Made by a program: the position numbers and the translations under genes. 59,830 nt of DNA from Bacteroidales bacterium (GTDB lineage Bacteria > Bacteroidota > Bacteroidia > Bacteroidales > P3): the NCBI GenBank assembly GCA_017454015.1, contig JAFTDW010000030.1:1-59830 (forward strand), written 5' to 3'. Positions 1-59,830 of the stretch are shown here, piece by piece (the stretch's first letter is position 1; each line of letters opens with the position of its first letter). The notes beneath the pieces were generated by a model. The model ran no database searches, was not told the DNA's origin, and saw only the letters and a program-made list of their open reading frames with translations.

Positions 1-606
1 AACGAGTTCGGCTATGGTGGCCTTGTCGTCGATAACCCAGAAGCGGTGCCCAAAGCCATCTTCCTTGGCGATGAAGTCATAGATGGGTTTCTTGGCGGTG
101 ATGCCGGCAACGATCTCGTCGATGCGGGCCACGGCGGGGTAGGCGAAGAAAACGGGTTCCACGTTGGCATTGGTTATACGCACGTGTTTCATGCGGTCTT
201 CCTCTTTGTCCTTGCGGGTGAGCTCGTGTTTCTTGATGACTTTGTTCACGTAGTCCTCACTGTATGCGCAGGCCACAATGCCGTACTGCCATTTGGCGTT
301 GGCATCGGTGGGGTTCATGCTCTGGGCATATATGTAGAGCTTCTCCTCCTCGTCCTTGACAAGCCAGCCAAGGTCTTTGAACAGGTTGTAGTTCTTCACC
401 ACTTGGAGGTAGACCTCGGGCGAATGTTCGTCGGTGCCTTTGGGCAGGTCTATCTCGGCTTTGGTAACGTGAAGAAGGCTGTAGGGGTTGCCCTCGCATT
501 CAACGCGAGCCTCTTCGGAATTCAGCACGTCGTAGGGACGCGAAGCCAGTTTCTCGACAATGTCGACGGGCGGCCTAAAGCCCTTGAAAGGTTTGATTAC
601 GCTCAT
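1..606 (-). CDS. DUF1015 family protein, 3'-truncated by window edge
   Basis: This is the first 202 codons of a gene that runs off the left edge of the window; no stop is seen. The ATG is at 604-606. The N-terminus contains FRPP, ASRPYDVLNSEEAR and NPYSLLH, which I recognise as the start of the DUF1015 family, about 410 residues long when complete. The biochemical function of this family is not established; members are soluble and often sit near serine biosynthesis genes. The gene lies 29 bases downstream of pta on the same strand and is probably co-transcribed with it. The position normally held by acetate kinase (ackA) after pta is occupied by this gene. Family call is confident, function unknown. 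Confidence 0.8.
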   Translation of the reverse strand, partial: MSVIKPFKGFRPPVDIVEKLASRPYDVLNSEEARVECEGNPYSLLHVTKAEIDLPKGTDEHSPEVYLQVVKNYNLFKDLGWLVKDEEEKLYIYAQSMNPTDANAKWQYGIVACAYSEDYVNKVIKKHELTRKDKEEDRMKHVRITNANVEPVFFAYPAVARIDEIVAGITAKKPIYDFIAKEDGFGHRFWVIDDKATIAELV

Positions 607-635
607 GATTTTGGTTGTTAAATTTTTCTCTGTGA

Positions 636-1640
636 TTATTTGCTGGCGGCTTGCATGGCGGTGATGGCCACCACGTTGACGATGTCCTCCACGGAGCATC
701 CACGGCTGAGGTCGTTGATAGGCGCTGCCATACCTTGCATCACGGGGCCTATGGCCTCGGCACCGGCGAGACGCTGTACCAGCTTGTAGCAGATGTTACC
801 GCTCTGAAGGTCGGGGAATACCAGCACGTTGGCTTTGCCGGCGATGTCGCTGCCCGGAGCCTTGCTGGCGCCAACCTTCGGTACGATGGCGGCGTCGGCC
901 TGCAGCTCGCAGTCGAGCTTCACCTCGGGGTCGAGCTCATGGGCCAGGCGTCCGGCCTCGATGACTTTGTCGACCAGCTCATGCTTGGCACTGCCTTTGG
1001 TGCTGAAGCTCAGCATGGCAACCTTGGGGTCTTTGATGCCGGCGATGGCCTTGGCGGTCTTGGCACTGGTGACGGCTATCTGGGCCAGCTGCTCGGCAGT
1101 GGGGCAGGGGGTGGCTGCGCAGTCGGCAAAGACAAAGATGCCGTTGTCGCCGTAGGTGGTGTCTTTGAGTATCATGACGAAAGCACCGCTCACCACGCTT
1201 ATGCCTGGCAGGGTCTTGACAATCTGGAAGGCGGGACGCAGCACGTCGCCCGTGGCGTTGCGGGCACCGGCAACCTCGCCGTCGGCTTCGCCGCACTTGA
1301 TAAGCATGCAGGCAAGGTAGAGAGGATCCTCAACAAGGCGCAGAGCCTCCTCTTTGGTGAGACCTTTGCTCTTGCGTATCTCGCACAGTTGCTCGGCGTA
1401 GAAGTCTTTCTTGGGGTTGTTGGTCTGGTCGATGATAGTGGCCTTGTCGATGTTCTTGAGGCCGAATTTAGCCACGAGTTCCTTTATCTCGTCGGCTTTG
1501 CCGATAAGGGTGAGGTCGGCAATGCCTTCGGAGAGGATAATGTCGGCGGCCTTGATTGTACGCTCCTCGGTGCCTTCTGCAAGGACTATGTGCTTGTGGG
1601 CTGCTTTGGCGTTGGAGCGGATTTGTTCCATCAGTGTCAT
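636..1640 (-). CDS. pta: Phosphate acetyltransferase
   Basis: A cytosolic enzyme of 334 residues that interconverts acetyl-CoA and acetyl phosphate, the CoA-releasing half of the acetate fermentation route. The length and sequence fit the short single-domain Pta/PTA_PTB family: AEGTEERT near residue 22, CGEADGEVAGA near 117, KVGASKAPGSDIAGKANVLVFPDL split over residues 258-282, and the GPVMQGMAAPINDLSRGCSVEDIV C-terminal signature. The start ATG is at 1638-1640. Upstream, 87 bases separate it from the exported protease gene on the same strand, and DUF1015 follows after 29 bases. Acetate kinase is not in view, so whether acetyl phosphate goes to ATP synthesis through a distant ackA cannot be told. 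Confidence 0.95.
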   Translation of the reverse strand: MTLMEQIRSNAKAAHKHIVLAEGTEERTIKAADIILSEGIADLTLIGKADEIKELVAKFGLKNIDKATIIDQTNNPKKDFYAEQLCEIRKSKGLTKEEALRLVEDPLYLACMLIKCGEADGEVAGARNATGDVLRPAFQIVKTLPGISVVSGAFVMILKDTTYGDNGIFVFADCAATPCPTAEQLAQIAVTSAKTAKAIAGIKDPKVAMLSFSTKGSAKHELVDKVIEAGRLAHELDPEVKLDCELQADAAIVPKVGASKAPGSDIAGKANVLVFPDLQSGNICYKLVQRLAGAEAIGPVMQGMAAPINDLSRGCSVEDIVNVVAITAMQAASK

Positions 1641-1727
1641 AATGCGTTTTTATTTTTAGGTTAAAATTTTTCTGGACTTTCCTGATATTATCTGTCTTGG
1701 TCTTTGGGTTTAGGTAGGGGAGGGGGG

Positions 1728-3422
1728 CTACAGTTTTATTATAGTGTGGCTGTAGGTGTGTCCGTTGCAGTCGAGCTGGAGGCGGTATGTGCCGGCTGGA
1801 ATGGTTGAGACGTTTATTTGTTGTGCCGTGGTGGTGAGTATGGTGGTGCCCTCGCACACGGTGCGTCCGCTGAGGTCGCATATACGGTAGTTGGCTCTAC
1901 CTATCTCGTCTATTTTCAAGTTTATGCGGTCTTTTGAGGGGTTGGGGTATATGAGCATCTGCCGTTCCTCTTCGGCGACGTCGATGTCGACGGGGCTATA
2001 GTCGTAGTTTATGCCTTCGAGGCGGGTGGGGTTGGTGCCGTCAGGGTCGAGCCAGTCGCGCAGGCGTGTGCTGCTGGAGCCACCGCCGGTCCACGAGTTG
2101 AACATGCGTCCGTAAAGGTCGTAGCCGCCAGGCAGGTTGTTGCTGTAGTTGCACTTGCTTGTGCCTCCCTGCAGCTGGCCAATGATAAGGCCGTTGTTGC
2201 CAAAGAGCGGCGAGCCCGACGAACCACCCTCGGTAACGCCTTTATTGCTCGTGCCCGAATACCAGTATACATACCAGAAACGAGTGTATCCGCCCGAGGT
2301 GCCTTGCGATATGCTGCGAGGGATGCTAATCTTCTTGTATGCTCCGCCGGGGTGGTGTATGCCGCATCCCGGAGTGACCGAGCTGACATTGGAGCGATCC
2401 CAGCCTGCAAAGTAGGCTTTGTAGCTGTTGGGCACGGAGCGGTTCATCTGCAACAGCAGGAAGTCCGAGCCGTATGTCATGGCGTATTTTGCCTTGATGG
2501 TGGCACCGGTGACCGACTGGTTGTAAACGCCGGTGCGTCCTGCGCAGGTGTTGGTTTGGTAATTGAAGTAGAACACCCAGCGGGTCACTGTCATGTCTTC
2601 CTGGCAGTGGTTGGCGGAGAGGATGTATGGGGTCTTGTCTTTCTTGGTATTGTTGATGAGGGCTCCGGAGCATACGTAGCTGTAGGTGCCGTCGGATAGC
2701 GAGATGCAAACCACGGAGCGTATCTGGTCGCGCCAGTTGTCGCCCTCTTCGCACACCACGTTGATATGGCAGTTGCCGTCGCTTTCACCGTGTGGGTCTT
2801 TGCTGTCGTTATAGCCTAACCCGAGTATGTCGGTGTTGAAGAGCTCTTTGTAGCCGTGGTATATACGGCAGAGATGAAGGTGTCCTTGTCCTGCGACATT
2901 TGCGGGCTCGTGGTATTCAATGCGGCACTCGCTGCCAGGTATTTCCTGTGTGTAGAAGCGTCCGCCCTCAAGGGTGTCCTCGGCAATGTAGCTGCCCAGC
3001 ACAAATTCGCCGGTGGCATCGTAGATATAGAGCGTGGCACCTTCGGGCAACTCAAAACGGTCAAAATCGAGAGACATATGCTTGGCACCCGGTGAGGTGA
3101 TGGCAATGCGCCACACGTGTGTGCCGTCGGCAAGCACGCTGACGGTGCCGTCGGTGCGGTTGTCAATGGATACCGACTGCGCTTTTGATATGCGCATGGG
3201 GTGGGAACCCTTCACCATGTCGATGTCCTGCTGCAGCAACTCCTGGTTGTCTATCGTGGGTAGTGTAACGTTGGCTATGTCGCTTTTGGGCCACGCATGG
3301 TTGAACATAGGCTCGCCGCCATGACTGTATTGGGCTTTCGTCGCATTGGGGGTGAGGATAGCTATGCAAAATACAGCCAAGATAATGAATGGGTTTTGTA
3401 CATCATTTTTTTTGTTTGTCAT
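1728..3422 (-). CDS. Exported trypsin-like serine endopeptidase with T9SS type A tail
   Basis: A 564-residue secreted protease resembling lysyl endopeptidase (chymotrypsin fold, S1-like). Residues 1-31 form a signal peptide ending ATKAQ. A propeptide-like region follows (to about 210), then the protease domain. The catalytic triad is visible: His272 in SANHC, Asp320 in YGSDFLLL and Ser402 in EGGSSGSPLF. Cys residues around the His and N-terminus of the domain suggest disulfides. The last about 75 residues (MLIYPNPSKDRINLKI ... GTYRLQL ... TIIKL) are a Por secretion-system tail, so it should cross the outer membrane through the T9SS and be released or anchored. It is transcribed leftward from the palindromic divergent promoter at 3485-3535. 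Substrate specificity is inferred only. Confidence 0.87.
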   Translation of the reverse strand: MTNKKNDVQNPFIILAVFCIAILTPNATKAQYSHGGEPMFNHAWPKSDIANVTLPTIDNQELLQQDIDMVKGSHPMRISKAQSVSIDNRTDGTVSVLADGTHVWRIAITSPGAKHMSLDFDRFELPEGATLYIYDATGEFVLGSYIAEDTLEGGRFYTQEIPGSECRIEYHEPANVAGQGHLHLCRIYHGYKELFNTDILGLGYNDSKDPHGESDGNCHINVVCEEGDNWRDQIRSVVCISLSDGTYSYVCSGALINNTKKDKTPYILSANHCQEDMTVTRWVFYFNYQTNTCAGRTGVYNQSVTGATIKAKYAMTYGSDFLLLQMNRSVPNSYKAYFAGWDRSNVSSVTPGCGIHHPGGAYKKISIPRSISQGTSGGYTRFWYVYWYSGTSNKGVTEGGSSGSPLFGNNGLIIGQLQGGTSKCNYSNNLPGGYDLYGRMFNSWTGGGSSSTRLRDWLDPDGTNPTRLEGINYDYSPVDIDVAEEERQMLIYPNPSKDRINLKIDEIGRANYRICDLSGRTVCEGTTILTTTAQQINVSTIPAGTYRLQLDCNGHTYSHTIIKL

Positions 3423-3484
3423 ATCTTGCTTGTTTTTATAATTTTGGTTTGATTAGTGTTTGTTAGTTAGGGTCTCTTTAAACG

Positions 3485-3535
3485 TGCAAAAGTACGATTT
3501 TTTTTGCGGATGACAAAAAAAATCGTACTTTTGCA
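3485..3535. promoter_or_regulatory. Palindromic divergent promoter pair
   Basis: A perfect 21-bp inverted repeat (3485-3505 and 3515-3535) with a 9-base centre. Each arm carries a TACTTTTG -7 element (plus strand 3526-3533; minus strand 3494-3487), and each -33 TTTG spans an arm/centre border (plus 3503-3506, minus 3517-3514). The spacing is 19 bases in both directions, matching the Bacteroidota consensus. It should drive glyQS to the right and the exported protease to the left. Since the two -33 to -7 regions lie on the same DNA, the polymerases cannot sit on both at once. Confidence 0.85.
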
Positions 3536-3596
3536 AAACAAAAAAACAAACGTTAATAATTATAAGTTCCATTTCATGAGTCGTTTTCTGGCTGCG

Positions 3597-3627
3597 GCAG
3601 TGTAAGCAAGCTTCCACTGCTCTTGCT
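3597..3627 (+). promoter_or_regulatory. glyQS leader with two mutually exclusive hairpins
   Basis: The glyQS leader from the predicted start near 3540 to the ATG at 3732 is about 190 bases and holds no ORF of note. Within it, GCAGTG (3597-3602) pairs with CACTGC (3615-3620), while AGCAAG (3605-3610) pairs with CTTGCT (3622-3627). The arms interleave in the order A-B-A'-B'. The single base between A' and B' is too short to make an easy pseudoknot, so the two stems are probably alternatives. A regulatory role is inferred. Confidence 0.45.
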
Positions 3628-3731
3628 GAACAAAAACGTTCTAAAATTTTAAGTTATAAGTGGTGACAAAAGCCGTTGTCTTGCGGATGTCATTTATGGC
3701 TTGGAAATAATACATTAAAACCAAAAACACT

Positions 3732-5249
3732 ATGGCTAATCAGGAAGAACTCTTCAAAAAAGTTGTGGCTCATGCCAAAGAGTATGGTTTCATATTCCCG
3801 TCGAGCGAGATTTACGACGGCCTCGGGGCTGTCTACGACTACGGTCAGCTCGGCGTTGAACTCAAAAACAATATCAAGCAGTATTGGTGGCGCTCCATGG
3901 TACAATTCCACGAGAACATCGTGGGACTCGACTCCGCCATATTCATGCACCCTCGTATATGGAAAGCCTCCGGCCATGTCGACGCTTTCAACGATCCGCT
4001 CATTGACAACCGCGACTCCAAGAAACGCTACCGCGCCGACGTACTCATCGAAGACCACATGGCCAAGATAGAGGACAAGATAAACAAAGAATGCGAGAAA
4101 GCCCACAAGCGTTTCGGCGAAGCTTTCGACCGCCAGCAGTTTGTCACCACCAACGCCCGGGTGCTCGACTACCAGCGTCAGATTGACGAAATACGTGCCC
4201 GCTACGCGGAACTGATGAACGCCAACGACCTCGACGGCCTCAAGCAACTGATTCTCGACCTCGGCATTGTTTGCCCCATATCTGGCACCCGCAACTGGAC
4301 TGATGTACGCCAGTTCAACCTCATGTTTGCCACCAAGATGGGTTCGGTCATAGACGACTCCGACACGCTCTACCTGCGCCCCGAGACGGCTCAGGGTATC
4401 TTTGTCAACTTCCTTAACGTCCAGAAGTCGGGCCGTATGAAGATACCTTTTGGCATCGCACAGATAGGCAAGGCGTTCCGCAACGAGATAGTGGCTCGCC
4501 AGTTCATCTTCCGTATGCGCGAGTTCGAGCAGATGGAGATGCAGTTCTTTGTGCGTCCGGGCTCGGAACTGGAGTGGTTCAATTACTGGAAGGAGGAGCG
4601 TCTGCGCTGGCACCTCGCCTTGGGCATACCGCGCGAGAAATACCGCTACCACGACCACGAGAAACTTGCCCACTACGCTAATGCAGCCACCGACATCGAG
4701 TTTGAGTTCCCGTTTGGTTTCAAGGAACTGGAGGGTATCCATTCCCGCACCGATTTCGACCTCAAGCGCCACAGCGAGTTCAGTGGTAAGAAGTTGCAGT
4801 ATTTCGATCCCGACCTCAACGAGAGCTATACTCCTTATGTTATCGAGACGTCGATAGGTCTCGACCGCACTTTCCTTGCCATCTTCAGCCATGCATTAAT
4901 GGAGGAGACTCTCGAAGACGGCTCTACACGCACCGTGCTCAACCTGCCGCCAATGCTTGCCCCCTACAAGGCCGCAGTGCTTCCGCTGGTGAAGAAGGAC
5001 GGACTGCCCGAGAAAGCCCGAGAGATTGTCGACTTGCTGAAAAATCACTACATGGTGCAGTATGACGAAAAAGATGCCATCGGCCGCCGCTATCGCCGTC
5101 AAGATGCCATAGGCACTCCGTTCTGCATCACTGTCGACAACGACACACTCGCCGACGGCTCGGTCACTGTGCGCCGTCGCGACACCATGCAGCAAGAGCG
5201 TATGCCTATCGACAATCTCTTGATGTACATCCACAACAACACACATTAA
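3732..5249 (+). CDS. glyQS: Glycyl-tRNA synthetase (alpha2 type)
   Basis: A 505-residue cytosolic class II synthetase that charges tRNA-Gly. It is the single-chain dimeric type found in Bacteroidota, archaea and eukaryotes, not the GlyQ/GlyS tetramer. The N-terminal FPSSEIYDGLGAVYDYG block is motif 1 context; motif 2 is GKAFRNEI...FRMREFEQME near residues 235-260; motif 3 is ETSIGLDRTFLA near 371; and the anticodon-binding domain covers about 400-505. The start is ATG at 3732 (MANQEELF). It has its own promoter in the palindrome at 3485-3535 and a long, possibly structured leader. Nothing in the sequence looks damaged. Confidence 0.96.
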   Translation: MANQEELFKKVVAHAKEYGFIFPSSEIYDGLGAVYDYGQLGVELKNNIKQYWWRSMVQFHENIVGLDSAIFMHPRIWKASGHVDAFNDPLIDNRDSKKRYRADVLIEDHMAKIEDKINKECEKAHKRFGEAFDRQQFVTTNARVLDYQRQIDEIRARYAELMNANDLDGLKQLILDLGIVCPISGTRNWTDVRQFNLMFATKMGSVIDDSDTLYLRPETAQGIFVNFLNVQKSGRMKIPFGIAQIGKAFRNEIVARQFIFRMREFEQMEMQFFVRPGSELEWFNYWKEERLRWHLALGIPREKYRYHDHEKLAHYANAATDIEFEFPFGFKELEGIHSRTDFDLKRHSEFSGKKLQYFDPDLNESYTPYVIETSIGLDRTFLAIFSHALMEETLEDGSTRTVLNLPPMLAPYKAAVLPLVKKDGLPEKAREIVDLLKNHYMVQYDEKDAIGRRYRRQDAIGTPFCITVDNDTLADGSVTVRRRDTMQQERMPIDNLLMYIHNNTH

Positions 5250-5263
5250 TAATAAAAAAAATT

Positions 5264-5287
5264 GCAATCCCGTTGCTACGGGATTGC
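5264..5287 (-). terminator. Hairpin with T-run on the minus strand, downstream of glyQS
   Basis: GCAATCCCG (5264-5272) pairs with CGGGATTGC (5279-5287) around a 6-base loop. An A-run at 5254-5261 precedes it on the plus strand, so the classical stem-plus-U-tract arrangement reads leftward. No minus-strand gene ends here, so it may stop antisense transcription entering glyQS. On the plus strand it could simply stabilise the glyQS 3' end. Confidence 0.5.
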
Positions 5288-5313
5288 GAAACAACAAATA
5301 AATCAACAAGGAA

Positions 5314-5757
5314 ATGAAGCATTTTTCCCTGAAAATCATAGCCTTTGCCATGTTGTTTGTTCCACTCGCAGCTCTCAACGCCCAAGAGTGCCACAAGTCA
5401 TGTGCAGGTCATGCTGGCTGTCCTCACCATGCTGCTGCGCAACAGGGTGTGAAGCAGAAAGCAGATGAGCAGCAGGTCTCTGAGGTCGTGGCTCATCTTC
5501 TCTCCAAGCGCACCGACGAGGAACGGCAGACAGTGGCGCGCAGTTTTGTGCGCCGTCTCAACATGGGCACTGACCAGGTGGTGCGTTTCGCCAAGACTTT
5601 CAAGTCCGAAGGCGAGGCTCTCAAGTTCCTGCGCTATGCCTCGGCATACGTCATCGACCCCCAGAATTTCCACAAGGCATCGGATACCTTCACCTCTGAG
5701 GCCTATCGCAACGAATTTCTTAGCGTTTTCGGTAAGCCAGGCGCAGAGGGCAAATAA
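5314..5757 (+). CDS. Small exported protein of unknown function
   Basis: A 147-residue protein with a clear signal peptide (MKHFSLKII... ALNAQ, about 24 residues), so it is periplasmic or surface-exposed. After the signal comes a Cys/His-rich stretch (ECHKSCAGHAGCPHH) that could bind a metal or form disulfides, then a basic helical region without further Cys (about residues 50-147). I do not recognise a family. The ATG at 5314 lies 64 bases after the glyQS stop, past the 5264-5287 hairpin, and endonuclease IV begins 67 bases downstream. No promoter consensus is evident, so it may be co-transcribed with glyQS. Confidence 0.65.
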   Translation: MKHFSLKIIAFAMLFVPLAALNAQECHKSCAGHAGCPHHAAAQQGVKQKADEQQVSEVVAHLLSKRTDEERQTVARSFVRRLNMGTDQVVRFAKTFKSEGEALKFLRYASAYVIDPQNFHKASDTFTSEAYRNEFLSVFGKPGAEGK

Positions 5758-5824
5758 CACAGTGTTTGCGCTTGCCGAGGCGAGAAGCCGAAGGTCGCAA
5801 AGAAACCAAACAATACCACAGACC

Positions 5825-6670
5825 ATGACCAAATACATAGGAGCCCACGTCAGTGCCTCTGGCGGTGTGTGCAATGCCATACTGGCCGCCGAGGCTATCG
5901 GTGCCAATGCCTTTGCCCTTTTTACACGCAACCAGCGCAGTTGGGTCAGCAAACCGCTGGACGCACAAGAGGTTGCGGCTTTCAAGCAGTTGCTTGTAGA
6001 GCGTGGCTTCGACAGCCGCTATGTGCTGCCCCACGACAGTTACCTTATCAATCTTGGCTCGCCCGACGAGGAGACGTTGCAGAAGAGCCGCGCCGCATTC
6101 CTCGACGAGATGAGTCGTGCCCAACAGTTGGGTCTCCAGTTGCTCAATTTCCACCCGGGCAGCCATCTTGGCAAAATAAGCGAGGAAGAATGCCTCGACC
6201 AGATAGCGCGCGAAATCAACAATGCACTGGCGCATACCAGCGGTGTCACCGCAGTGATCGAGAATACGGCGGGACAGGGAACCAACCTCGGATTTAAGTT
6301 CGAGCAGATTGCGCGTATCATTGGCGGTGTCGACGACAAGAGCAGGGTAGGGGTGTGTATCGACACATGCCACACCCTTGCCGCAGGCTACGACTTCACC
6401 ACCGACATGGGGTATGACTTCTGCATGGACGAGTTCGAGCAGCACATTGGCTTCAAGTATCTGCGGGCCGTGCACCTCAACGACAGCAAGAAAGGTGTGG
6501 GGTCGCACGTCGACCGCCACGAAACCCTCGGCAACGGCTGCCTCGGTCAACCATTTTTTGAGCGTTTCATGCGCGACCCACGCTTTGACGACATGCCAAT
6601 AATCCTCGAAACCCCAGACCCCCTCCGCTGGCCCGACGAGATACGCTGGCTAAGGAGTTTGATGAATTAG
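5825..6670 (+). CDS. nfo: Deoxyribonuclease IV (AP endonuclease)
   Basis: A 281-residue cytosolic enzyme that cleaves DNA at abasic sites in base excision repair, using three metal ions in a TIM barrel. The zinc ligands expected for the family are in place: His in NFHPGSHLG, Glu in IENTAGQG, Asp and His in CIDTCHTLAAGYD, the HLNDSKKGVGSHVDRHE block, and Glu in ILETP near the end. An in-frame open stretch continues upstream to 5465, but the family N-terminus (KYIGAHVSASGG) begins at the ATG at 5825, and the extension overlaps the preceding gene, so 5825 is the start. A promoter-hairpin-terminator unit follows at 6712-6809. Confidence 0.95.
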   Translation: MTKYIGAHVSASGGVCNAILAAEAIGANAFALFTRNQRSWVSKPLDAQEVAAFKQLLVERGFDSRYVLPHDSYLINLGSPDEETLQKSRAAFLDEMSRAQQLGLQLLNFHPGSHLGKISEEECLDQIAREINNALAHTSGVTAVIENTAGQGTNLGFKFEQIARIIGGVDDKSRVGVCIDTCHTLAAGYDFTTDMGYDFCMDEFEQHIGFKYLRAVHLNDSKKGVGSHVDRHETLGNGCLGQPFFERFMRDPRFDDMPIILETPDPLRWPDEIRWLRSLMN

Positions 6671-6711
6671 ATTGTGCTTTATATGGTTGCGTCGTTTATA
6701 ATGCAATTATA

Positions 6712-6744
6712 TTTCGCACAAATGGAATATAAATCGTAACTTTG
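6712..6744 (+). promoter_or_regulatory. Promoter of the candidate small RNA
   Basis: TAACTTTG at 6737-6744 is a full match to the Bacteroidota -7 element; TTTC at 6712-6715, 21 bases upstream, is a near match to TTTG. Transcription should begin near 6751. Confidence 0.6.
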
Positions 6745-6750
6745 CAAACT

Positions 6751-6809
6751 GAAACCGTCAGGCATTAAGTGCGGGATTGGCGTCCTGCGAACTATGCCTG
6801 ACGTTTTTT
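6751..6809 (+). ncRNA. Candidate small RNA of about 60 nt ending in a terminator
   Basis: The transcript predicted from the promoter at 6712-6744 would be almost entirely one hairpin. CGTCAGGCAT (6756-6765) pairs with ATGCCTGACG (6794-6803). Inside, AGTGCGGGA (6768-6776) pairs with TCCTGC (6783-6788) and, after a 2-base bulge, ACT (6791-6793), with one G-U pair. TTTTTT follows at 6804-6809. There is no ORF in it. It could also be read as the nfo terminator; the separate promoter between nfo and the hairpin is what argues for an independent RNA. No known RNA family is recognised. Confidence 0.5.
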
Positions 6810-6874
6810 GCATACCCGGTAGCGTGTGCGATTTGTAGGAAATGACGGCGAACAGGTGCAATAAGATTCCCTGT

Positions 6875-8485
6875 TTACCGAACCAGTCGAACGGCGAAGC
6901 CGCAATTCCGGTTGTCGTTGTGGTTCGCTTCCAGGAATTTGCTGGCGAAGTACAGAAAATACGCGTTGCCACTGTTATAGTGTGTCGACGACCAGTATAG
7001 TCCGTGTGTCCCGACATAGTTTACGCTCATGCCTGTGCGACAGCCTGCTGCGGGCAGGAATACTGCACCGGCGGCCTCCATTAAGAACCAAGCCTTCGCT
7101 GTATAGTTGTTGCCAAATACAGCTTGAGCATCGTTGATGTAGTTCGGTGCGGTAGCGCCGGACGGTTGGGTGTATTCGTCGGGGAATAGGATGATACCGT
7201 TTATGTTGTTTACTTTTGCTTTGGCATAGCGGGCATTGGCAGTGTTCCCTATTTTTGAGGCTTTGCGTACATTCATCAGGGTGTCCCAGTTGGCGGCCGA
7301 GAGTGTTCGCCACATGCCAGATTCATTGCCACCGTTAACTATGCTGTCGTATCCCCAGTCGGCTTTGTCGTAATCTGCGGTAAGGTCGAGAGTGTACGAC
7401 GAGCCATTGGTGGGACCATATCCGTAGCCGATGTTTTTGTCGAACTTATAGCTGGTGTGGTATGGTTGATAGTATAGGTTTCCGTTACCAACCCATCCGC
7501 TGGTGCCCCAGCCAAACAGGTCGCGCGAGGCGTTGATGGCGCTTGTGTTCTGCTTGCCGGTGGCTCCTATGTAGTCGTAATGCCGGTCGGCAAATTTCCA
7601 GTATGCATCTGGGCAATCGCCTATGTATTGCAGGTTGCCGGGAGAGAATACCACCTTGGCTGTTGCCGATGTGCTGAACTTGTGCGCTTTGAATGTAATG
7701 TTGCTAAGATTGACGCTGGTGATTTTGCCTCGCTCCACCTTTACAGAGTCTTTGACTGTGGAGTATACAGAACCGTCGGCGGCCGTCACCAGTATGCGAA
7801 ACTTGTTGTATGTGCCGCACGGCAGATACATGTAGAAGTCGTGTCGCTGTGCAACGCTTGGGGCATTCAGGCAGGCCAGTGTGGTCACGTTGGTGCCTTT
7901 GGGGGTTGTGAGTTGGGGCGAATGGGCGGAGCCTGTGATGGAGGAGACGCCGTTGGTGTTTTTGTCGGTTGACACTGCAATGCGGCTAACGCTCACCGAT
8001 TGGGATGACGATACTCGGAAACATACCACGCCGCACAGGTGATAGAAGTCTATGTAGAATTCTTTCTGGTTTTTTTTGTCGGCCGTGATAGTGGCATACA
8101 TAGGCACTTGCTTGAGGCTGCCGTCTGTGCTGTGCTGTACGGCTGGCAGGTTTATCTGCTTCTCTTCGGTGTGTATCTTTGCCGGGTATACCACGCTGAA
8201 TGGGCTGTTGTTAATCATGCCTCCGGAGTGGTATGTAAATTCCCCGTTGCCGGTCCCTTCTCCTTTGTTGAGAGTGTAGGTGGCATTGCTTTTTTGTGCG
8301 TCGTACACACTTATCGTGTCTTCACTGCTCCAGTTCAGTGCATTGTCTGCGAATTCAATCTTGCCGTCGGCATTGAACTTCTCGGCGGTGGCAATGAAGG
8401 TTTTGTCGTCGCCGTCCTTCTGGCACGATACTGCCAGTAGAACTGCAGCGGTCATCGTCGCCACCAATATTGCGCGGTCTCTCAT
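6875..8485 (-). CDS. Lipoprotein with C-terminal FISUMP-type domain
   Basis: A 536-residue surface or periplasmic lipoprotein. The start is taken at the ATG at 8483-8485 (MRDRAILV), which gives a proper signal peptide and lipobox (LLAVSC); the longer open frame begins with an unlikely leader and nearly touches the next gene. Residues about 25-270 are beta-rich and resemble the N-terminal part of fimbrillin-like proteins (TFIATAEKF...). The C-terminal about 240 residues resemble the Fibrobacter succinogenes major paralogous (FISUMP) domain: FSPGNLQY, WRTLSAANWDTLMN, LPAAGCR, YWSST and GFAVRLVR. It is the last gene of a leftward cluster with the M13 peptidase. Function unknown; adhesion or surface display is a guess. 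It resembles the partial lipoprotein at 59640. Confidence 0.75.
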   Translation of the reverse strand: MRDRAILVATMTAAVLLAVSCQKDGDDKTFIATAEKFNADGKIEFADNALNWSSEDTISVYDAQKSNATYTLNKGEGTGNGEFTYHSGGMINNSPFSVVYPAKIHTEEKQINLPAVQHSTDGSLKQVPMYATITADKKNQKEFYIDFYHLCGVVCFRVSSSQSVSVSRIAVSTDKNTNGVSSITGSAHSPQLTTPKGTNVTTLACLNAPSVAQRHDFYMYLPCGTYNKFRILVTAADGSVYSTVKDSVKVERGKITSVNLSNITFKAHKFSTSATAKVVFSPGNLQYIGDCPDAYWKFADRHYDYIGATGKQNTSAINASRDLFGWGTSGWVGNGNLYYQPYHTSYKFDKNIGYGYGPTNGSSYTLDLTADYDKADWGYDSIVNGGNESGMWRTLSAANWDTLMNVRKASKIGNTANARYAKAKVNNINGIILFPDEYTQPSGATAPNYINDAQAVFGNNYTAKAWFLMEAAGAVFLPAAGCRTGMSVNYVGTHGLYWSSTHYNSGNAYFLYFASKFLEANHNDNRNCGFAVRLVR

Positions 8486-8535
8486 TTCCAATTCTATTAG
8501 TCGGATCACGGCTGTTTGCACACGGCCTGCAAATG

Positions 8536-9090
8536 TCAATCGTATACTATTGCAGGGCGTTTGCTGTTTTTGAGTATGAATTTGCCCGACTCCGAGGCGG
8601 CGTTCTGTAGAGCCTTCTGCATGCCGTCGATAACATCTTTTTTGTTACCTTTGCCTTTGCTGTTGAACTCCATCTTGGCTATAATGTCGCCGCCACGGTT
8701 CTCGATAAATTCTATCGTGCCGATGGCATAGCCGGTGCTGCCCACCTGTTGAAGCGTCACACGCATGGTGTAGGTGGCGCGCGGCAGTTTGCCGCACCGT
8801 ACTCCGAGGCCCTCGCTTAGGGATTCCGACAGGGTGCCGAGAAAAGTCTTCTCCAGCAGCGGGCGTATCTCTTTGTCCCACCGCGTTTGCCAGTTGTCGC
8901 CCTCTGCGTCGCACATCTCCATCACAAAGTTCTTCTCGGTTTTTTGGTCAAAGCGGCACCTTTCGTAGACAAACACCGTGTTGAGCTCCTGTTCGCCACG
9001 CAGGAAGTAGAGCGTGCCGTCAGTGAGCTTCTGGGCCTGTAGTGTGAAGGCTGTCAGCAGCGACAGCAGTAGTAAGACGGTTTTTCTCAT
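8536..9090 (-). CDS. Exported protein of unknown function
   Basis: A 184-residue protein with an N-terminal signal peptide (MRKTVLLLLSLLTAFTLQAQ, cleaved after AQA or QAQ). The mature part has a central beta-rich segment (ATYTMRVTLQQVG, YAIGTIEFIE) and ends KRPAIVYD. I recognise no family with confidence; the layout resembles Bacteroidota exported proteins with a small alpha/beta domain. It begins 3 bases after the stop of the M13 peptidase gene, so it is almost certainly translated from the same mRNA, and 50 bases separate it from the FISUMP lipoprotein start. Confidence 0.65.
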   Translation of the reverse strand: MRKTVLLLLSLLTAFTLQAQKLTDGTLYFLRGEQELNTVFVYERCRFDQKTEKNFVMEMCDAEGDNWQTRWDKEIRPLLEKTFLGTLSESLSEGLGVRCGKLPRATYTMRVTLQQVGSTGYAIGTIEFIENRGGDIIAKMEFNSKGKGNKKDVIDGMQKALQNAASESGKFILKNSKRPAIVYD

Positions 9091-9093
9091 GGT

Positions 9094-11154
9094 TTACCAA
9101 AGTTTAACACGTTTTTCGGGGGCGAGGTACATCTTGTCGTTTTCGGTGATGTTCCAGGCCTCGTGGAATTCGTCGATATGGGGCAGTGTGCCGTTGACGC
9201 GCCAGCGTGCCAGCGAGTGTACATCCATCTGTGTGAGGTGTTCAATCTCTTCGGGACGTATATTGCTGGCCCACACCAAGGAGTAGGCGAGGAAGAAACG
9301 CTGGGCTGCCGTGAAACCGTCCATCTCTTTGTTGGACACCTGTCCTTTGGCTATGGCGTTCTGCATGGCCACGTAGCTGATGTGCAGGCCGCCGTTGTCG
9401 GCAATGTTCTCACCGAGAGTGTACTCGCCGTTGGCGTAGAGTTCGGGGTTGTCGAGCACTTTGATGCCGTTGAAGTGCTCTACCAGCACTTTTGCGTTGG
9501 ATTTGAAGTTCTCTGCATCCTTGTCGGTCCACCAGTTGTTGAGGTTGCCATTGAGGTCGTATTCATGGCCTTGGTCGTCAAAGCCGTGTGTCATCTCGTG
9601 ACCTATCACCACGCCAATGGCTCCGTAGTTGACGGCATTGTCGGCGGCCATGTTGAAGAACGGTGGCTGCAGTATGGCTGCAGGGAAGCATATCTCATTG
9701 GTTGTGGGGTTGTAGTATGCGTTGACCATCTGCGGGGGCATGAGCCACTCGTTGACATCGGTGGGACGGTCTATCTTGCTGAGCATATACTGCACCTCGA
9801 AGGCGTTGCTGCGCAGCACGTTGGCAAAGTAGCTGTCGTCTTTGATCTCCAGCGAGCTGTAGTCGCGCCATTTGTCGGGGTAGCCAATCTTGACTATCAT
9901 AGCGGCGAGTTTCTCCTTGGCCTTGCCTTTGGTCTGGTCGTCCATCCAGGCGGCGCCGTCAATGCGCTGTGCGAAAGCTTCCTGCAGGTTGCCAACGAGG
10001 GTGAGCATACGCTCTTTCGCCTCTGGAGGGAAGTATTTGGCGACATAAAGGCGGCCAAGGGCCTCGCTCATGGCACCGTCGACGGTGGTGAGCACGCGTT
10101 TCCAACGGGGACGCAGCTGCTCTTTGCCCGACAGCACGCGGCCGTAGAAGTCGAAGTTGGCATTCACAAAGTCATCGCTAAGGTAGCCTGCTGCTTCGTT
10201 GATGACATTCCAGGCAAGGTAGGCCTTGAGGCTCTCCATGTTCTCGGCATCGAGCACCTTGCCCACCTCGGTGAGGTATTCGGGCTGGGCGAGGTTGAAA
10301 GAGGTGAGCTTGGGCAGCCCCATGGCGGCGAAGTAGCCTTTGAAGTCTACGCCTTTGGCAGTGGCGTCGGCCTGCTCCACGGTCATTTTATGGAAGGTGG
10401 CGTGGGGGTCGCGGTTTGTGAGGCGGTCGTATTGTGCTTTGGCCAGACGGGTCTCAACCTGCATGACCATGACGGCGAGTTTGTCGGCGGGCAGCCCTAT
10501 CAGCTTGTCGTAGCCGGAGAGGGTGAGCTCGGTGGTTATGAGCTTGAGGTAGGCGGTGCGTTTGTCGGCGTTCTTGGCTTCGAGGTAGTAGTCGCGGTCG
10601 CCCATGCCGAGGCCCGACTGGTAGATCCAGGCTATCTGCATCTCGCTGTTGTCGTAGTCGGCCTCGTTAAGGAGTGCGTAGAAGGGGAAGATGCCCTGCA
10701 GGTGCAGTGCATTGACTTCGCTGCGCAGAGCCTCGCGGCTGTTAATCTTGGCTATCTCGCCGAGCAGCGGCGCAATAGGTTCGGCACCCTGCTGCTGCAG
10801 GCGGACGCTGTCCATGCCGATGTTGTACATGGTGGCAATCTTGTCGGCAATGCTGCCGGGCTCGTTCTGGGCGGCGCTCACCGAGTCGACAATGGAGCGG
10901 AGCTTCACTTGGTTGTCTTCGTTGAGCTTGTCGAAGGCGCCGTAGCGCGAGTGTTCGGCGTCGAGGGGGTTGGCGGCCATCCAGCCGCCGCAGGCGTACT
11001 GGTAGAAGTCGTCGTGAAGGTTGGCGGTGGTGTCGAGGTTGGCGATGTCGATACCCGACGTGAGTTTGGGGCCGCGGTTGCATCCCGTGGCCATGACGGC
11101 CATTGTCAAGGCGGTGGTCATGATTATTCTGCTGTTTTTCTTGAAGAAATGCAT
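9094..11154 (-). CDS. M13 family zinc metallopeptidase (PepO/neprilysin-like) lipoprotein
   Basis: A 686-residue zinc endopeptidase. The N-terminus has a hydrophobic segment and lipobox (MAVMATGCNR), so it is anchored as a lipoprotein facing the periplasm or surface. Peptidase_M13_N covers about residues 45-440 and the M13 catalytic domain about 490-686. The zinc site HEMTH is in VIGHEMTHGFDDQG, the third ligand Glu is in GENIADNGG, and NAYYNPTTNEICFPAAI is the substrate-binding segment. The terminal Trp (KRVKLW) matches the family C-terminus. Peptide substrates are typical of this family. Its promoter (TAACTTTG, minus strand 11187-11180) leaves a short leader of about 20 bases. Confidence 0.93.
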   Translation of the reverse strand: MHFFKKNSRIIMTTALTMAVMATGCNRGPKLTSGIDIANLDTTANLHDDFYQYACGGWMAANPLDAEHSRYGAFDKLNEDNQVKLRSIVDSVSAAQNEPGSIADKIATMYNIGMDSVRLQQQGAEPIAPLLGEIAKINSREALRSEVNALHLQGIFPFYALLNEADYDNSEMQIAWIYQSGLGMGDRDYYLEAKNADKRTAYLKLITTELTLSGYDKLIGLPADKLAVMVMQVETRLAKAQYDRLTNRDPHATFHKMTVEQADATAKGVDFKGYFAAMGLPKLTSFNLAQPEYLTEVGKVLDAENMESLKAYLAWNVINEAAGYLSDDFVNANFDFYGRVLSGKEQLRPRWKRVLTTVDGAMSEALGRLYVAKYFPPEAKERMLTLVGNLQEAFAQRIDGAAWMDDQTKGKAKEKLAAMIVKIGYPDKWRDYSSLEIKDDSYFANVLRSNAFEVQYMLSKIDRPTDVNEWLMPPQMVNAYYNPTTNEICFPAAILQPPFFNMAADNAVNYGAIGVVIGHEMTHGFDDQGHEYDLNGNLNNWWTDKDAENFKSNAKVLVEHFNGIKVLDNPELYANGEYTLGENIADNGGLHISYVAMQNAIAKGQVSNKEMDGFTAAQRFFLAYSLVWASNIRPEEIEHLTQMDVHSLARWRVNGTLPHIDEFHEAWNITENDKMYLAPEKRVKLW

Positions 11155-11179
11155 GGTGTTTGGTTTTGTTATTTGATTG

Positions 11180-11187
11180 CAAAGTTA
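11180..11187 (-). promoter_or_regulatory. -7 element for the M13 peptidase cluster
   Basis: TAACTTTG read on the minus strand, 26 bases upstream of the M13 start codon. No clear TTTG is visible at -33; TTTC lies in the right area. Confidence 0.55.
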
Positions 11188-11205
11188 CGTTTTATTTTGC
11201 GATTA

Positions 11206-11237
11206 TTTGGAAATAAGATTAATAATATTTATCTTTG
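11206..11237 (+). promoter_or_regulatory. Promoter for the 11.3-16.2 kb gene cluster
   Basis: TTTG at 11206-11209 and TATCTTTG at 11230-11237 are separated by 20 bases, an exact match to the Bacteroidota consensus. Transcription should start near 11244, 70 bases before the TTG codon at 11314. Confidence 0.75.
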
Positions 11238-11313
11238 CAAATTGAAAGAGTATTGGTGAGGAAGATTAATTGAGTTGATTATTAGTTTTTTGCATACATA
11301 AACTATCATTGTT

Positions 11314-13296
11314 TTGAAACGGCATAAATTAAAAATCTCAAAGTTGTCGATACAGCGCTTTCTTGCGGTGATGCTCATGGCGGCGTGTCCTGTGGCTAAT
11401 GTTTTGGCGCAGGAAACCGCCCCGACCGACAAGTCGCAGACCGCAAAGCAAGACGGCAATTCCAAGTCGGACGACGACGGGCTCACCCTGGTGGGCACTA
11501 TTGGTGCGAGTGTCACTTCGCAGTGGAGTAGCGGCGTTTACAATTCAAGCCCCTTCTCGCTTTTTGGCTATGCCAACATGATTTTTGGCTACAAGGACCT
11601 GTCGGTGCCTGTCTATTTCAACTACACCAATGTGGCGTCGATGGGGGTATTCAAAGATCCAAAGACAGCCTTTGGCTTGCCTACCTATATCTATGGCGCT
11701 ACACCAATGTATCGCAAGTGGAAAGGCCATCTCGGCTACAGCAACATCAGCTTCAACCCCTACGTGTTCAAAGGCATGCAGTTTCTCGGCGCAGGTCTGG
11801 AATACAATGCTCGGTTTGGCCATTTCGCGGTTTTCGGTGGATGGCTCAACCTTGAGACGCAGGTCAATCCCAAGAGCGCCATACAGAACTACAGCGACTC
11901 ACTGATGGGTCTGAACGTCAAAAGCTCCAAGCTGCCCCAGTTCAAGCGCAACGTGGTGGGCGCCAACTTGGGCACTGGTAATAAGCGAAACTATCTGGAA
12001 CTTAGTTTTATAAAAGTCAAAGACGACCTCGGCTCCCTTGGCGATTCAGTAGAGTACAAAGGCAAGAAATGGCACCGCGACTCGTTGGTTAAGGCAAAGG
12101 AGAACCTTGTGGTCGGTCTGGCTATGCAGATGTATTTCGGCACCCGCTTTTACATCTTCGGCAATGCTGCCGCCTCGATATTCACCGCCGACCAGCTGTC
12201 GAGGGAGGTGGATTTGCACAGCATTCTCGATGGTGTCGACACGAGAACGGACAAGATACTGAGTGTCATCGACAAGGCCAAGCCGATATATGTGTTGCGA
12301 AGCTCCACGTCGGCCAACCTTGCGGGCGATGCCGGTTTCGGTATAGTCACCAAACCCTACCGAGGCAAATTCAGCTACAGGCGTATCGACCAAGGCTATA
12401 CCTCCCTCGGTACAACACTCGCCGCGCAAAACCTGCAAAATATCTCGGCCACAGGTAATTTGCGCCTCTTTAAAGGCCATTCTATATTGAGCTACACGGC
12501 CTACGGTCAACGCGACAATCTGTCGAAGAAGCAAAAATACACCAACCAGATTGCCGTTGGCAACTTCCATTGGGTTAATAGGATAGATGATTTCTCGCTC
12601 CTCTTGGCCTACAACGGCATCAAACAGGATCAGTTCGACGGCACGTTGGTTGTCAACGATACCATGCGTGTGAACCAGCTCACCCAAAGTTTCATGGCGC
12701 AGCCTTCGTATAGCTTTGGCGATGACAACACCAGCACTGTCAACTTGAACTACAGCCTTGTCCAGTCGGTCAACCGCAACGAACTGATGCCAGGACTCAA
12801 CGACAGCAAGACGGTGAATTACGGGGTTGGCTACAACTACGGATGGGGGCGGCTCCACAATATGGTGGGTCTGACGATTGACTATGCCATCTCCAATTCC
12901 TCCTACAGCGACTATAACAGCCTTACTTTCGGCGCCCAGTATAGCGGCACCATATACGCTACGACGCTTTCAAAACTGTCGTTGGCAGCCAAAGCCGCCT
13001 ATGGCTACGTCTCGGTAAAAGAGATGGGCGACGCCTCTAAGATATACAGCCCCATGGAAGTGTGGTATGGATATGAAAAAGCCGCCTATCAGGTGGTGGA
13101 TGTCACCGACCATGTCAATCTGTCGCTCACTATCCGTTACCAACACTGTACGGGCCATCTTGCCGCCCTGACTACATCGCTCTGCAACTTCAGCAACCGC
13201 GAGGTGATAGGTACCGATGTGAGTACTACCATGACGCTGAAAGTTGTGGCTTCTTATTCCTACTCGTTCGGCCGACACTTGTTTAACAGAGACTGA
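11314..13296 (+). CDS. Outer-membrane beta-barrel protein, probable TTG start
   Basis: A 660-residue exported protein. The reading frame has no ATG or GTG that leaves a usable signal peptide; the TTG at 11314 gives MKRHKLKISKLS... NVLAQ, a normal Bacteroidota signal sequence, while the first in-frame ATG (11371) would leave only a dozen residues without a basic n-region. The mature protein is rich in alternating aromatic and polar residues (SLFGYANMIFGYKD, HLGYSNISFNPYVF, VVASYSYSFGRHLF), typical of a long outer-membrane barrel, and ends in an aromatic-containing strand. I do not recognise a named family. It heads a three-gene plus-strand cluster with the TANFOR-like protein and the degenerate CPBP protein. 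Confidence 0.75.
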   Translation: MKRHKLKISKLSIQRFLAVMLMAACPVANVLAQETAPTDKSQTAKQDGNSKSDDDGLTLVGTIGASVTSQWSSGVYNSSPFSLFGYANMIFGYKDLSVPVYFNYTNVASMGVFKDPKTAFGLPTYIYGATPMYRKWKGHLGYSNISFNPYVFKGMQFLGAGLEYNARFGHFAVFGGWLNLETQVNPKSAIQNYSDSLMGLNVKSSKLPQFKRNVVGANLGTGNKRNYLELSFIKVKDDLGSLGDSVEYKGKKWHRDSLVKAKENLVVGLAMQMYFGTRFYIFGNAAASIFTADQLSREVDLHSILDGVDTRTDKILSVIDKAKPIYVLRSSTSANLAGDAGFGIVTKPYRGKFSYRRIDQGYTSLGTTLAAQNLQNISATGNLRLFKGHSILSYTAYGQRDNLSKKQKYTNQIAVGNFHWVNRIDDFSLLLAYNGIKQDQFDGTLVVNDTMRVNQLTQSFMAQPSYSFGDDNTSTVNLNYSLVQSVNRNELMPGLNDSKTVNYGVGYNYGWGRLHNMVGLTIDYAISNSSYSDYNSLTFGAQYSGTIYATTLSKLSLAAKAAYGYVSVKEMGDASKIYSPMEVWYGYEKAAYQVVDVTDHVNLSLTIRYQHCTGHLAALTTSLCNFSNREVIGTDVSTTMTLKVVASYSYSFGRHLFNRD

Positions 13297-13344
13297 TTTT
13301 GATGAGAAATCATGTGATGATGTTCCTAAAACCCGATTCCTATT

Positions 13345-15219
13345 ATGAATATTAGAATACAAAATAATCCTTCAAGACGCTGTCGTATCTGCTCCATGGT
13401 GTTGTTGCTGCTGTTCATGGCTTCGGCAACACTGACACAGGCGCAGAACTACCCACTCCATATCTCCATAATGACGGCGCCGGGTGTTAATACCTACCCC
13501 AGCGATGCCATGGCCTATGTCGATGACCCGTTGTCGATTTTCCGTGTCGACATTTTCAATTCAACTTCCGCGCCTATCGACGTCTATTTAACTCTCGACT
13601 TGTCATGCAATATACATGAGGGCATGAGCCGTTACCATGTATATACCGAGAACGACAGGGTGAGCGACAACAACTGCATTAGTATACCCCCGGGAAACAG
13701 CACTCTCTCTCGCGATGATTTTGCCACGACAATGTCAAGGCGTATGCGCACCGAGATAGCGTTAGACAAGTTGCAGTCCATGCTCAAGTTGCCGGAAGGC
13801 GAGTACACCTTTTGTCTCACCGCACAGAGCTGCGTGGATCAAATTGGCGGCGTACGTCAGATGAGCGAGACGAGCTGCATAACGTTCTCTTTGTGCTACA
13901 GTGGCTCCGCCCCCGAGTTCATGGCACCAACACTGATAGAGGATGGCGATGTGGCTCCAAAACTCATGCCGTTGCGCAAGACCTCGTTCTCGTGGGTTGG
14001 TGTGGTGCACAACTGCCTGACTGCTCCCGACTATAAGTACACCCTTAAGTTTGTCGAGGTCTATCCCAACCAGACACCGCAGTATGCAGTGGAAAACAAC
14101 CCTGTGATAGCCTCTATCAACCGCGGCCGCAGTACTTATTATATTTATGACTATGTCAGCGACCCCTATCTCTCTTTGGACAGCGGCATGCACTATGCTG
14201 CTCAGGTTGAGGCATACGTCGACGACGGCGAGCCTATCAATCTCTCCAACGACGGCAAGAGCGAGGTCCTGTCGTTTATATGGATGGGGCCGAGCTCGTC
14301 CAACTCTTCCGGTCAGGGGCAAAGCTCTTCTCGGAAGAAAGGTAAAAAAGGGCGCGAGGATGTGTTTAGCGGCAAGCGCGACATACGGTCGTACAAGGAA
14401 CGCGGTAACCGCCTGGCGGCTCGCGATGCCATAACTCCTGGTCTCGTTGTGTCGCCCGAATCAGACAGCGATGTGGGCGACAGTGTACTGCCGTTCCGTG
14501 TCATCTGGACACCTGCATTCGGCCCATCGCTTGCTTCTGCCGACTTCAAGGTGTCTCTCTACGAGGCGGTCGATACTGTTGACGAGGCCACGGGCGAGCA
14601 GCTCATGGTGCCCAAAGGCAAGGCTTTGAAGAGCGTGGTGGTGCACCAGCCTGCAACGCCTCCTTCAACGCTCGAGGCGTCGGGCTTCGACCTCGTGTTG
14701 GCCAACAACAGATATTACATAGCCGAGGTGGCAACAATGGCGGCCTATACTTTCGACGCCCGTTTCCGCATCACCGACATAAAATATATCAACGGCTATC
14801 CGGAAACGCACCGCACCGATTCTCTGGCAACCGGCCCCGACACGGTGATCCTCACCTCGAGGGTGCCGTTCCGCTGGGTGGGCCACACCACCAATATGCC
14901 GGGCAACTCGCCTAAGCTCATGCAGTTCAGCCAGAAGGATACTCTTACCCTTACCTGTACCTATGATGCCGCAGGGCCGGCTATAGAGCTCGAATGGGTC
15001 TGCGGTTCCAATATTGGCGCCGACTATTCTGGCGTCATCTACCGTGCCGTCGACGGTGGCTCCCCTGAAGCCATAGCCACCATAACCCCTCAGGATCGCC
15101 GCTATCGCGACGCCAAGCTGCCCGCAGGACGCTACGCGGTATACTATGTGCAGCTTACTTTCGGTAAAGGTGAATCAACTTTTAAAAGCAAACCCACTTC
15201 GTGTGTGATTGGAAATTAG
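13345..15219 (+). CDS. Exported protein with TANFOR-like N-terminus and fibronectin-like repeats
   Basis: A 624-residue exported protein. Residues 1-33 are a signal peptide ending in TQAQ. The N-terminal about 150 residues (SIMTAPGVNTYPSDAM, ... VDIFNSTSAPIDVYLTLDLS) resemble the TANFOR region described from Tannerella and related Bacteroidales; this assignment is from memory and moderate. The middle and C-terminal parts look like fibronectin type III-like beta domains with the recurring phrase F(S/R)WVG (near 220 and 512) and a linker rich in Ser, Lys and Arg (SSSRKKGKKGRE, about 330). It lies 48 bases after the barrel protein gene and 8 bases before the CPBP-like gene, so the three are likely one operon and may form a surface complex. 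Confidence 0.65.
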   Translation: MNIRIQNNPSRRCRICSMVLLLLFMASATLTQAQNYPLHISIMTAPGVNTYPSDAMAYVDDPLSIFRVDIFNSTSAPIDVYLTLDLSCNIHEGMSRYHVYTENDRVSDNNCISIPPGNSTLSRDDFATTMSRRMRTEIALDKLQSMLKLPEGEYTFCLTAQSCVDQIGGVRQMSETSCITFSLCYSGSAPEFMAPTLIEDGDVAPKLMPLRKTSFSWVGVVHNCLTAPDYKYTLKFVEVYPNQTPQYAVENNPVIASINRGRSTYYIYDYVSDPYLSLDSGMHYAAQVEAYVDDGEPINLSNDGKSEVLSFIWMGPSSSNSSGQGQSSSRKKGKKGREDVFSGKRDIRSYKERGNRLAARDAITPGLVVSPESDSDVGDSVLPFRVIWTPAFGPSLASADFKVSLYEAVDTVDEATGEQLMVPKGKALKSVVVHQPATPPSTLEASGFDLVLANNRYYIAEVATMAAYTFDARFRITDIKYINGYPETHRTDSLATGPDTVILTSRVPFRWVGHTTNMPGNSPKLMQFSQKDTLTLTCTYDAAGPAIELEWVCGSNIGADYSGVIYRAVDGGSPEAIATITPQDRRYRDAKLPAGRYAVYYVQLTFGKGESTFKSKPTSCVIGN

Positions 15220-15227
15220 TAGTTAAT

Positions 15228-16226
15228 ATGCGAAAAAAGAAGTTAATAGTATTTGTGGCGCTCACACTTGTGCTATCGTCAGTGTTGGCGGTGGTGATGC
15301 TGTTCGCTCATACCAAAGTTGAGCTTTTCTCATGGCAATGGGTAGCCCTTGCCGTCGCGACATTAGTGGCGCCGCTATTGGCAACGGTTCTCACGCAACT
15401 CATTTTCAAAGAACGCCCCCTGCGCGAGTTGGGACTCGCACTGCGATTTTCCCACTGGCATTTTATAGGCTGGATTCTTATGCCTATAATTACTGTCGCC
15501 ACTCTGCTGCTTTCGGTCAGCCTGCCGGGCATGAACTTCCTTTCCGGCAAGGTTGTCGATGAGTTTATGACGCATCCCGACATGATGGACGGGGTGACGC
15601 GCAACGCAGCGTCGCGCATGGTTGATTTGGTCGACCGTCTGCCGCTGCTCGACTCTTCGAGTTTGCTGCTCTTAATATTTGTCGGTGCCCTGCTAATAGG
15701 AGCCACTGTGGCTTCGTTGTTCACCACCTGTATGGAGACGGGTTGGCGTGGCTATCTGTTGCGTCAGCTTGAAGGCTTGCCGTTCTTGGAGGCGTGTCTG
15801 TGGAGCGGCATTTCGTGGGGATTGTCCCTTGTGCCGCTTGTTTTGATGGGCTTCTTCTATGGCAACCACAATGTGCTGGGAATGCCTATGATAGTGCTGT
15901 TCTGCACCCTGCTCACTCCACTGCTTGTCTATGTCCGTGTGAAGTCGGCCACGCTGTGGTCGTCGGCCACTATGGTGGCTACGCTCTTGCTCTGTCTCCC
16001 CGTGTTCCACCTGTATGTCATCGGCTACGATGCGCTGTACACCAGTCTGACTGGCTTGTCGGGCATAGCAGTCTTGTTGTTTGTCGACGTGGCGCTTTTC
16101 TTTTGTGACAGCTACATCACCAAAGAACGCATAATGTCGTCGCCACTGCGTTTCCTTTCGCGTCACACACGCGCATGGGAGCGAGAGGAGGCCATGCAGG
16201 ATCGTCCGAGCCAGGACAGGCTATAG
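15228..16226 (+). CDS. CPBP-family membrane protein lacking catalytic residues
   Basis: A 332-residue polytopic membrane protein (about eight hydrophobic segments) of the CPBP intramembrane protease family. The ATG at 15228 follows the upstream stop by 8 bases and gives the MRKKKL start; the longer frame has no better start. The family landmarks are recognisable but degenerate: EExxxR is METGWR (169-174, first Glu lost), WxxWHxP is WGLSLVP (197-203, His lost), and the final LWPxxLLHA is LWSSATMVA (243-251, His lost). It is therefore probably not a protease but a structural or regulatory homologue. It converges with tgt; the stop codons overlap by 6 bases. Confidence 0.75.
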   Translation: MRKKKLIVFVALTLVLSSVLAVVMLFAHTKVELFSWQWVALAVATLVAPLLATVLTQLIFKERPLRELGLALRFSHWHFIGWILMPIITVATLLLSVSLPGMNFLSGKVVDEFMTHPDMMDGVTRNAASRMVDLVDRLPLLDSSSLLLLIFVGALLIGATVASLFTTCMETGWRGYLLRQLEGLPFLEACLWSGISWGLSLVPLVLMGFFYGNHNVLGMPMIVLFCTLLTPLLVYVRVKSATLWSSATMVATLLLCLPVFHLYVIGYDALYTSLTGLSGIAVLLFVDVALFFCDSYITKERIMSSPLRFLSRHTRAWEREEAMQDRPSQDRL

Positions 16227-17351
16227 CCTCCGCATAAGTTGCGTGGCGAGTGGCGGATACCACTCCATATAGTCGCCCAAGGCAATGTGCTGTCTTGCCT
16301 CGCCCATAAGCCGCAGGTAGAATGCCAGGTTGTGTATTGAGCAAATCTGCAGGGCAAGTATTTCGTCGGCACGCATCAAGTGGTGCAGGTAGGCGAGGGT
16401 GTATACGTTGTCGCAGAGGGCTTCGCTGGTGGGGTCGACGGGCTCAAAACAGTCTTCCCATTTTTTGTTTTTGATGTTTATGGTGCCGTTCATGGTGTAG
16501 AGCAGCCCGTTACGCCCGTTGCGGGTTGGCATCACGCAGTCGAACATGTCAACTCCGCGAGCTATGCATTCCAACAGGTTGGCCGGCGTGCCAACCCCCA
16601 TAAGGTAGCGCGGCTTGTCCTTGGGCAGTATCCCGTCGCACAATTCCACCATCTCGTACATCACCTCGGTGGGCTCGCCTACCGCTAGTCCGCCTATGGC
16701 GCATCCGTCAATGGTACGCTCGGCGATATAGCCTGCCGAGCGTGCCCGCAAGTCGGCATAGCTGCAACCCTGCACTATTGGAAACAGCGACTGAGGGTAG
16801 CCATACAGCGCCTCTGTGCACTCCATGTGTCGCAGGCAGCGGTCCAGCCAGTTGTGGGTGCGTTGCATGGCACGCTCGGCGTAGCGCTTGTCGGCAGTGC
16901 CCGGACAGCACTCATCGAAAGCCATGATGATGTCGGCACCTATAACCCGTTGGGTGTCTATCACGCTCTCGGGGGTGAATCGGTGCTTCGAGCCGTCGAT
17001 ATGAGAGCGGAATGTGCATCCGTCATCGTCAATCTTGCGGCTGTCGGCGAGCGAGAACACCTGGAATCCGCCGCTGTCGGTAAGTACCGGCTTCTCCCAT
17101 CCGTTGAAAGGGTGTATGCCGCCGGCGCGGCGCAGTATGTCGCACCCCGGCCTCAGGTAGAGGTGGTAGGTGTTGGCAAGTATAATCTGGGCCTTGATGT
17201 CGTTGCGCAGCTCGTGCTGGTGTACGGCCTTGACGGAGGCGGCAGTCCCGACAGGCATAAAGATGGGGGTCTGTATATCGCCGTGCGGCGTGTGAAGCAC
17301 GCCGCAGCGCGCCGAGCCCGACGGTAGGGTAGTGGTAATGTCGAAAGTCAT
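16221..17351 (-). CDS. tgt: Queuine tRNA-ribosyltransferase
   Basis: A 376-residue cytosolic enzyme that swaps guanine-34 of Asp, Asn, His and Tyr tRNAs for preQ1 during queuosine synthesis. TIM-barrel motifs are intact: TPIFMPVGT, NTYHLYLRPG, LTDSGGFQVFSL (catalytic Asp), GSKHRFTPE, IQRVIGADIIMAFDE, GGLAVGEP, RYLMGVG and DCVMPTRNGRNG (nucleophile Asp). The usual CxCxxC zinc site near residue 310 is replaced by SEALCD; only the His of YLHHL-IHN remains. As I recall, Bacteroidota Tgt proteins generally lack these Cys residues, so this is a lineage trait rather than damage. Single gene, convergent with the CPBP-like gene. Confidence 0.95.
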   Translation of the reverse strand: MTFDITTTLPSGSARCGVLHTPHGDIQTPIFMPVGTAASVKAVHQHELRNDIKAQIILANTYHLYLRPGCDILRRAGGIHPFNGWEKPVLTDSGGFQVFSLADSRKIDDDGCTFRSHIDGSKHRFTPESVIDTQRVIGADIIMAFDECCPGTADKRYAERAMQRTHNWLDRCLRHMECTEALYGYPQSLFPIVQGCSYADLRARSAGYIAERTIDGCAIGGLAVGEPTEVMYEMVELCDGILPKDKPRYLMGVGTPANLLECIARGVDMFDCVMPTRNGRNGLLYTMNGTINIKNKKWEDCFEPVDPTSEALCDNVYTLAYLHHLMRADEILALQICSIHNLAFYLRLMGEARQHIALGDYMEWYPPLATQLMRRL

Positions 17352-17448
17352 GCCCTATTAAACGCTCAAAGCACAAACAAATTGTAATTGTGAATAAAAT
17401 TGGTGATATTGCTTTCTGCACAATGAGTTTTCATGTTGTATTTATTGC

Positions 17449-17456
17449 TAACTTTG
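17449..17456 (+). promoter_or_regulatory. -7 element for the glycosyltransferase-sigma factor genes
   Basis: TAACTTTG lies 22 bases upstream of the glycosyltransferase ATG, leaving a leader of about 15 bases. The -33 region is T-rich (GTTTTC) without a perfect TTTG. Confidence 0.55.
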
Positions 17457-17478
17457 CAGTGCTAAAAATGGCTGAGAA

Positions 17479-18621
17479 ATGAGTCAAATAGATTTCTTAA
17501 ACGACTGGTACATAATTATATGTCTTATTGTTGCCTGTGCGGCGTTGGTGGTGCTGTTTTTGCATTACGGCTTGGTATATCTCCGTCCGGCAATGAAAAA
17601 ATTCAAGCCGGCACCCGCTGAACTGGTCTCGCCACACGTCTCGGTGGTGCTTACTGTTCACAACGAGGCCGAATCGCTGCGCGACAACCTGGTGTACCTC
17701 CTTGAGCAGGATTACCCCGACTTCGATGTAGTGGTTGTCGACTACCGCTCCACGGACGACACCAACTATGTGCTCAAAGTCCTTGGCGAGAACTACCCTA
17801 ATCTTAAGCCAGTGATAATCAAAGAGGATGTCACTATGTTCAAAGGCAACAAGTATCCTCTTTCAATAGGCATACAGTCGGCAGCCGATGGTATTGTCTT
17901 GCTCACCGAATCGGATTGCAGGCCTGCTTCGTTCAACTGGCTGCAGCAAATAGTGTCGTCGTATCTTCCCAGCACACAGATAGTGCTTGGCTACTCTGGC
18001 ATCAAGGCTGGTGGCAAAGGGCTGTTGTCCCTGTTGGCACAATATGACAACATAGCCCATTCGGCCCATTATTTGTCGGCGGCCATAGCAGGCTGCCCTT
18101 ACACCGGCAACGGACGCAACCTCAGCTATCGTCGTAAGTTCTTTTTCGACAAAGGGGCTTTCTTCAAGCATTATGTGGAGCCCGATGGCGCCGACGACCT
18201 TTTTGTCAATGCCAATGCCAAAGGCGGTAACACGGCTATCAACATAGAGCGCGACGCATGGATGGAGATAGAGCCGTACCGCTCGTTTCACAGCTGGCGC
18301 GACTACCGTATTCATAGGTTCTCCACAAAGAAATATTACAAGCCGTTGCAGTTTCTCACGCGGCTTGTAGCCCCGGTCTCATTGGTGCTGTTTGTGGCTG
18401 CTATTTTGGCCATGCTACTTCATCAGCCCCTGATATGGCCCGTGGCGGTGGGGGCCGTGGTGTTAAAGATGGCGTGGCAGACGGTATGCGTGTGGAAATG
18501 GTGCAAACGCTTGGAAGTGAAACTTGTAGGCTGGCTGTCGCCATTTTTTGAGTTCTATTTTCTCTTTTCGGATACTATTATATTCCTTTCGTCGTTATTT
18601 CTAAGAAAGAGAATACGATAG
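17479..18621 (+). CDS. Membrane glycosyltransferase, family 2
   Basis: A 380-residue inner-membrane glycosyltransferase. One N-terminal transmembrane helix (about 11-32) is followed by a GT-A catalytic domain: VSVVLTVHNEAESL (57-70), the nucleotide-sugar site VVVDYRSTDD (near 88), the metal-binding ESD in LLTESDCRP (about 141) and the acceptor-site GADDLFV (about 237). The usual QxxRW is RIHRF. Three C-terminal hydrophobic helices (about 290-375) suggest a processive or lipid-acceptor enzyme. The sugar and acceptor cannot be read from the sequence. It is followed by the sigma factor after 9 bases, so both are one transcript. Confidence 0.85.
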   Translation: MSQIDFLNDWYIIICLIVACAALVVLFLHYGLVYLRPAMKKFKPAPAELVSPHVSVVLTVHNEAESLRDNLVYLLEQDYPDFDVVVVDYRSTDDTNYVLKVLGENYPNLKPVIIKEDVTMFKGNKYPLSIGIQSAADGIVLLTESDCRPASFNWLQQIVSSYLPSTQIVLGYSGIKAGGKGLLSLLAQYDNIAHSAHYLSAAIAGCPYTGNGRNLSYRRKFFFDKGAFFKHYVEPDGADDLFVNANAKGGNTAINIERDAWMEIEPYRSFHSWRDYRIHRFSTKKYYKPLQFLTRLVAPVSLVLFVAAILAMLLHQPLIWPVAVGAVVLKMAWQTVCVWKWCKRLEVKLVGWLSPFFEFYFLFSDTIIFLSSLFLRKRIR

Positions 18622-18630
18622 TCGGGAATA

Positions 18631-19245
18631 ATGTATACCAAGTTCAAAGCATCACCGGAGCGTTTGCAGAGAGACCATAATCTTGTGCGCCAAGCGTGCG
18701 AGGAGGGTAGCCAGCAGGCTTACAGCGATTTGCTCAATGCCTACAAGGGTCCCATCTATGTCACCATGCTGCGTCTTACGCGCAGTGCCGACGAGGCCGA
18801 GGAACTGACCATCGAAGCCCTCGGCAAGGCTCTCAGCTCTCTCCATCTCTACAGTACCGACCATGCTTTCAGCACTTGGGTTTACACCGTTGCGTGGAAC
18901 AACTACATGGACCACCTGCGCCGTAAGCGCCTCGACACCGTGGCAATGAGCGACCTCTGCGCCGCCAACTCCACGGGCGAGACACAGTGGCCTTCGTTCT
19001 CTTCACAGACCGACACGCCCGAGGAGCATGTCATAAAAAACCAGCGCCAAGAGTTGCTTCGTGCACTTGTCGCCCAGCTCAAGCCGCAATACCGTGATCT
19101 TGTCGAGATGCGTTATTTCGACGAACTGTCGCTCGAAGAGATAATCGCTCGCACAGGCTTGCCCGAAGGCACTGTCAAGGCACGACTCTTTCGCGCACGC
19201 AACCTGCTCGCACAAGTGCTCCAGCCATACATGAAGAACATATAG
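18631..19245 (+). CDS. RNA polymerase sigma factor, sigma-70 family (ECF-like)
   Basis: A 204-residue sigma factor with region 2 (about residues 20-95; LLNAYKGPIYVTMLRLTRSADEAEEL, then FSTWVYTVAWNNYMDHLRRKR, split here by domain order) and region 4 (about 135-195; YRDLVEMRYFDELSLEEIIARTGLPEGTVKARLFRARN in two helices). Regions 1 and 3 are absent, as in ECF sigma factors. No anti-sigma gene (FecR or zinc-finger type) follows; instead the next gene is an outer-membrane protein. In Bacteroidota such lone ECF factors can serve as housekeeping-like regulators. Its placement 9 bases after the glycosyltransferase gene suggests shared transcription. Confidence 0.92.
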   Translation: MYTKFKASPERLQRDHNLVRQACEEGSQQAYSDLLNAYKGPIYVTMLRLTRSADEAEELTIEALGKALSSLHLYSTDHAFSTWVYTVAWNNYMDHLRRKRLDTVAMSDLCAANSTGETQWPSFSSQTDTPEEHVIKNQRQELLRALVAQLKPQYRDLVEMRYFDELSLEEIIARTGLPEGTVKARLFRARNLLAQVLQPYMKNI

Positions 19246-19332
19246 TAACCTCAATAAGTAGCCCTGTAAGGGCAAAACCACAAATACGAATAAATATAAC
19301 CTGCCTACAAAGGTTCAAGGTCCAAGATACAA

Positions 19333-20235
19333 GTGGCTGCAGCAATAATCATACCCACCCCCCGTCCAATAAGACTCGCCCTTATACTTTTTGTTTTATT
19401 ACCGTTCGCCGTCTCCGCACAGTCCGAAGGGCTCAAGGTCTCGGTGGGAATAGGTGTGTTGCGGCCGTCCGACAAGCACGCCAACTTTTACAACGGCTCG
19501 CCGCAAAACGAAAACGACATGATGCGCATCATCCACAGCGAGCAGTACGGCCATGAAATTTGGAACAACCTCACGGAGCAAGGCTTGATAACCGATGCCG
19601 TCTCGTCGTATAGTCAGCTGTCGGTGGCCGAATACGGCAACATGCACTACCGACTGTCTGTGCTGCTAAGCGTGGGCCTGCGCTACGACTGGCCGAGCGG
19701 CTGGGGCTGGCTTTCGCGTATCGACTTCTCCAAACTCAATGCAGTAGGGGCGTTCAACCTCAGTGCCACCAACGGCACCGGTGTGCTCTCCAACGCAAGC
19801 CAGTATGTGCGTTGCGGCATCAGCGGCGAGGAGCGGCGCATAAATATCGACCTGGGAGTTAGCAAGAGCCTGTCGCCAAAATCGCCCTCGGGATTTGCCG
19901 TCAATGCAGGTCTTAACATCAACAACAGCAAGGTGGAACACAACGATATGGAGATAGCCGGCAAGAGCTACGACATCCGCGACATATGGAACGGACAGGC
20001 GCCCTACTACGGCAGTACCGCTTACGAGTATATCAACCAGGGCGGCTTGGGCCTCGGCGGCTTCGCCGGACTGGAATATCGTTGGCAACTCACCACAACG
20101 ATGGCTGTCACTCTGGGCGCAACGGCACACTATTCAAACATTGCACTGAGCGGCTACGAGGGCTACGCCCTGCACTCGCAGTTCACACTGAAAATAGAGA
20201 TTGGCGATTTCTCATTCCTCGACTTAGAGGAGTGA
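19333..20235 (+). CDS. Outer-membrane beta-barrel protein, GTG start
   Basis: A 300-residue exported protein. The frame opens with GTG at 19333, giving a leader (RPIRLALILFVLLPFAVSAQ) with a clear cleavage site after SAQ. The mature part shows the alternating pattern of a small barrel (YRLSVLLSVGLRYDWP, GLGLGGFAGLEYRWQL, AVTLGATAHYSN) and ends in a strand (FTLKIEIGDFSFLDLEE). It resembles PorT-like outer-membrane barrels of Bacteroidota but no named family is certain. It lies 87 bases downstream of the sigma factor, a plausible target or partner. The start codon is the weakest part of the call. Confidence 0.65.
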   Translation: MAAAIIIPTPRPIRLALILFVLLPFAVSAQSEGLKVSVGIGVLRPSDKHANFYNGSPQNENDMMRIIHSEQYGHEIWNNLTEQGLITDAVSSYSQLSVAEYGNMHYRLSVLLSVGLRYDWPSGWGWLSRIDFSKLNAVGAFNLSATNGTGVLSNASQYVRCGISGEERRINIDLGVSKSLSPKSPSGFAVNAGLNINNSKVEHNDMEIAGKSYDIRDIWNGQAPYYGSTAYEYINQGGLGLGGFAGLEYRWQLTTTMAVTLGATAHYSNIALSGYEGYALHSQFTLKIEIGDFSFLDLEE

Positions 20236-20368
20236 TTGAAGATTGAACTATTGTAAAATTTAATTAAAAAACATTAATGACATATTATAATTGTAGCAGA
20301 CACGTTATTGTATAGGTTATTTGTGTATACTCCAATAATCCGTATTCAGAAAAACTCGAATAATAAGA

Positions 20369-20896
20369 ATGATACAGTTCGTACCTTTGGGAGAGTCGCA
20401 TGAGACTCATTTTGCGCAAGAGCTCTTCGAGAGCGCATTCCCCGACGAAGAGCGACCATCCTTTGAGGATGTGGAAGAACGAGAACAACAAAATTTTCAT
20501 TTCGAGGTCATAACCCTCGACGACGATGAGGCTATAGGCCTGCTAACCTACTGGGACTTCGACGAGTTCGTATATGTCGAGCATTTTGCTATTGACACTG
20601 AATTCCGTGGCAGAGGGCTCGGACGCGCTGCGTTCCTCGAATTTATGTCGCAGCACACCGACCAGATGGTTCTCGAGATAGAGCTGCCCGGCAACGACTC
20701 CTCAGACCGTCGCATGGAGTTCTACACCGATATGGGGCTTTTTGCCAACCCACAGGAGTATTGGCAACCGTCATATCATAAGAGCAATGAACTGGCCCTG
20801 CGCATGATAATCATGTCGAAGTACGAACTCGACGACGATGATTTCGAGACGGTCCGCTCCACACTCTACAAAAACGTATACAGATACACCAAGTAG
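20369..20896 (+). CDS. GNAT family N-acetyltransferase
   Basis: A 175-residue cytosolic acetyltransferase. The GNAT core is visible: beta4-alpha3 motif A as VEHFAIDTEFRGRGLGRAAF (about residues 70-89), with the R/GxGxG/A acetyl-CoA loop as RGRGLG, preceded by EAIGLLTYW and followed by LEIELPGND...RRMEFYTDMGLF (motif B). The C-terminus is acidic (SKYELDDDDFE). The substrate is unknown. It sits alone between the barrel protein and galE with 115 bases before galE. Confidence 0.87.
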   Translation: MIQFVPLGESHETHFAQELFESAFPDEERPSFEDVEEREQQNFHFEVITLDDDEAIGLLTYWDFDEFVYVEHFAIDTEFRGRGLGRAAFLEFMSQHTDQMVLEIELPGNDSSDRRMEFYTDMGLFANPQEYWQPSYHKSNELALRMIIMSKYELDDDDFETVRSTLYKNVYRYTK

Positions 20897-21011
20897 TGAC
20901 AGCGGCGCCTTGGTGCATAGAGCACCCCTAATCCCCAAGCCACTAACACTGCTCCAAATAAATAACTATCAATTTCCCGCCTCTATCAAACCTTTCCCAC
21001 CCGAAAAAAAC

Positions 21012-22028
21012 ATGAAAATCCTCGTAACCGGCGGCGCGGGCTTTATAGGCAGCCACACACTTGTGGAGCTCTTCGGAGCAGGCCACCGGCCTGTGGTGGT
21101 CGACAACCTGTGCAACTCGTCGGCCAAGTCTCTTGAGCGCGTGGCGCGTATTGCAGGTGTGCCGCAAGTGCCGTTCTATCGGTGCGACATTCGCAACCGC
21201 GAGGCGTTGGAGGCAGTCTTTGCACAAGAAGACCATTTCGATGCCTGCATACATTTTGCAGGACTAAAAGCTGTGGGTGAGTCTGTAGAGAAGCCGTGGG
21301 AGTACTACGACAACAATATTGGCGGCACGCTGGTGCTGCTCGACGTCATGCGTCAGCATGGCTGCAAGAACATCATCTTCTCGTCGTCGGCCACCGTCTA
21401 TGGCGACCCGCAGCAGATACCCATCACCGAGAGCTGCCCTAAAGGTCACTGCACCAACCCCTATGGTCAGACCAAGAGCATGCTCGAAGAAATCTTGACC
21501 GACATGCGGCGCGCCGACAGCCAGTGGAATGTGGTGCTGCTCCGCTATTTCAACCCCATCGGGGCTCATCCGAGCGGGCTGATAGGCGAGAACCCCAACG
21601 ACATACCCAACAACCTCATGCCCTATATCACACAGGTGGCCATCGGCAAGCGCCCGGAACTCGGTGTGTTTGGCAACGACTATCCCACGCCCGACGGCAC
21701 AGGTGTACGCGACTATATCCATGTTGTCGACCTCGCTCGCGGCCATGTGGCGGCTCTCGCCGCCATAGAGCGTCAGTGCGGACTGGCGGTCTACAACCTC
21801 GGCACGGGGCGCGGCTATTCGGTGCTCGAAGTTGTCAAGGCTTTCGAGGAGACCACAGGCAGGAAGATACCGTACTCCATCAAGCCCCGCCGCGCAGGCG
21901 ACATAGCCACGTGCTACAGCGACCCCTCCAAGGCCGCCGCCGAACTCGGCTGGCGCGCAGAGAAGGGTATCGAGGAGATGTGCCGCGACAGTTGGCGCTG
22001 GCAGTCGCAGAACCCCGAAGGCTATTGA
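21012..22028 (+). CDS. galE: UDP-glucose 4-epimerase
   Basis: A 338-residue cytosolic SDR enzyme that interconverts UDP-glucose and UDP-galactose (often also the N-acetyl forms) using bound NAD. Landmarks: Rossmann TGGAGFIGSH at residues 6-15, the catalytic Ser/Thr in SSSATVYG and the YxxxK pair in NPYGQTKS, RYFNPIGAHPSGLIGE, and VRDYIHVVDLARGH. The ATG at 21012 (MKILVTGG) is the family start; the in-frame sequence upstream belongs to the end of the acetyltransferase gene region. It supplies galactose precursors for surface polysaccharide or salvages galactose; the single gene context does not decide which. Confidence 0.96.
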   Translation: MKILVTGGAGFIGSHTLVELFGAGHRPVVVDNLCNSSAKSLERVARIAGVPQVPFYRCDIRNREALEAVFAQEDHFDACIHFAGLKAVGESVEKPWEYYDNNIGGTLVLLDVMRQHGCKNIIFSSSATVYGDPQQIPITESCPKGHCTNPYGQTKSMLEEILTDMRRADSQWNVVLLRYFNPIGAHPSGLIGENPNDIPNNLMPYITQVAIGKRPELGVFGNDYPTPDGTGVRDYIHVVDLARGHVAALAAIERQCGLAVYNLGTGRGYSVLEVVKAFEETTGRKIPYSIKPRRAGDIATCYSDPSKAAAELGWRAEKGIEEMCRDSWRWQSQNPEGY

Positions 22029-22095
22029 CACGCATCTGCTGGCCGCAGGCTGAGTTCAAGAAACTGTTTTGATTTTATATATGAGTTTTTTTTAG

Positions 22096-22103
22096 TATCT
22101 TTG
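22096..22103 (+). promoter_or_regulatory. -7 element for nagB
   Basis: TATCTTTG lies 63 bases upstream of the nagB ATG. A TTTG at 22068-22071 is 24 bases upstream, longer than the usual spacing. Confidence 0.5.
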
Positions 22104-22166
22104 CTCATTATTTGATATTTTGATTTAACTACTATATATATTTCAATCACCATAATACATAAAACT

Positions 22167-22988
22167 ATGAGAGTAACAATTGCAAAAGATTACGACGAAA
22201 TGTCGTTGTGGGCCGGAAATTATGTGGCAAGGAGAATCATTGACTTCAAACCTACTGCAGAGAAACCGTTAGTTCTGGGCTGTCCCACGGGTAGTTCACC
22301 CATAGGGCTGTACAAACGCCTTATCGAGCTCAACAAGAAAGGTGTTCTCAGCTTCCAGAATGTCATCACGTTCAACATGGACGAGTATGTTGGGCTCCCG
22401 GAGTCGCACCCTGAGAGCTACCACAGTTTCATGTTCACCAACTTCTTCAACCATATTGATATCAAGCGCGAGAACATCCACATACTCAACGGCAATGCCC
22501 CCGACCTCAATGCAGAGTGCAAGCACTACGAAGAGATGATAGTGGCAGCTGGTGGCATTGACCTTTTTATGGGCGGCATCGGAGAGGACGGTCACATAGC
22601 CTTCAACGAGCCCGGCTCTTCCCTTGGTTCGCGCACACGTATCAAGACCCTCACGTCTAACACCATACTTGCCAACAGCCGTTTCTTCGACAACGACATC
22701 AACAAAGTGCCCAAACAGGCTCTTACCGTTGGTGTGCAGACTGTAATGGATGCCCGCGAGGTGCTCATCCTCTGCAACGGCCCCAAGAAAGCCCGCGCCC
22801 TGCACCACGCCATAGAGAACGGTGTGAACCACATGTGGACCGTCTCCGCCCTCCAGATGCACCCCCACGGCATCATAGCTTGCGACGAAGAGGCTTGCAA
22901 TGAGTTGAAGATTAGTACCTACCAGTATTTCAAGGACAAGCAGAGTATCGAAGGAATACTTGGACGCTATACTGAGATGTTCAAATAA
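22167..22988 (+). CDS. nagB: Glucosamine-6-phosphate deaminase
   Basis: A 273-residue cytosolic enzyme that converts glucosamine 6-phosphate to fructose 6-phosphate and ammonia in amino-sugar catabolism. Family motifs: [14 protein letters not shown] (residues 33-46, phosphate loop), FNMDEYVGL with the catalytic Asp, [17 protein letters not shown] with the ring-opening His and Glu, and the [16 protein letters not shown] block. It has a promoter-like element at 22096 and a strong terminator 23 bases after its stop, so it is a monocistronic unit. No GlcNAc-responsive regulator is beside it. Confidence 0.96.
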
Positions 22989-23010
22989 ATCATCTGTTGA
23001 AACAAACCAA

Positions 23011-23041
23011 AAGTCCGCCTTATCACAAGGCGGACTTTTTT
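23011..23041 (+). terminator. Intrinsic terminator of nagB
   Basis: AAGTCCGCCTT (23011-23021) and AAGGCGGACTT (23027-23037) form an 11-bp stem with a 5-base loop, followed by a T-run to 23041. The left flank is A-rich only for a few bases, so it mainly serves nagB. Confidence 0.92.
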
Positions 23042-23045
23042 CGTA

Positions 23046-23126
23046 AAATGATTATCCGCAATCAGCACAACATTGAGAGCGCGTCTCTCCGAGACGCACT
23101 GTTGCGGCAAATGCGGATAATCATTT
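23046..23126. repeat. Nested 81-bp palindromic element
   Basis: AAATGATTATCCGCA (23046-23060) and TGCGGATAATCATTT (23112-23126) are a perfect 15-bp inverted repeat. Inside are CAACA/TGTTG arms and an inner hairpin GCGTCTC/GAGACGC with a 3-base loop (near 23081-23097). The whole can fold as one cruciform or RNA arm. It starts 4 bases after the nagB terminator. It has no ORF. A miniature repeat element or a processed RNA hairpin are both possible. Confidence 0.7.
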
Positions 23127-23135
23127 CGTAAATTT

Positions 23136-23372
23136 TTATTCAGAATCCACATTATGGTCACCTCCAATATTAGAGGTTTCCATTAAGTATAAAGTCTCGT
23201 GCCCCGTAGCCCAAATATGGGCTAAAGCATCCAATTGTAGTTTCATCTGAAAATTGCGTATCAAACGATATTGAATTTCGTGTAACGCGCAAAAGTTCTG
23301 TACATTCAGTGTGGTGTTATTATTTATCGGACACCAATAATCAAGAATATACATCAATACAGAAAGACACAT
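23136..23372 (-). CDS. Doubtful 78-residue ORF in an AT-rich gap
   Basis: This ORF (MCLSVLMYILDYW... to ...HNVDSE) occupies most of the gap between the nested palindrome and the GlsB-like gene. It has no recognised domain, no ribosome-binding or promoter signal that I can identify, and its base composition is visibly more AT-rich than the neighbouring genes. It may be a decayed gene fragment, a recently acquired small gene, or chance. Otherwise the gap 22989-23395 holds only the terminator and the palindrome. Confidence 0.22.
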   Translation of the reverse strand: MCLSVLMYILDYWCPINNNTTLNVQNFCALHEIQYRLIRNFQMKLQLDALAHIWATGHETLYLMETSNIGGDHNVDSE

Positions 23373-23395
23373 TCACTTTTGTGAAAAACGTCTTG

Positions 23396-24553
23396 TTACT
23401 CCTGTTTTTTATTGCGGCGCGGACGCTTGATGCTTTTTAGTTTCTGCTTCAGGCCGTTCTTTTTCTCTTCGAGGGTGTCGCGTAGTCGCTGTTTGTCTTT
23501 GAGGTCGCGCAGTTCTTTGAGTGTCTGGGCTTCGTCGTCGCTGGTCTTTCTCCACCACGGCAGGCGGCGCATGTTGATCTTGAAGAGGCGACGGCGGTCG
23601 AGTTTCTCATTGTGGTCGTTGTAGCTCTCTATGTGGCGCAGCCGCTTGTCGGTGTTGATATCTTTGAGAGTGATGAGGATGCCTATGCCGTTGGTGCCTG
23701 GCAGCCCGTGGTCGGGGCAGGTGCCGAAGTAGCGCATGGTGGAGCTGAGGTTCATGTAGGCGTTGACGAGCGCGGGCACCGTGCAGCCGCGGGCACGCAC
23801 GGCGTGTAGCAGTATCTGGTAGTCTTCCTTGTAGTTGCGGCCGTTGAAGAGTTTCACCAGTTGGTTGTAGTCCATCTCTATGTTGGTGGGGTGGAACGGC
23901 CAAAGCAGTCCGTCGGGGTCGGGGAAGTATTTCTGGTAGAAGAAGAGCATCATGTCGCGAGCCTGCGTGTCCATGGTGTCGTATATGGTTATCTTGCCTA
24001 GGAAGTAGCGCGTCTCGGGTATCTCAAGTATGAGAGCGCCGAGTCCGTCCCACAGGTTGTCGAGTGAGTAGAGCCCTTTGTGGATGTTGTTGGACGGCTG
24101 GTAGTTGGGCTGCACAAATGCCCTGCCGAGTTCCACAGTGTAGGGGAGGTAGTTGTCTATAAACTCCTGGCTGAACTGGTAGTGCTCGGCGGTGGGTGTC
24201 GCTATGGTGCCGTCGAGGCGTTGCAGCATGGTGCTGCCGTGGGCGAAACGGTAGCCGCCCACAATCTCCTCGTCGTCGGTGTTCCACACAAAGAGCTGCT
24301 TGCAGCAGTAGGGCTCTGGCAGGGTGTCGTATTCGTCGATGTCCACCTCTTTGCCGGTGCCGCCGCCTTCGGTGGCAAAGCTCAGCTCGCGCAACCGCCC
24401 TATCTCGCGCATGATGTTGGGCGAGAGGTGTGCCGTGGTGATGTATATCTCGTTGCTTGCGCGGTTGGTCATGCGCAGAAAGTGTTTCTGCTTGAGCTCT
24501 TTCTTGATAAGCTCACGGTCGACAGGCGGGGCTATGTACGATAGGTCGGGCAT
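23396..24553 (-). CDS. GNAT-like N-acyltransferase, GlsB-like (glycine-lipid synthesis)
   Basis: A 385-residue cytosolic or membrane-peripheral acyltransferase. The region to about residue 280 resembles the acyl-ACP-dependent N-acyltransferases of the OlsB/hemolysin type (EIGRLRELSFATEGGGTGKEVDIDE..., FVWNTDDEEIVGGYRFAHG, VELGRAFVQPNYQP). In Bacteroides, GlsB of this type makes N-acylglycine. The C-terminal about 70 residues are strongly basic (KKNGLKQKLKSIKRPRRNKK), unusual and perhaps membrane- or nucleic-acid-binding. The start is placed at the ATG at 24551-24553 (MPDLSYIAPP), 13 bases after the preceding stop; the longer frame would overlap that gene. The next gene upstream encodes the expected O-acyltransferase partner. 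Substrate is inferred. Confidence 0.75.
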   Translation of the reverse strand: MPDLSYIAPPVDRELIKKELKQKHFLRMTNRASNEIYITTAHLSPNIMREIGRLRELSFATEGGGTGKEVDIDEYDTLPEPYCCKQLFVWNTDDEEIVGGYRFAHGSTMLQRLDGTIATPTAEHYQFSQEFIDNYLPYTVELGRAFVQPNYQPSNNIHKGLYSLDNLWDGLGALILEIPETRYFLGKITIYDTMDTQARDMMLFFYQKYFPDPDGLLWPFHPTNIEMDYNQLVKLFNGRNYKEDYQILLHAVRARGCTVPALVNAYMNLSSTMRYFGTCPDHGLPGTNGIGILITLKDINTDKRLRHIESYNDHNEKLDRRRLFKINMRRLPWWRKTSDDEAQTLKELRDLKDKQRLRDTLEEKKNGLKQKLKSIKRPRRNKKQE

Positions 24554-24566
24554 ATTGTTTGTTTTT

Positions 24567-25415
24567 TTATTTCTGGTTTGAACGTGCAATTCCCATGGTT
24601 TTTAGCTCATAGACTTTTTGTCTCACTGTCTCGGCCCATTCTGCCGGGGTTCGGCTGTTGTCGAAGGTCTGCCACGGTATGGGTTTGCCAAAGGTGATGC
24701 CGAAGGTCTTGCCTCGCTGGGCGTACATCTCGGCGGGCAGCAGTGCCATTTCGAAGTTGAACTTTATGCCGAGCCGTTTGCGGAGATTGGCCAAACGGTA
24801 GAAGCTCATTCGGTTGCGGGCGTCGGTGTAGACAGGCACTATGTCGCGGTGGTAGCGCACGGCTTTCTTTATGAAGGTGGACTTCCATTCGAGGTCTTTT
24901 ATCTCGCCATGCTGCAGGCGCGAACAGAGGCCTGCAGGGAAGTAGAGCAAGGCGTTGTCGGAGGCAAAAGCCTCTTCGAGTTTGGCAAGAGCGCGTGTCT
25001 TGTTGACTTTGTCGATGGGCACGAAGAGCTCGGCAAGCCCTGGCAGGTGTAGCAGGAAGTCGTTGACGGGGAAGCGTATGTCCTGCCGCACGCGGCCAAC
25101 GGCGGCGAGCAGCGCCAGCCCGTCGGGACCGCCCAAGGGGTGGTTGCCTGCTATTATGGGATGCCCATCGGTGGGGATGTTCTCCTCGCCGCGGCAGTTG
25201 ATGGTTATGTTGAGGTCCTGCTTGTCGTGCCCTTCGAGGAACTTATGGACAAAGTCGAGCCCGAAATAATCGCGGTTGAGGTATATGCCTTGGTTGAGGT
25301 CGGGCACGTGGAGTATGCGCTCCGCCAGCCTGATCACGAGACGCGGAGCCTTCACATTCTTTGCTGCAAGGATTTTTTGCAGGTCTATGTGTTTCTCGCT
25401 TATATTATTTTCCAT
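24567..25415 (-). CDS. PlsC-type O-acyltransferase, GlsA-like
   Basis: A 282-residue 1-acylglycerol-phosphate acyltransferase-type enzyme. The catalytic motif is GNHPLGGPDG (about residue 90), one residue longer between His and Asp than the classic HX4D; the acyl-acceptor motif FPAGLCSR (about 161) follows. This form resembles GlsA of Bacteroides, which adds the second acyl chain to N-acylglycine; its pairing with the GlsB-like gene supports that role. The ATG at 25413-25415 (MENNISEKH) is preferred; it overlaps the end of the amidohydrolase gene by 11 bases, indicating translational coupling. Whether the acceptor is an N-acyl amino acid or lysophosphatidate is not decided by sequence. Confidence 0.78.
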   Translation of the reverse strand: MENNISEKHIDLQKILAAKNVKAPRLVIRLAERILHVPDLNQGIYLNRDYFGLDFVHKFLEGHDKQDLNITINCRGEENIPTDGHPIIAGNHPLGGPDGLALLAAVGRVRQDIRFPVNDFLLHLPGLAELFVPIDKVNKTRALAKLEEAFASDNALLYFPAGLCSRLQHGEIKDLEWKSTFIKKAVRYHRDIVPVYTDARNRMSFYRLANLRKRLGIKFNFEMALLPAEMYAQRGKTFGITFGKPIPWQTFDNSRTPAEWAETVRQKVYELKTMGIARSNQK

Positions 25416-27060
25416 ATACTTTCTGTCCGGCAAGGTATAGCGCCTCTGTTTGTGTTGTGGGTACTTGGTCGATGGGTATTGTCATGATGTCGTCGGAGAG
25501 TATCACGAAGTCGGCGTCTTTGCCCACCTCTATAGAGCCGCGGCGTTGCTCGTCGAAGGCTCCCCGTGCCACCCATAGGGTTATGCTGCGCAGGGCATCT
25601 TGGCGAGAGAGGGCGTTCTCGGGCTGGAAGGCTTCGCTGTCGGGGTTGCCGGCCATGAGCCTCACCGCCGACTTGCGAGCCACCGCCGAGTAGAAGGTGC
25701 CGAGTGGCGAGATGTCCTCTATAGGGAAGTCGGTGCCGTTGATGAGCCATCCGTTTTGCTGCAGCAGCTGCTGGTAGGCGTAGGCGTTCTTGACGCGTGC
25801 GCCGAGGCGCTCGGCCGCCCAGGGCGCGTCGGAGGTGGCGTGGGTGCTTTGGATGGACGGTATGATGTTGTACTTGCCATAGAGGGGCAGGTCGTCGGGG
25901 TGTACCACCTGCGAGTGCTCTATGCGCCAGCGGCGGTCGTTGCCGGGGGTGAGGTATTGGCTGTAGTAGTGCAGCATGTTGCGCACCCCTTGGTCGCCAA
26001 TGGCGTGAGTGGAGACCTGGAAGCCGGCGTCGTAGGCAGCCTTGCACTGAGCAAGATAGTACTCGTCGGTGTATATCTTAAGTCCGCTGTTTGTGGGGTC
26101 GTCGGCATAGGGCTCTATGAGGTTGGCGCCGCGCGAGCCAAGGGCTCCGTCGGCATAGAGCTTGAGGGAGCTAACGGTGAGGCGCTCTTTGTGGAGTGGC
26201 CCGTGGGCGTAGAAGTAGGAGGTGGTGGCACTGTCGGGGTCTATCATGGCGATGACGCGTATAAGCAGAGTGCCGTCGGTGTGCAGGCTGTCGATGAGTT
26301 GTATGGTGGAGAGGGGCAGTCCTGCATCGCTCACCGTGGTGAGGCCTGCGGCAAAGCAGGCTTCCTGCGCAGCAAGGAGCCCCTTGGTGCGTTCAGCGGC
26401 GGTGGGTTTGGGTATGCGCTCTTTCACGCGGTCGTAGGCGGCGTCGAGCAGTATTCCCGTCATGTGGTGTTTCTGGTCGGTGAGCACTGCGCCGCCGTCA
26501 ATCTGAGTGTCTGCTGTGTACCCCATAAGTTGCAGCAGCTTGTCGTTGACCAGGCCGGCATGCCCGTCGATGCGTGTGATTGCCACGTAGCAGTCGGGGA
26601 AGAGGCGGTTGAGTTCTTCGTTGGTTGGGAACGCCTTGTCGGGCCACAGGTTCTGGTCCCATCCTCGCCCCAAGAGCCATTCGGGCTTGTATTTGTCGTA
26701 GTGCGCCTTGAGGCGCTGCAACACCTCGTCGAAGCTGTTGCATCCCCCAAGGTTGGCATAGCGGAGCAGGTTCTCGCCGAGGCTTCCGAGGTGGCTGTGG
26801 CCGTCCATAAAGCCAGGGTACACTGGTTTTTGTTTGGCGTCGACCTCTTCGGCGCCGCGGTAGTGGGCGCGGATGTCGGCGGTGGTGCCTATGGCCACGA
26901 AGCGGCCTTTGTCGATGGCAAAAGCCTCGGCTTGCGAGAATGTGGAGTCGACGGTGTATACCGTGGCGTTGTAGACTACAAGGTCGACTTTCTGTTTGTG
27001 CGAACAGCCCATGGTGGCTATTGTGGCAAGTGTAATCATCAGTATATGCGATTGTTTCAT
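25405..27060 (-). CDS. Amidohydrolase (YtcJ-like) lipoprotein
   Basis: A 551-residue metal-dependent hydrolase of the amidohydrolase 3 family. The N-terminus is a lipoprotein signal (ATIATMGCSH), so the enzyme faces the periplasm. The amidohydrolase core shows HxH in MDGHSHLG (about 83), the Lys in LKLYADGALGSRG (about 297), HAIGDQG (about 352), RIEHSQ (about 379), and the Asp in INGTDFPIED (about 458). The usual substrate of YtcJ-type enzymes is unknown; amide or deacetylase activity is typical. Within a long leftward gene run it follows the AtoE transporter by 58 bases and overlaps the GlsA-like gene by 11. Confidence 0.88.
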   Translation of the reverse strand: MKQSHILMITLATIATMGCSHKQKVDLVVYNATVYTVDSTFSQAEAFAIDKGRFVAIGTTADIRAHYRGAEEVDAKQKPVYPGFMDGHSHLGSLGENLLRYANLGGCNSFDEVLQRLKAHYDKYKPEWLLGRGWDQNLWPDKAFPTNEELNRLFPDCYVAITRIDGHAGLVNDKLLQLMGYTADTQIDGGAVLTDQKHHMTGILLDAAYDRVKERIPKPTAAERTKGLLAAQEACFAAGLTTVSDAGLPLSTIQLIDSLHTDGTLLIRVIAMIDPDSATTSYFYAHGPLHKERLTVSSLKLYADGALGSRGANLIEPYADDPTNSGLKIYTDEYYLAQCKAAYDAGFQVSTHAIGDQGVRNMLHYYSQYLTPGNDRRWRIEHSQVVHPDDLPLYGKYNIIPSIQSTHATSDAPWAAERLGARVKNAYAYQQLLQQNGWLINGTDFPIEDISPLGTFYSAVARKSAVRLMAGNPDSEAFQPENALSRQDALRSITLWVARGAFDEQRRGSIEVGKDADFVILSDDIMTIPIDQVPTTQTEALYLAGQKVYGK

Positions 27061-27118
27061 TAATTATGTGTTGTTTGTGGTTTGTATGCTGTAATCCAAG
27101 TTAAGCAGGTGACCGGTG

Positions 27119-28474
27119 TCACCATCCCCACGCGAGGAGGCCTGCGGTTATTATTACGCCGGTGACCACAAGGTCTATAAGGCAGTAGCCCATGATGTCT
27201 TTGGCGTTGAGGCGTGCTATGGCGAGGGCGGGCAGTGCCCAGAAAGGCTGTATGAGGTTGGTCCACGCGTCGCCCCACGCTATGGCGGTGCCCGTGAGGG
27301 CAGGGTCTACGCCGAGGTTCTGGCCGGCAGCGAACATGATGGGGGCTTGTATGGCCCAGTGGCCGCCGCCCGAAGGTACGAAGAGGTTGAGCAGCGCCGC
27401 GCAGAGGAAGGTGAGGATGGGGTAGGTGCGGGGCGTCGAGATGGCTATGCAGGCGTCGCTTATTACCTGCCCGAGGCTTATGCCGCTGGCTCCCACGCCG
27501 GTGATGATGCCCATGATGCCGGCGTAGAATGGGAACTGCAGTATTATTCCGGCGGCTCCCGAGGCGGCTTTGCCGAAGGCACGCACGTAGGCCAGCGGGG
27601 TGCCGTGGAGCAGTATGCCGAGGAAGAGGAATAGCATTATGACGCTCGACAGGTTGAAGCTGCCGCCGCGCACGGCAAGGTGTATCACCAAGTAGGCAAG
27701 CCCCAGTGTGGAGAGCAGGATGGAGAGCAGGCGGCTCTGTTCCAGCTTCTCGGCGGGGGTGGTGGCCTGAGCCTTGGGCTCTGTGCCGCCATCCTCCTCG
27801 CCAAGCAGGGCGGTGTCAATGCAGAACGCGTCGTGGCGTGGGTGCATGAGGGTGTTTACAAGTGTGAGAGCCACTGCCACGGCTAACACTGTGACAATGT
27901 TGTAGCCGCACAGTATGGTGCGCGACACCGCTATGGGCTCTGTGAGCACGCCGTTGGTGGCTGTGGTGAGTGCGTCGCCAGGGGTGGCCATGGTGAGGGG
28001 GATGGAGCCCGAGAGTCCGGCGTGCCACACCACAAAGCCGCTGTAGGCCGAGGCTATAAGAAGCCTGTAGTCTACACCGCGCACTTTGCGGGCTATCTCT
28101 TTGGCAAGCACCACGCCGACAATGAGGCCGAAGCCCCAGTTGAGCCAGCATGCCGCTGCCGACACCGCGGTGGTGAGCGCAATGGCGGCGGCAGGACTTT
28201 TGGCGGTGCCTGCTATGGCGTTGATGCCGCGCTTCACTGCGGGGGCTGTGGCGAGCGCCGAGCCGCACACCAGCACCAGCGCCATCTGCATGGCAAAGGC
28301 AAGCAGGTTCCACACCCCGCCGCCCCAGTGCTCAACCACTTCAACAGGGTTCTGGCGGCAGAGCGGCATGGCGAGCACCGCCGCCACGAAGGTGAGGATG
28401 ATGGCAAATACAAACGGCTCGGGCAGCCAGCGCTGCACCATGTTTACCGAGGCTTTGATGATTTTTTGGAACAT
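27119..28474 (-). CDS. Short-chain fatty acid transporter, AtoE family
   Basis: A 451-residue inner-membrane carrier with about twelve hydrophobic segments. The N-terminus MVQRWLPEPFVFAIILT, and internal WNLLAFAMQMALVLVCGSALA and PSGGGHWAIQAPIM are characteristic of the AtoE/SCFA transporter family, which moves acetoacetate and butyrate-like acids. It lies 4 bases after the transglutaminase-like gene, so the two are co-translated. In a fermenting anaerobe it could export or import short-chain acids; direction is not evident. Confidence 0.9.
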   Translation of the reverse strand: MFQKIIKASVNMVQRWLPEPFVFAIILTFVAAVLAMPLCRQNPVEVVEHWGGGVWNLLAFAMQMALVLVCGSALATAPAVKRGINAIAGTAKSPAAAIALTTAVSAAACWLNWGFGLIVGVVLAKEIARKVRGVDYRLLIASAYSGFVVWHAGLSGSIPLTMATPGDALTTATNGVLTEPIAVSRTILCGYNIVTVLAVAVALTLVNTLMHPRHDAFCIDTALLGEEDGGTEPKAQATTPAEKLEQSRLLSILLSTLGLAYLVIHLAVRGGSFNLSSVIMLFLFLGILLHGTPLAYVRAFGKAASGAAGIILQFPFYAGIMGIITGVGASGISLGQVISDACIAISTPRTYPILTFLCAALLNLFVPSGGGHWAIQAPIMFAAGQNLGVDPALTGTAIAWGDAWTNLIQPFWALPALAIARLNAKDIMGYCLIDLVVTGVIITAGLLAWGW

Positions 28475-28478
28475 AGTA

Positions 28479-29885
28479 TTATTGGCACTTGTATGCGAGG
28501 CATACTTTGTATTGGGTTTTGCCGGTGGCTTTGAAGGCGAGCTGGGCCGTCTTGCCAGCCACTGGCTTGAAGGTGATGGTTATTGACTGGTCGGGGTTGG
28601 TCTGCCATTCGGTGTAGCCTGTGGCGCCGCATATCACAGCCCACTCGCCTTCGGCATGGGGGCGCAGGGTTATGGTGTATTCCTTGTCGGCCGCGAGGGT
28701 CGTGGTGTAGGGAAATTCCATAAGGTCCATATCGAAGGCTGTCGGGTTGTAGAAGGTGGGTAGTCCGCTGCACTTGCCGCTTTTCACAGCGGAGAGCAGT
28801 GAATGACCGTCGACATTGTACTGTCGTAATATCTGCTGGTTGTAGTTGGCCACTGCCTGCAGGCAGGCCGCGGCAAGGGGCTCGGCTTTTTCTTGTTGCT
28901 CTATCTCAGCCTTGGTGGGCTGTGCTACAGTGTATTCGAGGAGCGTGGTGAATTTGGCGTCTTGGGGTTGGCTTATCATGATGCGGAACGGCCCCTCCAT
29001 GGAGGGCATGATTTTCGCCTCGGCGGTGTCGCCGCTGATTTTGAAGAGCCTTGCGATTTTGTTGTTGGCGCTCCATGTGGCAATCTGCCACTCGGGGCTT
29101 GGCAGCACGATGCGGAAGTTGTAGTAGCGGCCAACGTGTAGCGGATGTATCAGTGGTATGTCGAGTAGTTGGAAAGTCTCTTTGGAGGGCGAGAATATCT
29201 GTACAAACATGCTGTCCTTGTTCTTGCAGGCCATAGTGTACAGCTGTTTCGCCTCGATATTGGCGGCGGCTATCTCTGGCGCCGGTGGTGGCATTAGGCG
29301 CAGGAACTCTTTGAGGCTGATGGGTTTGTCTATTCTCTGATATTCAGGGACGAAGGGGTAGTGGCTGAGTATCATGACGTAGGGGTCTACATCGAACCAG
29401 TAGTCGTTGGGGTTGAACACAAACTCGTCGTTGACAATGCTGCCTGCGCCCCATGTGGGGTCTACGAGCATCTGCTTGCCTTCGGCGTATACCAGCAGCC
29501 AGGCGTGGTCGCTGGTGTCGCCGTCGGGAATTTTGGCACGGCCCGTTATGATGTCGGTTCTCAAGTCCACGGCTTTGGCAAGGTAGTGGTACAGTTCGCA
29601 GTAGGCTTGGCACACGCCTTTGTGTTCAATCCAGCACTGGTCGGCATCGTAGATGGTGTACGACATGTCGTAGCTTATGCTTTTGCATATCCAGTGGTAT
29701 ATGGCTTTGGCTTTCTCAAGCTCGGTGTTGCAACCGGCGGTGATTTTCTTTGCCGGTGACTCCCATTCAAACTGGGTGGGGTGCAGTATGGCGGGGCGCA
29801 CAGCGGATGTGTCGTCCGCTTGTGCGTATGAGCTGCAAGTGAGTGCCAGCAATATAAGTAACGCTATGGTACCGTTTGTTTTCAA
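28479..29885 (-). CDS. Exported transglutaminase-like protein
   Basis: A 468-residue exported protein with a signal peptide (to about residue 23, CSSYAQA). The transglutaminase-like domain spans about residues 50-170 and holds an intact papain-type triad: Cys in HKGVCQAYCELY, His in TSDHAWLLVY and Asp in LVDPTWGAG. The rest (about 200-468) consists of beta-rich segments that include IATWSANNKIARLF and a C-terminal KVCLAYKCQ, resembling kyphoscoliosis-peptidase-like architectures. It is probably a periplasmic cysteine peptidase or isopeptidase rather than a true transglutaminase. It is 19 bases downstream of the GH89-like gene. Confidence 0.83.
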   Translation of the reverse strand: MKTNGTIALLILLALTCSSYAQADDTSAVRPAILHPTQFEWESPAKKITAGCNTELEKAKAIYHWICKSISYDMSYTIYDADQCWIEHKGVCQAYCELYHYLAKAVDLRTDIITGRAKIPDGDTSDHAWLLVYAEGKQMLVDPTWGAGSIVNDEFVFNPNDYWFDVDPYVMILSHYPFVPEYQRIDKPISLKEFLRLMPPPAPEIAAANIEAKQLYTMACKNKDSMFVQIFSPSKETFQLLDIPLIHPLHVGRYYNFRIVLPSPEWQIATWSANNKIARLFKISGDTAEAKIMPSMEGPFRIMISQPQDAKFTTLLEYTVAQPTKAEIEQQEKAEPLAAACLQAVANYNQQILRQYNVDGHSLLSAVKSGKCSGLPTFYNPTAFDMDLMEFPYTTTLAADKEYTITLRPHAEGEWAVICGATGYTEWQTNPDQSITITFKPVAGKTAQLAFKATGKTQYKVCLAYKCQ

Positions 29886-29904
29886 GCTTTTGTGTCTTAG
29901 TTTA

Positions 29905-31974
29905 TTATTTCTTTTTTATCATTGGCAGCAGCCGTTTCTCGAAAATGTCGGCGCGTATTATGCGGTAGTGGTAGTTGTATGCGCGGTTGAAATGTTGGCT
30001 GTGGTGTGCGGCGTATTTGCCTTCGAGCAGCATGCTGGCTATTGCGGCGCTGTCGGCGGCGTAGTTGCCGGGGCGTATTATCACGTGGGGCATGTCTACT
30101 AACAGCTGTTCCCATTGCGACCGCCACAGCTCGATGTCGCCGGTGGCTGTCATGCTTTGCAGCAGTGCCGAGGTCAGTGTCTCCAGGGGCAGCACGCCGT
30201 CGCGCACAAGCCGCAGGTTTACCCTCACGTATTGCCGGCTTGGAGCGGTGTATTGGTAGGCAGGGTTGCTGTCGTTGGGTGCAAGTTGCTCTATCTCGCG
30301 CAGCATGGCGCCAGCGCATGCGCTGCTGTCGGGACGTGTGCCCGATTGTGAGAGGTGCATGGGGCCGAAATGGTCTTGGAAGCAGTATTTGTATACATCT
30401 ATAAGCTGTGAGCGTGGAAACTGCTCCATGTAGGCTGAGAGCTGCTCGGCGTTGCGGAAATATGCGGGGAACGACTTGGAGATGATGGAGGTGAGTACGT
30501 TGCGCGGGTCGCCGGAGGGCATGGCGTTGAACGATTTGTGCGAGGATTTGCTGAGGCTGTCGAAGTCGTCGAGTTGCCGCTTGAGCCTTGTGTCGTTGAC
30601 AGCCCTGCCTTTGTGGACCGCCTCTGTCATGTTTTCAAAATAGATGTTCCAGCGCGGTATGAGTCGTTCTTTTACCATGCCGGCGGTGAGCTGGTACTGT
30701 GGTTCGGCTATGAGTATTTCCGTGGCAAGTTGCTCGTAGTAGGCGCGGTCGTCGCGGTTGTTGCCCCATGAGCGGGCCATGTCTATCTGTGATGCGGCAA
30801 GGTGCCCGGCATGGGTCGACAAAAGACGGTCTATGTCGGTCAGTATCAGTATAGCAACCTGTTGTTGCTCGCGCATGGACGCGGTGTCTTTGTGTCTGGC
30901 GGCGATGTTGAATTTCAGCACGGCTTCGTCAAAGCATTGCGCGAGCCACAGGCTTGCGAGTGTGGTAAGGTCGTAGTAGTAGCTGTCGCGTTTGGATTTG
31001 GTGCACATGGCAAGTCCGAGCCATGCGGTGTTGAGGTGCGAGGCGCAGGATGCCGACATTGTCTTTCGCCATTGGCTGTTGGGCGGCGTCTGCGCTATTT
31101 GTGTGTAGGTGGGGCAGAGGGGTTGGCGTGGCATCACGCTGTCGAGCAGCAACAGCCACATCTGGTGTGCGTTGGGGTCGCTGCTTCCGAGTCGGGCATT
31201 GCACCAGTCTGTAATCCATTGCTCATCGGTGAGATGGGTCTGCCATGCCTTCTCAAACATAAACTCTTTGGCGATGTTGCTGCCGGCATGTGCGGCATTG
31301 ATTCCCGCGGCTTTGTTGGTTTGATGTTGGAAAGTGCTATCCATGATAGCCGAGAGGCTGCGCAGGTCGTCGTTTTTCTGAGGGGTGAGGGCTTGCGTGG
31401 AGGGAGTGTCCATGACCACCATGCCCAACTCTTCTTCACGTTCAAGTATCCAGCTTTGGAGGCGTTTGCGGCGTTTGTCCTCGGAGGCCTGTATGTAGTC
31501 TGCCGATGGGCGCAGGGGTCTGTTTATGCCGTTGAGCGCCATCCAGTCTATCATACGTTCCCATTGCGGCCACCACCACCAGCGCATAGTGGTGGCAAAG
31601 TCGCTCGGGGCAAAGTAATAGCGTAGCGGTGTGCGTGCTGTTGCGCTCACGGTGTCGCTTATAGTTGGGAATGTGTTGGGGAGCTGCACAGGGTCGGAGA
31701 CGCTCCATGAGATGTGGACTTTGGCGTAGTGGCGCAGGTAATAGTTGAGGCCAACGCACATGCTGATGTCGTTGTTGCCCTCTATAACTACCTTGCCGTC
31801 GTGTTCGTACAGCGTGAATCGGTCTACGGGCGAGTTGTTTTGTTTGAACACAAAATGGGTGGAACTCGGCCCCAGCACCCTCATGGCAAGAGCCAAGGCT
31901 GCCTCTTGCCCGCTGGCGTTAATGCCGTGGACTATAATGAGCAGCAGAAGTAATATTTTTAATGTCTGTTTTAT
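29905..31974 (-). CDS. GH89-like (alpha-N-acetylglucosaminidase) protein with the catalytic barrel missing
   Basis: A 689-residue exported protein if translation starts at ATA 31974-31972. The N-terminal domain of NAGLU is clear (LNYYLRHYAKVHISW, about 76; RWWWWPQWERMIDWMALNGIN, split around 140), and so is the C-terminal helical domain (WCNARLGSSDPNAHQMWLLL; LIPRWNIYFENMTEAV). Between them only about 105 residues remain where roughly 300 of TIM barrel with both catalytic Glu are expected. An additional about 170 residues extend the C-terminus. A signal peptide (KQTLKILLLLIIVHGINASGQ in two parts) is in frame upstream of the first TTG (31896), but no ATG, GTG or TTG precedes it. It is likely enzymatically dead. 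Confidence 0.7.
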   Translation of the reverse strand: MKQTLKILLLLLIIVHGINASGQEAALALAMRVLGPSSTHFVFKQNNSPVDRFTLYEHDGKVVIEGNNDISMCVGLNYYLRHYAKVHISWSVSDPVQLPNTFPTISDTVSATARTPLRYYFAPSDFATTMRWWWWPQWERMIDWMALNGINRPLRPSADYIQASEDKRRKRLQSWILEREEELGMVVMDTPSTQALTPQKNDDLRSLSAIMDSTFQHQTNKAAGINAAHAGSNIAKEFMFEKAWQTHLTDEQWITDWCNARLGSSDPNAHQMWLLLLDSVMPRQPLCPTYTQIAQTPPNSQWRKTMSASCASHLNTAWLGLAMCTKSKRDSYYYDLTTLASLWLAQCFDEAVLKFNIAARHKDTASMREQQQVAILILTDIDRLLSTHAGHLAASQIDMARSWGNNRDDRAYYEQLATEILIAEPQYQLTAGMVKERLIPRWNIYFENMTEAVHKGRAVNDTRLKRQLDDFDSLSKSSHKSFNAMPSGDPRNVLTSIISKSFPAYFRNAEQLSAYMEQFPRSQLIDVYKYCFQDHFGPMHLSQSGTRPDSSACAGAMLREIEQLAPNDSNPAYQYTAPSRQYVRVNLRLVRDGVLPLETLTSALLQSMTATGDIELWRSQWEQLLVDMPHVIIRPGNYAADSAAIASMLLEGKYAAHHSQHFNRAYNYHYRIIRADIFEKRLLPMIKKK

Positions 31975-33419
31975 AGCCTTGATTGTTTTAGTTTGTCAAC
32001 GTAGCGGTCTATCTCATGCAGCCTGGTTGGTATCTCTATGCCTTGCGGGCATTCGTGCAGGCATTTGCCGCAGGCAATGCAGTGGTCGGCTTGCCGTTCC
32101 GGCGGTATCACGCGGTCGTAGTCGCGCAGGTAGTTGCGGCGTGCCTTGCGGAAGGCCCGTTGCTCCGCAGTGGTGGCTTCAGGCAGGCTGTCGCCACTGC
32201 TGGGCACCAAGGGCAGCAGGTTCTCGTCGAGGCATTTGTTGTAGTGGGCGAAGATGCCAGGTATGTCAATGCCGTAGGGACAGGGCATGCAGTACTGGCA
32301 TCCGGTGCAGGGTACGGTGGGGAAGGCCACCATGCGGTCGGCAATCTCTATGAGCATCTTCTGCTCGTCGTCGTTGAGGGGGACAAGGGGCGAGTAGGTG
32401 CGGATGTTGTCCTGTAGGTGTTCCATATATGTCATGCCGCTCAGCACCGTGATGATGTTGGGCTGTGTGGCGGCGAAACGGAACGCCCACGAGGCCGCCG
32501 AGGCGTCGGGGTTGAGCTCCTTGAGGGTGCGTGTGGCATAGGGCGGCAGCTGCGCAAGGCGTCCGCCAAGCAACGGCTCCATAACAAAGGTGGGTATGTT
32601 GAGAGACGCCAGGCTGGCATATAGCCGCGACGAGTTGGTGTTGCGCTCGTTAATCTCGTGGGCGTGGTTCCAGTCTACGTAGTTGTGCTGTATCATCACA
32701 TGATCCCAGTGGTACTTGTCGTGCAGCGAGAGCAGGTAGTCGAAGGCACGCACGTCGCCGTGGTACGAGAAGCCGAGGTTGCGTATCCTGCCCGCTTCGC
32801 GCTCTTCGAGGAGGAAGTCGAGCATCCCGTTGTCGAAGAACCTGCGCCGCAAGGCGTCCATAGGCTCCACGGGCGACCCGTCGCGCTCTTGCCCCGGCAT
32901 GCCTATGGAGTGCAGCATAACAAAGTCAAGGTAGTCGGTGCGCAGCTCTTTGAGCGAGTTGCGGTAGATGGCGATGCTTGCCTCGCGCGACCACGCGGCG
33001 CTGCTTTGGTTGGAGAGTTTGGTGCTTATAAGGTAGCTGTCGCGCTTGTGGCGGCTCAGCGCTATGCCCATGGCATGTTCGGAGCGGCCTTTGCAGTAGG
33101 GAGGGGCGGTGTCGAAGAGGTTCACGCCGTGCTCTATGGCATAGTCGGTGAGGCGGTTCACCTGCTCCTGGTCTATCTCCGTGTTGTCCTCGCGCCCGCT
33201 GTTGCCACCTATCGTTGGCAGGCGCATGCAGCCGTAGCCCAGTATCGACACCGGCGTGCCGTGCTTGTCCTTGCGGTAGGTCATCTTGTCCTTGGGAACC
33301 TCGCCGTCTGGCTTGTTGTCGCCAAGTATGTCGCCGCCCACGTTGGTGGTGCATGCCAGGGCGATGCCTGCTGTGGCGGCGCCTGCGGTAAGGGTCTTGA
33401 GAAATTCGCGTCGTTCCAT
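31971..33419 (-). CDS. Tat-exported aldo/keto reductase with two 4Fe-4S clusters
   Basis: A 482-residue oxidoreductase. It begins with a twin-arginine signal (MERREFLKTLTAGAATAG) followed by LACTTN, possibly a Tat lipoprotein. The aldo/keto reductase barrel (about 55-330) has LFDTAPPYCKGRSE (catalytic Asp and Tyr), STKLS (Lys) and MLHSIG (His). A ferredoxin-like tail follows with two cluster motifs: CTGCQYCMPCPYG (about 378) and CIACGKCLHECPQG (about 453). This architecture is known in Bacteroidota and anaerobic clostridia, but substrates are undetermined. It lies 51 bases after the membrane ferredoxin gene, a natural electron donor, and its TAA overlaps the probable ATA start of the GH89-like gene. 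Confidence 0.9.
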   Translation of the reverse strand: MERREFLKTLTAGAATAGIALACTTNVGGDILGDNKPDGEVPKDKMTYRKDKHGTPVSILGYGCMRLPTIGGNSGREDNTEIDQEQVNRLTDYAIEHGVNLFDTAPPYCKGRSEHAMGIALSRHKRDSYLISTKLSNQSSAAWSREASIAIYRNSLKELRTDYLDFVMLHSIGMPGQERDGSPVEPMDALRRRFFDNGMLDFLLEEREAGRIRNLGFSYHGDVRAFDYLLSLHDKYHWDHVMIQHNYVDWNHAHEINERNTNSSRLYASLASLNIPTFVMEPLLGGRLAQLPPYATRTLKELNPDASAASWAFRFAATQPNIITVLSGMTYMEHLQDNIRTYSPLVPLNDDEQKMLIEIADRMVAFPTVPCTGCQYCMPCPYGIDIPGIFAHYNKCLDENLLPLVPSSGDSLPEATTAEQRAFRKARRNYLRDYDRVIPPERQADHCIACGKCLHECPQGIEIPTRLHEIDRYVDKLKQSRL

Positions 33420-33470
33420 ATATTATGTTTCTGATTACTCTGATTGTTCCGAATAATCTGGATGGTTTAA

Positions 33471-34871
33471 TCACAAATTACGCACATGCAGCTCCCTGCC
33501 TTCAACGTATATCGCGCTGAATGGTCGCACGGGGCACAGGTATTCGCAGGCTCCGCAGCCTATGCAGCGGCTCTCGTCGACCACGGGGCCTTGCTGTTGC
33601 ATGGTGATGGCTTCGGCAGGGCAGTGGCGCGCGCAGTTGCCGCAGGCGGCTTCGCCTAAGGCAGCCAGACAGTTGTCGCGCAGCACCACGGCGTGGCCTA
33701 TGCTTATGGTGCTCTTCTCTTCCGGTGTTATGCGCTTTATGGCACCCGTGGGGCACACCTCGCTGCACGCCACGCACTCTGGGCGGCAGTAGCCTTTCTC
33801 ATAGCTCATTTCGGGCTGCATGAGGCTTTGCAGCTCCGCCGACGGGCGCAGCACACCGTTGGGACAGTGGCTCACGCAGAGCTGGCAGGCGGTGCAGTGC
33901 TTCTCAAAATGGCGCAGACTCACGGCGCCGTAGGGCTTCAGCGGTGTGGTGCGCTTGGGCACCGCCTTTTTCTGTATCGCGGCGAGGCCTCCGTCAATCT
34001 TGTGCTCCTGCGCTTTGATGGTGGCAGCCACTGCCACGGCGGCTGTGGCTGCAAGGAACTGTCGGCGGCTTGTGCCGTCGCCGCTGTCGGGCCGCTCTGT
34101 CGCCGTGGCGGCTTTCCCTCCTTTGGTGCGCAGGGTCAGCGCACCGGTGGGGCAGAGGCTCACGCAGTCCATGCAGGCCACGCAGCGCGACGTGTCGACG
34201 CTCTTGCTCGCTACGTCTATACACATGGCCTTGCACATCCGCTCGCATTTGCCGCAGCCAATGCACTTCTCGGCATCGAAGCGCGGCTGTACAAGGCTGT
34301 GGCGCGACAGGAGGCTGAGAGCGCTTCCCACGGGGCACACGCTGTTGCACCACAGCCGCCCACACAACAGCGAGAGTATGGCTACAGCCAGCAGCGTCGC
34401 ACCGGCAACGATGGCAGTGGCGGTGCCGGCCGTGTGCAGGTCGGCAGCGGTGGCTACTATGCGCCCGTAGGCACTGTAGGGGGCTATGAGCAGGGCAACG
34501 CTGTTGAAGCCAGCAGCCAGGGATGCCACAAACAAGGCCAGCACAGTGTAGCGTAGCCAGTTGTGGGGCTTGCCGTATTTCATGCGCCCCTCTTTGCGCC
34601 GCTTGCCAATATGTCCAAGCTTGTAGAAGAGGTCTTGCAGTATCCCGAGCGGGCATACAACGCTGCAGTATACACGCCCCAGCAGGTAGGTGACCAGTAG
34701 GATGAATACTACAACAACCACGTTGGCGGCAAGCACCGCAGGCAGTAGTTGCAGCTTTGCCATCCACCCGAGCCAGTGGGCTGTGGCATCACCGGGTATC
34801 AGGAACAGAGCCGTGATGCCCAATAAGAATACTGTGGCGGCAACAATTCGTATTGCGCGAAGATGTTTCAT
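33471..34871 (-). CDS. Membrane 4Fe-4S protein, NapH-NapG-like fusion with internal Tat motif
   Basis: A 466-residue membrane iron-sulfur protein. Residues 1-200 are NapH-like: four or five helices and two cytosolic cluster motifs (RVYCSVVCPLG at 66-76, LWCNSVCPVG at 173-182). Two ferredoxin motifs follow (CIGCGKCERMCK at 203, CVACMDCVSLCP at 230). At 268-283 a twin-arginine motif SRRQFLAATAAVAVAA appears inside the chain, followed by four more cluster motifs (CTACQLCVSHCP, CVACSEVCP, CGNCARHCP, CIGCGACEYLCP), as in NapG. The ATG at 34869-34871 leaves 7 bases from the LuxR stop. It likely passes quinol or ferredoxin electrons toward the exported reductase encoded next. Confidence 0.85.
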   Translation of the reverse strand: MKHLRAIRIVAATVFLLGITALFLIPGDATAHWLGWMAKLQLLPAVLAANVVVVVFILLVTYLLGRVYCSVVCPLGILQDLFYKLGHIGKRRKEGRMKYGKPHNWLRYTVLALFVASLAAGFNSVALLIAPYSAYGRIVATAADLHTAGTATAIVAGATLLAVAILSLLCGRLWCNSVCPVGSALSLLSRHSLVQPRFDAEKCIGCGKCERMCKAMCIDVASKSVDTSRCVACMDCVSLCPTGALTLRTKGGKAATATERPDSGDGTSRRQFLAATAAVAVAATIKAQEHKIDGGLAAIQKKAVPKRTTPLKPYGAVSLRHFEKHCTACQLCVSHCPNGVLRPSAELQSLMQPEMSYEKGYCRPECVACSEVCPTGAIKRITPEEKSTISIGHAVVLRDNCLAALGEAACGNCARHCPAEAITMQQQGPVVDESRCIGCGACEYLCPVRPFSAIYVEGRELHVRNL

Positions 34872-34878
34872 ATTGTTT

Positions 34879-35466
34879 TTATGTGAGATTGTGAAGCATG
34901 GCGTACATGGCAAGGCCTGCCACCGACTTGATGTTGGTCTTGCGGGTTATGTTCTTTCTGTGCGAGTTTACGGTGTGTATGCTTATGTGCAGCCGGTCGG
35001 CTATCTCCTTGCTGCTCAGTCCTTGCGCTACAAGTATCAGCACATCGGTCTCTCGTTCGCTCAGCTCGTAGTCGTCCTGTCGCTCTTTGACATTGTCTGC
35101 CGCTTTCTCTTTTTTCAGTTGGTCGCGGATGATGCGGACCACATCGCCGCGGTGGCAGCGTATGTCTATCACGGCATCGTAGGCTTCCAGCAGGTCGCGC
35201 TCAACATACTGGTATACAATGGCGAGTACAGGCATGGAAGGACGCGCAAGCCTCATGTCGGCAAGTTCGCGGCGCGTGGCGCAACCCTGCACAGTAGGGT
35301 TGATGAGCATCACGTCGGGGGCAAGCGTGGCAATGCGGCTTTCAAGATTGTTGGCGTCGTGGATAGGTGACAGAAGGTTGATGTCGGGCTCCGGACTCAG
35401 AATGTTTCGGAGACCTTCGGCGACAATTTCCGAGGGCTCTATTATCAATATGGCATTCTTGCTCAT
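34879..35466 (-). CDS. LuxR/NarL-type regulator with a non-phosphorylatable receiver
   Basis: A 195-residue DNA-binding regulator. The C-terminal LuxR helix-turn-helix is canonical (LSERETDVLILVAQGLSSKEI and TVNSHRKNITRKT, about 133-180). The N-terminal receiver-like domain has lost its key residues: the phosphoacceptor Asp is Asn56 (DVMLINPTV) and the acidic pair at the end of beta1 is Glu-Pro (IIEPSEI). It therefore cannot work by standard phosphorylation. Its ATG overlaps the hemerythrin stop by 4 bases (ATGA), so the two are translated together; the hemerythrin may provide the signal. Confidence 0.88.
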   Translation of the reverse strand: MSKNAILIIEPSEIVAEGLRNILSPEPDINLLSPIHDANNLESRIATLAPDVMLINPTVQGCATRRELADMRLARPSMPVLAIVYQYVERDLLEAYDAVIDIRCHRGDVVRIIRDQLKKEKAADNVKERQDDYELSERETDVLILVAQGLSSKEIADRLHISIHTVNSHRKNITRKTNIKSVAGLAMYAMLHNLT

Positions 35467-36125
35467 CTGGCTTTGCTGATTATTTTTGAGTAGGGTACGA
35501 GTACTTTCTCCTCTATCAAGGCGTGCTTCTTGAGATCCGACGAGAGCTGTAGTATGTCAAACACAAGCTCTATCGTTTCATCGGGTAGTGTGTCCGAAGG
35601 GAGGTATTTGTACACTATCTGGGTGAGGTCGGAGAGTTTGTCGACAAGTGTGTCGTGGACCAGCATGAAGTTTGTGCTCATCTTGTGAGGGTCGAGCAGG
35701 TATGGAAACACTTCGACCTCTTCGTGGTCGAAGTGTTCTTTCACCTCTGCTTGGTAGTCGTGGTAGAATTTTTCGAGCATGGTGCCGTATCGGGTGTCTA
35801 TGCGCTTGGTCATATTGTGCAGGTGGCGTCCGATGTGAGGCAACCGTTCGTCGATGTAGTAGCGGTGCGAGGCTTGCAGGTAAGGTATGAGCAGCGACAT
35901 GTCAATGTCGCTCAGCTCTTTGTCGGTGGGTAGGTAGTTGTCGAAAGTGTATATGTTGCACACAAGCAGCAGCAAATCCTCGGGCACATTGTTGGCCTTG
36001 CACACATCGCGAATGCTGCGGTCGCCAAAGCCCAGGGGTATGTTGAACCGAGGCAGGGTGAGTATCAGGTTGTGGTTGACCTCAATAAGGTAGGCCATCT
36101 TCATTGTGGGTTGGAAAAGTTGCAT
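35463..36125 (-). CDS. Hemerythrin-domain protein
   Basis: About 220 residues from the ATG at 36123-36125 (MQLFQPTMKMAYLIE); an upstream TTG at 36170 and later ATGs at 36104 and 36098 are alternatives. The hemerythrin HHE domain occupies the C-terminal two thirds. Candidate di-iron ligands are in SHRYYIDERLPHIGRH, EHFDHEEVEVFPYL, LVHDTLVD and KKHALIEEKVLVPY. The N-terminal PLGFGDRSIRDVCKANNV block recalls the ScdA/RIC N-terminal region but lacks its Cys pair. Such proteins bind oxygen or nitric oxide or repair Fe-S clusters, fitting the Fe-S genes downstream. Coupled by ATGA overlap to the LuxR regulator. Confidence 0.85.
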   Translation of the reverse strand: MQLFQPTMKMAYLIEVNHNLILTLPRFNIPLGFGDRSIRDVCKANNVPEDLLLLVCNIYTFDNYLPTDKELSDIDMSLLIPYLQASHRYYIDERLPHIGRHLHNMTKRIDTRYGTMLEKFYHDYQAEVKEHFDHEEVEVFPYLLDPHKMSTNFMLVHDTLVDKLSDLTQIVYKYLPSDTLPDETIELVFDILQLSSDLKKHALIEEKVLVPYSKIISKAR

Positions 36126-36182
36126 CTGGTCAGGAAAATTGTTGTTTGGATATGCTGTTCTTAGAGGCAAGGGCTATGGCTG

Positions 36183-38540
36183 TTATCGTTTGATGATTTT
36201 TTGCATCGTCATGCCATTGGGTGTTACTATGCGTGCTATGTATATGCCGGCAGGGTGGTTTGAGAGGTCTATGGCTTTCACGTTGGATTTGCTTGTTACC
36301 AAGTGTCCGTTGCAGCTGAACACCTCAACCTGCAAGGCGTTCTCGCTAAGGGTGATGCGTCCGTCTGTCGGGTTGGGGTACACATGTACCTGTGTGTTTA
36401 TTGGAGCCTCTATGCCCTCAAAGTCGGTGGCTATCTCTATGTCGTCGATTACCAGTGCCATGCCGCCCATGGTGTAGTGCAGTATGCCAAGGTATATGGT
36501 CTGTCCGGCAAACTCGGCAAGGTCGACCACTATGCGTTTGTAGTCTTGGTCGGCTACTACCTGCAGCGGCATGATGGTGCGTGTGAAATCTCGTGCATGT
36601 GTGGGTTTTGTGGTGGCTACCTTCACTTCCACAGAGTCGGTGTAGGTGGGGGCTCCGTACGAGCGGGCAAAGAACGAGAGTTTTTGCGGGTTTTCGGCGT
36701 CGGGCATGTGCAAGGCAGGCGATACCAGGTAGTTGTCGCTCAGCACGGCGTTGCCCCAAAAGCCGTCGTGATAGGAGTAGGGGTAGTACGACCACGAGAT
36801 GGCGGCGTCGTTGCCGCGGCGTATCAGGTGGCCCGCCAGCGTGGTGTCGGCGTCGAGGCGTGCTATCATCCCGCGTACCGACTCCCAGCCACGACCGTCG
36901 TTGTTGCCATCGAGCGGCTCCCAGCAACCCAGGGACTCGTCGAGTGGCTCGTGATAGGGGAACGTGGATACATGGTCTTCGCAGGCCGAGATGGTTATAT
37001 AGCCGGTGTCCGTTGCGGTGCCTGCTGCAGTCTGCACTGTCACGATCACACGCTTGCGTCCTGCGGCGCTCGACGGCCATTGCACATACACGGTGTCGCC
37101 CATTGTCGGTGCAGTGATGCCTTCGCAGCTCCAGCGGCAGTTGGTTATAGGCAGCGAGCTCACTACCTTGGCAACAAGCCTTACACGCTGAGAGGAACGT
37201 GCCGTGACGGGCATCTCTATCTCCACTTCGGGGGCGGTGGCTGCCGTGGCCTCTATGCTGCGGACCTCAAGGCCTTCCACGTCGCGCAGGTTCTTGTGGC
37301 GCATGGCCACGTATATAGTGTCGCCGGCCCATTGGCTTAGCGATAGCACCCTCCTGACAGGCACTGCAGTGGGTTGCAGCGTCTCGCTGAAACTCGGCGT
37401 GGTAAAGTCGGACACTGCGTTGCCGTTGGTCGACACATAGACTTCGTAGACGGCGCGGTTGCTCAGCGGCTCGTAGGGCAGCACGCTCCACGACAGCTCG
37501 TAGTCTCCCGTGGCGGGCACCGCTATGGCTTGGCTTACCAGCCATACCCAGTGCCAGCGGTCGCGCTCCGTAAGGTACCAGCAGCCCAAGCCTATGTCGA
37601 AGGTCTCGGTGAAGGGCAAGGTGAGCGGCTTGGTGCAGTCTATCACGCGTATGGAACGGTAGGCGGTGTCGTATCCGTTGCCGTAGGTGCCTATAAGGCG
37701 CATGTTGTAGGTGCCCACGGAGTCCCATGTGGCTCTGATACTGTTGCCGGTGCCATTGCCTATGCCGTCAATCTGCCATGAGTAGCTTGTAAGCCCGGAG
37801 CCCGACAGCAGCACGGCACGCAACACGGTTGTGTCGCCGGCGTATACGTATGCGGGGCAGTATATCGCCACAACGGGCCAGCCTGTCTGGTGTATCCTCA
37901 GCCCGTCGAGCATCAGCGCACTCTGGTCGGTGCAGTCGTGGTGGCGGAAGGCTATGCGGATAGTGCGCCCTGCGTATGGCGAAAGGTCAACGGTGCGGCA
38001 CACATAGCCCCTCCCGTTGAGTGTCTCGCTGAAGAGCTGCGTTTGAAAACTCGCAATGTTCGAATCACCATCTAAGGATACGTATACCGTGTAGTGTTCC
38101 TCGTAGTTCAGCGTGTCGAGGGCCGACGCCATCCATACAAGGCTCAGGTCGCCGCTCTGCGGCATGACAATGGAGGGGCTGATAAGCCAGTTGTCGGGCG
38201 TGAGCTCGCCCTCTTCAATGTCGTAGGAGGCCGACAGTGCCACACCCTGTCCGGCATAGGCCACGCCGTAGCCGCTGACGGTGGTCCAGCTGCGCCCGTC
38301 GGTGTCGGCGTCGGCGGTGAGCCAGCCGCGCAACCCATTCTCAAAGCCTTCTCGATAAGGGAAGTTGCGAACAACGAGAGATTTGGTTTCCGATTTCTGT
38401 TGGGTGGTAGGTGCGGCAATGCTGCCGGTGCGGTGGCTGATGCCGGCACAACGGCTGCCGGGGCACTGCCACGCAGGGTGGTTTTGTGCACTTGCATTGA
38501 GTGCAACGATAGTGATGAGTAGCAAGATGTGTTTTTTCAT
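36183..38540 (-). CDS. T9SS-secreted protein with choice-of-anchor J (cleaved adhesin) domains
   Basis: A 785-residue exported protein with a signal peptide (MKKHILLLITIVALNASAQ). Two clear choice-of-anchor J/cleaved-adhesin domains start at FPYREGFENGLRGW (about 59) and FPYHEPLDESLGCW (about 526), with a shorter similar unit near LPFTETFDIGLGCW (about 305). PKD/Ig-like beta segments lie between (YSWQIDGIGNGTG; CRWSCEGITAP). The C-terminal about 75 residues are a T9SS type A tail (VHVYPNPTDGRITL ... AGIYIARIV). Proteins of this build in Porphyromonas are surface adhesins or gingipain-associated. It lies 57 bases upstream of the hemerythrin gene; whether they share a transcript is not clear. 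Confidence 0.85.
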   Translation of the reverse strand: MKKHILLLITIVALNASAQNHPAWQCPGSRCAGISHRTGSIAAPTTQQKSETKSLVVRNFPYREGFENGLRGWLTADADTDGRSWTTVSGYGVAYAGQGVALSASYDIEEGELTPDNWLISPSIVMPQSGDLSLVWMASALDTLNYEEHYTVYVSLDGDSNIASFQTQLFSETLNGRGYVCRTVDLSPYAGRTIRIAFRHHDCTDQSALMLDGLRIHQTGWPVVAIYCPAYVYAGDTTVLRAVLLSGSGLTSYSWQIDGIGNGTGNSIRATWDSVGTYNMRLIGTYGNGYDTAYRSIRVIDCTKPLTLPFTETFDIGLGCWYLTERDRWHWVWLVSQAIAVPATGDYELSWSVLPYEPLSNRAVYEVYVSTNGNAVSDFTTPSFSETLQPTAVPVRRVLSLSQWAGDTIYVAMRHKNLRDVEGLEVRSIEATAATAPEVEIEMPVTARSSQRVRLVAKVVSSLPITNCRWSCEGITAPTMGDTVYVQWPSSAAGRKRVIVTVQTAAGTATDTGYITISACEDHVSTFPYHEPLDESLGCWEPLDGNNDGRGWESVRGMIARLDADTTLAGHLIRRGNDAAISWSYYPYSYHDGFWGNAVLSDNYLVSPALHMPDAENPQKLSFFARSYGAPTYTDSVEVKVATTKPTHARDFTRTIMPLQVVADQDYKRIVVDLAEFAGQTIYLGILHYTMGGMALVIDDIEIATDFEGIEAPINTQVHVYPNPTDGRITLSENALQVEVFSCNGHLVTSKSNVKAIDLSNHPAGIYIARIVTPNGMTMQKIIKR

Positions 38541-38602
38541 GTGTTCTTTATTAAAAGAAACCTATAATGTTATTGTTGTTTGTTTAGCGATTGTCCGATG
38601 GC

Positions 38603-39127
38603 TTAATTGAGTAGGCGGCTTTCGCCCCATTTGTATTGTGGGTATGCTTTTTTGAGGTCGTTGGCGGAGCCTTCCACGCCAGAGCCGCCGCTGGTGGCAA
38701 ACACACAGAGCACCTTGCCGGTGAAGTCGTGCTTCTCAATAAAGGTGTTGATGATTGTGGGTGCGGTGTACCACCACACGGGGAAGCCAATCCAGATGGT
38801 GTCGTAGTCGGCAAGGTTGTCTATCTTTCCTTGCACCTCAGGGCGCGAGCTTTTGTCGTTCATTTCAAGCGTCGAGCGCGACTGCTTGTCGCGCCAGTCG
38901 AGGTCGGCGTCGCTGTAGGGTAGGGCAGGGGTAATGGCGTAGAGGTCGGCTCCCAACTCCTGGGCAAGCTGCTCGGCGGCACGCTTGGTGGTGCCAGTCG
39001 CCGAGAAATAGGCTACGAGGGTTTTCTTGTTGTTATCCATGGTGTTTTCGCTTTTGTTGGACGGTTGCGCACAGCCATTGAGGCAGGCTGCGACGGCAGC
39101 CGCAAATAATAGTGTTTTTATATTCAT
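38603..39127 (-). CDS. Flavodoxin-like lipoprotein
   Basis: A 174-residue flavoprotein. The leader has a lipobox (ACLNGCAQ), so the flavodoxin is exported and anchored, unlike classical cytosolic flavodoxins. The FMN phosphate loop is YFSATGTTKRAA (about 40-51), followed by DTIWIGFPVWWYTAPTI (about 109, isoalloxazine side) and FATSGGSGVEGS (about 143). It matches the flavodoxin-4 type common in Bacteroidota. Likely an NAD(P)H-linked or quinone-reducing electron carrier in the periplasm; the partner is unknown. Promoter-like TATTTTTG lies on the minus strand at 39205-39198. Confidence 0.88.
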   Translation of the reverse strand: MNIKTLLFAAAVAACLNGCAQPSNKSENTMDNNKKTLVAYFSATGTTKRAAEQLAQELGADLYAITPALPYSDADLDWRDKQSRSTLEMNDKSSRPEVQGKIDNLADYDTIWIGFPVWWYTAPTIINTFIEKHDFTGKVLCVFATSGGSGVEGSANDLKKAYPQYKWGESRLLN

Positions 39128-39197
39128 AAAAATTACTTGTATATTGTTTTGTGTTACAAATATTTATATATTCCGCTTTTGGGCTGGGTGTATCTTG

Positions 39198-39205
39198 CAA
39201 AAATA
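39198..39205 (-). promoter_or_regulatory. -7 element for the flavodoxin lipoprotein
   Basis: TATTTTTG on the minus strand, about 70 bases upstream of the start codon. No TTTG is seen at the expected -33 position, so this is tentative. The rest of the 39128-39399 gap is AT-rich with no ORF. Confidence 0.35.
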
Positions 39206-39367
39206 ATAATAATATTTGGTTTATGGCTATGGGGGGTGTGACCTAACTATCAACAATCATTGTTTATTACTTTATAGACAGTGCGTTAAGTGTGGTTAAA
39301 AAGAAACTCACAGCATTTTATTGAAAACTTCTTATCGGTGTTGTACACACCGCATTGAAATTATGAC

Positions 39368-39375
39368 TAACTTTG
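39368..39375 (+). promoter_or_regulatory. -7 element for the 1501-residue protein gene
   Basis: TAACTTTG lies 24 bases upstream of the ATG at 39400. This shows that the translation start cannot be the in-frame TTG at 39373, which is inside the promoter. Confidence 0.6.
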
Positions 39376-39399
39376 CAAATTGTTTTCACTTGTGTTGTT

Positions 39400-42300
39400 A
39401 TGAAAGCTAAATATATATTACTGTTGGTTTTGTGTGCGATGTCGGGCTTGGTGTCCTTCGGACAAAACAGCCAGACCGTCAAGTTCGACAATCAGAACCT
39501 GCCGGAACAGCTGCTGGCATGGCTCGACCAGGCGACAGCCGACAAGGAACGCAAATCGCTCAACGCCAAACTGGTCAAACAGTTTGAACCAGTCTACGGC
39601 TCTATGGAGCTCGACATGAAAGACCGTCTCGTCGAGGTGATGCACACCCTGCAGAAACTCCGCATCAAACCTCTGCCGGAGGTCTACAGCTATATCGAGA
39701 CGCTCAACATGATGGCCCTGAAGAAGGGCGGCTCTAATTTTGAGCAGTGGTTTGCCATAACCGAGTATTTGTCGAGCAAGTCTAAGAGCCTTAAGGATTT
39801 CAACTCCTTTGTGACCTTCACCAACGAGTTGGTTTCCGACAACTTGCTGTGCAGCTCCAAAGGCGCCAAGTGGCATGTGGCGCCGGGCACCACGTTTGCC
39901 ATGAGCTTGCAGGGCAAGGATATCGTGGTGGATTTCGCCAAGCCGTTCAACCTCACCTACGCCTCCGACCGCGACGAGAATGTGCTGCTCGGCACCACGG
40001 GGCGCTACTACTTTCTCGACGCCCGTTGGGTGGGGCACGGAGGCACCGTGACATGGGAGCGCACAGGTCTCGCAGCCAATGTGTGCAACGCCGTGCTGAA
40101 CAACTACGAGGCTATACTCAAGTTCCCCAAGTTCACCGCCGATTCAGTGAAATTTACCAACACCAACTACTTCCCCCAGCCCATCTACGGTCATCTTGAA
40201 GAGCAGCTCGCCGGAAAACAGGACCCCGACAAGTACACTTTCCCCAAGTTTCAGTCGTATCAAAAGAATTTCAAGCTCAAGGAGATAGCTCCAGGGGTGG
40301 ACTATAGCGGCGGCTTTATGATGCATGGCGCCAAGTTTATCACATCCGACCAGAAAAACCCCGCCACCCTCGTCTTTTACCGCTCTGGCAAGCCGTTCCT
40401 CAAGGTCAGCTCTCCCAAGTTCACCATCACCACCAAACGTATTGTGAGCGAGAATGCTGCCGTGCGTATAATGCTCGACAACGACTCTATGTACAATGCC
40501 GGCATCACGGTGCGCTATCTCGTTGAAGATGCCAAGGTGTACCTCATCAACAACCTAAAACGTAACTACTACAGCCCCTACAACAACACATACCACAACC
40601 TCGACATGCACTGCGAGCACATGGTGTGGGACATGCGCGGCGACCTGCTGGAGATGTCAATGATTAACGAGGGTGGGGGACAGAGCTCCTCGACTTTCGA
40701 GTCGCAGGATTATTTCTCCGACGATAAGTTCCGCCAGATTCAGAGCATCGATGAGGTGAGCCCCGTGTTGCGCGTATACCGTTATATGAAAAGCCGCGGC
40801 ATGGCGCGTGACTTCTTTGTCGACGAGCTGGCTCAGCATGTCCACATGGATGTCATACAGGCCAAGTCTATGGTGCACACCCTCGCCCATTCGGGTCTGG
40901 TAAGCTTCGACCAGAACAGCGGCCTCATCACTGTGCACGACAAGCTCATCTCCTACGCCAAGGCCTATAGCAAGTCGCCCGACAACGACTACGATGCCAT
41001 AAGCCTCGAAAGCAACGTGAAAGGTGTCAATGCCCGCCTTACGCTGAAAGACAACCAGCTGGCAGTGTATGGTGTCAAGCGCTTCATAGTGAGCGACAGC
41101 CAGCAGGTGGTGATCTTCCCCAAAGACGGCAACGTGGTGATTGGCAAGAACCGTCTCATTAGCTTCGACGGCCGTATCGACGCTGGCAAGTTCTACATGT
41201 ACGTCTCTAAGGCTCGCTTCATCTACGATGAGTTCAAACTCGACCTGCCGGTCATCGACTCCCTCTACTTCTATGTCTCCAGTTTTAACAACTCCAAGAA
41301 AGACCATATAGTATATACCCCGCTTTTCAACCTCACAGGCAACATAATGGTCGATAAGCCCGACAACCATTCGGGACTCAAGAAAAACAAGGGATACCCC
41401 ATACTCAACAGCCTCAAGGACAGCTATGTATACTATGACCGCAAGGATATATACGGTGGTGCATACAAGCGCGACAAGTTTTATTACACCCTCAAGCCGT
41501 TCGCTATCAATGACATGCTCCACTTTGTCACCGACAGCCTCAAGTTCAACGGCTCGCTGACCTCGGCGGGTATCTTCCCCGAAATCGTGGAGCCGTTGCG
41601 TGTGCAGCGCGACTACTCGCTGGGCTTTGTGCGCCAGACTCCCAAGTCGGGCCTGCCAGCCTACGGGGGCAAGGGTACCTATACCAACACCGTAGATCTC
41701 AGCTATAAAGGGTTCCGCGGTCAGGGCGCTGTTGACTACCTCTCCGCTCATATCGACTCCAAGCAGATAGTGTTCCTGCCCGACTCCATGCTCTCGGTGA
41801 GCGATACCTTCTATGTCGCCGAGGATGCCACATTCCCCGACATACACAACGGGCAGTGCTTCCAGCGCTGGTATCCCTACCGCGACTCTATGCGCATCTC
41901 CATGCTGCGCAACGGCAAGCCTTTTGGGCTTTACCGCAACGAGGTGACCCTCACCGGCAACACCACCATCATGCCCGGCGCGGCCTACGCCTCGGGCACC
42001 GCGGCAATGGGCGACGGCACCCTGGTGTCGCGCCGCATGGAACTCCACAGCCGCGACATGTCGGCGCGCCGCTGCTCGTTTACCGTCACCGCGCCAAGCT
42101 ACAACAACATAGCCTTTGCCACCTCGGGCGTCAAGGCCGCTGTGGATTTCGACAAAAGGAGCGGCGACTTCGTCTCCGACATGGGGATTCTGCCCGCCGA
42201 CTTGCCGCTGGTGAACTATAAGGCCTACCTCGACAGGTTCAGTTGGCATATCGACCGCAAGATTCTGGAGCTGCGTAATTCGCAGAACTCCGCAACGGGG

Positions 42301-43905
42301 GGCATAGCGCAGATGGATATACGCCACCGCGCCGACCAGCCCACCATGCCCGGTGTGCGCCTCGTGAGCACCGCGCCGTCGCGCGACAGCCTCGCTTTCT
42401 GCTCCGTGGAGCCCGCCTACTACTACGACCAGCCCTCGCTCTCCTGCGCCAAGACATATATAGTCAACGTGGCCGACGCGGCAATCATGCCCGGCGGCGA
42501 CACCGTGCGCATCTCCTCGCGCGGCGACATGGACCTCATACATGGCGCCACGATACTCGTCTCGCGGCAGTCGAAGTACCACACCTTCACTTCGGGCGAG
42601 GCGCTTGTCTCCAGCTCGCGCCAATATGCCGCCAAAGGCAGATATATATATGTTGACGAGGAGCAGAAACAGCTGCCCATACAGTTCGACACCATAGCCC
42701 CCGACCAGCAGGGTCGCTCGGTGGCAAGCGCTTTCCTCTCCGACGATGCCGACTTCCACCTGAGCGCAGCCTTTGCCTATGCCGGCAAGGTCACGGCCTA
42801 TGCCGACAAGCAGTTCCTCTTCTTCGACGGCGGCATGCGCCTCATACACAACTGCTCGCCGCAAGCCGACAGGGCGCTGCTCGCCTTCAAAGGCTACATC
42901 GACCCCGAGCATATCAGCGTGGAGGTGCCCGAAATCCCCACCGACTGGAAAGGCAACCCCATTGCCGCGGCAATCCTCTTCAACCGCACCGCCGACCTCA
43001 TGCCGTACCACGCCTTCCTCACCAATAACCGTGTGGCCGACAACGCCCTGCTGACAGCCTCCGGCAGGCTCGCTTACCTCAAAGACAAGAAACAATACAT
43101 CATAGCCTCGCAAGAAAAAATCGACGACTTCGAGAATACCTACGCTCCATACCTCACCCTCGACACACGCACCTGCATGGCTTCCGGCGAGGGCCCGATA
43201 AACTTCAACCAGTCGCAGCTCTATCTCAAGATGCTGCAGTACGGCACCATACAGACCGACGGCCGCGACCACAACAAGACCAAAATCACATCGGTGTTTG
43301 GCATCACATTCCCATTCGACGACCACGTGCGCGACGTTATGGGCCAGTACATAGCCGACGACCTGCGCCTGACCCCTGCATCCGACGAGAACGAGCTGTT
43401 GCGCTCGGCATGCCGCTACTATATGGGCGCCGAAGAAGGCAACCTCGCCTATCTCACCTACCGCATGAACGGCTACTTCGGCAAAGTGCCGCAGCAATTG
43501 TTTTCCACCATGCTCTTCGAAAACGTGGAGTGGCACTACTCCTCGGCTATGGGCTATTACCACGACGGTCCGGTAGTGCTCTCGTCCATAGGCAACAAGG
43601 AGCTACACCTGCAGGTTCAGGCCAAGATGCAGCTTCACCGGCGCGGCACCGCCACCTACCTCACGGTATATCTGCAGGCAGCTTCCGACCACTGGTACTA
43701 CTTCAACTACGAGTTTACCAGCCGCCAGATGGTGGTGCAGTCCAGTGTGGGTGAATGGGTGGACATGATCAAGTCGCTCTCAGCAGAGAAACGCCATGTC
43801 GACGGCCCTGACAACGGCTACACCTACCGCATCTCCACATCGCGCAACGAGGTCCCCAACTTCCTCACACGCTTCAGCGGCGGCACCGCAAGCGACGACG
43901 AATAA
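39400..43905 (+). CDS. Very large exported protein of unknown function
   Basis: A 1501-residue exported protein. The ATG at 39400 begins a signal peptide (MKAKYILLLVLCAMSGLVSFGQ). I recognise no named domain. Residues about 30-160 are helical (LVKQFEPVYGSMELDMKDRLVEVM in part, NMMALKKGGSNFEQW). About 480-540 looks like a winged-helix fold (RVYRYMKSRGMARDFFVDEL, AKSMVHTLAHSGLV). Most of the rest is beta-strand-rich, with repeated phrases of the type F.FDGR, LPVIDSLYFY and FNRTADLMPYHAF. It is followed by an S9 peptidase lipoprotein after 68 bases. Composition and codon use match neighbouring genes. The type may be conserved across Bacteroidales, but that is from memory only. Confidence 0.75.
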   Translation: MKAKYILLLVLCAMSGLVSFGQNSQTVKFDNQNLPEQLLAWLDQATADKERKSLNAKLVKQFEPVYGSMELDMKDRLVEVMHTLQKLRIKPLPEVYSYIETLNMMALKKGGSNFEQWFAITEYLSSKSKSLKDFNSFVTFTNELVSDNLLCSSKGAKWHVAPGTTFAMSLQGKDIVVDFAKPFNLTYASDRDENVLLGTTGRYYFLDARWVGHGGTVTWERTGLAANVCNAVLNNYEAILKFPKFTADSVKFTNTNYFPQPIYGHLEEQLAGKQDPDKYTFPKFQSYQKNFKLKEIAPGVDYSGGFMMHGAKFITSDQKNPATLVFYRSGKPFLKVSSPKFTITTKRIVSENAAVRIMLDNDSMYNAGITVRYLVEDAKVYLINNLKRNYYSPYNNTYHNLDMHCEHMVWDMRGDLLEMSMINEGGGQSSSTFESQDYFSDDKFRQIQSIDEVSPVLRVYRYMKSRGMARDFFVDELAQHVHMDVIQAKSMVHTLAHSGLVSFDQNSGLITVHDKLISYAKAYSKSPDNDYDAISLESNVKGVNARLTLKDNQLAVYGVKRFIVSDSQQVVIFPKDGNVVIGKNRLISFDGRIDAGKFYMYVSKARFIYDEFKLDLPVIDSLYFYVSSFNNSKKDHIVYTPLFNLTGNIMVDKPDNHSGLKKNKGYPILNSLKDSYVYYDRKDIYGGAYKRDKFYYTLKPFAINDMLHFVTDSLKFNGSLTSAGIFPEIVEPLRVQRDYSLGFVRQTPKSGLPAYGGKGTYTNTVDLSYKGFRGQGAVDYLSAHIDSKQIVFLPDSMLSVSDTFYVAEDATFPDIHNGQCFQRWYPYRDSMRISMLRNGKPFGLYRNEVTLTGNTTIMPGAAYASGTAAMGDGTLVSRRMELHSRDMSARRCSFTVTAPSYNNIAFATSGVKAAVDFDKRSGDFVSDMGILPADLPLVNYKAYLDRFSWHIDRKILELRNSQNSATGGIAQMDIRHRADQPTMPGVRLVSTAPSRDSLAFCSVEPAYYYDQPSLSCAKTYIVNVADAAIMPGGDTVRISSRGDMDLIHGATILVSRQSKYHTFTSGEALVSSSRQYAAKGRYIYVDEEQKQLPIQFDTIAPDQQGRSVASAFLSDDADFHLSAAFAYAGKVTAYADKQFLFFDGGMRLIHNCSPQADRALLAFKGYIDPEHISVEVPEIPTDWKGNPIAAAILFNRTADLMPYHAFLTNNRVADNALLTASGRLAYLKDKKQYIIASQEKIDDFENTYAPYLTLDTRTCMASGEGPINFNQSQLYLKMLQYGTIQTDGRDHNKTKITSVFGITFPFDDHVRDVMGQYIADDLRLTPASDENELLRSACRYYMGAEEGNLAYLTYRMNGYFGKVPQQLFSTMLFENVEWHYSSAMGYYHDGPVVLSSIGNKELHLQVQAKMQLHRRGTATYLTVYLQAASDHWYYFNYEFTSRQMVVQSSVGEWVDMIKSLSAEKRHVDGPDNGYTYRISTSRNEVPNFLTRFSGGTASDDE

Positions 43906-43921
43906 CCTTCCCCCAACCCAT

Positions 43922-43962
43922 AAAACCTTTCAACCCATAAAACCTTATAACCTTATAACCCT
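43922..43962 (+). repeat. AAAACCTTTCAACCC / AACCTTATAACCCT repeat, copy 1
   Basis: The gap before the S9 peptidase is made of short AACC-rich units. AAAACCTTTCAACCC (43922-43936) and AACCTTATAACCCT (43949-43962) both recur exactly at 48212-48226 and 48246-48259. Confidence 0.75.
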
Positions 43963-43973
43963 CCAATAACATC

Positions 43974-46082
43974 ATGAAACCATCCCGATTTTTAACCGTG
44001 GCAGCCATAGCCCTTCTTTTGGCTGGCTGTTCCTCCAACAAAGAGTCCAACGTCATAGGCAAACCCGAAGTCACCGTTGCCGACGGCCGTTTTACCCCCG
44101 AGGTGATGTGGCAGCTGGGCAAAATGACCGAGACGGCTCTCTCGCCCGACGGCACCACACTGGCTTATGTCCTTACCTACTACGACATGCCGGCCAACAA
44201 AGGCAATGCGGATATATACCTCCTGCCGTCCGACGGCAAGGGCGACGCCCGCAGGCTTACAGCCACCAACGCCAGCGAGTTCTCCATTGTGTGGCTCGAC
44301 GACAACACCATCCTTTTCTGCCGCGGCACCCAGATTTTGTCTGTCGACGTGACCTCCGGCCGTGAGCGTGTCATTGCCGAGAACGAGCGCGGATACGAAG
44401 GCTTCAAGCTCTCGCCCGACGCATCCAAGATACTCTACATAAGCACTGTGCCGGTGAATCGTCCGGATCACTTGGCGCCACTCTTCAAGGACCTCGACAA
44501 AACCACGGGTCGTATCAATGAAGACCTTGCCTACCGCCACTGGGACTGCTGGGTCGACGAGATACCCCATATCTTCCTCGCCGATTTCGACGGACGTGAG
44601 CTCTCCAACATCACCGACCTCCTCAACGGCCAGCCCTACGAATGCCCCATGCGTCCCTGGGGCGGTGTGGAACAGTTCAACTTCTCGCCCGACGGCGCCC
44701 TCATAGCCTACACCTGCCGCGCCAAGACAGGCTACGACTACGCCCACTCCACCAACAGCGACATATATGTCTATGACACACGCGACGCTTCGGTCCGCAA
44801 CATCTCCGAGGGCATCATGGGCTACGACCAAAACCCCGTGTTCAGCCACGACGGCACCATGATAGCTTGGGAGAGCATGGAGCGCGACGGCTATGAGAGC
44901 GACAAGCTGCGCCTCATGGTGCTCAACCTCGAAAACAACGAGCTCTGCGACCTCACCGAGCAGTTCGACTACGGCGTGTCGTCTATCGCTTGGTCCGACG
45001 ACGACAGCCAGCTCCTCGCCGTGGTGATGTACCGCGGCACACAGCAGATATTCGCCTTCGACCGCGTGGCTCACCATGTGCGCCAAGTTACCGCGGGCAA
45101 GCACGACATCAACGGCTTCGAGCTTCGCAGCGACGACATCTACGCCAATCAGGTGAGCATGTCCTATCCGCAGGAGATATACCACTACAGCCTTGCCGCC
45201 ACCAATGGCGAGGGACAGAAAATCAGCGCGGTCAACGATGATGTGTTGTCACAGGTTCGCATGGGCCGCACCGAGGAACGCTGGATAGAGACCGTCGACG
45301 GGCAGCAGATGCTCGTATGGCTCATCTACCCCTACGACTACGACAGCACTCGCACCTATCCGGCGCTGCTCTTCTGCGAAGGCGGTCCGCAGAGCATGGT
45401 GGGTCAGTTCTGGAGCACCCGCTGGAACTTCCAGGTGATGAGCGGCGCAGGCTACTTCGTCATAGCCCCCAACCGCCGCGGCTGCCCGGGCTTCGGCACC
45501 CAGTGGTGCGAAGAGATCAGCAAGGACTACGGCGGACTCTGCATGCAAGACTACATGCGTGCCACCGATGCCATAGCCGACGCCATGCCGCAGATAGACA
45601 AAGAGCGTATCGGCGCCTGCGGCGCCAGCTTCGGCGGCTACAGCGTCTACTGGCTCGCGGGCCACAACCACGACGTCAAGGGCTACAGCGACGGACGCCG
45701 TTTCAAAACCCTCCTCGCTCACAACGGCATGTTCAACTTCGAGCAGCAGTACCTCGAAACCGAGGAGATGTGGTTCGAAAACTGGGAGCTCGGCGGACCC
45801 TACTGGGATCGCAACAACCCAGTGGTGAAAAACAGCTACGCCCAGTCTCCCCATCTCTTTGTGGATAAATGGAATACTCCAATCTGCGTGGTGCATAGCG
45901 AATTCGATTTCCGTATCGTGGCTTCGCAGGGTATGGCTGCCTACAACGCGGCACAGATGATGCATCTGAAAAGCCGTTACCTCTACTTCCCCGACGAGAC
46001 CCACTGGGTGCTGCGTCCGCAGAACAGCCTCCTGTGGCACCGCAACTTCATAGACTGGTTCGACCAGACCTTGAAACAATGA
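43974..46082 (+). CDS. S9 family serine peptidase (prolyl oligopeptidase/DPP-like) lipoprotein
   Basis: A 702-residue exopeptidase-type serine protease. The N-terminus is a lipoprotein signal (ALLLAGCSSN). Residues about 40-410 form a TolB-like beta-propeller with repeated SPDG and DDSQ/DGTM turns. The C-terminal alpha/beta-hydrolase domain (about 440-702) has the nucleophile Ser in GASFGGYSV (about 549), Asp in HSEFDFRI (about 648) and His in DETHWV (about 679), with FCEGGPQ as the oxyanion loop. Family members cleave acyl-dipeptides or post-proline bonds, feeding peptide fermentation. It directly follows the 1501-residue protein, with an AACC-repeat gap between. Confidence 0.92.
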   Translation: MKPSRFLTVAAIALLLAGCSSNKESNVIGKPEVTVADGRFTPEVMWQLGKMTETALSPDGTTLAYVLTYYDMPANKGNADIYLLPSDGKGDARRLTATNASEFSIVWLDDNTILFCRGTQILSVDVTSGRERVIAENERGYEGFKLSPDASKILYISTVPVNRPDHLAPLFKDLDKTTGRINEDLAYRHWDCWVDEIPHIFLADFDGRELSNITDLLNGQPYECPMRPWGGVEQFNFSPDGALIAYTCRAKTGYDYAHSTNSDIYVYDTRDASVRNISEGIMGYDQNPVFSHDGTMIAWESMERDGYESDKLRLMVLNLENNELCDLTEQFDYGVSSIAWSDDDSQLLAVVMYRGTQQIFAFDRVAHHVRQVTAGKHDINGFELRSDDIYANQVSMSYPQEIYHYSLAATNGEGQKISAVNDDVLSQVRMGRTEERWIETVDGQQMLVWLIYPYDYDSTRTYPALLFCEGGPQSMVGQFWSTRWNFQVMSGAGYFVIAPNRRGCPGFGTQWCEEISKDYGGLCMQDYMRATDAIADAMPQIDKERIGACGASFGGYSVYWLAGHNHDVKGYSDGRRFKTLLAHNGMFNFEQQYLETEEMWFENWELGGPYWDRNNPVVKNSYAQSPHLFVDKWNTPICVVHSEFDFRIVASQGMAAYNAAQMMHLKSRYLYFPDETHWVLRPQNSLLWHRNFIDWFDQTLKQ

Positions 46083-46120
46083 TTTTTGGAAATAATTATA
46101 AACTATTAAAAAAAAATCCT

Positions 46121-46128
46121 TATCTTTG
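46121..46128 (+). promoter_or_regulatory. -7 element for the mce-mmd operon
   Basis: TATCTTTG lies 52 bases upstream of the mce ATG. The -33 region is A/T-rich without an exact TTTG at the usual distance. Confidence 0.55.
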
Positions 46129-46179
46129 CAAAACGTGCCAAAATTTTTTGCTACGTCCAACTTTTAATAAATCAAGCTA

Positions 46180-46587
46180 ATGACACCAAAACACATTGAG
46201 CATATCGGCATCGCTGTGACCAATCTCGACGAGGCTATCCGCTATTGGGAGGATGTTATGGGTCTCAAATGTTATGCCATTGAAGAGGTGAAAGACCAAA
46301 AAGTGAAAACCGCTTTCCTTATGTGCGGCGAGGTTAAGATAGAGCTTCTCGAAGCCACCTCCCCCGAGAGCACCATCGCCTCTTTCATAGAGAAAAACGG
46401 TGGCAAGGGCGGCATTCACCATATCGCTTTCGCCGTCGACAACACCGATCAGGCTCTCAACGACGTCAAGGAGAAAGGCGCTCGCCTTATCGACCAGCAG
46501 TCGCGCCCCGGCGCCGAGGGACTCCACATCGGATTCCTCCACCCCAAGAGCACTCTGGGTGTCCTCACCGAACTCTGCTGCAAATAA
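46180..46587 (+). CDS. mce: Methylmalonyl-CoA epimerase
   Basis: A 135-residue cytosolic enzyme of the vicinal-oxygen-chelate fold that interconverts (R)- and (S)-methylmalonyl-CoA. Metal ligands are recognisable: His in KHIEHIGIAV (residue about 8), His in GGIHHIAFAVD (about 83) and Glu near the C-terminus in GVLTELCCK. The protein has the usual family length. It is the first gene of the methylmalonyl-CoA decarboxylase operon, linking the mutase product of the succinate pathway to the decarboxylase that makes propionyl-CoA. Confidence 0.95.
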   Translation: MTPKHIEHIGIAVTNLDEAIRYWEDVMGLKCYAIEEVKDQKVKTAFLMCGEVKIELLEATSPESTIASFIEKNGGKGGIHHIAFAVDNTDQALNDVKEKGARLIDQQSRPGAEGLHIGFLHPKSTLGVLTELCCK

Positions 46588-46620
46588 CAACACTGCAAAC
46601 CGCATATTATACATATAAAT

Positions 46621-48180
46621 ATGGCTTTCGAAGAAAAAATCAAGGAACTTCTCGAGAAACGCGGAGAAGCGAAGATGGGCGGCGGCCAAAAACGCATCGA
46701 CAAACAGCATGAGCAGGGCAAGCTTACAGCCCGTGAGCGTATCGCCTTACTGCTCGACGAGGGCTCCTTTGAGGAGTTCGACATGTTCGTTACTCATCGC
46801 TGCACCAATTTCGACATGCAGAAACAGTCGTTCCTCGGCGACGGCGTGGTAACAGGCTACGGCACCATCGATGGCCGCTTGGTCTATGTCTTCGCACAGG
46901 ATTTCACCGTCTTTGCCGGCTCCTTGAGCGAGACCATGTCGCTCAAGATCTGCAAGGTGATGGATCAGGCTATGAAGGTCGGTGCACCTGTCATCGGTCT
47001 CAACGACTCCGGCGGAGCACGTATCCAGGAGGGTTGCAACTCCCTCGCAGGCTATGCTGAGATTTTTGAGCGCAACATTCTGGCCAGCGGTGTCGTGCCG
47101 CAGATCAGCGCTATTTTCGGCCCCTGCGCCGGAGGCGCTGTCTATAGCCCCGCTCTTACCGACTTCATCCTTATGACCAAGGAGAACAGCTATATGTTCC
47201 TCACGGGTCCCAAGGTGGTCAAGACTGTCACCGGCGAGGATGTCAGCGTCGACAAACTCGGTGGCGCCATGGTCCACGCTTCCAAGAGCGGTGTGGCCCA
47301 TTTCGTAGGCGATACCGAGGAGGATACCATCCAGCTCATCCGCAACATTGTGAGCTATATCCCCAGCAACAACTTCGAAGAGGCTCCCGTCGTGGCTACC
47401 GACGACCCCATCGACCGTCTGGAGGATTCGCTCAACCACATAATCCCCGAGAACCCCAACACTCCATACGACGTCAAGGATGTCATCCTCGCTATTGTCG
47501 ACGATGGTCAGTTCCTCGAAGTCCATGAGAAATTCGCTTCCAACCTCGTGGTCGGATTTGCCCACATGGGTGGCGTGAGCGTCGGCGTGGTCGCCAACCA
47601 GCCCAAGGCAATGGCTGGCGTGCTCGACTGCAACGCAAGTCGCAAGGGCGCCCGTTTTGTGCGCTTCTGCGATGCTTTTAATATCCCATTGGTGACACTC
47701 GTCGATGTCCCCGGCTTCCTCCCCGGAACTGGCCAGGAGTATGGCGGCGTCATTGCCCACGGCGCCAAGATGCTCTTCGCCTATGGCGAGGCTACGGTGC
47801 CCAAGGTTACCGTGACCCTCCGCAAGTCGTATGGCGGCGCTCATATAGTGATGAGCTGCAAACAGTTGCGTAGCGACATCAACTACGCCTGGCCTACGGC
47901 TCAGATTGCCGTGATGGGTGCCAGCGGTGCCACCGAGGTGTTGCAGGGTCGCGCCCTCAAAGAGATTACAGACCCCGCAGAGAAAGCCAAGTTCATGGCC
48001 GAGAAGGAGAAGGAGTACAACGACCAGTTTGCCAACCCCTACAACGCTGCCAAGTACGGCTATATCGACGATGTGATAGAGCCGCGCAACACCCGTTTCC
48101 GCGTTATTCGCGCCCTTCAGGCTCTCGCCACCAAGAAGGACTCGCTCCCCATGAAGAAACACAACAACATACCTCTGTAG
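46621..48180 (+). CDS. mmdA: Methylmalonyl-CoA decarboxylase, carboxyltransferase subunit
   Basis: A 519-residue cytosolic carboxyltransferase of the acyl-CoA carboxylase beta type. It moves the carboxyl of methylmalonyl-CoA to biotin on MmdC. N-terminal crotonase-like half: [26 protein letters not shown] and [12 protein letters not shown] (oxyanion/CoA site). C-terminal half: [37 protein letters not shown] and GAHIVMSCK. It begins 33 bases after mce. Its partners mmdD, mmdC and mmdB follow, separated only by the Cys-rich lipoprotein gene. Confidence 0.96.
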
Positions 48181-48211
48181 TCGTCACTCGGGTAGGGTTC
48201 CCCCTTACCCC

Positions 48212-48259
48212 AAAACCTTTCAACCCTTTAACCCTAAAACCGTTTAACCTTATAACCCT
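48212..48259 (+). repeat. AAAACCTTTCAACCC / AACCTTATAACCCT repeat, copy 2
   Basis: Contains the same 15-mer (48212-48226) and 14-mer (48246-48259) as the gap at 43922-43962, with further AACCCT-like units between. Like copy 1 it lies directly before a lipoprotein gene. Confidence 0.75.
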
Positions 48260-48268
48260 TAAAAAACC

Positions 48269-48619
48269 ATGAAGAAAATTCTTTTGACCCTCGCTGTTGC
48301 CGTCGCTTTCACCATCGGCATCTCTTCTTGCAACAACAATAACGTCGAGCAGACCGAGTGCAACGCCACTGAGCAGGTTGATACCGTGAACCAAGAGTGC
48401 GAGCATCACTGCCACCATCAGTGCACATGCCCTGACACCGCTTGCGCCGCCGCTCACTGCCAGGGTTGCCCCGACACCACTTGCTGCAAACCCGAGTGCT
48501 GCAAAGCCGAAGGTAAAGAGTGCTGCAAGGCCGAAGGCAAAGAGTGCTGCAAGGCTGAAGGCAAAGAGTGCTGCAAAGCTGAAGGCAAAGAGTGCTGCAA
48601 AAAAGAGGCCGGCAAATAA
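48269..48619 (+). CDS. Cys-repeat lipoprotein inside the decarboxylase operon
   Basis: A 116-residue lipoprotein (lipobox IGISSC at residues 16-21). After a Cys/His-rich middle (CEHHCHHQCTCPDTACAAAH), the C-terminus consists of four perfect ECCKAEGK units and a fifth, altered one (ECCKKEAGK), each encoded by a 24-base DNA repeat. The mature protein has over 20 Cys. Candidate roles are metal or sulfide binding or redox buffering at the cell surface; this is inference. It sits between mmdA and mmdD, where the Bacteroides operon, as I recall, has no such gene. A hairpin 30 bases after the stop separates it from mmdD. Confidence 0.8.
   Translation: MKKILLTLAVAVAFTIGISSCNNNNVEQTECNATEQVDTVNQECEHHCHHQCTCPDTACAAAHCQGCPDTTCCKPECCKAEGKECCKAEGKECCKAEGKECCKAEGKECCKKEAGK
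48494..48613 (+). repeat. 24-bp tandem repeat in the Cys-rich lipoprotein gene
   Basis: Units at 48494, 48518, 48542 and 48566 all translate to ECCKAEGK and differ only at silent third positions; a fifth unit at 48590 is diverged. The unit length keeps the frame, so copy number can change by slippage without breaking the gene. Confidence 0.9.
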
Positions 48620-48648
48620 GCCACAGTCCCTCTTTCCGTAAAAGAATA

Positions 48649-48673
48649 GCCGCCGCAGCTTGCGTGCGGCGGC
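48649..48673 (+). terminator. GC-rich hairpin between lipoprotein and mmdD
   Basis: GCCGCCGCA (48649-48657) pairs with TGCGGCGGC (48665-48673), then TTGTTT. The stem is strong but the T-tract is poor, so it may attenuate transcription or fix an mRNA 3' end between the lipoprotein and mmdD rather than fully terminate. Confidence 0.55.
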
Positions 48674-48710
48674 TTGTTTCCCTCAAATCTACACTCTCAA
48701 TAGAACTAAC

Positions 48711-49805
48711 GTGAGTAAGAGAATTATAAGCAAGTTTGCCGGTGCATTTCTTGTGCTGGCGCTCGCGGTGGGCTCCGCTTCCTATGCCCAACCGTCGAGC
48801 AACGGGGCTGGTGGCCCCAACCCCGACGGCATGTCGGGTGCCACCCAAACCCCTCATCAACCAAGTCCCAATGGACAGCCGCCGATGGTTATGCCCCATC
48901 CTGGCGACGGTTGCGGTATGGATGCCATGCCTCTTCGTATTACCGAGCTGAAGCCCGTAACGATGTGCATGATGTCCAGCAATTGTTTTATACTGATTGA
49001 TAGCGTCGACTGCGCCGTAGATATGCTTCAGGTCATGCCGTGCGCCAATCATCAGGGCGACACCATAGTCCGCGTGGGTCGCTATGTCTCCGATGTCTAC
49101 AAAGGTCGCCACGACCTTGTCAACATCCTCCGCCCGCAGTCGATTGCTGTGGCCGGTGGCCGTCTGTTGGTGCTCAGCTCGTCGCGCGACAGCTCTTATC
49201 TGGCTGTCTTGAGCCTCGATCCGAGAAACGACAGCCTTATCCCTGTGGCAACAGCGGGGTTACCGTTCCGCTCACAGATTGTCCAGGCCACACCGTGCGG
49301 CCGCAAGGTCACTGTTGCCGGTGTCAACCAGTCTGGCTATGATATCAGAATATTACGCAGTCCCGAAGGGATTGACAATATAGCTGCAGCTATCCCAACC
49401 AGCTGCCACTACCATGTGCCTCAGCAGGCGGAGCGCATACAGTCGTCCGACCCCGTGGGTGTCGGCCTTACCGCTGTCGCCGTCACCGTGGTGTTCTTTG
49501 CACTTATGTGCATAGCTTTGATACTCAAAGGCTATGGTTCTGCAATCCGCAAAGTGCAAGACAAGAAAGCCGCCAAGGCCAAGGCACAAGAGACCGGCTC
49601 CGCCGCTCCCGTTGAGTCCTCCGCCGAGGGCGACACCCCGGGAGATGTCTATGCCGCCATCGCCGCAGCCATCTATCTCTACGATGAAGAGCTGCACGAC
49701 GAAGAGGATAACATCATCACTATCCAGAAAGTCGAACGCGCATGGACTCCGTGGAACGCCAAGTATTATAATATGAATCATTACTTCAATAATAAAAAGA
49801 GATGA
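48711..49805 (+). CDS. mmdD: Methylmalonyl-CoA decarboxylase delta/OadG-like subunit with long exported N-terminus, GTG start
   Basis: A 364-residue membrane protein. The GTG at 48711 gives a signal-like start (SKRIISKFAGAFLVLALAVGSASYAQ split); upstream codons of the frame lie in the hairpin. Residues about 30-245 form an exported domain found in Bacteroidota OadG homologues, with no catalytic motif recognised. One transmembrane helix (VGVGLTAVAVTVVFFALMCI, about 262) is followed by a Lys/Ala-rich linker and the C-terminal AAIAAAIYLYDEELHDEE and AWTPWNAKYYNM, typical of gamma/delta subunits that hold the decarboxylase together. It overlaps mmdC by 4 bases (ATGA). A canonical OadG is under 100 residues, so the exported extension is large. 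Confidence 0.85.
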   Translation: MSKRIISKFAGAFLVLALAVGSASYAQPSSNGAGGPNPDGMSGATQTPHQPSPNGQPPMVMPHPGDGCGMDAMPLRITELKPVTMCMMSSNCFILIDSVDCAVDMLQVMPCANHQGDTIVRVGRYVSDVYKGRHDLVNILRPQSIAVAGGRLLVLSSSRDSSYLAVLSLDPRNDSLIPVATAGLPFRSQIVQATPCGRKVTVAGVNQSGYDIRILRSPEGIDNIAAAIPTSCHYHVPQQAERIQSSDPVGVGLTAVAVTVVFFALMCIALILKGYGSAIRKVQDKKAAKAKAQETGSAAPVESSAEGDTPGDVYAAIAAAIYLYDEELHDEEDNIITIQKVERAWTPWNAKYYNMNHYFNNKKR

Positions 49806-50245
49806 AAAATTTCAAATTCAAAATAAACGGTGCCGACTATAATGTTGACATCAACGAAGTTGAGGGACAGGAGATAACACTCGATGTTAACGGCACACCC
49901 TATAAGGTTACTGTCGACAAGGAGTTGAAGCAGAAACCCAAGCCCCGCATAGCAACCAAATCCGAACCTCGCGTTGCTCCGGCAGCCGGTGGCGCAGTGC
50001 AGCGTTCCGAGGCTCCCGCTCCTTCGGCAGGTGGCTCAAAGGTTGTCACCCCGCTCCCGGGCACTATCCTCGACGTGTTTGTCAACGTAGGAGACAAAGT
50101 CACAGCCGGTCAGCGTGTGGTGCTCCTCGAGGCCATGAAGATGGAGAACAACATTGAGAGCGATGTCGACGGTACTGTGACCGCCGTCTCTGTGCGCAAA
50201 GGCGACAGCGTGCTCGAAGGCCAGACACTCATTGTTATCGGCTAA
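49802..50245 (+). CDS. mmdC: Biotin carboxyl carrier subunit of methylmalonyl-CoA decarboxylase
   Basis: A 147-residue cytosolic carrier. The C-terminal biotinyl domain (about residues 75-147) has the biotinylation motif EAMKMEN with the modified Lys at about residue 112, preceded by PLPGTILDVFVNVGD and followed by GDSVLEGQTLIVIG. An Ala/Pro-rich flexible linker (about 40-75) lets the arm swing between MmdA and MmdB. Its ATG overlaps the mmdD stop, ensuring matched synthesis. Confidence 0.96.
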   Translation: MKNFKFKINGADYNVDINEVEGQEITLDVNGTPYKVTVDKELKQKPKPRIATKSEPRVAPAAGGAVQRSEAPAPSAGGSKVVTPLPGTILDVFVNVGDKVTAGQRVVLLEAMKMENNIESDVDGTVTAVSVRKGDSVLEGQTLIVIG

Positions 50246-50306
50246 CCGTTGTGATTTTTCATTAAGTTTTCAGAAAACAATTCGCTATTCTAAATAATAG
50301 AGACTA

Positions 50307-51476
50307 ATGCTGACACTTGCTACAGGCGGATTTATGGACTTCATGTCCACCCAGCTCGCACAATTCTGGATGTACACGGGCTTCCACAATGTCCTTTGGG
50401 GACATATCATCATGATTCTCATCGGCCTCGTGTTCATTTTCCTCGGCATACGGTTCGAATTTGAGCCGCTGCTGCTCGTCCCTATCGGATTCGGTATGCT
50501 CGTGGGTAATATCCCTTTCTACCCTGGACTGAAGATAGGTATCTACGAGAACGGCTCCGTGCTGCACATACTCTACCATGGTGTGCAGAACGGTTGGTAT
50601 CCGCCGTTGATATTCTTGGGTATCGGGGCAATGACCGACTTCTCGGCGTTGCTCTCCAATCCTAAGCTCTTCCTCATCGGAGCCTCTGCCCAGGTGGGTA
50701 TCTTTGCCGCCTACATGGGAGCCCTTGCCCTTGGCTTTGCCCCCAACGAGGCCGGTGCTATCGGCATCATCGGCGGTGCCGACGGTCCCACGGCAATCTT
50801 CCTCTCCTCGCAGCTCGCCCCCCATCTCATGGGTGCTATCGCGGTGTCGGCATACTCCTACATGGCTCTTGTGCCGGTTATTCAGCCGCCCATCATGCGA
50901 CTGCTCACCACCAAGAAAGAGCGCGTCATTCGCATGCGTCCGCCGCGCCAGGTGTCGCGCCTTGAGAAGATAACGTTCCCCATCCTCGGCCTCCTCTTCT
51001 GCGCTTTCATAGTGCCCTCGGGTCTGCCGCTGCTCGGTATGCTCTTCTTTGGCAATATCCTCAAGGAGAGCGGCGTCACCAAGCGCCTCATGGATGTGGC
51101 AAGCAATGCCGTGGTCAACGTATGTACGCTCCTCATCGGCATCACCGTGGGCGCATCCACTCAGGCCACCTCGTTCCTCACGGGCCGCTCGGTGCTTATC
51201 TTCGCCCTCGGTGCCTTCTCGTTCATCGTGGCTACTTTCTGCGGCGTGCTCTTCGTCAAGGTCTTTAACCTCTTCCTGAAAGAGGGCAACAAGATCAACC
51301 CGCTCATCGGCAACTCCGGCGTCAGCGCCGTCCCCGACGCAGCTCGCGTGTCCAACAATGTAGGCCTTGAGTACGACAAGACCAACTACCTGCTCCAGCA
51401 CGCCATGGGCCCCAACGTGGCCGGCGTGGTGGGCTCGGCTGTCGCCGCAGGTATTTTGCTCGCTTTCTTGCATTGA
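50307..51476 (+). CDS. mmdB: Sodium-pumping decarboxylase beta subunit
   Basis: A 389-residue inner-membrane subunit with about ten helices that decarboxylates carboxybiotin and exports Na+. Family motifs are present: YPPLIFLGIGAMTDFSALLSNPK (in two parts), GIIGGADGPTAIFLSSQLAP with the sodium-site Asp, and GNSGVSAVPDAARVSN near the C-terminus. It is the last gene of the mmd operon; a new promoter (51512-51519) precedes the next gene. Together with mmdA/C/D it converts the free energy of methylmalonyl-CoA decarboxylation into a sodium gradient. Confidence 0.96.
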   Translation: MLTLATGGFMDFMSTQLAQFWMYTGFHNVLWGHIIMILIGLVFIFLGIRFEFEPLLLVPIGFGMLVGNIPFYPGLKIGIYENGSVLHILYHGVQNGWYPPLIFLGIGAMTDFSALLSNPKLFLIGASAQVGIFAAYMGALALGFAPNEAGAIGIIGGADGPTAIFLSSQLAPHLMGAIAVSAYSYMALVPVIQPPIMRLLTTKKERVIRMRPPRQVSRLEKITFPILGLLFCAFIVPSGLPLLGMLFFGNILKESGVTKRLMDVASNAVVNVCTLLIGITVGASTQATSFLTGRSVLIFALGAFSFIVATFCGVLFVKVFNLFLKEGNKINPLIGNSGVSAVPDAARVSNNVGLEYDKTNYLLQHAMGPNVAGVVGSAVAAGILLAFLH

Positions 51477-51511
51477 TTTCACTTTTTTTCAACAAATTGA
51501 AAAAAAAATCG

Positions 51512-51519
51512 TATTTTTG
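51512..51519 (+). promoter_or_regulatory. -7 element for the T9SS cargo genes
   Basis: TATTTTTG follows a run of nine A and lies 43 bases upstream of the ATG at 51563. TTTC about 21 bases upstream is the best -33 candidate. Confidence 0.55.
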
Positions 51520-51562
51520 CAAATTATAAGTAATAAAAGAAAAAACATAAAAATTATCTAAA

Positions 51563-53113
51563 ATGACGCATTTCAAGCATTTTGCAATGGTTGCCATAAT
51601 CGCAGGTTTTGTGTCCGGCGGTGTGGCTATGGCGCAAACACCCAATCTCACCTTCCCCTTCTCTCACCAGAATGGCTATTTCAATAGTCAGCGCTGCGTG
51701 AACAATGGTTGGGACACAGTGGTCGACTGCAACAATCCGTCCATCTACCTCAAAATAGGTACCTCGGTAACGTCGCAGCAGTTTTCGCACTACACAACAG
51801 AGAGACCTGTCTACCGTCCCGTTATCCCGTTCGAGCCCTCCAGCTTGTTGAACATGACAGAGTACGGCTACCAGTATATGCCATTCCTGTCGACCGACGA
51901 CGTTGAGCCCGACAGTACCCTCACCGCCACCGGCTACAACCGTTTCACAAGCTCCATAGCATTGCCTTTCAACTTCTGCTTCTTCGGCCATGTCTATGAC
52001 GCTTTCTGCATCGGCGAGGATGGCGTTATCAGTTTCGGTCGCTACCAGGAGAATGCCACCGTCAATCCCAACGTGGCTCCTATCAATTCTATCCTTGCAG
52101 TGTTCGAAGACCTCAACCCGTACCACGGCACCCAGATCAACCGCGACCCCAACCGCGGTATCTACTACAACGTCGTAGGCGAGTTTCCCCACCGCAAGAT
52201 CTGCGTCACCTGGTACAAAGTGCCCCAGGCAGGCTATACCGATGCCGCACAGCATTATGCTACTTTCCAAGTGGTGCTTTATGAAGGCACCAACATTATC
52301 GACATCTTTGTCGAGCACCACAGTGTCAACAACCTCAACCGCGACTGGTTCACCTCTCTCACCAACCGTAACGGCAACTACTCCCAGCAGGTCAATGGTG
52401 GTTGGGTCAACGCTGTCAGCATCAGCCAGAAAGCTTGGCGTTTCGTGCCCCAAGGCGAGCGTGAGCTTGGTCTTACTTGGTACGAGGGAACCGATACCAG
52501 CGTCCGCACCGGTCGCGTAATTGCCCGCGATGTCGACTCCATCCTTGTGAATCCCACCGCCACCACTACCTACACCGCCTGCCTGCGTTACCACTCCTGC
52601 AACGGTTTGGACTATATCTTCTCGCAGCCCATCGTTGTTGGCTATGACAACAGCTCCAATGTCAGCATCCAGGGTCCCGAAGCCGTCGCCAACGGCGAGT
52701 CGGCCCGCTTGATGCTCGACCTCTCCAACAACTACGGCTTGGAGAGCATCAACTGGTTCGACGGCAGCAATGCCCAGAGCGTCCATGTGAACCCCACCGC
52801 CACCACCACCTACTGGTGTGTAGTGAAAGGCACCAACGGCTGTGTCGACCGCCTCACCCACACTGTAGCCCTCGGCAATGAGAGCAAGGGCGTCTCCAAC
52901 TTCAGCGATGCCACAATCACCAACCACGAAAACATCATCACAGTCCGCTGCGCCGCCAACGCCCCTGTCATCGTTACCGATGTCACTGGCCGTGTAGTCT
53001 ACCAGACCACTGGCAAGCATGCCGAGACCCTCGACATACAGGTGCCTGGTCACGGTGTCTATCTCGTCAAGCTGGCTGGTCAGAAAGTGACCAAAGTCGC
53101 TGTGATGCGCTAA
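51563..53113 (+). CDS. Exported surface protein with T9SS type A-like tail
   Basis: A 516-residue secreted protein with a signal peptide (MTHFKHFAMVAIIAGFVSGG..., cleaved near AMAQ). Residues about 100-290 look like the nidogen/NIDO-like surface module found in Bacteroidota proteins (SSIALPFNFCFFGHVYDAF, IGEDGVISFG, YATFQVVLYEGTNIIDIFVEHH split). Two Ig-like repeats follow, each ending in VNPTATTTY (about 330 and 413). The last about 75 residues (NAPVIVTDVTGRVVY ... HGVYLVKLAGQKVTKVAVMR) match a Por-secretion tail, so it should be T9SS cargo. Its own promoter is at 51512. The following gene, 24 bases on, also encodes T9SS cargo. Confidence 0.8.
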   Translation: MTHFKHFAMVAIIAGFVSGGVAMAQTPNLTFPFSHQNGYFNSQRCVNNGWDTVVDCNNPSIYLKIGTSVTSQQFSHYTTERPVYRPVIPFEPSSLLNMTEYGYQYMPFLSTDDVEPDSTLTATGYNRFTSSIALPFNFCFFGHVYDAFCIGEDGVISFGRYQENATVNPNVAPINSILAVFEDLNPYHGTQINRDPNRGIYYNVVGEFPHRKICVTWYKVPQAGYTDAAQHYATFQVVLYEGTNIIDIFVEHHSVNNLNRDWFTSLTNRNGNYSQQVNGGWVNAVSISQKAWRFVPQGERELGLTWYEGTDTSVRTGRVIARDVDSILVNPTATTTYTACLRYHSCNGLDYIFSQPIVVGYDNSSNVSIQGPEAVANGESARLMLDLSNNYGLESINWFDGSNAQSVHVNPTATTTYWCVVKGTNGCVDRLTHTVALGNESKGVSNFSDATITNHENIITVRCAANAPVIVTDVTGRVVYQTTGKHAETLDIQVPGHGVYLVKLAGQKVTKVAVMR

Positions 53114-53137
53114 CCCCGACAGAGCGATTTGAAAAGC

Positions 53138-54835
53138 ATGTGCCTAAGGCACAAACATATAATCCTAAGCCTTGCGCTCCTATTTGTGGCCTTAAGCCCG
53201 ATAGGAGCGCAGGTTTCTAATTCATCCAAGGAGCTGCCCACAGGATGTAGCAGCAGGATAGTGTTGCTGGATACCTCCAAGGCGGGCTACTCCAGTGTCA
53301 AGTTTGTCATTGCACAAGGCGACTCGGCACTATACCATCTATGGTCGGCCAACAACTTCAGGTTGGACACTCTCGGAACCGCAACGGACACGTTGAAAAT
53401 CACGGTGCGCAGAGGCGACACCGACACAGTGGTCCTCACGTCGCTGCACTTCGCCGACAGTGAATATTCCCGCAACATAGTGACCAACGGCGATCTGGAG
53501 CAGGGATATGTATACTTCAATGTCGACCATAGGTTGACCTACCAGCGGTGGCCCAGCGACACGGCTTTGCTCTACCCGGGCAATTTCGCTGTGGATACCA
53601 ACCCGCGGCTTTATCGCTCGAGCGTCTATCCCGACACTCTCCACGATGGCAACATGCTTATGGTTCACAGCCTGCCATGTGACAGCAACGGCCTCTGCGT
53701 GGACTCGCTCTTCGCAGCAACACTTTACAATATTGATACCGACGGCTACTATCTTTTGAGTTTCGAGGCCGCCACTCTCGTCAGCCCTATTACCGAGATA
53801 ACGTTAGGCTTCAGTGCCGGCGACACCACTTATAATCTCGGTCTTGACGACAATTTCTTTCTGTGGCGCGACAGCACGTGGCTGTGGCATGCCCACGGAC
53901 TTGACTCTGTCAATATCAACATTGTCATTTCCAATCCAAACCCAACTGATGGCGATACTCACAGCTTTGCCATCGACAATATAGCTGTGCGTCAGTTGTG
54001 CAAGGCTCGCGACACTGTCCGCCTTGCTGTTCTCGACTCGGTTATGCCCGACACCACTTTCCACCGCAACCGCTGCATCGATTCAACAGTCGTCATAACT
54101 CTGCCACTGAGTGGCAGTAAGGTAGTGGTGGGGAGCGACACGTCGTTGCTCGACTCCTCTGTCGTCCTTTTGCAACAGACGGATAACTACGGAACAATCT
54201 ATAGTTACACCTACCTCTCCATCAGGGTCTATGTGGTGTTCGACACCATTTTCGAGCATTCCGACACTGCTGTTGTCTCCGGCGTATTATTGAATTACCG
54301 CGATCTCTTTAGGGAAGACTTGACGTTTGAAGACGAGCTGTTTCTTGCCAAGCATCCGTGGTTTGTCGAAGTCTTGGACACCAGTTTCGTAAGAGACCAT
54401 TTCGAGGTGGAGGGTTGTTACTCGGGTATAATGGCCGCCAATGGCTATTGCGACAGCACTATCCATTACCATTTCCGTTTCCCGTTGAACTGCGACAGCA
54501 ATCTCGGGTTCCCGACAGTTGTCACGCCCAACAACGATGGCGTCAACGACTGCTTCGGCATATATAATATGATAAAGGAGACTCCCGACCAATGCCATTG
54601 TTACGAGCATAGCACTCTCAAGATATACAATCGTTGGGGCAAGCTCGTCTACCATGTCAAGGACATGCGTCTCGAAGAGGATTTCTGGTGCCCGGGCAAT
54701 GAGCCGGAAGGCGTGTACTTCTATTACTTCACCGCGCAGAGCTATTATGACAGCTCGATAAAAGACAAAGACCAGATCAACCGTAACAGGTACATGGTGC
54801 GCCGTCAAGGCTTTTTCCATTTAATCAAGGAGTAG
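53138..54835 (+). CDS. Secreted protein with T9SS type B (gliding-motility-associated) C-terminal domain
   Basis: A 565-residue exported protein from the ATG at 53138 (MCLRHKHIILSLALLF... IGAQ); an upstream TTG would add three residues. Most of the chain is beta-rich with frequent Asp-Thr/Ser (e.g. TDTVVLTSLHFADSEY, SVVLLQQTDNYG), possibly Ig or carbohydrate-binding-like folds. The last about 90 residues are a CHU_C/type B sorting domain: FPTVVTPNNDGVNDCF, LKIYNRWGKLVYHV and PEGVYFYYF. Type B tails in Flavobacterium direct large adhesins to the surface through the T9SS. It follows the type A-tail gene by 24 bases and precedes the MgtC-family gene by 7. Confidence 0.85.
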   Translation: MCLRHKHIILSLALLFVALSPIGAQVSNSSKELPTGCSSRIVLLDTSKAGYSSVKFVIAQGDSALYHLWSANNFRLDTLGTATDTLKITVRRGDTDTVVLTSLHFADSEYSRNIVTNGDLEQGYVYFNVDHRLTYQRWPSDTALLYPGNFAVDTNPRLYRSSVYPDTLHDGNMLMVHSLPCDSNGLCVDSLFAATLYNIDTDGYYLLSFEAATLVSPITEITLGFSAGDTTYNLGLDDNFFLWRDSTWLWHAHGLDSVNINIVISNPNPTDGDTHSFAIDNIAVRQLCKARDTVRLAVLDSVMPDTTFHRNRCIDSTVVITLPLSGSKVVVGSDTSLLDSSVVLLQQTDNYGTIYSYTYLSIRVYVVFDTIFEHSDTAVVSGVLLNYRDLFREDLTFEDELFLAKHPWFVEVLDTSFVRDHFEVEGCYSGIMAANGYCDSTIHYHFRFPLNCDSNLGFPTVVTPNNDGVNDCFGIYNMIKETPDQCHCYEHSTLKIYNRWGKLVYHVKDMRLEEDFWCPGNEPEGVYFYYFTAQSYYDSSIKDKDQINRNRYMVRRQGFFHLIKE

Positions 54836-54842
54836 TGACGCC

Positions 54843-55349
54843 ATGCCTATCGAGATTTTCTTGTTCCGACTTGGCTGTGCATTGCTTGCCGGTGTGGCTA
54901 TAGGCATCCAGCGTGAGTTGCGCCGTCACCAGGCAGGGCTCACCACCAACGCGCTCGTCTCCGTTGGAGCCTGCATCTTTATTCTCATCAGCGAGAGTGT
55001 CATCATGGCTGCAAGTAGGGGAGAGGGCCCTGTCAACAACGACAACCTGCGAGTCCTTTCGCAAGTGGTCACGGGCATCGGCTTTCTCGGTGCCGGTGTC
55101 ATCATGAAGAATGGCACCACCATCCACGGCCTCTCGTCGGCTGCCACCATCTGGTGCTCTGCGGCGGTGGGCAGTCTCTGCGCCTACGGCCTCTGGGCCG
55201 AGGCACTCATAGCCACCGCTGTGGTGCTGCTTATCAACTGGGGACTCAAAGGTATAGAACTCCATGTGAAGAAAAGACGCCGCCAGAACCTCTCGGCAAC
55301 GGCGCACCACGAACAACCCAAGAACCCCGACGCGCCCGAGGGCAATTAA
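54843..55349 (+). CDS. MgtC/SapB family membrane protein
   Basis: A 168-residue membrane protein with four helices. The MgtC/SapB signature is clear: LFRLGCALLAGVAIGIQRELRR (in part), AGLTTNALVSVGACIFILIS, VVTGIGFLGAGVIMKNG and LSSAATIWCSAAVGSLCAYG. Only the N-terminal membrane domain is present, without the cytosolic C-terminal domain of Salmonella MgtC. Such proteins modulate ATP synthase or ion homeostasis in some bacteria; the function here is open. It begins 7 bases after the type B cargo gene, so translation is probably coupled. Confidence 0.92.
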   Translation: MPIEIFLFRLGCALLAGVAIGIQRELRRHQAGLTTNALVSVGACIFILISESVIMAASRGEGPVNNDNLRVLSQVVTGIGFLGAGVIMKNGTTIHGLSSAATIWCSAAVGSLCAYGLWAEALIATAVVLLINWGLKGIELHVKKRRRQNLSATAHHEQPKNPDAPEGN

Positions 55350-55439
55350 ACCCTCCTCCCGCCACCACAAGACAAGCCTCTTTTTGCCAACTCAAAATGC
55401 TGCCGATATTTGACCGCCAGCCAATACAAGACATCAAAT

Positions 55440-56369
55440 ATGAAAAAGACACGTTGTTTAATTCTCGGCTCAGGCCCCGCCGGTTTTACCGCGGCCATAT
55501 ATGCCGGCCGCGCCGGCCTCTCTCCTTTGCTCTACGAAGGCATACAGCCCGGAGGCCAGCTTACCATAACCACCGATATTGAAAACTTTCCCGGCTACCC
55601 TGAGGGTGTTTCGGGCACAGCCATGATGGACGACCTTCGCCGTCAGGCCCTGCGTTTCGGGGTCGAGGTGTGCGCCGGTGCCATTGCCGACATCGACACC
55701 TCCAGCCGTCCGTTCCGCTGCACCGACAGCAATGGCGAGACCATCGAGGCCGCCACAGTCATAGTGGCAACGGGAGCTTCGGCTCGTTGGCTGGGTATTG
55801 AGTCGGAGAAGAAGTACTACGGGCAGGGCGTCTCGGCCTGCGCCACCTGCGACGGCTACTTCTACAAAAACCAGCCGGTGCTTGTGGTTGGGGGCGGCGA
55901 CACGGCATGTGAGGAGGCCAACTACCTCGCCACCATCTGCTCAAAGGTCTACCTGGTGCATCGGCGCGACGAGCTTCGCGCGTCGAAAGCCATGCAGCAG
56001 CGCGTACTCTCCAACCCCAAGATAGAGATGGTGTGGGACAGCCGTGTCCACGAGATAGTGGGCTCCGTTATCGACGGCGTGACGGGCGTCGACATCGCCA
56101 ATGTCAAGAGTGGCGCCATAAGCCATGTTGATGTCTCCGGTGTGTTCATCGCCATAGGCCACTCGCCCAACACCTCGCTCTTCGAGGGTAAGCTGCAGCT
56201 CGACGGGCAAGGCTATATCGTCGTGAAACCCGGTACCTCGCTGACGAGTGTCGAAGGTATCTTTGCAGCGGGCGACGTGTGCGACCCCTCGTACCGTCAG
56301 GCTATCGTGGCCGCCGCAGGCGGCTGCAAGGCGGCGATGGATGCCGAGAGGTTCCTCCAGCAAGCGTAG
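55440..56369 (+). CDS. trxB: Thioredoxin-disulfide reductase
   Basis: A 309-residue cytosolic flavoenzyme that reduces thioredoxin with NADPH. FAD-binding GSGPAGFTAAIYAGRAG at residues 9-25, redox centre CATC (about 134-137) in SACATCDGYFYKN, NADPH-binding GGGDTACEEANYL (about 151) and the C-terminal GIFAAGDVCDPSYRQAIVAAAGG (split around 272). The ATG at 55440 (MKKTRC) is the family start; the longer frame adds ten residues without support. A bidirectional-looking terminator follows 31 bases after the stop. Confidence 0.96.
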   Translation: MKKTRCLILGSGPAGFTAAIYAGRAGLSPLLYEGIQPGGQLTITTDIENFPGYPEGVSGTAMMDDLRRQALRFGVEVCAGAIADIDTSSRPFRCTDSNGETIEAATVIVATGASARWLGIESEKKYYGQGVSACATCDGYFYKNQPVLVVGGGDTACEEANYLATICSKVYLVHRRDELRASKAMQQRVLSNPKIEMVWDSRVHEIVGSVIDGVTGVDIANVKSGAISHVDVSGVFIAIGHSPNTSLFEGKLQLDGQGYIVVKPGTSLTSVEGIFAAGDVCDPSYRQAIVAAAGGCKAAMDAERFLQQA

Positions 56370-56400
56370 CACTGCATACCAGTGCAGTATCTATACAGAA

Positions 56401-56426
56401 AAAGCCCACAGTAATGTGGGCTTTTT
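56401..56426 (+). terminator. Intrinsic terminator of trxB
   Basis: AAAGCCCACA (56401-56410) pairs with TGTGGGCTTT (56415-56424) around GTAA, with the T-run to 56426. The A-run on the left side would make it work leftward for the minus-strand genes as well. Confidence 0.92.
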
Positions 56427-56489
56427 ATTTTGTATTATGGTGTGTGTCTGATATTTGTGCTGGTTCTGCGGGTGTGGGGCCGCAGCGGT

Positions 56490-57011
56490 TCATTCAGCAG
56501 CGGCAAGGATGTTTTCAAGCATCTCTTCGGGCGACATGCCCACGTATGGCAGCATCTGGCGCACGTCGGCGGCCATGATGTCGTCGGGAAACAGTCGCAA
56601 GAACTCGTTGTATGCTGCCAGTGCCTCTTTGTAGCGTTCCTCGTTCTCGAGGGTGGTGGCCTTGGTGAGGTAGCAGGTGGACAACTCGCTGAAATCTTCG
56701 TAGTTGTTCATTATCCTCTCAAGCAGTTCGAGGTTCTGTTCGCTGTTGCCGAGCGACAGGGTGATGTCCGAGGCACGGTAGAGGTACACGGGGGCAAGGC
56801 TGTCGTTGGGGTATTTGTCGGCAAAGGCTATGTACTGGGCTATCATCTTGTTGGCCAAGGCTGTGTCCTTGACAATAAGGATGCCTTCATCGTTCAGCGA
56901 ATCCTCGGCGGTCTGTATCTGTGCAATCATCTGCTCGCGGTTGGTGCAGGCAACGGTGAGGCACGCTAGTGCGGCTATCAAAGCCAACGTATTGATTATA
57001 TTGCGTTTCAT
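56490..57011 (-). CDS. TPR-like lipoprotein
   Basis: A 173-residue lipoprotein with lipobox LTVAC. The mature chain is helical with tetratricopeptide-like repeats (APVYLYRASDITLSLGN, CYLTKATTLENEERYKEALAAYNEFLRLFPDD in two parts), as in YfgC/BamD-like scaffolds. It begins 4 bases after peptide deformylase, so it is co-transcribed with def. Its partner is unknown. It ends in an acidic helix (MSPEEMLENILAAAE). Confidence 0.8.
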   Translation of the reverse strand: MKRNIINTLALIAALACLTVACTNREQMIAQIQTAEDSLNDEGILIVKDTALANKMIAQYIAFADKYPNDSLAPVYLYRASDITLSLGNSEQNLELLERIMNNYEDFSELSTCYLTKATTLENEERYKEALAAYNEFLRLFPDDIMAADVRQMLPYVGMSPEEMLENILAAAE

Positions 57012-57015
57012 GGTT

Positions 57016-57576
57016 CTATTTGTTGCGTTTCAGTTTGTATTTTGTGTTTATGCGTCCGGAGACTATGTCGTTCAGTCGCCGTTTGAGCATGGAGCGACGC
57101 AGCGGGCTGAGCCTGTCGGTGAACACCTTGCCTTCGAGGTGGTCTATCTCGTGCTGTGCCACGCGGGCCACCAGTCCGTCGAAGGTCTCTGTGTGTTCGT
57201 TGAAGTCAATGTCCTTGTACTTCACTGTCACCGTTGTGGGGCGCAGCACATCCTCGTGGATGTCGGGAATGCTGAGGCATCCTTCGTTGAAGAGCTCTTT
57301 CTTGTCGCCGAAGCCTATAATCTCGGGGTTGATAAGGGTAAGCTCTGTGGTGGCGGGGCCGTAGGTGTCGGTCTTCTCGTTGTAGGGGCGTATGCCTATG
57401 ACAGCCATGCGCAGCGGCAGGTCTATCTGCGGCGCGGCAAGTCCCACGCCGTCGGCGGCGTACATCGTTTCATACATGTTGGCCACGAGCTCTTTCAGGT
57501 TGGGATAGTCTTGTGGCACATCCTCGGTGGGGCGGCGCAGCATGGCGTTGCCGTATGTTACTATGGGTAAAATCAT
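57016..57576 (-). CDS. def: Peptide deformylase
   Basis: A 186-residue cytosolic metalloenzyme that removes the formyl group from new N-termini. The three family motifs are intact: GVGLAAPQ (about 42), EGCLS (about 94, metal Cys) and HEIDHL (about 137, metal His pair and catalytic Glu). The length is usual. It lies 4 bases upstream of the TPR lipoprotein gene and 62 bases downstream of ruvX on the same strand. Confidence 0.96.
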   Translation of the reverse strand: MILPIVTYGNAMLRRPTEDVPQDYPNLKELVANMYETMYAADGVGLAAPQIDLPLRMAVIGIRPYNEKTDTYGPATTELTLINPEIIGFGDKKELFNEGCLSIPDIHEDVLRPTTVTVKYKDIDFNEHTETFDGLVARVAQHEIDHLEGKVFTDRLSPLRRSMLKRRLNDIVSGRINTKYKLKRNK

Positions 57577-57638
57577 TGAGGTGTGAATAGTGTATAGTGA
57601 ATGGTGATTTTTTTTCTGTGAAGGGTGTCGGTGTGGAG

Positions 57639-58067
57639 TTATCGGTTACTTGTTAGTTCCAGTTGTCGCATGTAGTCTTGCAGCATTATGGTGGCGCTCA
57701 CGGTGTCGATAAGCGCTTTGTCGCGCCTCCGTTTCATGCCGAGCCCCCCGTCAATCATGGCTTGGAAGGCAAGCTTTGAGGTGAAACGCTCGTCGATGCG
57801 TGCTATGCCGATGTTGGGGAAGGCGGAACGCAGCCCCTCTACAAAAGGTTCAATAAGGCTGGCCACCTCGGAAGGGGTGTTGTCCATGTGGCGAGGCTCG
57901 CCGACAAGGAAGGTGTCCACCGTCTCTTTGGAGCAGTAGTTGCGCAGGTAGTCCATCAGCCGCGGAGTCTCCACAGTGGCAAGTCCCGAGGCGATGATGC
58001 GTTCGGGGTCGGTGGCTGCCAGTCCGCAGCGTTTGCTGCCATAGTCTATTGCTACAATGCGTCCCAT
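57639..58067 (-). CDS. ruvX: Putative pre-16S rRNA nuclease / Holliday junction resolvase YqgF
   Basis: A 142-residue RNase H-fold nuclease. The ATG at 58065-58067 gives MGRIVAIDYGSKRCGLA, the family start with the catalytic Asp; a longer frame adds nine residues without support. Further landmarks are LVGEPRHMDNTPSE (catalytic Glu region), IDERFTSKLA and the C-terminal DKALIDTVSATIMLQDYM with the final Asp. Members mature the 5' end of 16S rRNA. It is downstream of rplU-rpmA with a hairpin between. Confidence 0.93.
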   Translation of the reverse strand: MGRIVAIDYGSKRCGLAATDPERIIASGLATVETPRLMDYLRNYCSKETVDTFLVGEPRHMDNTPSEVASLIEPFVEGLRSAFPNIGIARIDERFTSKLAFQAMIDGGLGMKRRRDKALIDTVSATIMLQDYMRQLELTSNR

Positions 58068-58080
58068 CTTACCAAAACTA

Positions 58081-58106
58081 AAGCGCCCAACCAATGTCGG
58101 ACGCTT
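58081..58106 (-). terminator. Hairpin after rpmA
   Basis: On the minus strand, AAGCGTCC (58106-58099) pairs with GGGCGCTT (58088-58081) including one G-U pair, then TAGTTTT. It may end the rplU-rpmA transcript just before ruvX. The T-tract is short. Confidence 0.45.
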
Positions 58107-58148
58107 CTACAAACAAATGTTAAAATAACGAAAAAACAGTTTCTTATA

Positions 58149-58415
58149 TTATTCTCTGGGTTCGTCGGGAACTACGGAGACAAACGAGCGGTCTTCGCGT
58201 CCTTTCTTGAACTGTACGGTGCCGTCAACGAGAGCATAGAGAGTGTGGTCCTTGCCCATGCCAACGTTCTTGCCGGGGTTGTGGACAGTGCCACGCTGAC
58301 GGATAATGATGTTGCCAGCAATGCAGTGCTGACCGCCGAATATTTTAACGCCCAGTCGTTTGCTTTCGGACTCGCGACCGTTGCTTGAACTACCTACACC
58401 TTTTTTGTGTGCCAT
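58149..58415 (-). CDS. rpmA: 50S ribosomal protein L27
   Basis: An 88-residue protein of the peptidyl-transferase region. It opens [24 protein letters not shown] (described in two parts: [14 protein letters not shown] then ESESKRLGV), as in Bacteroidota L27, followed by [17 protein letters not shown] and [14 protein letters not shown]. There is no cleavable N-terminal extension of the Firmicutes type. It lies 44 bases downstream of rplU. Confidence 0.97.
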
Positions 58416-58459
58416 TGTTTAGAGGTTTTAATGGTGGTTAGACTGAATTGTGTTAACTG

Positions 58460-58768
58460 TTAGTTGATGCTGTCAATCTTTATCTGAGTCAGATAATCAC
58501 GATGACCGTTCATCTTCTGGAACCCTTTGCGCCTGATTTTCTTAAAGACGAGCACTTTGTCGCCTTTAAGGTGGCGGATTACGGTTGCCTTGACGGAAGC
58601 ACCCTCGATATAGGGCTTGCCTATGGTGACCTGTCCGTCGTTGTCTTTGAGCATCACGGTGTCAAAAGAAACCTCGCTGCCTTCCTCGTTTTTGAGACGG
58701 TTCACGAAGATTTTTTGATCTTGCACGACCTTGAATTGCTTGCCTGAAATTTCAACTATTGCGTACAT
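58460..58768 (-). CDS. rplU: 50S ribosomal protein L21
   Basis: A 102-residue 23S rRNA-binding protein of the large subunit. The start MYAIVEISGKQFKV and the C-terminal GHRDYLTQIKIDSIN are typical, with IRRKGFQKMNGHR as the RNA-binding signature. It heads the rplU-rpmA pair. The minus-strand promoter-like TATCTTTG at 58830-58823 lies 54 bases upstream. Confidence 0.97.
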   Translation of the reverse strand: MYAIVEISGKQFKVVQDQKIFVNRLKNEEGSEVSFDTVMLKDNDGQVTIGKPYIEGASVKATVIRHLKGDKVLVFKKIRRKGFQKMNGHRDYLTQIKIDSIN

Positions 58769-58822
58769 TTTTAATTAATTAAGAGTTTAAAACGGTGGTT
58801 TTCCGTTGTTGTTAATGGATTG

Positions 58823-58830
58823 CAAAGATA
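58823..58830 (-). promoter_or_regulatory. -7 element for rplU-rpmA
   Basis: TATCTTTG on the minus strand. A T/A-rich stretch lies upstream; no exact TTTG at -33. Confidence 0.55.
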
Positions 58831-58959
58831 CAACTTTTTTTTCAATTGGCAGCATAATTCATTAATTATTTGATTTTTTTCTCTCTCGGAATGCTCTTAA
58901 AAAGTTTCTAATTTTGTAGGCGTTGTTTATTATAATTCGTACAATTGAATATTTTTTAG

Positions 58960-58967
58960 TAATTTTG
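58960..58967 (+). promoter_or_regulatory. -7 element of the candidate structured RNA
   Basis: TAATTTTG on the plus strand, divergent from rplU. Transcription is expected near 58974. Confidence 0.5.
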
Positions 58968-58973
58968 CAGTCG

Positions 58974-59203
58974 CATTAACAATAGGAGATTTGCCATGTA
59001 GAGAATACTTTAGAGACTGACACATAACATAATAGCGATTCGTGCTATTCTTGATCTCCAAATTTCCACTTCTACTCTTTAAGAGTACCCAAATCAAGAA
59101 TATGTCAACGAAACGCCGTTCAACGGCGTGGAATGACTTGTTGGATTTGGGAGGGCGTGGAAACCCTGGAGATCAGACAAAGATTACATTCCACGCTTTT
59201 TTT
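58974..59203 (+). ncRNA. Candidate structured RNA or riboswitch-like leader, about 230 nt
   Basis: Between rplU and the next gene, 58974-59203 holds no ORF of note but several paired segments: ATAGC/GCTAT (near 59032-59048), ATTCTTGAT (59047-59055)/ATCAAGAAT (59093-59101), ACGCCG/CGGCGT (near 59113-59129) and a long-loop terminator stem GCGTGGAATG (59126-59135)/CATTCCACGC (59187-59196) followed by seven T (59197-59203). GATCTCC (59053-59059) can instead pair with GGAGAT (58985-58990) or with GGAGATC (59168-59174). It may be a stand-alone RNA (6S-like length) or a terminator-switching leader for the small genes that follow. No known riboswitch core was recognised. Confidence 0.55.
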
Positions 59204-59217
59204 ATACCCATACATTT

Positions 59218-59289
59218 ATGAATCCATTATTAGTACTGCCATTAGTCTTTTATTCAGCAATCACTTTATTATTAATTAAATACATTTAA
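59218..59289 (+). CDS. 23-residue hydrophobic microprotein or leader peptide
   Basis: ATG at 59218 to TAA at 59287-59289 encodes MNPLLVLPLVFYSAI followed by TLLLIKYI. It is almost entirely hydrophobic with one Lys near the end, so it would span the membrane once. It starts 15 bases after the RNA terminator and ends 5 bases before the next ATG. It could be a toxin-like peptide, a membrane microprotein or a translated leader. Chance occurrence in AT-rich DNA cannot be excluded. Confidence 0.35.
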   Translation: MNPLLVLPLVFYSAITLLLIKYI

Positions 59290-59294
59290 TTACC

Positions 59295-59465
59295 ATGAAC
59301 AAAAAAGATGTCAACACCATTGCCGTGCAAGTCGGCAAGAGAGAGTACACGCGCCCTGAGGCCAGCGTGGAGAGCTACAACGTGGAACGCGGCTTCGCCG
59401 CCAGCGGCGCCTTCGAAAGTCTCGGTGAAAGCGGCAACAGCTACAACGACAGCAATTTCACTTGA
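59295..59465 (+). CDS. 56-residue small protein of unknown function
   Basis: ATG at 59295 and TGA at 59463-59465. The sequence runs MNKKDVNTIAVQVGKREYTR, then PEASVESYNVERGFAASGAF, then ESLGESGNSYNDSNFT. It has no signal peptide. The middle block (...VESYNVERGFAASG...) resembles, from memory, short Bacteroidales proteins encoded next to fimbrillin-like lipoproteins. The Gly/Ser/Asn-rich tail looks flexible. The GC-rich coding composition differs from the AT-rich flanks and supports a real gene. A lipoprotein gene follows. Confidence 0.65.
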   Translation: MNKKDVNTIAVQVGKREYTRPEASVESYNVERGFAASGAFESLGESGNSYNDSNFT

Positions 59466-59520
59466 TGCGCCTGCTACGTTTAAAACATTAATTGCCGTGT
59501 AATTTGTCATTAATTTTGAC

Positions 59521-59601
59521 CACGAATGACACGAATTTTCCGAATTGTTTCTGCGTGCCATGCTTCATTGTCTCGCAGAAATCGCGGAAATTTCGGAAAA
59601 C
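59521..59601. repeat. Two blocks of 9-bp-period intergenic repeats
   Basis: CACGAATGA, CACGAATTT and TCCGAATTG form a three-unit 9-bp series at 59521-59547. GCAGAAATC, GCGGAAATT and TCGGAAAAC form another at 59575-59601. Between them TTTCTGCG pairs with CGCAGAAA as an inverted repeat. The stretch 59466-59639 has no other feature. Confidence 0.6.
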
Positions 59602-59639
59602 GAAATAACGAAAAAATGAAAAAACAAAACATTAAAACA

Positions 59640-59830
59640 ATGAAAAAGAATTTGATTTTATTAGCGTTTGCCGCTGCTGTTGCGGCGGTTGTGGTATCTT
59701 GCTCCAAGGAGACGGGTGAGGGGATGGTCTTCAGGGCCAGTGCGGAGCAGACCACGGAGAATGGCAACGTTTCGCACAGTGAGAGCAATGGGGGCTCGCA
59801 CACATTGCCGAACCAAAGAAACGTCATGAG
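59640..59830 (+). CDS. Lipoprotein, 5' part only (runs off window end)
   Basis: The last 63 codons of the window, starting at the ATG at 59640 (MKKNLILLAFAAAVAAVV); an in-frame ATG at 59616 would add eight residues. The lipobox is VVVSC followed by SKETGEG, and the mature start MVFRASAEQT is similar in layout to the lipoprotein at 6875-8485 (KTFIATAEKF). A fimbrillin-like or FISUMP-type surface lipoprotein is likely but the body lies outside the window. The 56-residue small protein precedes it by 174 bases. Confidence 0.6.
   Translation, partial: MKKNLILLAFAAAVAAVVVSCSKETGEGMVFRASAEQTTENGNVSHSESNGGSHTLPNQRNVM

Follow-up and report, generated by a model that had tools for sequence, protein, structure and literature searches.

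The palindrome between the gene for glycyl-tRNA synthetase (glyS) and a gene for a secreted protease-like protein, located in a window of 59,830 nucleotides (the whole stretch of DNA analysed), proves to be an instance of a genus-wide pattern, in which the outward-facing promoter pairs of these uncultured gut bacteria tend to sit whole helical turns apart. Judged from its sequence, the site probably consists of two divergent promoters of the Bacteroidota primary sigma type interlocked into one bidirectional promoter, whose two halves would share tracts at whole turns. The interest of the site lies in this class of interlocked facing promoters and not in a link between glyS and the protease.

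The earlier note on this DNA had described a perfect inverted repeat holding two complete TTTG-N19-TACTTTTG promoters, and this object is real and improbable. Its anatomy was read correctly, including the placement of each -33 motif on the border of arm and centre, where each TTTG forms the last four bases of an arm; the arm length of 21 bp needed correction, as the arms measured 22 nt each, are 100% complementary and enclose a centre of 7 nt (Table 1). Passages of PMC7366714 and PMC6847099 give Bacteroidota primary sigma promoters a -33 TTTG and a -7 TAnnTTTG element, and both elements were observed here, exact on both strands, at a 19-bp spacing, a value taken from the earlier note. The strict form TTTG-N19-TACTTTTG occurs five times in the 2.3-Mb genome and two of these occurrences lie inside the palindrome. 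Perfect inverted repeats with arms of at least 22 nt and a loop of 3–14 nt numbered three in 446 kb of the genome (the window and the palindrome included), while the arms found in twelve 20-kb first-order Markov sequences reached 11 at most. As single-stranded DNA the palindrome folded with a z of -7.9 against 200 shuffles. A scan for E. coli-type promoters returned one weak match, compared with a shuffle mean of 1.3.

Table 1. Positions in the window of the palindrome, its promoter elements and the neighbouring features.
Feature	Position (strand)	Basis or detail
Perfect inverted repeat	3485..3535 (.)	Arms 3485-3506 and 3514-3535; centre 3507-3513
-7 element TACTTTTG, glyS promoter	3526..3533 (+)	Sequence; start predicted near 3538
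-33 element TTTG, glyS promoter	3503..3506 (+)	Sequence
-7 element TACTTTTG, protease promoter	3487..3494 (-)	Sequence; start predicted near 3482
-33 element TTTG, protease promoter	3514..3517 (-)	Sequence
Glycyl-tRNA synthetase (GlyRS, glyS), 505 aa	3732..5249 (+)	Pfam tRNA-synt_2b, HGTP_anticodon
Secreted protein, T9SS sorting tail, weak trypsin-like match, 564 aa	1728..3422 (-)	Pfam
One copy of 72-bp dispersed/tandem repeat, predicted glyS leader	3561..3642 (+)	blast
Facing -7-like boxes, gap 42	11180..11237 (.)	Between ORFs starting at 11154 (-) and 11314 (+)

Both neighbouring genes are oriented outward from the palindrome, and the 564-aa product of the protease gene matched Por_Secre_tail above cut-off (E 5e-12) and Trypsin_2 below the curated cut-off (E 2e-4). 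Two facing promoters with interlocking core elements are well supported by this arrangement of motifs, and mutually exclusive binding of RNA polymerase would follow from their geometry. In Flavobacterium johnsoniae, 4–5 nt separate the -7 element from the start according to passages of PMC6847099, and the two starts are accordingly placed here, by prediction, about 56 bp apart and just beyond the arms. Since the predicted starts lie outside the arms, neither RNA would contain the hairpin, which would form in DNA only.

Searches of 120 genomes of the genus returned 194 facing TATCTTTG pairs with gaps of 17–47 (at least one pair in 85 of the 120), against 9 for the reversed-pattern control, and 130 facing TACNTTTG pairs in 79 of the 120, against 53 for the reversed pattern, 11 of them from one genome. 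Same-strand TATCTTTG pairs, counted over both strands, were near background, as 43 were found versus 34 reversed. Among other families of the order, a TATCTTTG pair was present in 128 of 295 genomes. A locus from another family (L250, G284:C1:228569-228614) carried a 46-bp perfect spacerless palindrome with TATCTTTG ending both strands, which looks like a different kind of object.

The gaps between facing boxes were observed to be phased across the genus. Among 150 listed pairs, made up of 75 of the 130 TACNTTTG pairs and 75 of the 194 TATCTTTG pairs, gaps of 21–22 (19 pairs), 30–32 (62) and 41–43 (24) stood beside smaller numbers at 24–28 (4) and 34–39 (15), and the 75 listed pairs in the range 44–74 peaked at 52–53 with smaller groups near 62 and 73–74. 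Together, the listed pairs form a ladder at about 21, 31, 42 and 53 bp, with smaller groups at about 63 and 74 bp, that has a 10.5-bp period. When pairs pooled from the listed rows were de-duplicated (n=158), 10.5 bp was the best period (R 0.55). The pairs of the 44–74 listing alone, all of at least 48 bp, gave an R of 0.53 (n=64, hand-cleaned from 75 by removing orthologue repeats and three pairs already in the TATCTTTG list), and those with gaps of at least 56 an R of 0.38 (n=30, P about 0.01) in comparison to 0.19 (P about 0.2) for a tandem-pair control of 43 matches, although these Rayleigh P values are too small because independence was assumed. Nineteen of the 75 listed TACNTTTG rows were dropped by eye as not promoter-like, leaving a reduced set of 131 for the period and arm-matching tests; with these rows restored (150 rows) the gap peaks were unchanged. 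Outside the genus, the listed rows showed a weaker period of another phase, with an R of 0.35 at 10.5 bp and the best fit at 11.4.

Grouping of the 60 loci with flanking genes into 46 neighbourhood clusters left the main gap peaks in place. Counted once per distinct gap, the clusters numbered 23 at 29–33, 13 at 40–43 and 5 at 21–22, with 1 at 23–28 and 3 at 34–37; the 5 at 38–39 speak against the whole-turn reading. ORF starts lay within 150 nt on both sides in 38 of the 60 loci. Gaps near 21, 31.5 or 42 bp, where 'near' takes in 14 of the 33 possible gaps, were found in 29 of these 38 loci with clear divergent ORFs and in 17 of the 22 without them, and phasing that is equally common in the latter counts against the interlocked-promoter reading. 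Gene pairs in different genomes were also matched on both sides by blastp. The same gene pair had gaps of 21 and 43, about two turns apart, in L228/L239, of 21 and 32, about one turn apart, in L216/L240, and of 30 and 29 in L234/L236; in L140/L220 the gaps of 32 and 40 were 8 bp off, which is no whole turn. L227 and L242, with gaps of 41 and 31, matched on one side only.

Within 446 kb of the genome that holds the palindrome, facing pairs had gaps of 24, 30, 31, 42, 51, 53, 53 and 54, and those of more than 60 bp had gaps of 75, 78 and 100. Four of the pairs in this genome (L208:5097, L210:16051, L211:12984 and L202:11460) are at 51–54 bp, or about five turns. Two further pairs occur in the window itself: the boxes at 11180 are four turns apart and stand between genes which we take to encode an M13-type metallopeptidase-like protein and an outer-membrane-like protein, and a pair at 58823 has a gap of 78, off the ladder. 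At L199:7285 there is a perfect inverted repeat with 17-nt arms and a 10-nt centre, with GTATCTT ending both strands, that was absent among the listed full TAnnTTTG pairs.

A possible reason for whole turns comes from the promoters themselves. Passages of PMC6847099 report that in F. johnsoniae the -33 motif is faint and that AT-rich motifs at one and at two turns' distance above the -7 element are stronger than this -33 motif. A profile of 93 single promoters of the present genome, with pairs taken out by a filter that left those with gaps above about 50, was T-rich about 22–28 bp above the -7 element, A-rich at 8–12 and mostly T-rich at 3–7. Set against its own reverse complement, this profile fitted best at gaps of 22, 30–34 and 42, and its fit was poor near 28, 39 and 47, but the self-fit score was also low (-1.2) at 21, one of the peaks of the observed gaps. 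The self-fit correlated with the cluster counts at a Spearman value of 0.60 with the boxes left out and 0.35 with the boxes included, and 6 of 32 shifts did as well in a circular-shift control with the boxes included. The single-promoter profile partly predicts the early gap peaks.

In the mechanism we propose, transcription would run from both sides while RNA polymerase occupies one orientation at a time; each orientation has its own -7 and -33, and the second half of each promoter would be read from the DNA of its partner, the A-tract in one promoter's spacer being the T-tract and TTTG of the partner on the other strand. Each promoter would supply A/T tracts to the other on one helix face, and because these tracts are spaced by helical turns, facing promoters would fit best at whole turns, which would place the gaps between facing -7 boxes near 21, 31, 42, 53, 63 and 74 bp. 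The sharing would be greatest at a gap of 31 bp, or three turns, and since each -33 would then fall in the spacer A-tract of the other, the site would be half-palindromic automatically; in this species the two arms would later have converged to identity, either through coincidence or through template switching from one arm to the other. Shared core elements alone cannot explain the groups at 53, 63 and 74 because the -33/-7 cores separate beyond about 46 bp, and at these longer gaps the two promoters would need to share contacts above the -33, such as those of the polymerase alpha subunit. We are evenly poised on the general proposal that whole-turn spacings (2 to 7 turns) of facing primary-sigma promoters are either tolerated or favoured by selection, with each polymerase orientation using the A/T tracts of the partner as upstream contacts, so that overlapping divergent genes would run from one reciprocal element of which perfect palindromes would be the limiting form. 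If it applied to many gene pairs, such a spacing rule would reveal further places at which polymerase reads DNA, namely in A/T tracts on one helix face, and the ladder of gaps would serve as a natural data set of helical-turn insertions and deletions. It would also give a simple route to long perfect palindromes between unrelated genes without a regulator and a caution that a palindrome between genes should not be read as a regulatory link between the neighbours.

The glyS loci of related genomes bear directly on the earlier note, which had tied the core translation enzyme to the exported protease through the palindrome and had looked to close relatives for its conservation. By tblastn, the protease adjoined glyS in 3 of 110 loci, many of which had only 1.5 kb of upstream sequence, sufficient for an adjoining gene; these were the locus of the window (L006), L012 and L036. 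In L012 and L036, where both genes persist, the palindrome was absent, yet the interlocked promoter pair was kept, with facing -7 boxes at the same 31-bp gap. The outcome that the earlier note had named as refuting was thus obtained for the palindrome and not for the promoter pair. Two more loci (L015 and L031) had a 31-bp facing pair upstream of glyS and no protease match, and the boxes were equidistant from the glyS start codon in L012, L015, L031 and L036. The facing-pair test was made by coordinates on all 40 glyS loci from L006 to L045 (L009, L022, L032 and L038 included), a few of which are probably the same genome twice, such as L017 and L039. A facing pair within 320 nt was found in 8 of the 40, with a gap of 31 in five (L006, L012, L015, L031 and L036) and of 53, 37 and 22 in L018, L030 and L043, respectively; the remaining 32 had no facing pair within this distance. 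The special link between glyS and the protease was not supported, as only two other loci of 110 have the pairing and both lack the palindrome, and as L015 and L031 have the same promoter pair without the protease. Regulatory coupling of the two genes is unsupported because the pairing is rare and the symmetry was not kept. The best reading of these sequence comparisons is that the glyS-protease pairing is incidental, and the palindrome seems to be a recent, local by-product and no special switch for these two genes.

The identity of the arms can be explained in several ways. Template switching (quasi-palindrome correction), acting neutrally, may have homogenised the arms of sites that were already half-palindromic from facing consensus promoters, as it homogenises inverted-repeat arms in yeast according to PMC8604942; this is a fair guess at the cause, which we hold tentatively and at somewhat less than an even chance. 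In pairs with gaps of 29–33, arm-matching runs of at least 9 beyond the boxes occurred in 6 of 68, where re-paired arms would give 0.91 (P 0.0005), in 3 of 44 versus 0.39 (P 0.005) after removal of pairs 70% alike, and in 3 of 39 versus 0.25, in listed order, when the pair of the window, chosen for being palindromic, was left out. De-duplication in random order, however, gave a mean excess of 1.8 versus 0.2 and a mean P of 0.07 for all pairs or 0.15 with the pair of the window left out, and it is only suggestive that the arms match better than consensus explains. Another perfect or near-perfect case is the TrpRS/PrsW locus of G012, with arms of 22, to which L318 belongs with arms of 20. Symmetry at the TrpRS locus varied between close species, the arms measuring 22 in L316. 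Symmetry seems to come and go quickly, since L317 has a TrpRS 97% identical to that of L316 and yet an asymmetric pair. Arms of up to 25 were seen at a locus of tRNA-Ser(CGA) and a secreted protein without a Pfam match, the perfect 25-nt arms being at L297:1350-1406 and L298:1137-1193, and the tRNA-Ser(CGA) itself was identified in L276, a copy of the L298 locus. Covariation there was striking by eye but is not used as support for template switching, because the paired changes stayed within the range of shuffles: there were 2 pairs, a count that 416 of 500 shuffles reached. A translation gene (tRNA-Ser, TrpRS, GlyRS or rpsP) lies on one side of several symmetric or near-symmetric pairs.

Plain coincidence, with two strong consensus promoters placed opposite one another at 31 bp by chance and a chance match of the AT-rich filler, is a further candidate, and we lean against it. 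The two promoter motifs account for 12 of the 22 bases of each arm, and the adjoining bases and the A-tract are partly consensus, but matching of at least 12 of 13 bases was found in 3 of 44 pairs (two besides that of the window) versus 0.06 expected from re-paired arms. It is improbable that glyS and the protease are jointly controlled by a dimeric regulator whose operator is the palindrome, with the promoter motifs enclosed in it because the regulator blocks both promoters. Perfect 22-nt arms around a 7-nt centre would suit a dimer, but beyond the promoter motifs the arms of the symmetric loci read carry different letters (CGA, CTAC, CAAC and CGAC), so that there is no common operator word, and conserved symmetry in orthologues was not found either, as L012 and L036, the only two relatives found that have both genes, lack it; no sign of a dimeric regulator emerged from this analysis. 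A mobile-element end, a REP-type repeat or a terminator is very unlikely, as the real dispersed 72-bp repeat that begins 26 bp past the palindrome starts outside it, the sole listed palindrome match in this genome (20 of 139 candidates scored) is the site itself, some of the matches in relatives are themselves facing promoter pairs (for example at G010:C1 and G005:C67), a terminator has nothing to end because both neighbours run outward, and window positions 1-12000 had no Rfam match at gathering score.

Among known systems, bioA/bioB of E. coli has overlapping divergent operator-promoters built around a repressor. Like the present site, it has facing, overlapping promoters with a palindrome between them, whereas no repressor is indicated here. 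In E. coli bidirectional promoters, as described by Warman, Grainger and colleagues in passages of PMC12825309, RNA polymerase binds symmetric DNA in two orientations, one of which excludes the other. The site shares with such promoters of E. coli and other prokaryotes the symmetric DNA, the outward transcription of two units and the exclusion, the last two of which are presumed here. In these passages the E. coli type has a shared -10 and starts mostly 18 bp apart, with 10 and 23 also common, while at the present site the two directions have separate, complete sets of -7 and -33 and the spacing belongs to a genus-wide helical-turn ladder. With two separate -7 boxes 31 bp apart in place of starts around or within one shared -10, the site is not a member of that type, because both of its promoters are complete and their starts are predicted to lie about 56 bp apart, compared with a most frequent distance of 18 bp; by analogy it may nevertheless work like one. 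The earlier note had taken exclusion to mean competition between the two genes, but exclusion need not mean meaningful competition, since none was seen at basal activity in the five tested E. coli bidirectional promoters according to the same passages. The terms 'Bacteroid' and 'helical' are absent from the main text of PMC12825309, and the passages of PMC7366714 and PMC6847099 make no mention of a pairwise interlocked arrangement or of a spacing rule. In the literature searched, which was partly in excerpt and had most subscription journals outside its scope, neither a prior report of interlocked facing pairs in Bacteroidota nor a prior helical spacing rule between divergent promoters was recognised.

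The predicted glyS leader showed further features. A T-box or other known leader RNA was rejected for glyS, as there was no Rfam match at gathering score in window positions 1-12000. The 72-bp repeat unit in the leader folds at -20 kcal/mol and gave 40 blast pieces in 446 kb of the genome, in both orientations and many of them intergenic, and contig C18 carries it in tandem, in arrays of 3.2 and 4.8 copies; in relatives, only weaker matches were among those listed. The distance from the -7 box to the glyS start codon is 206 nt here in comparison to 43 nt (82 - 39) in four relatives.
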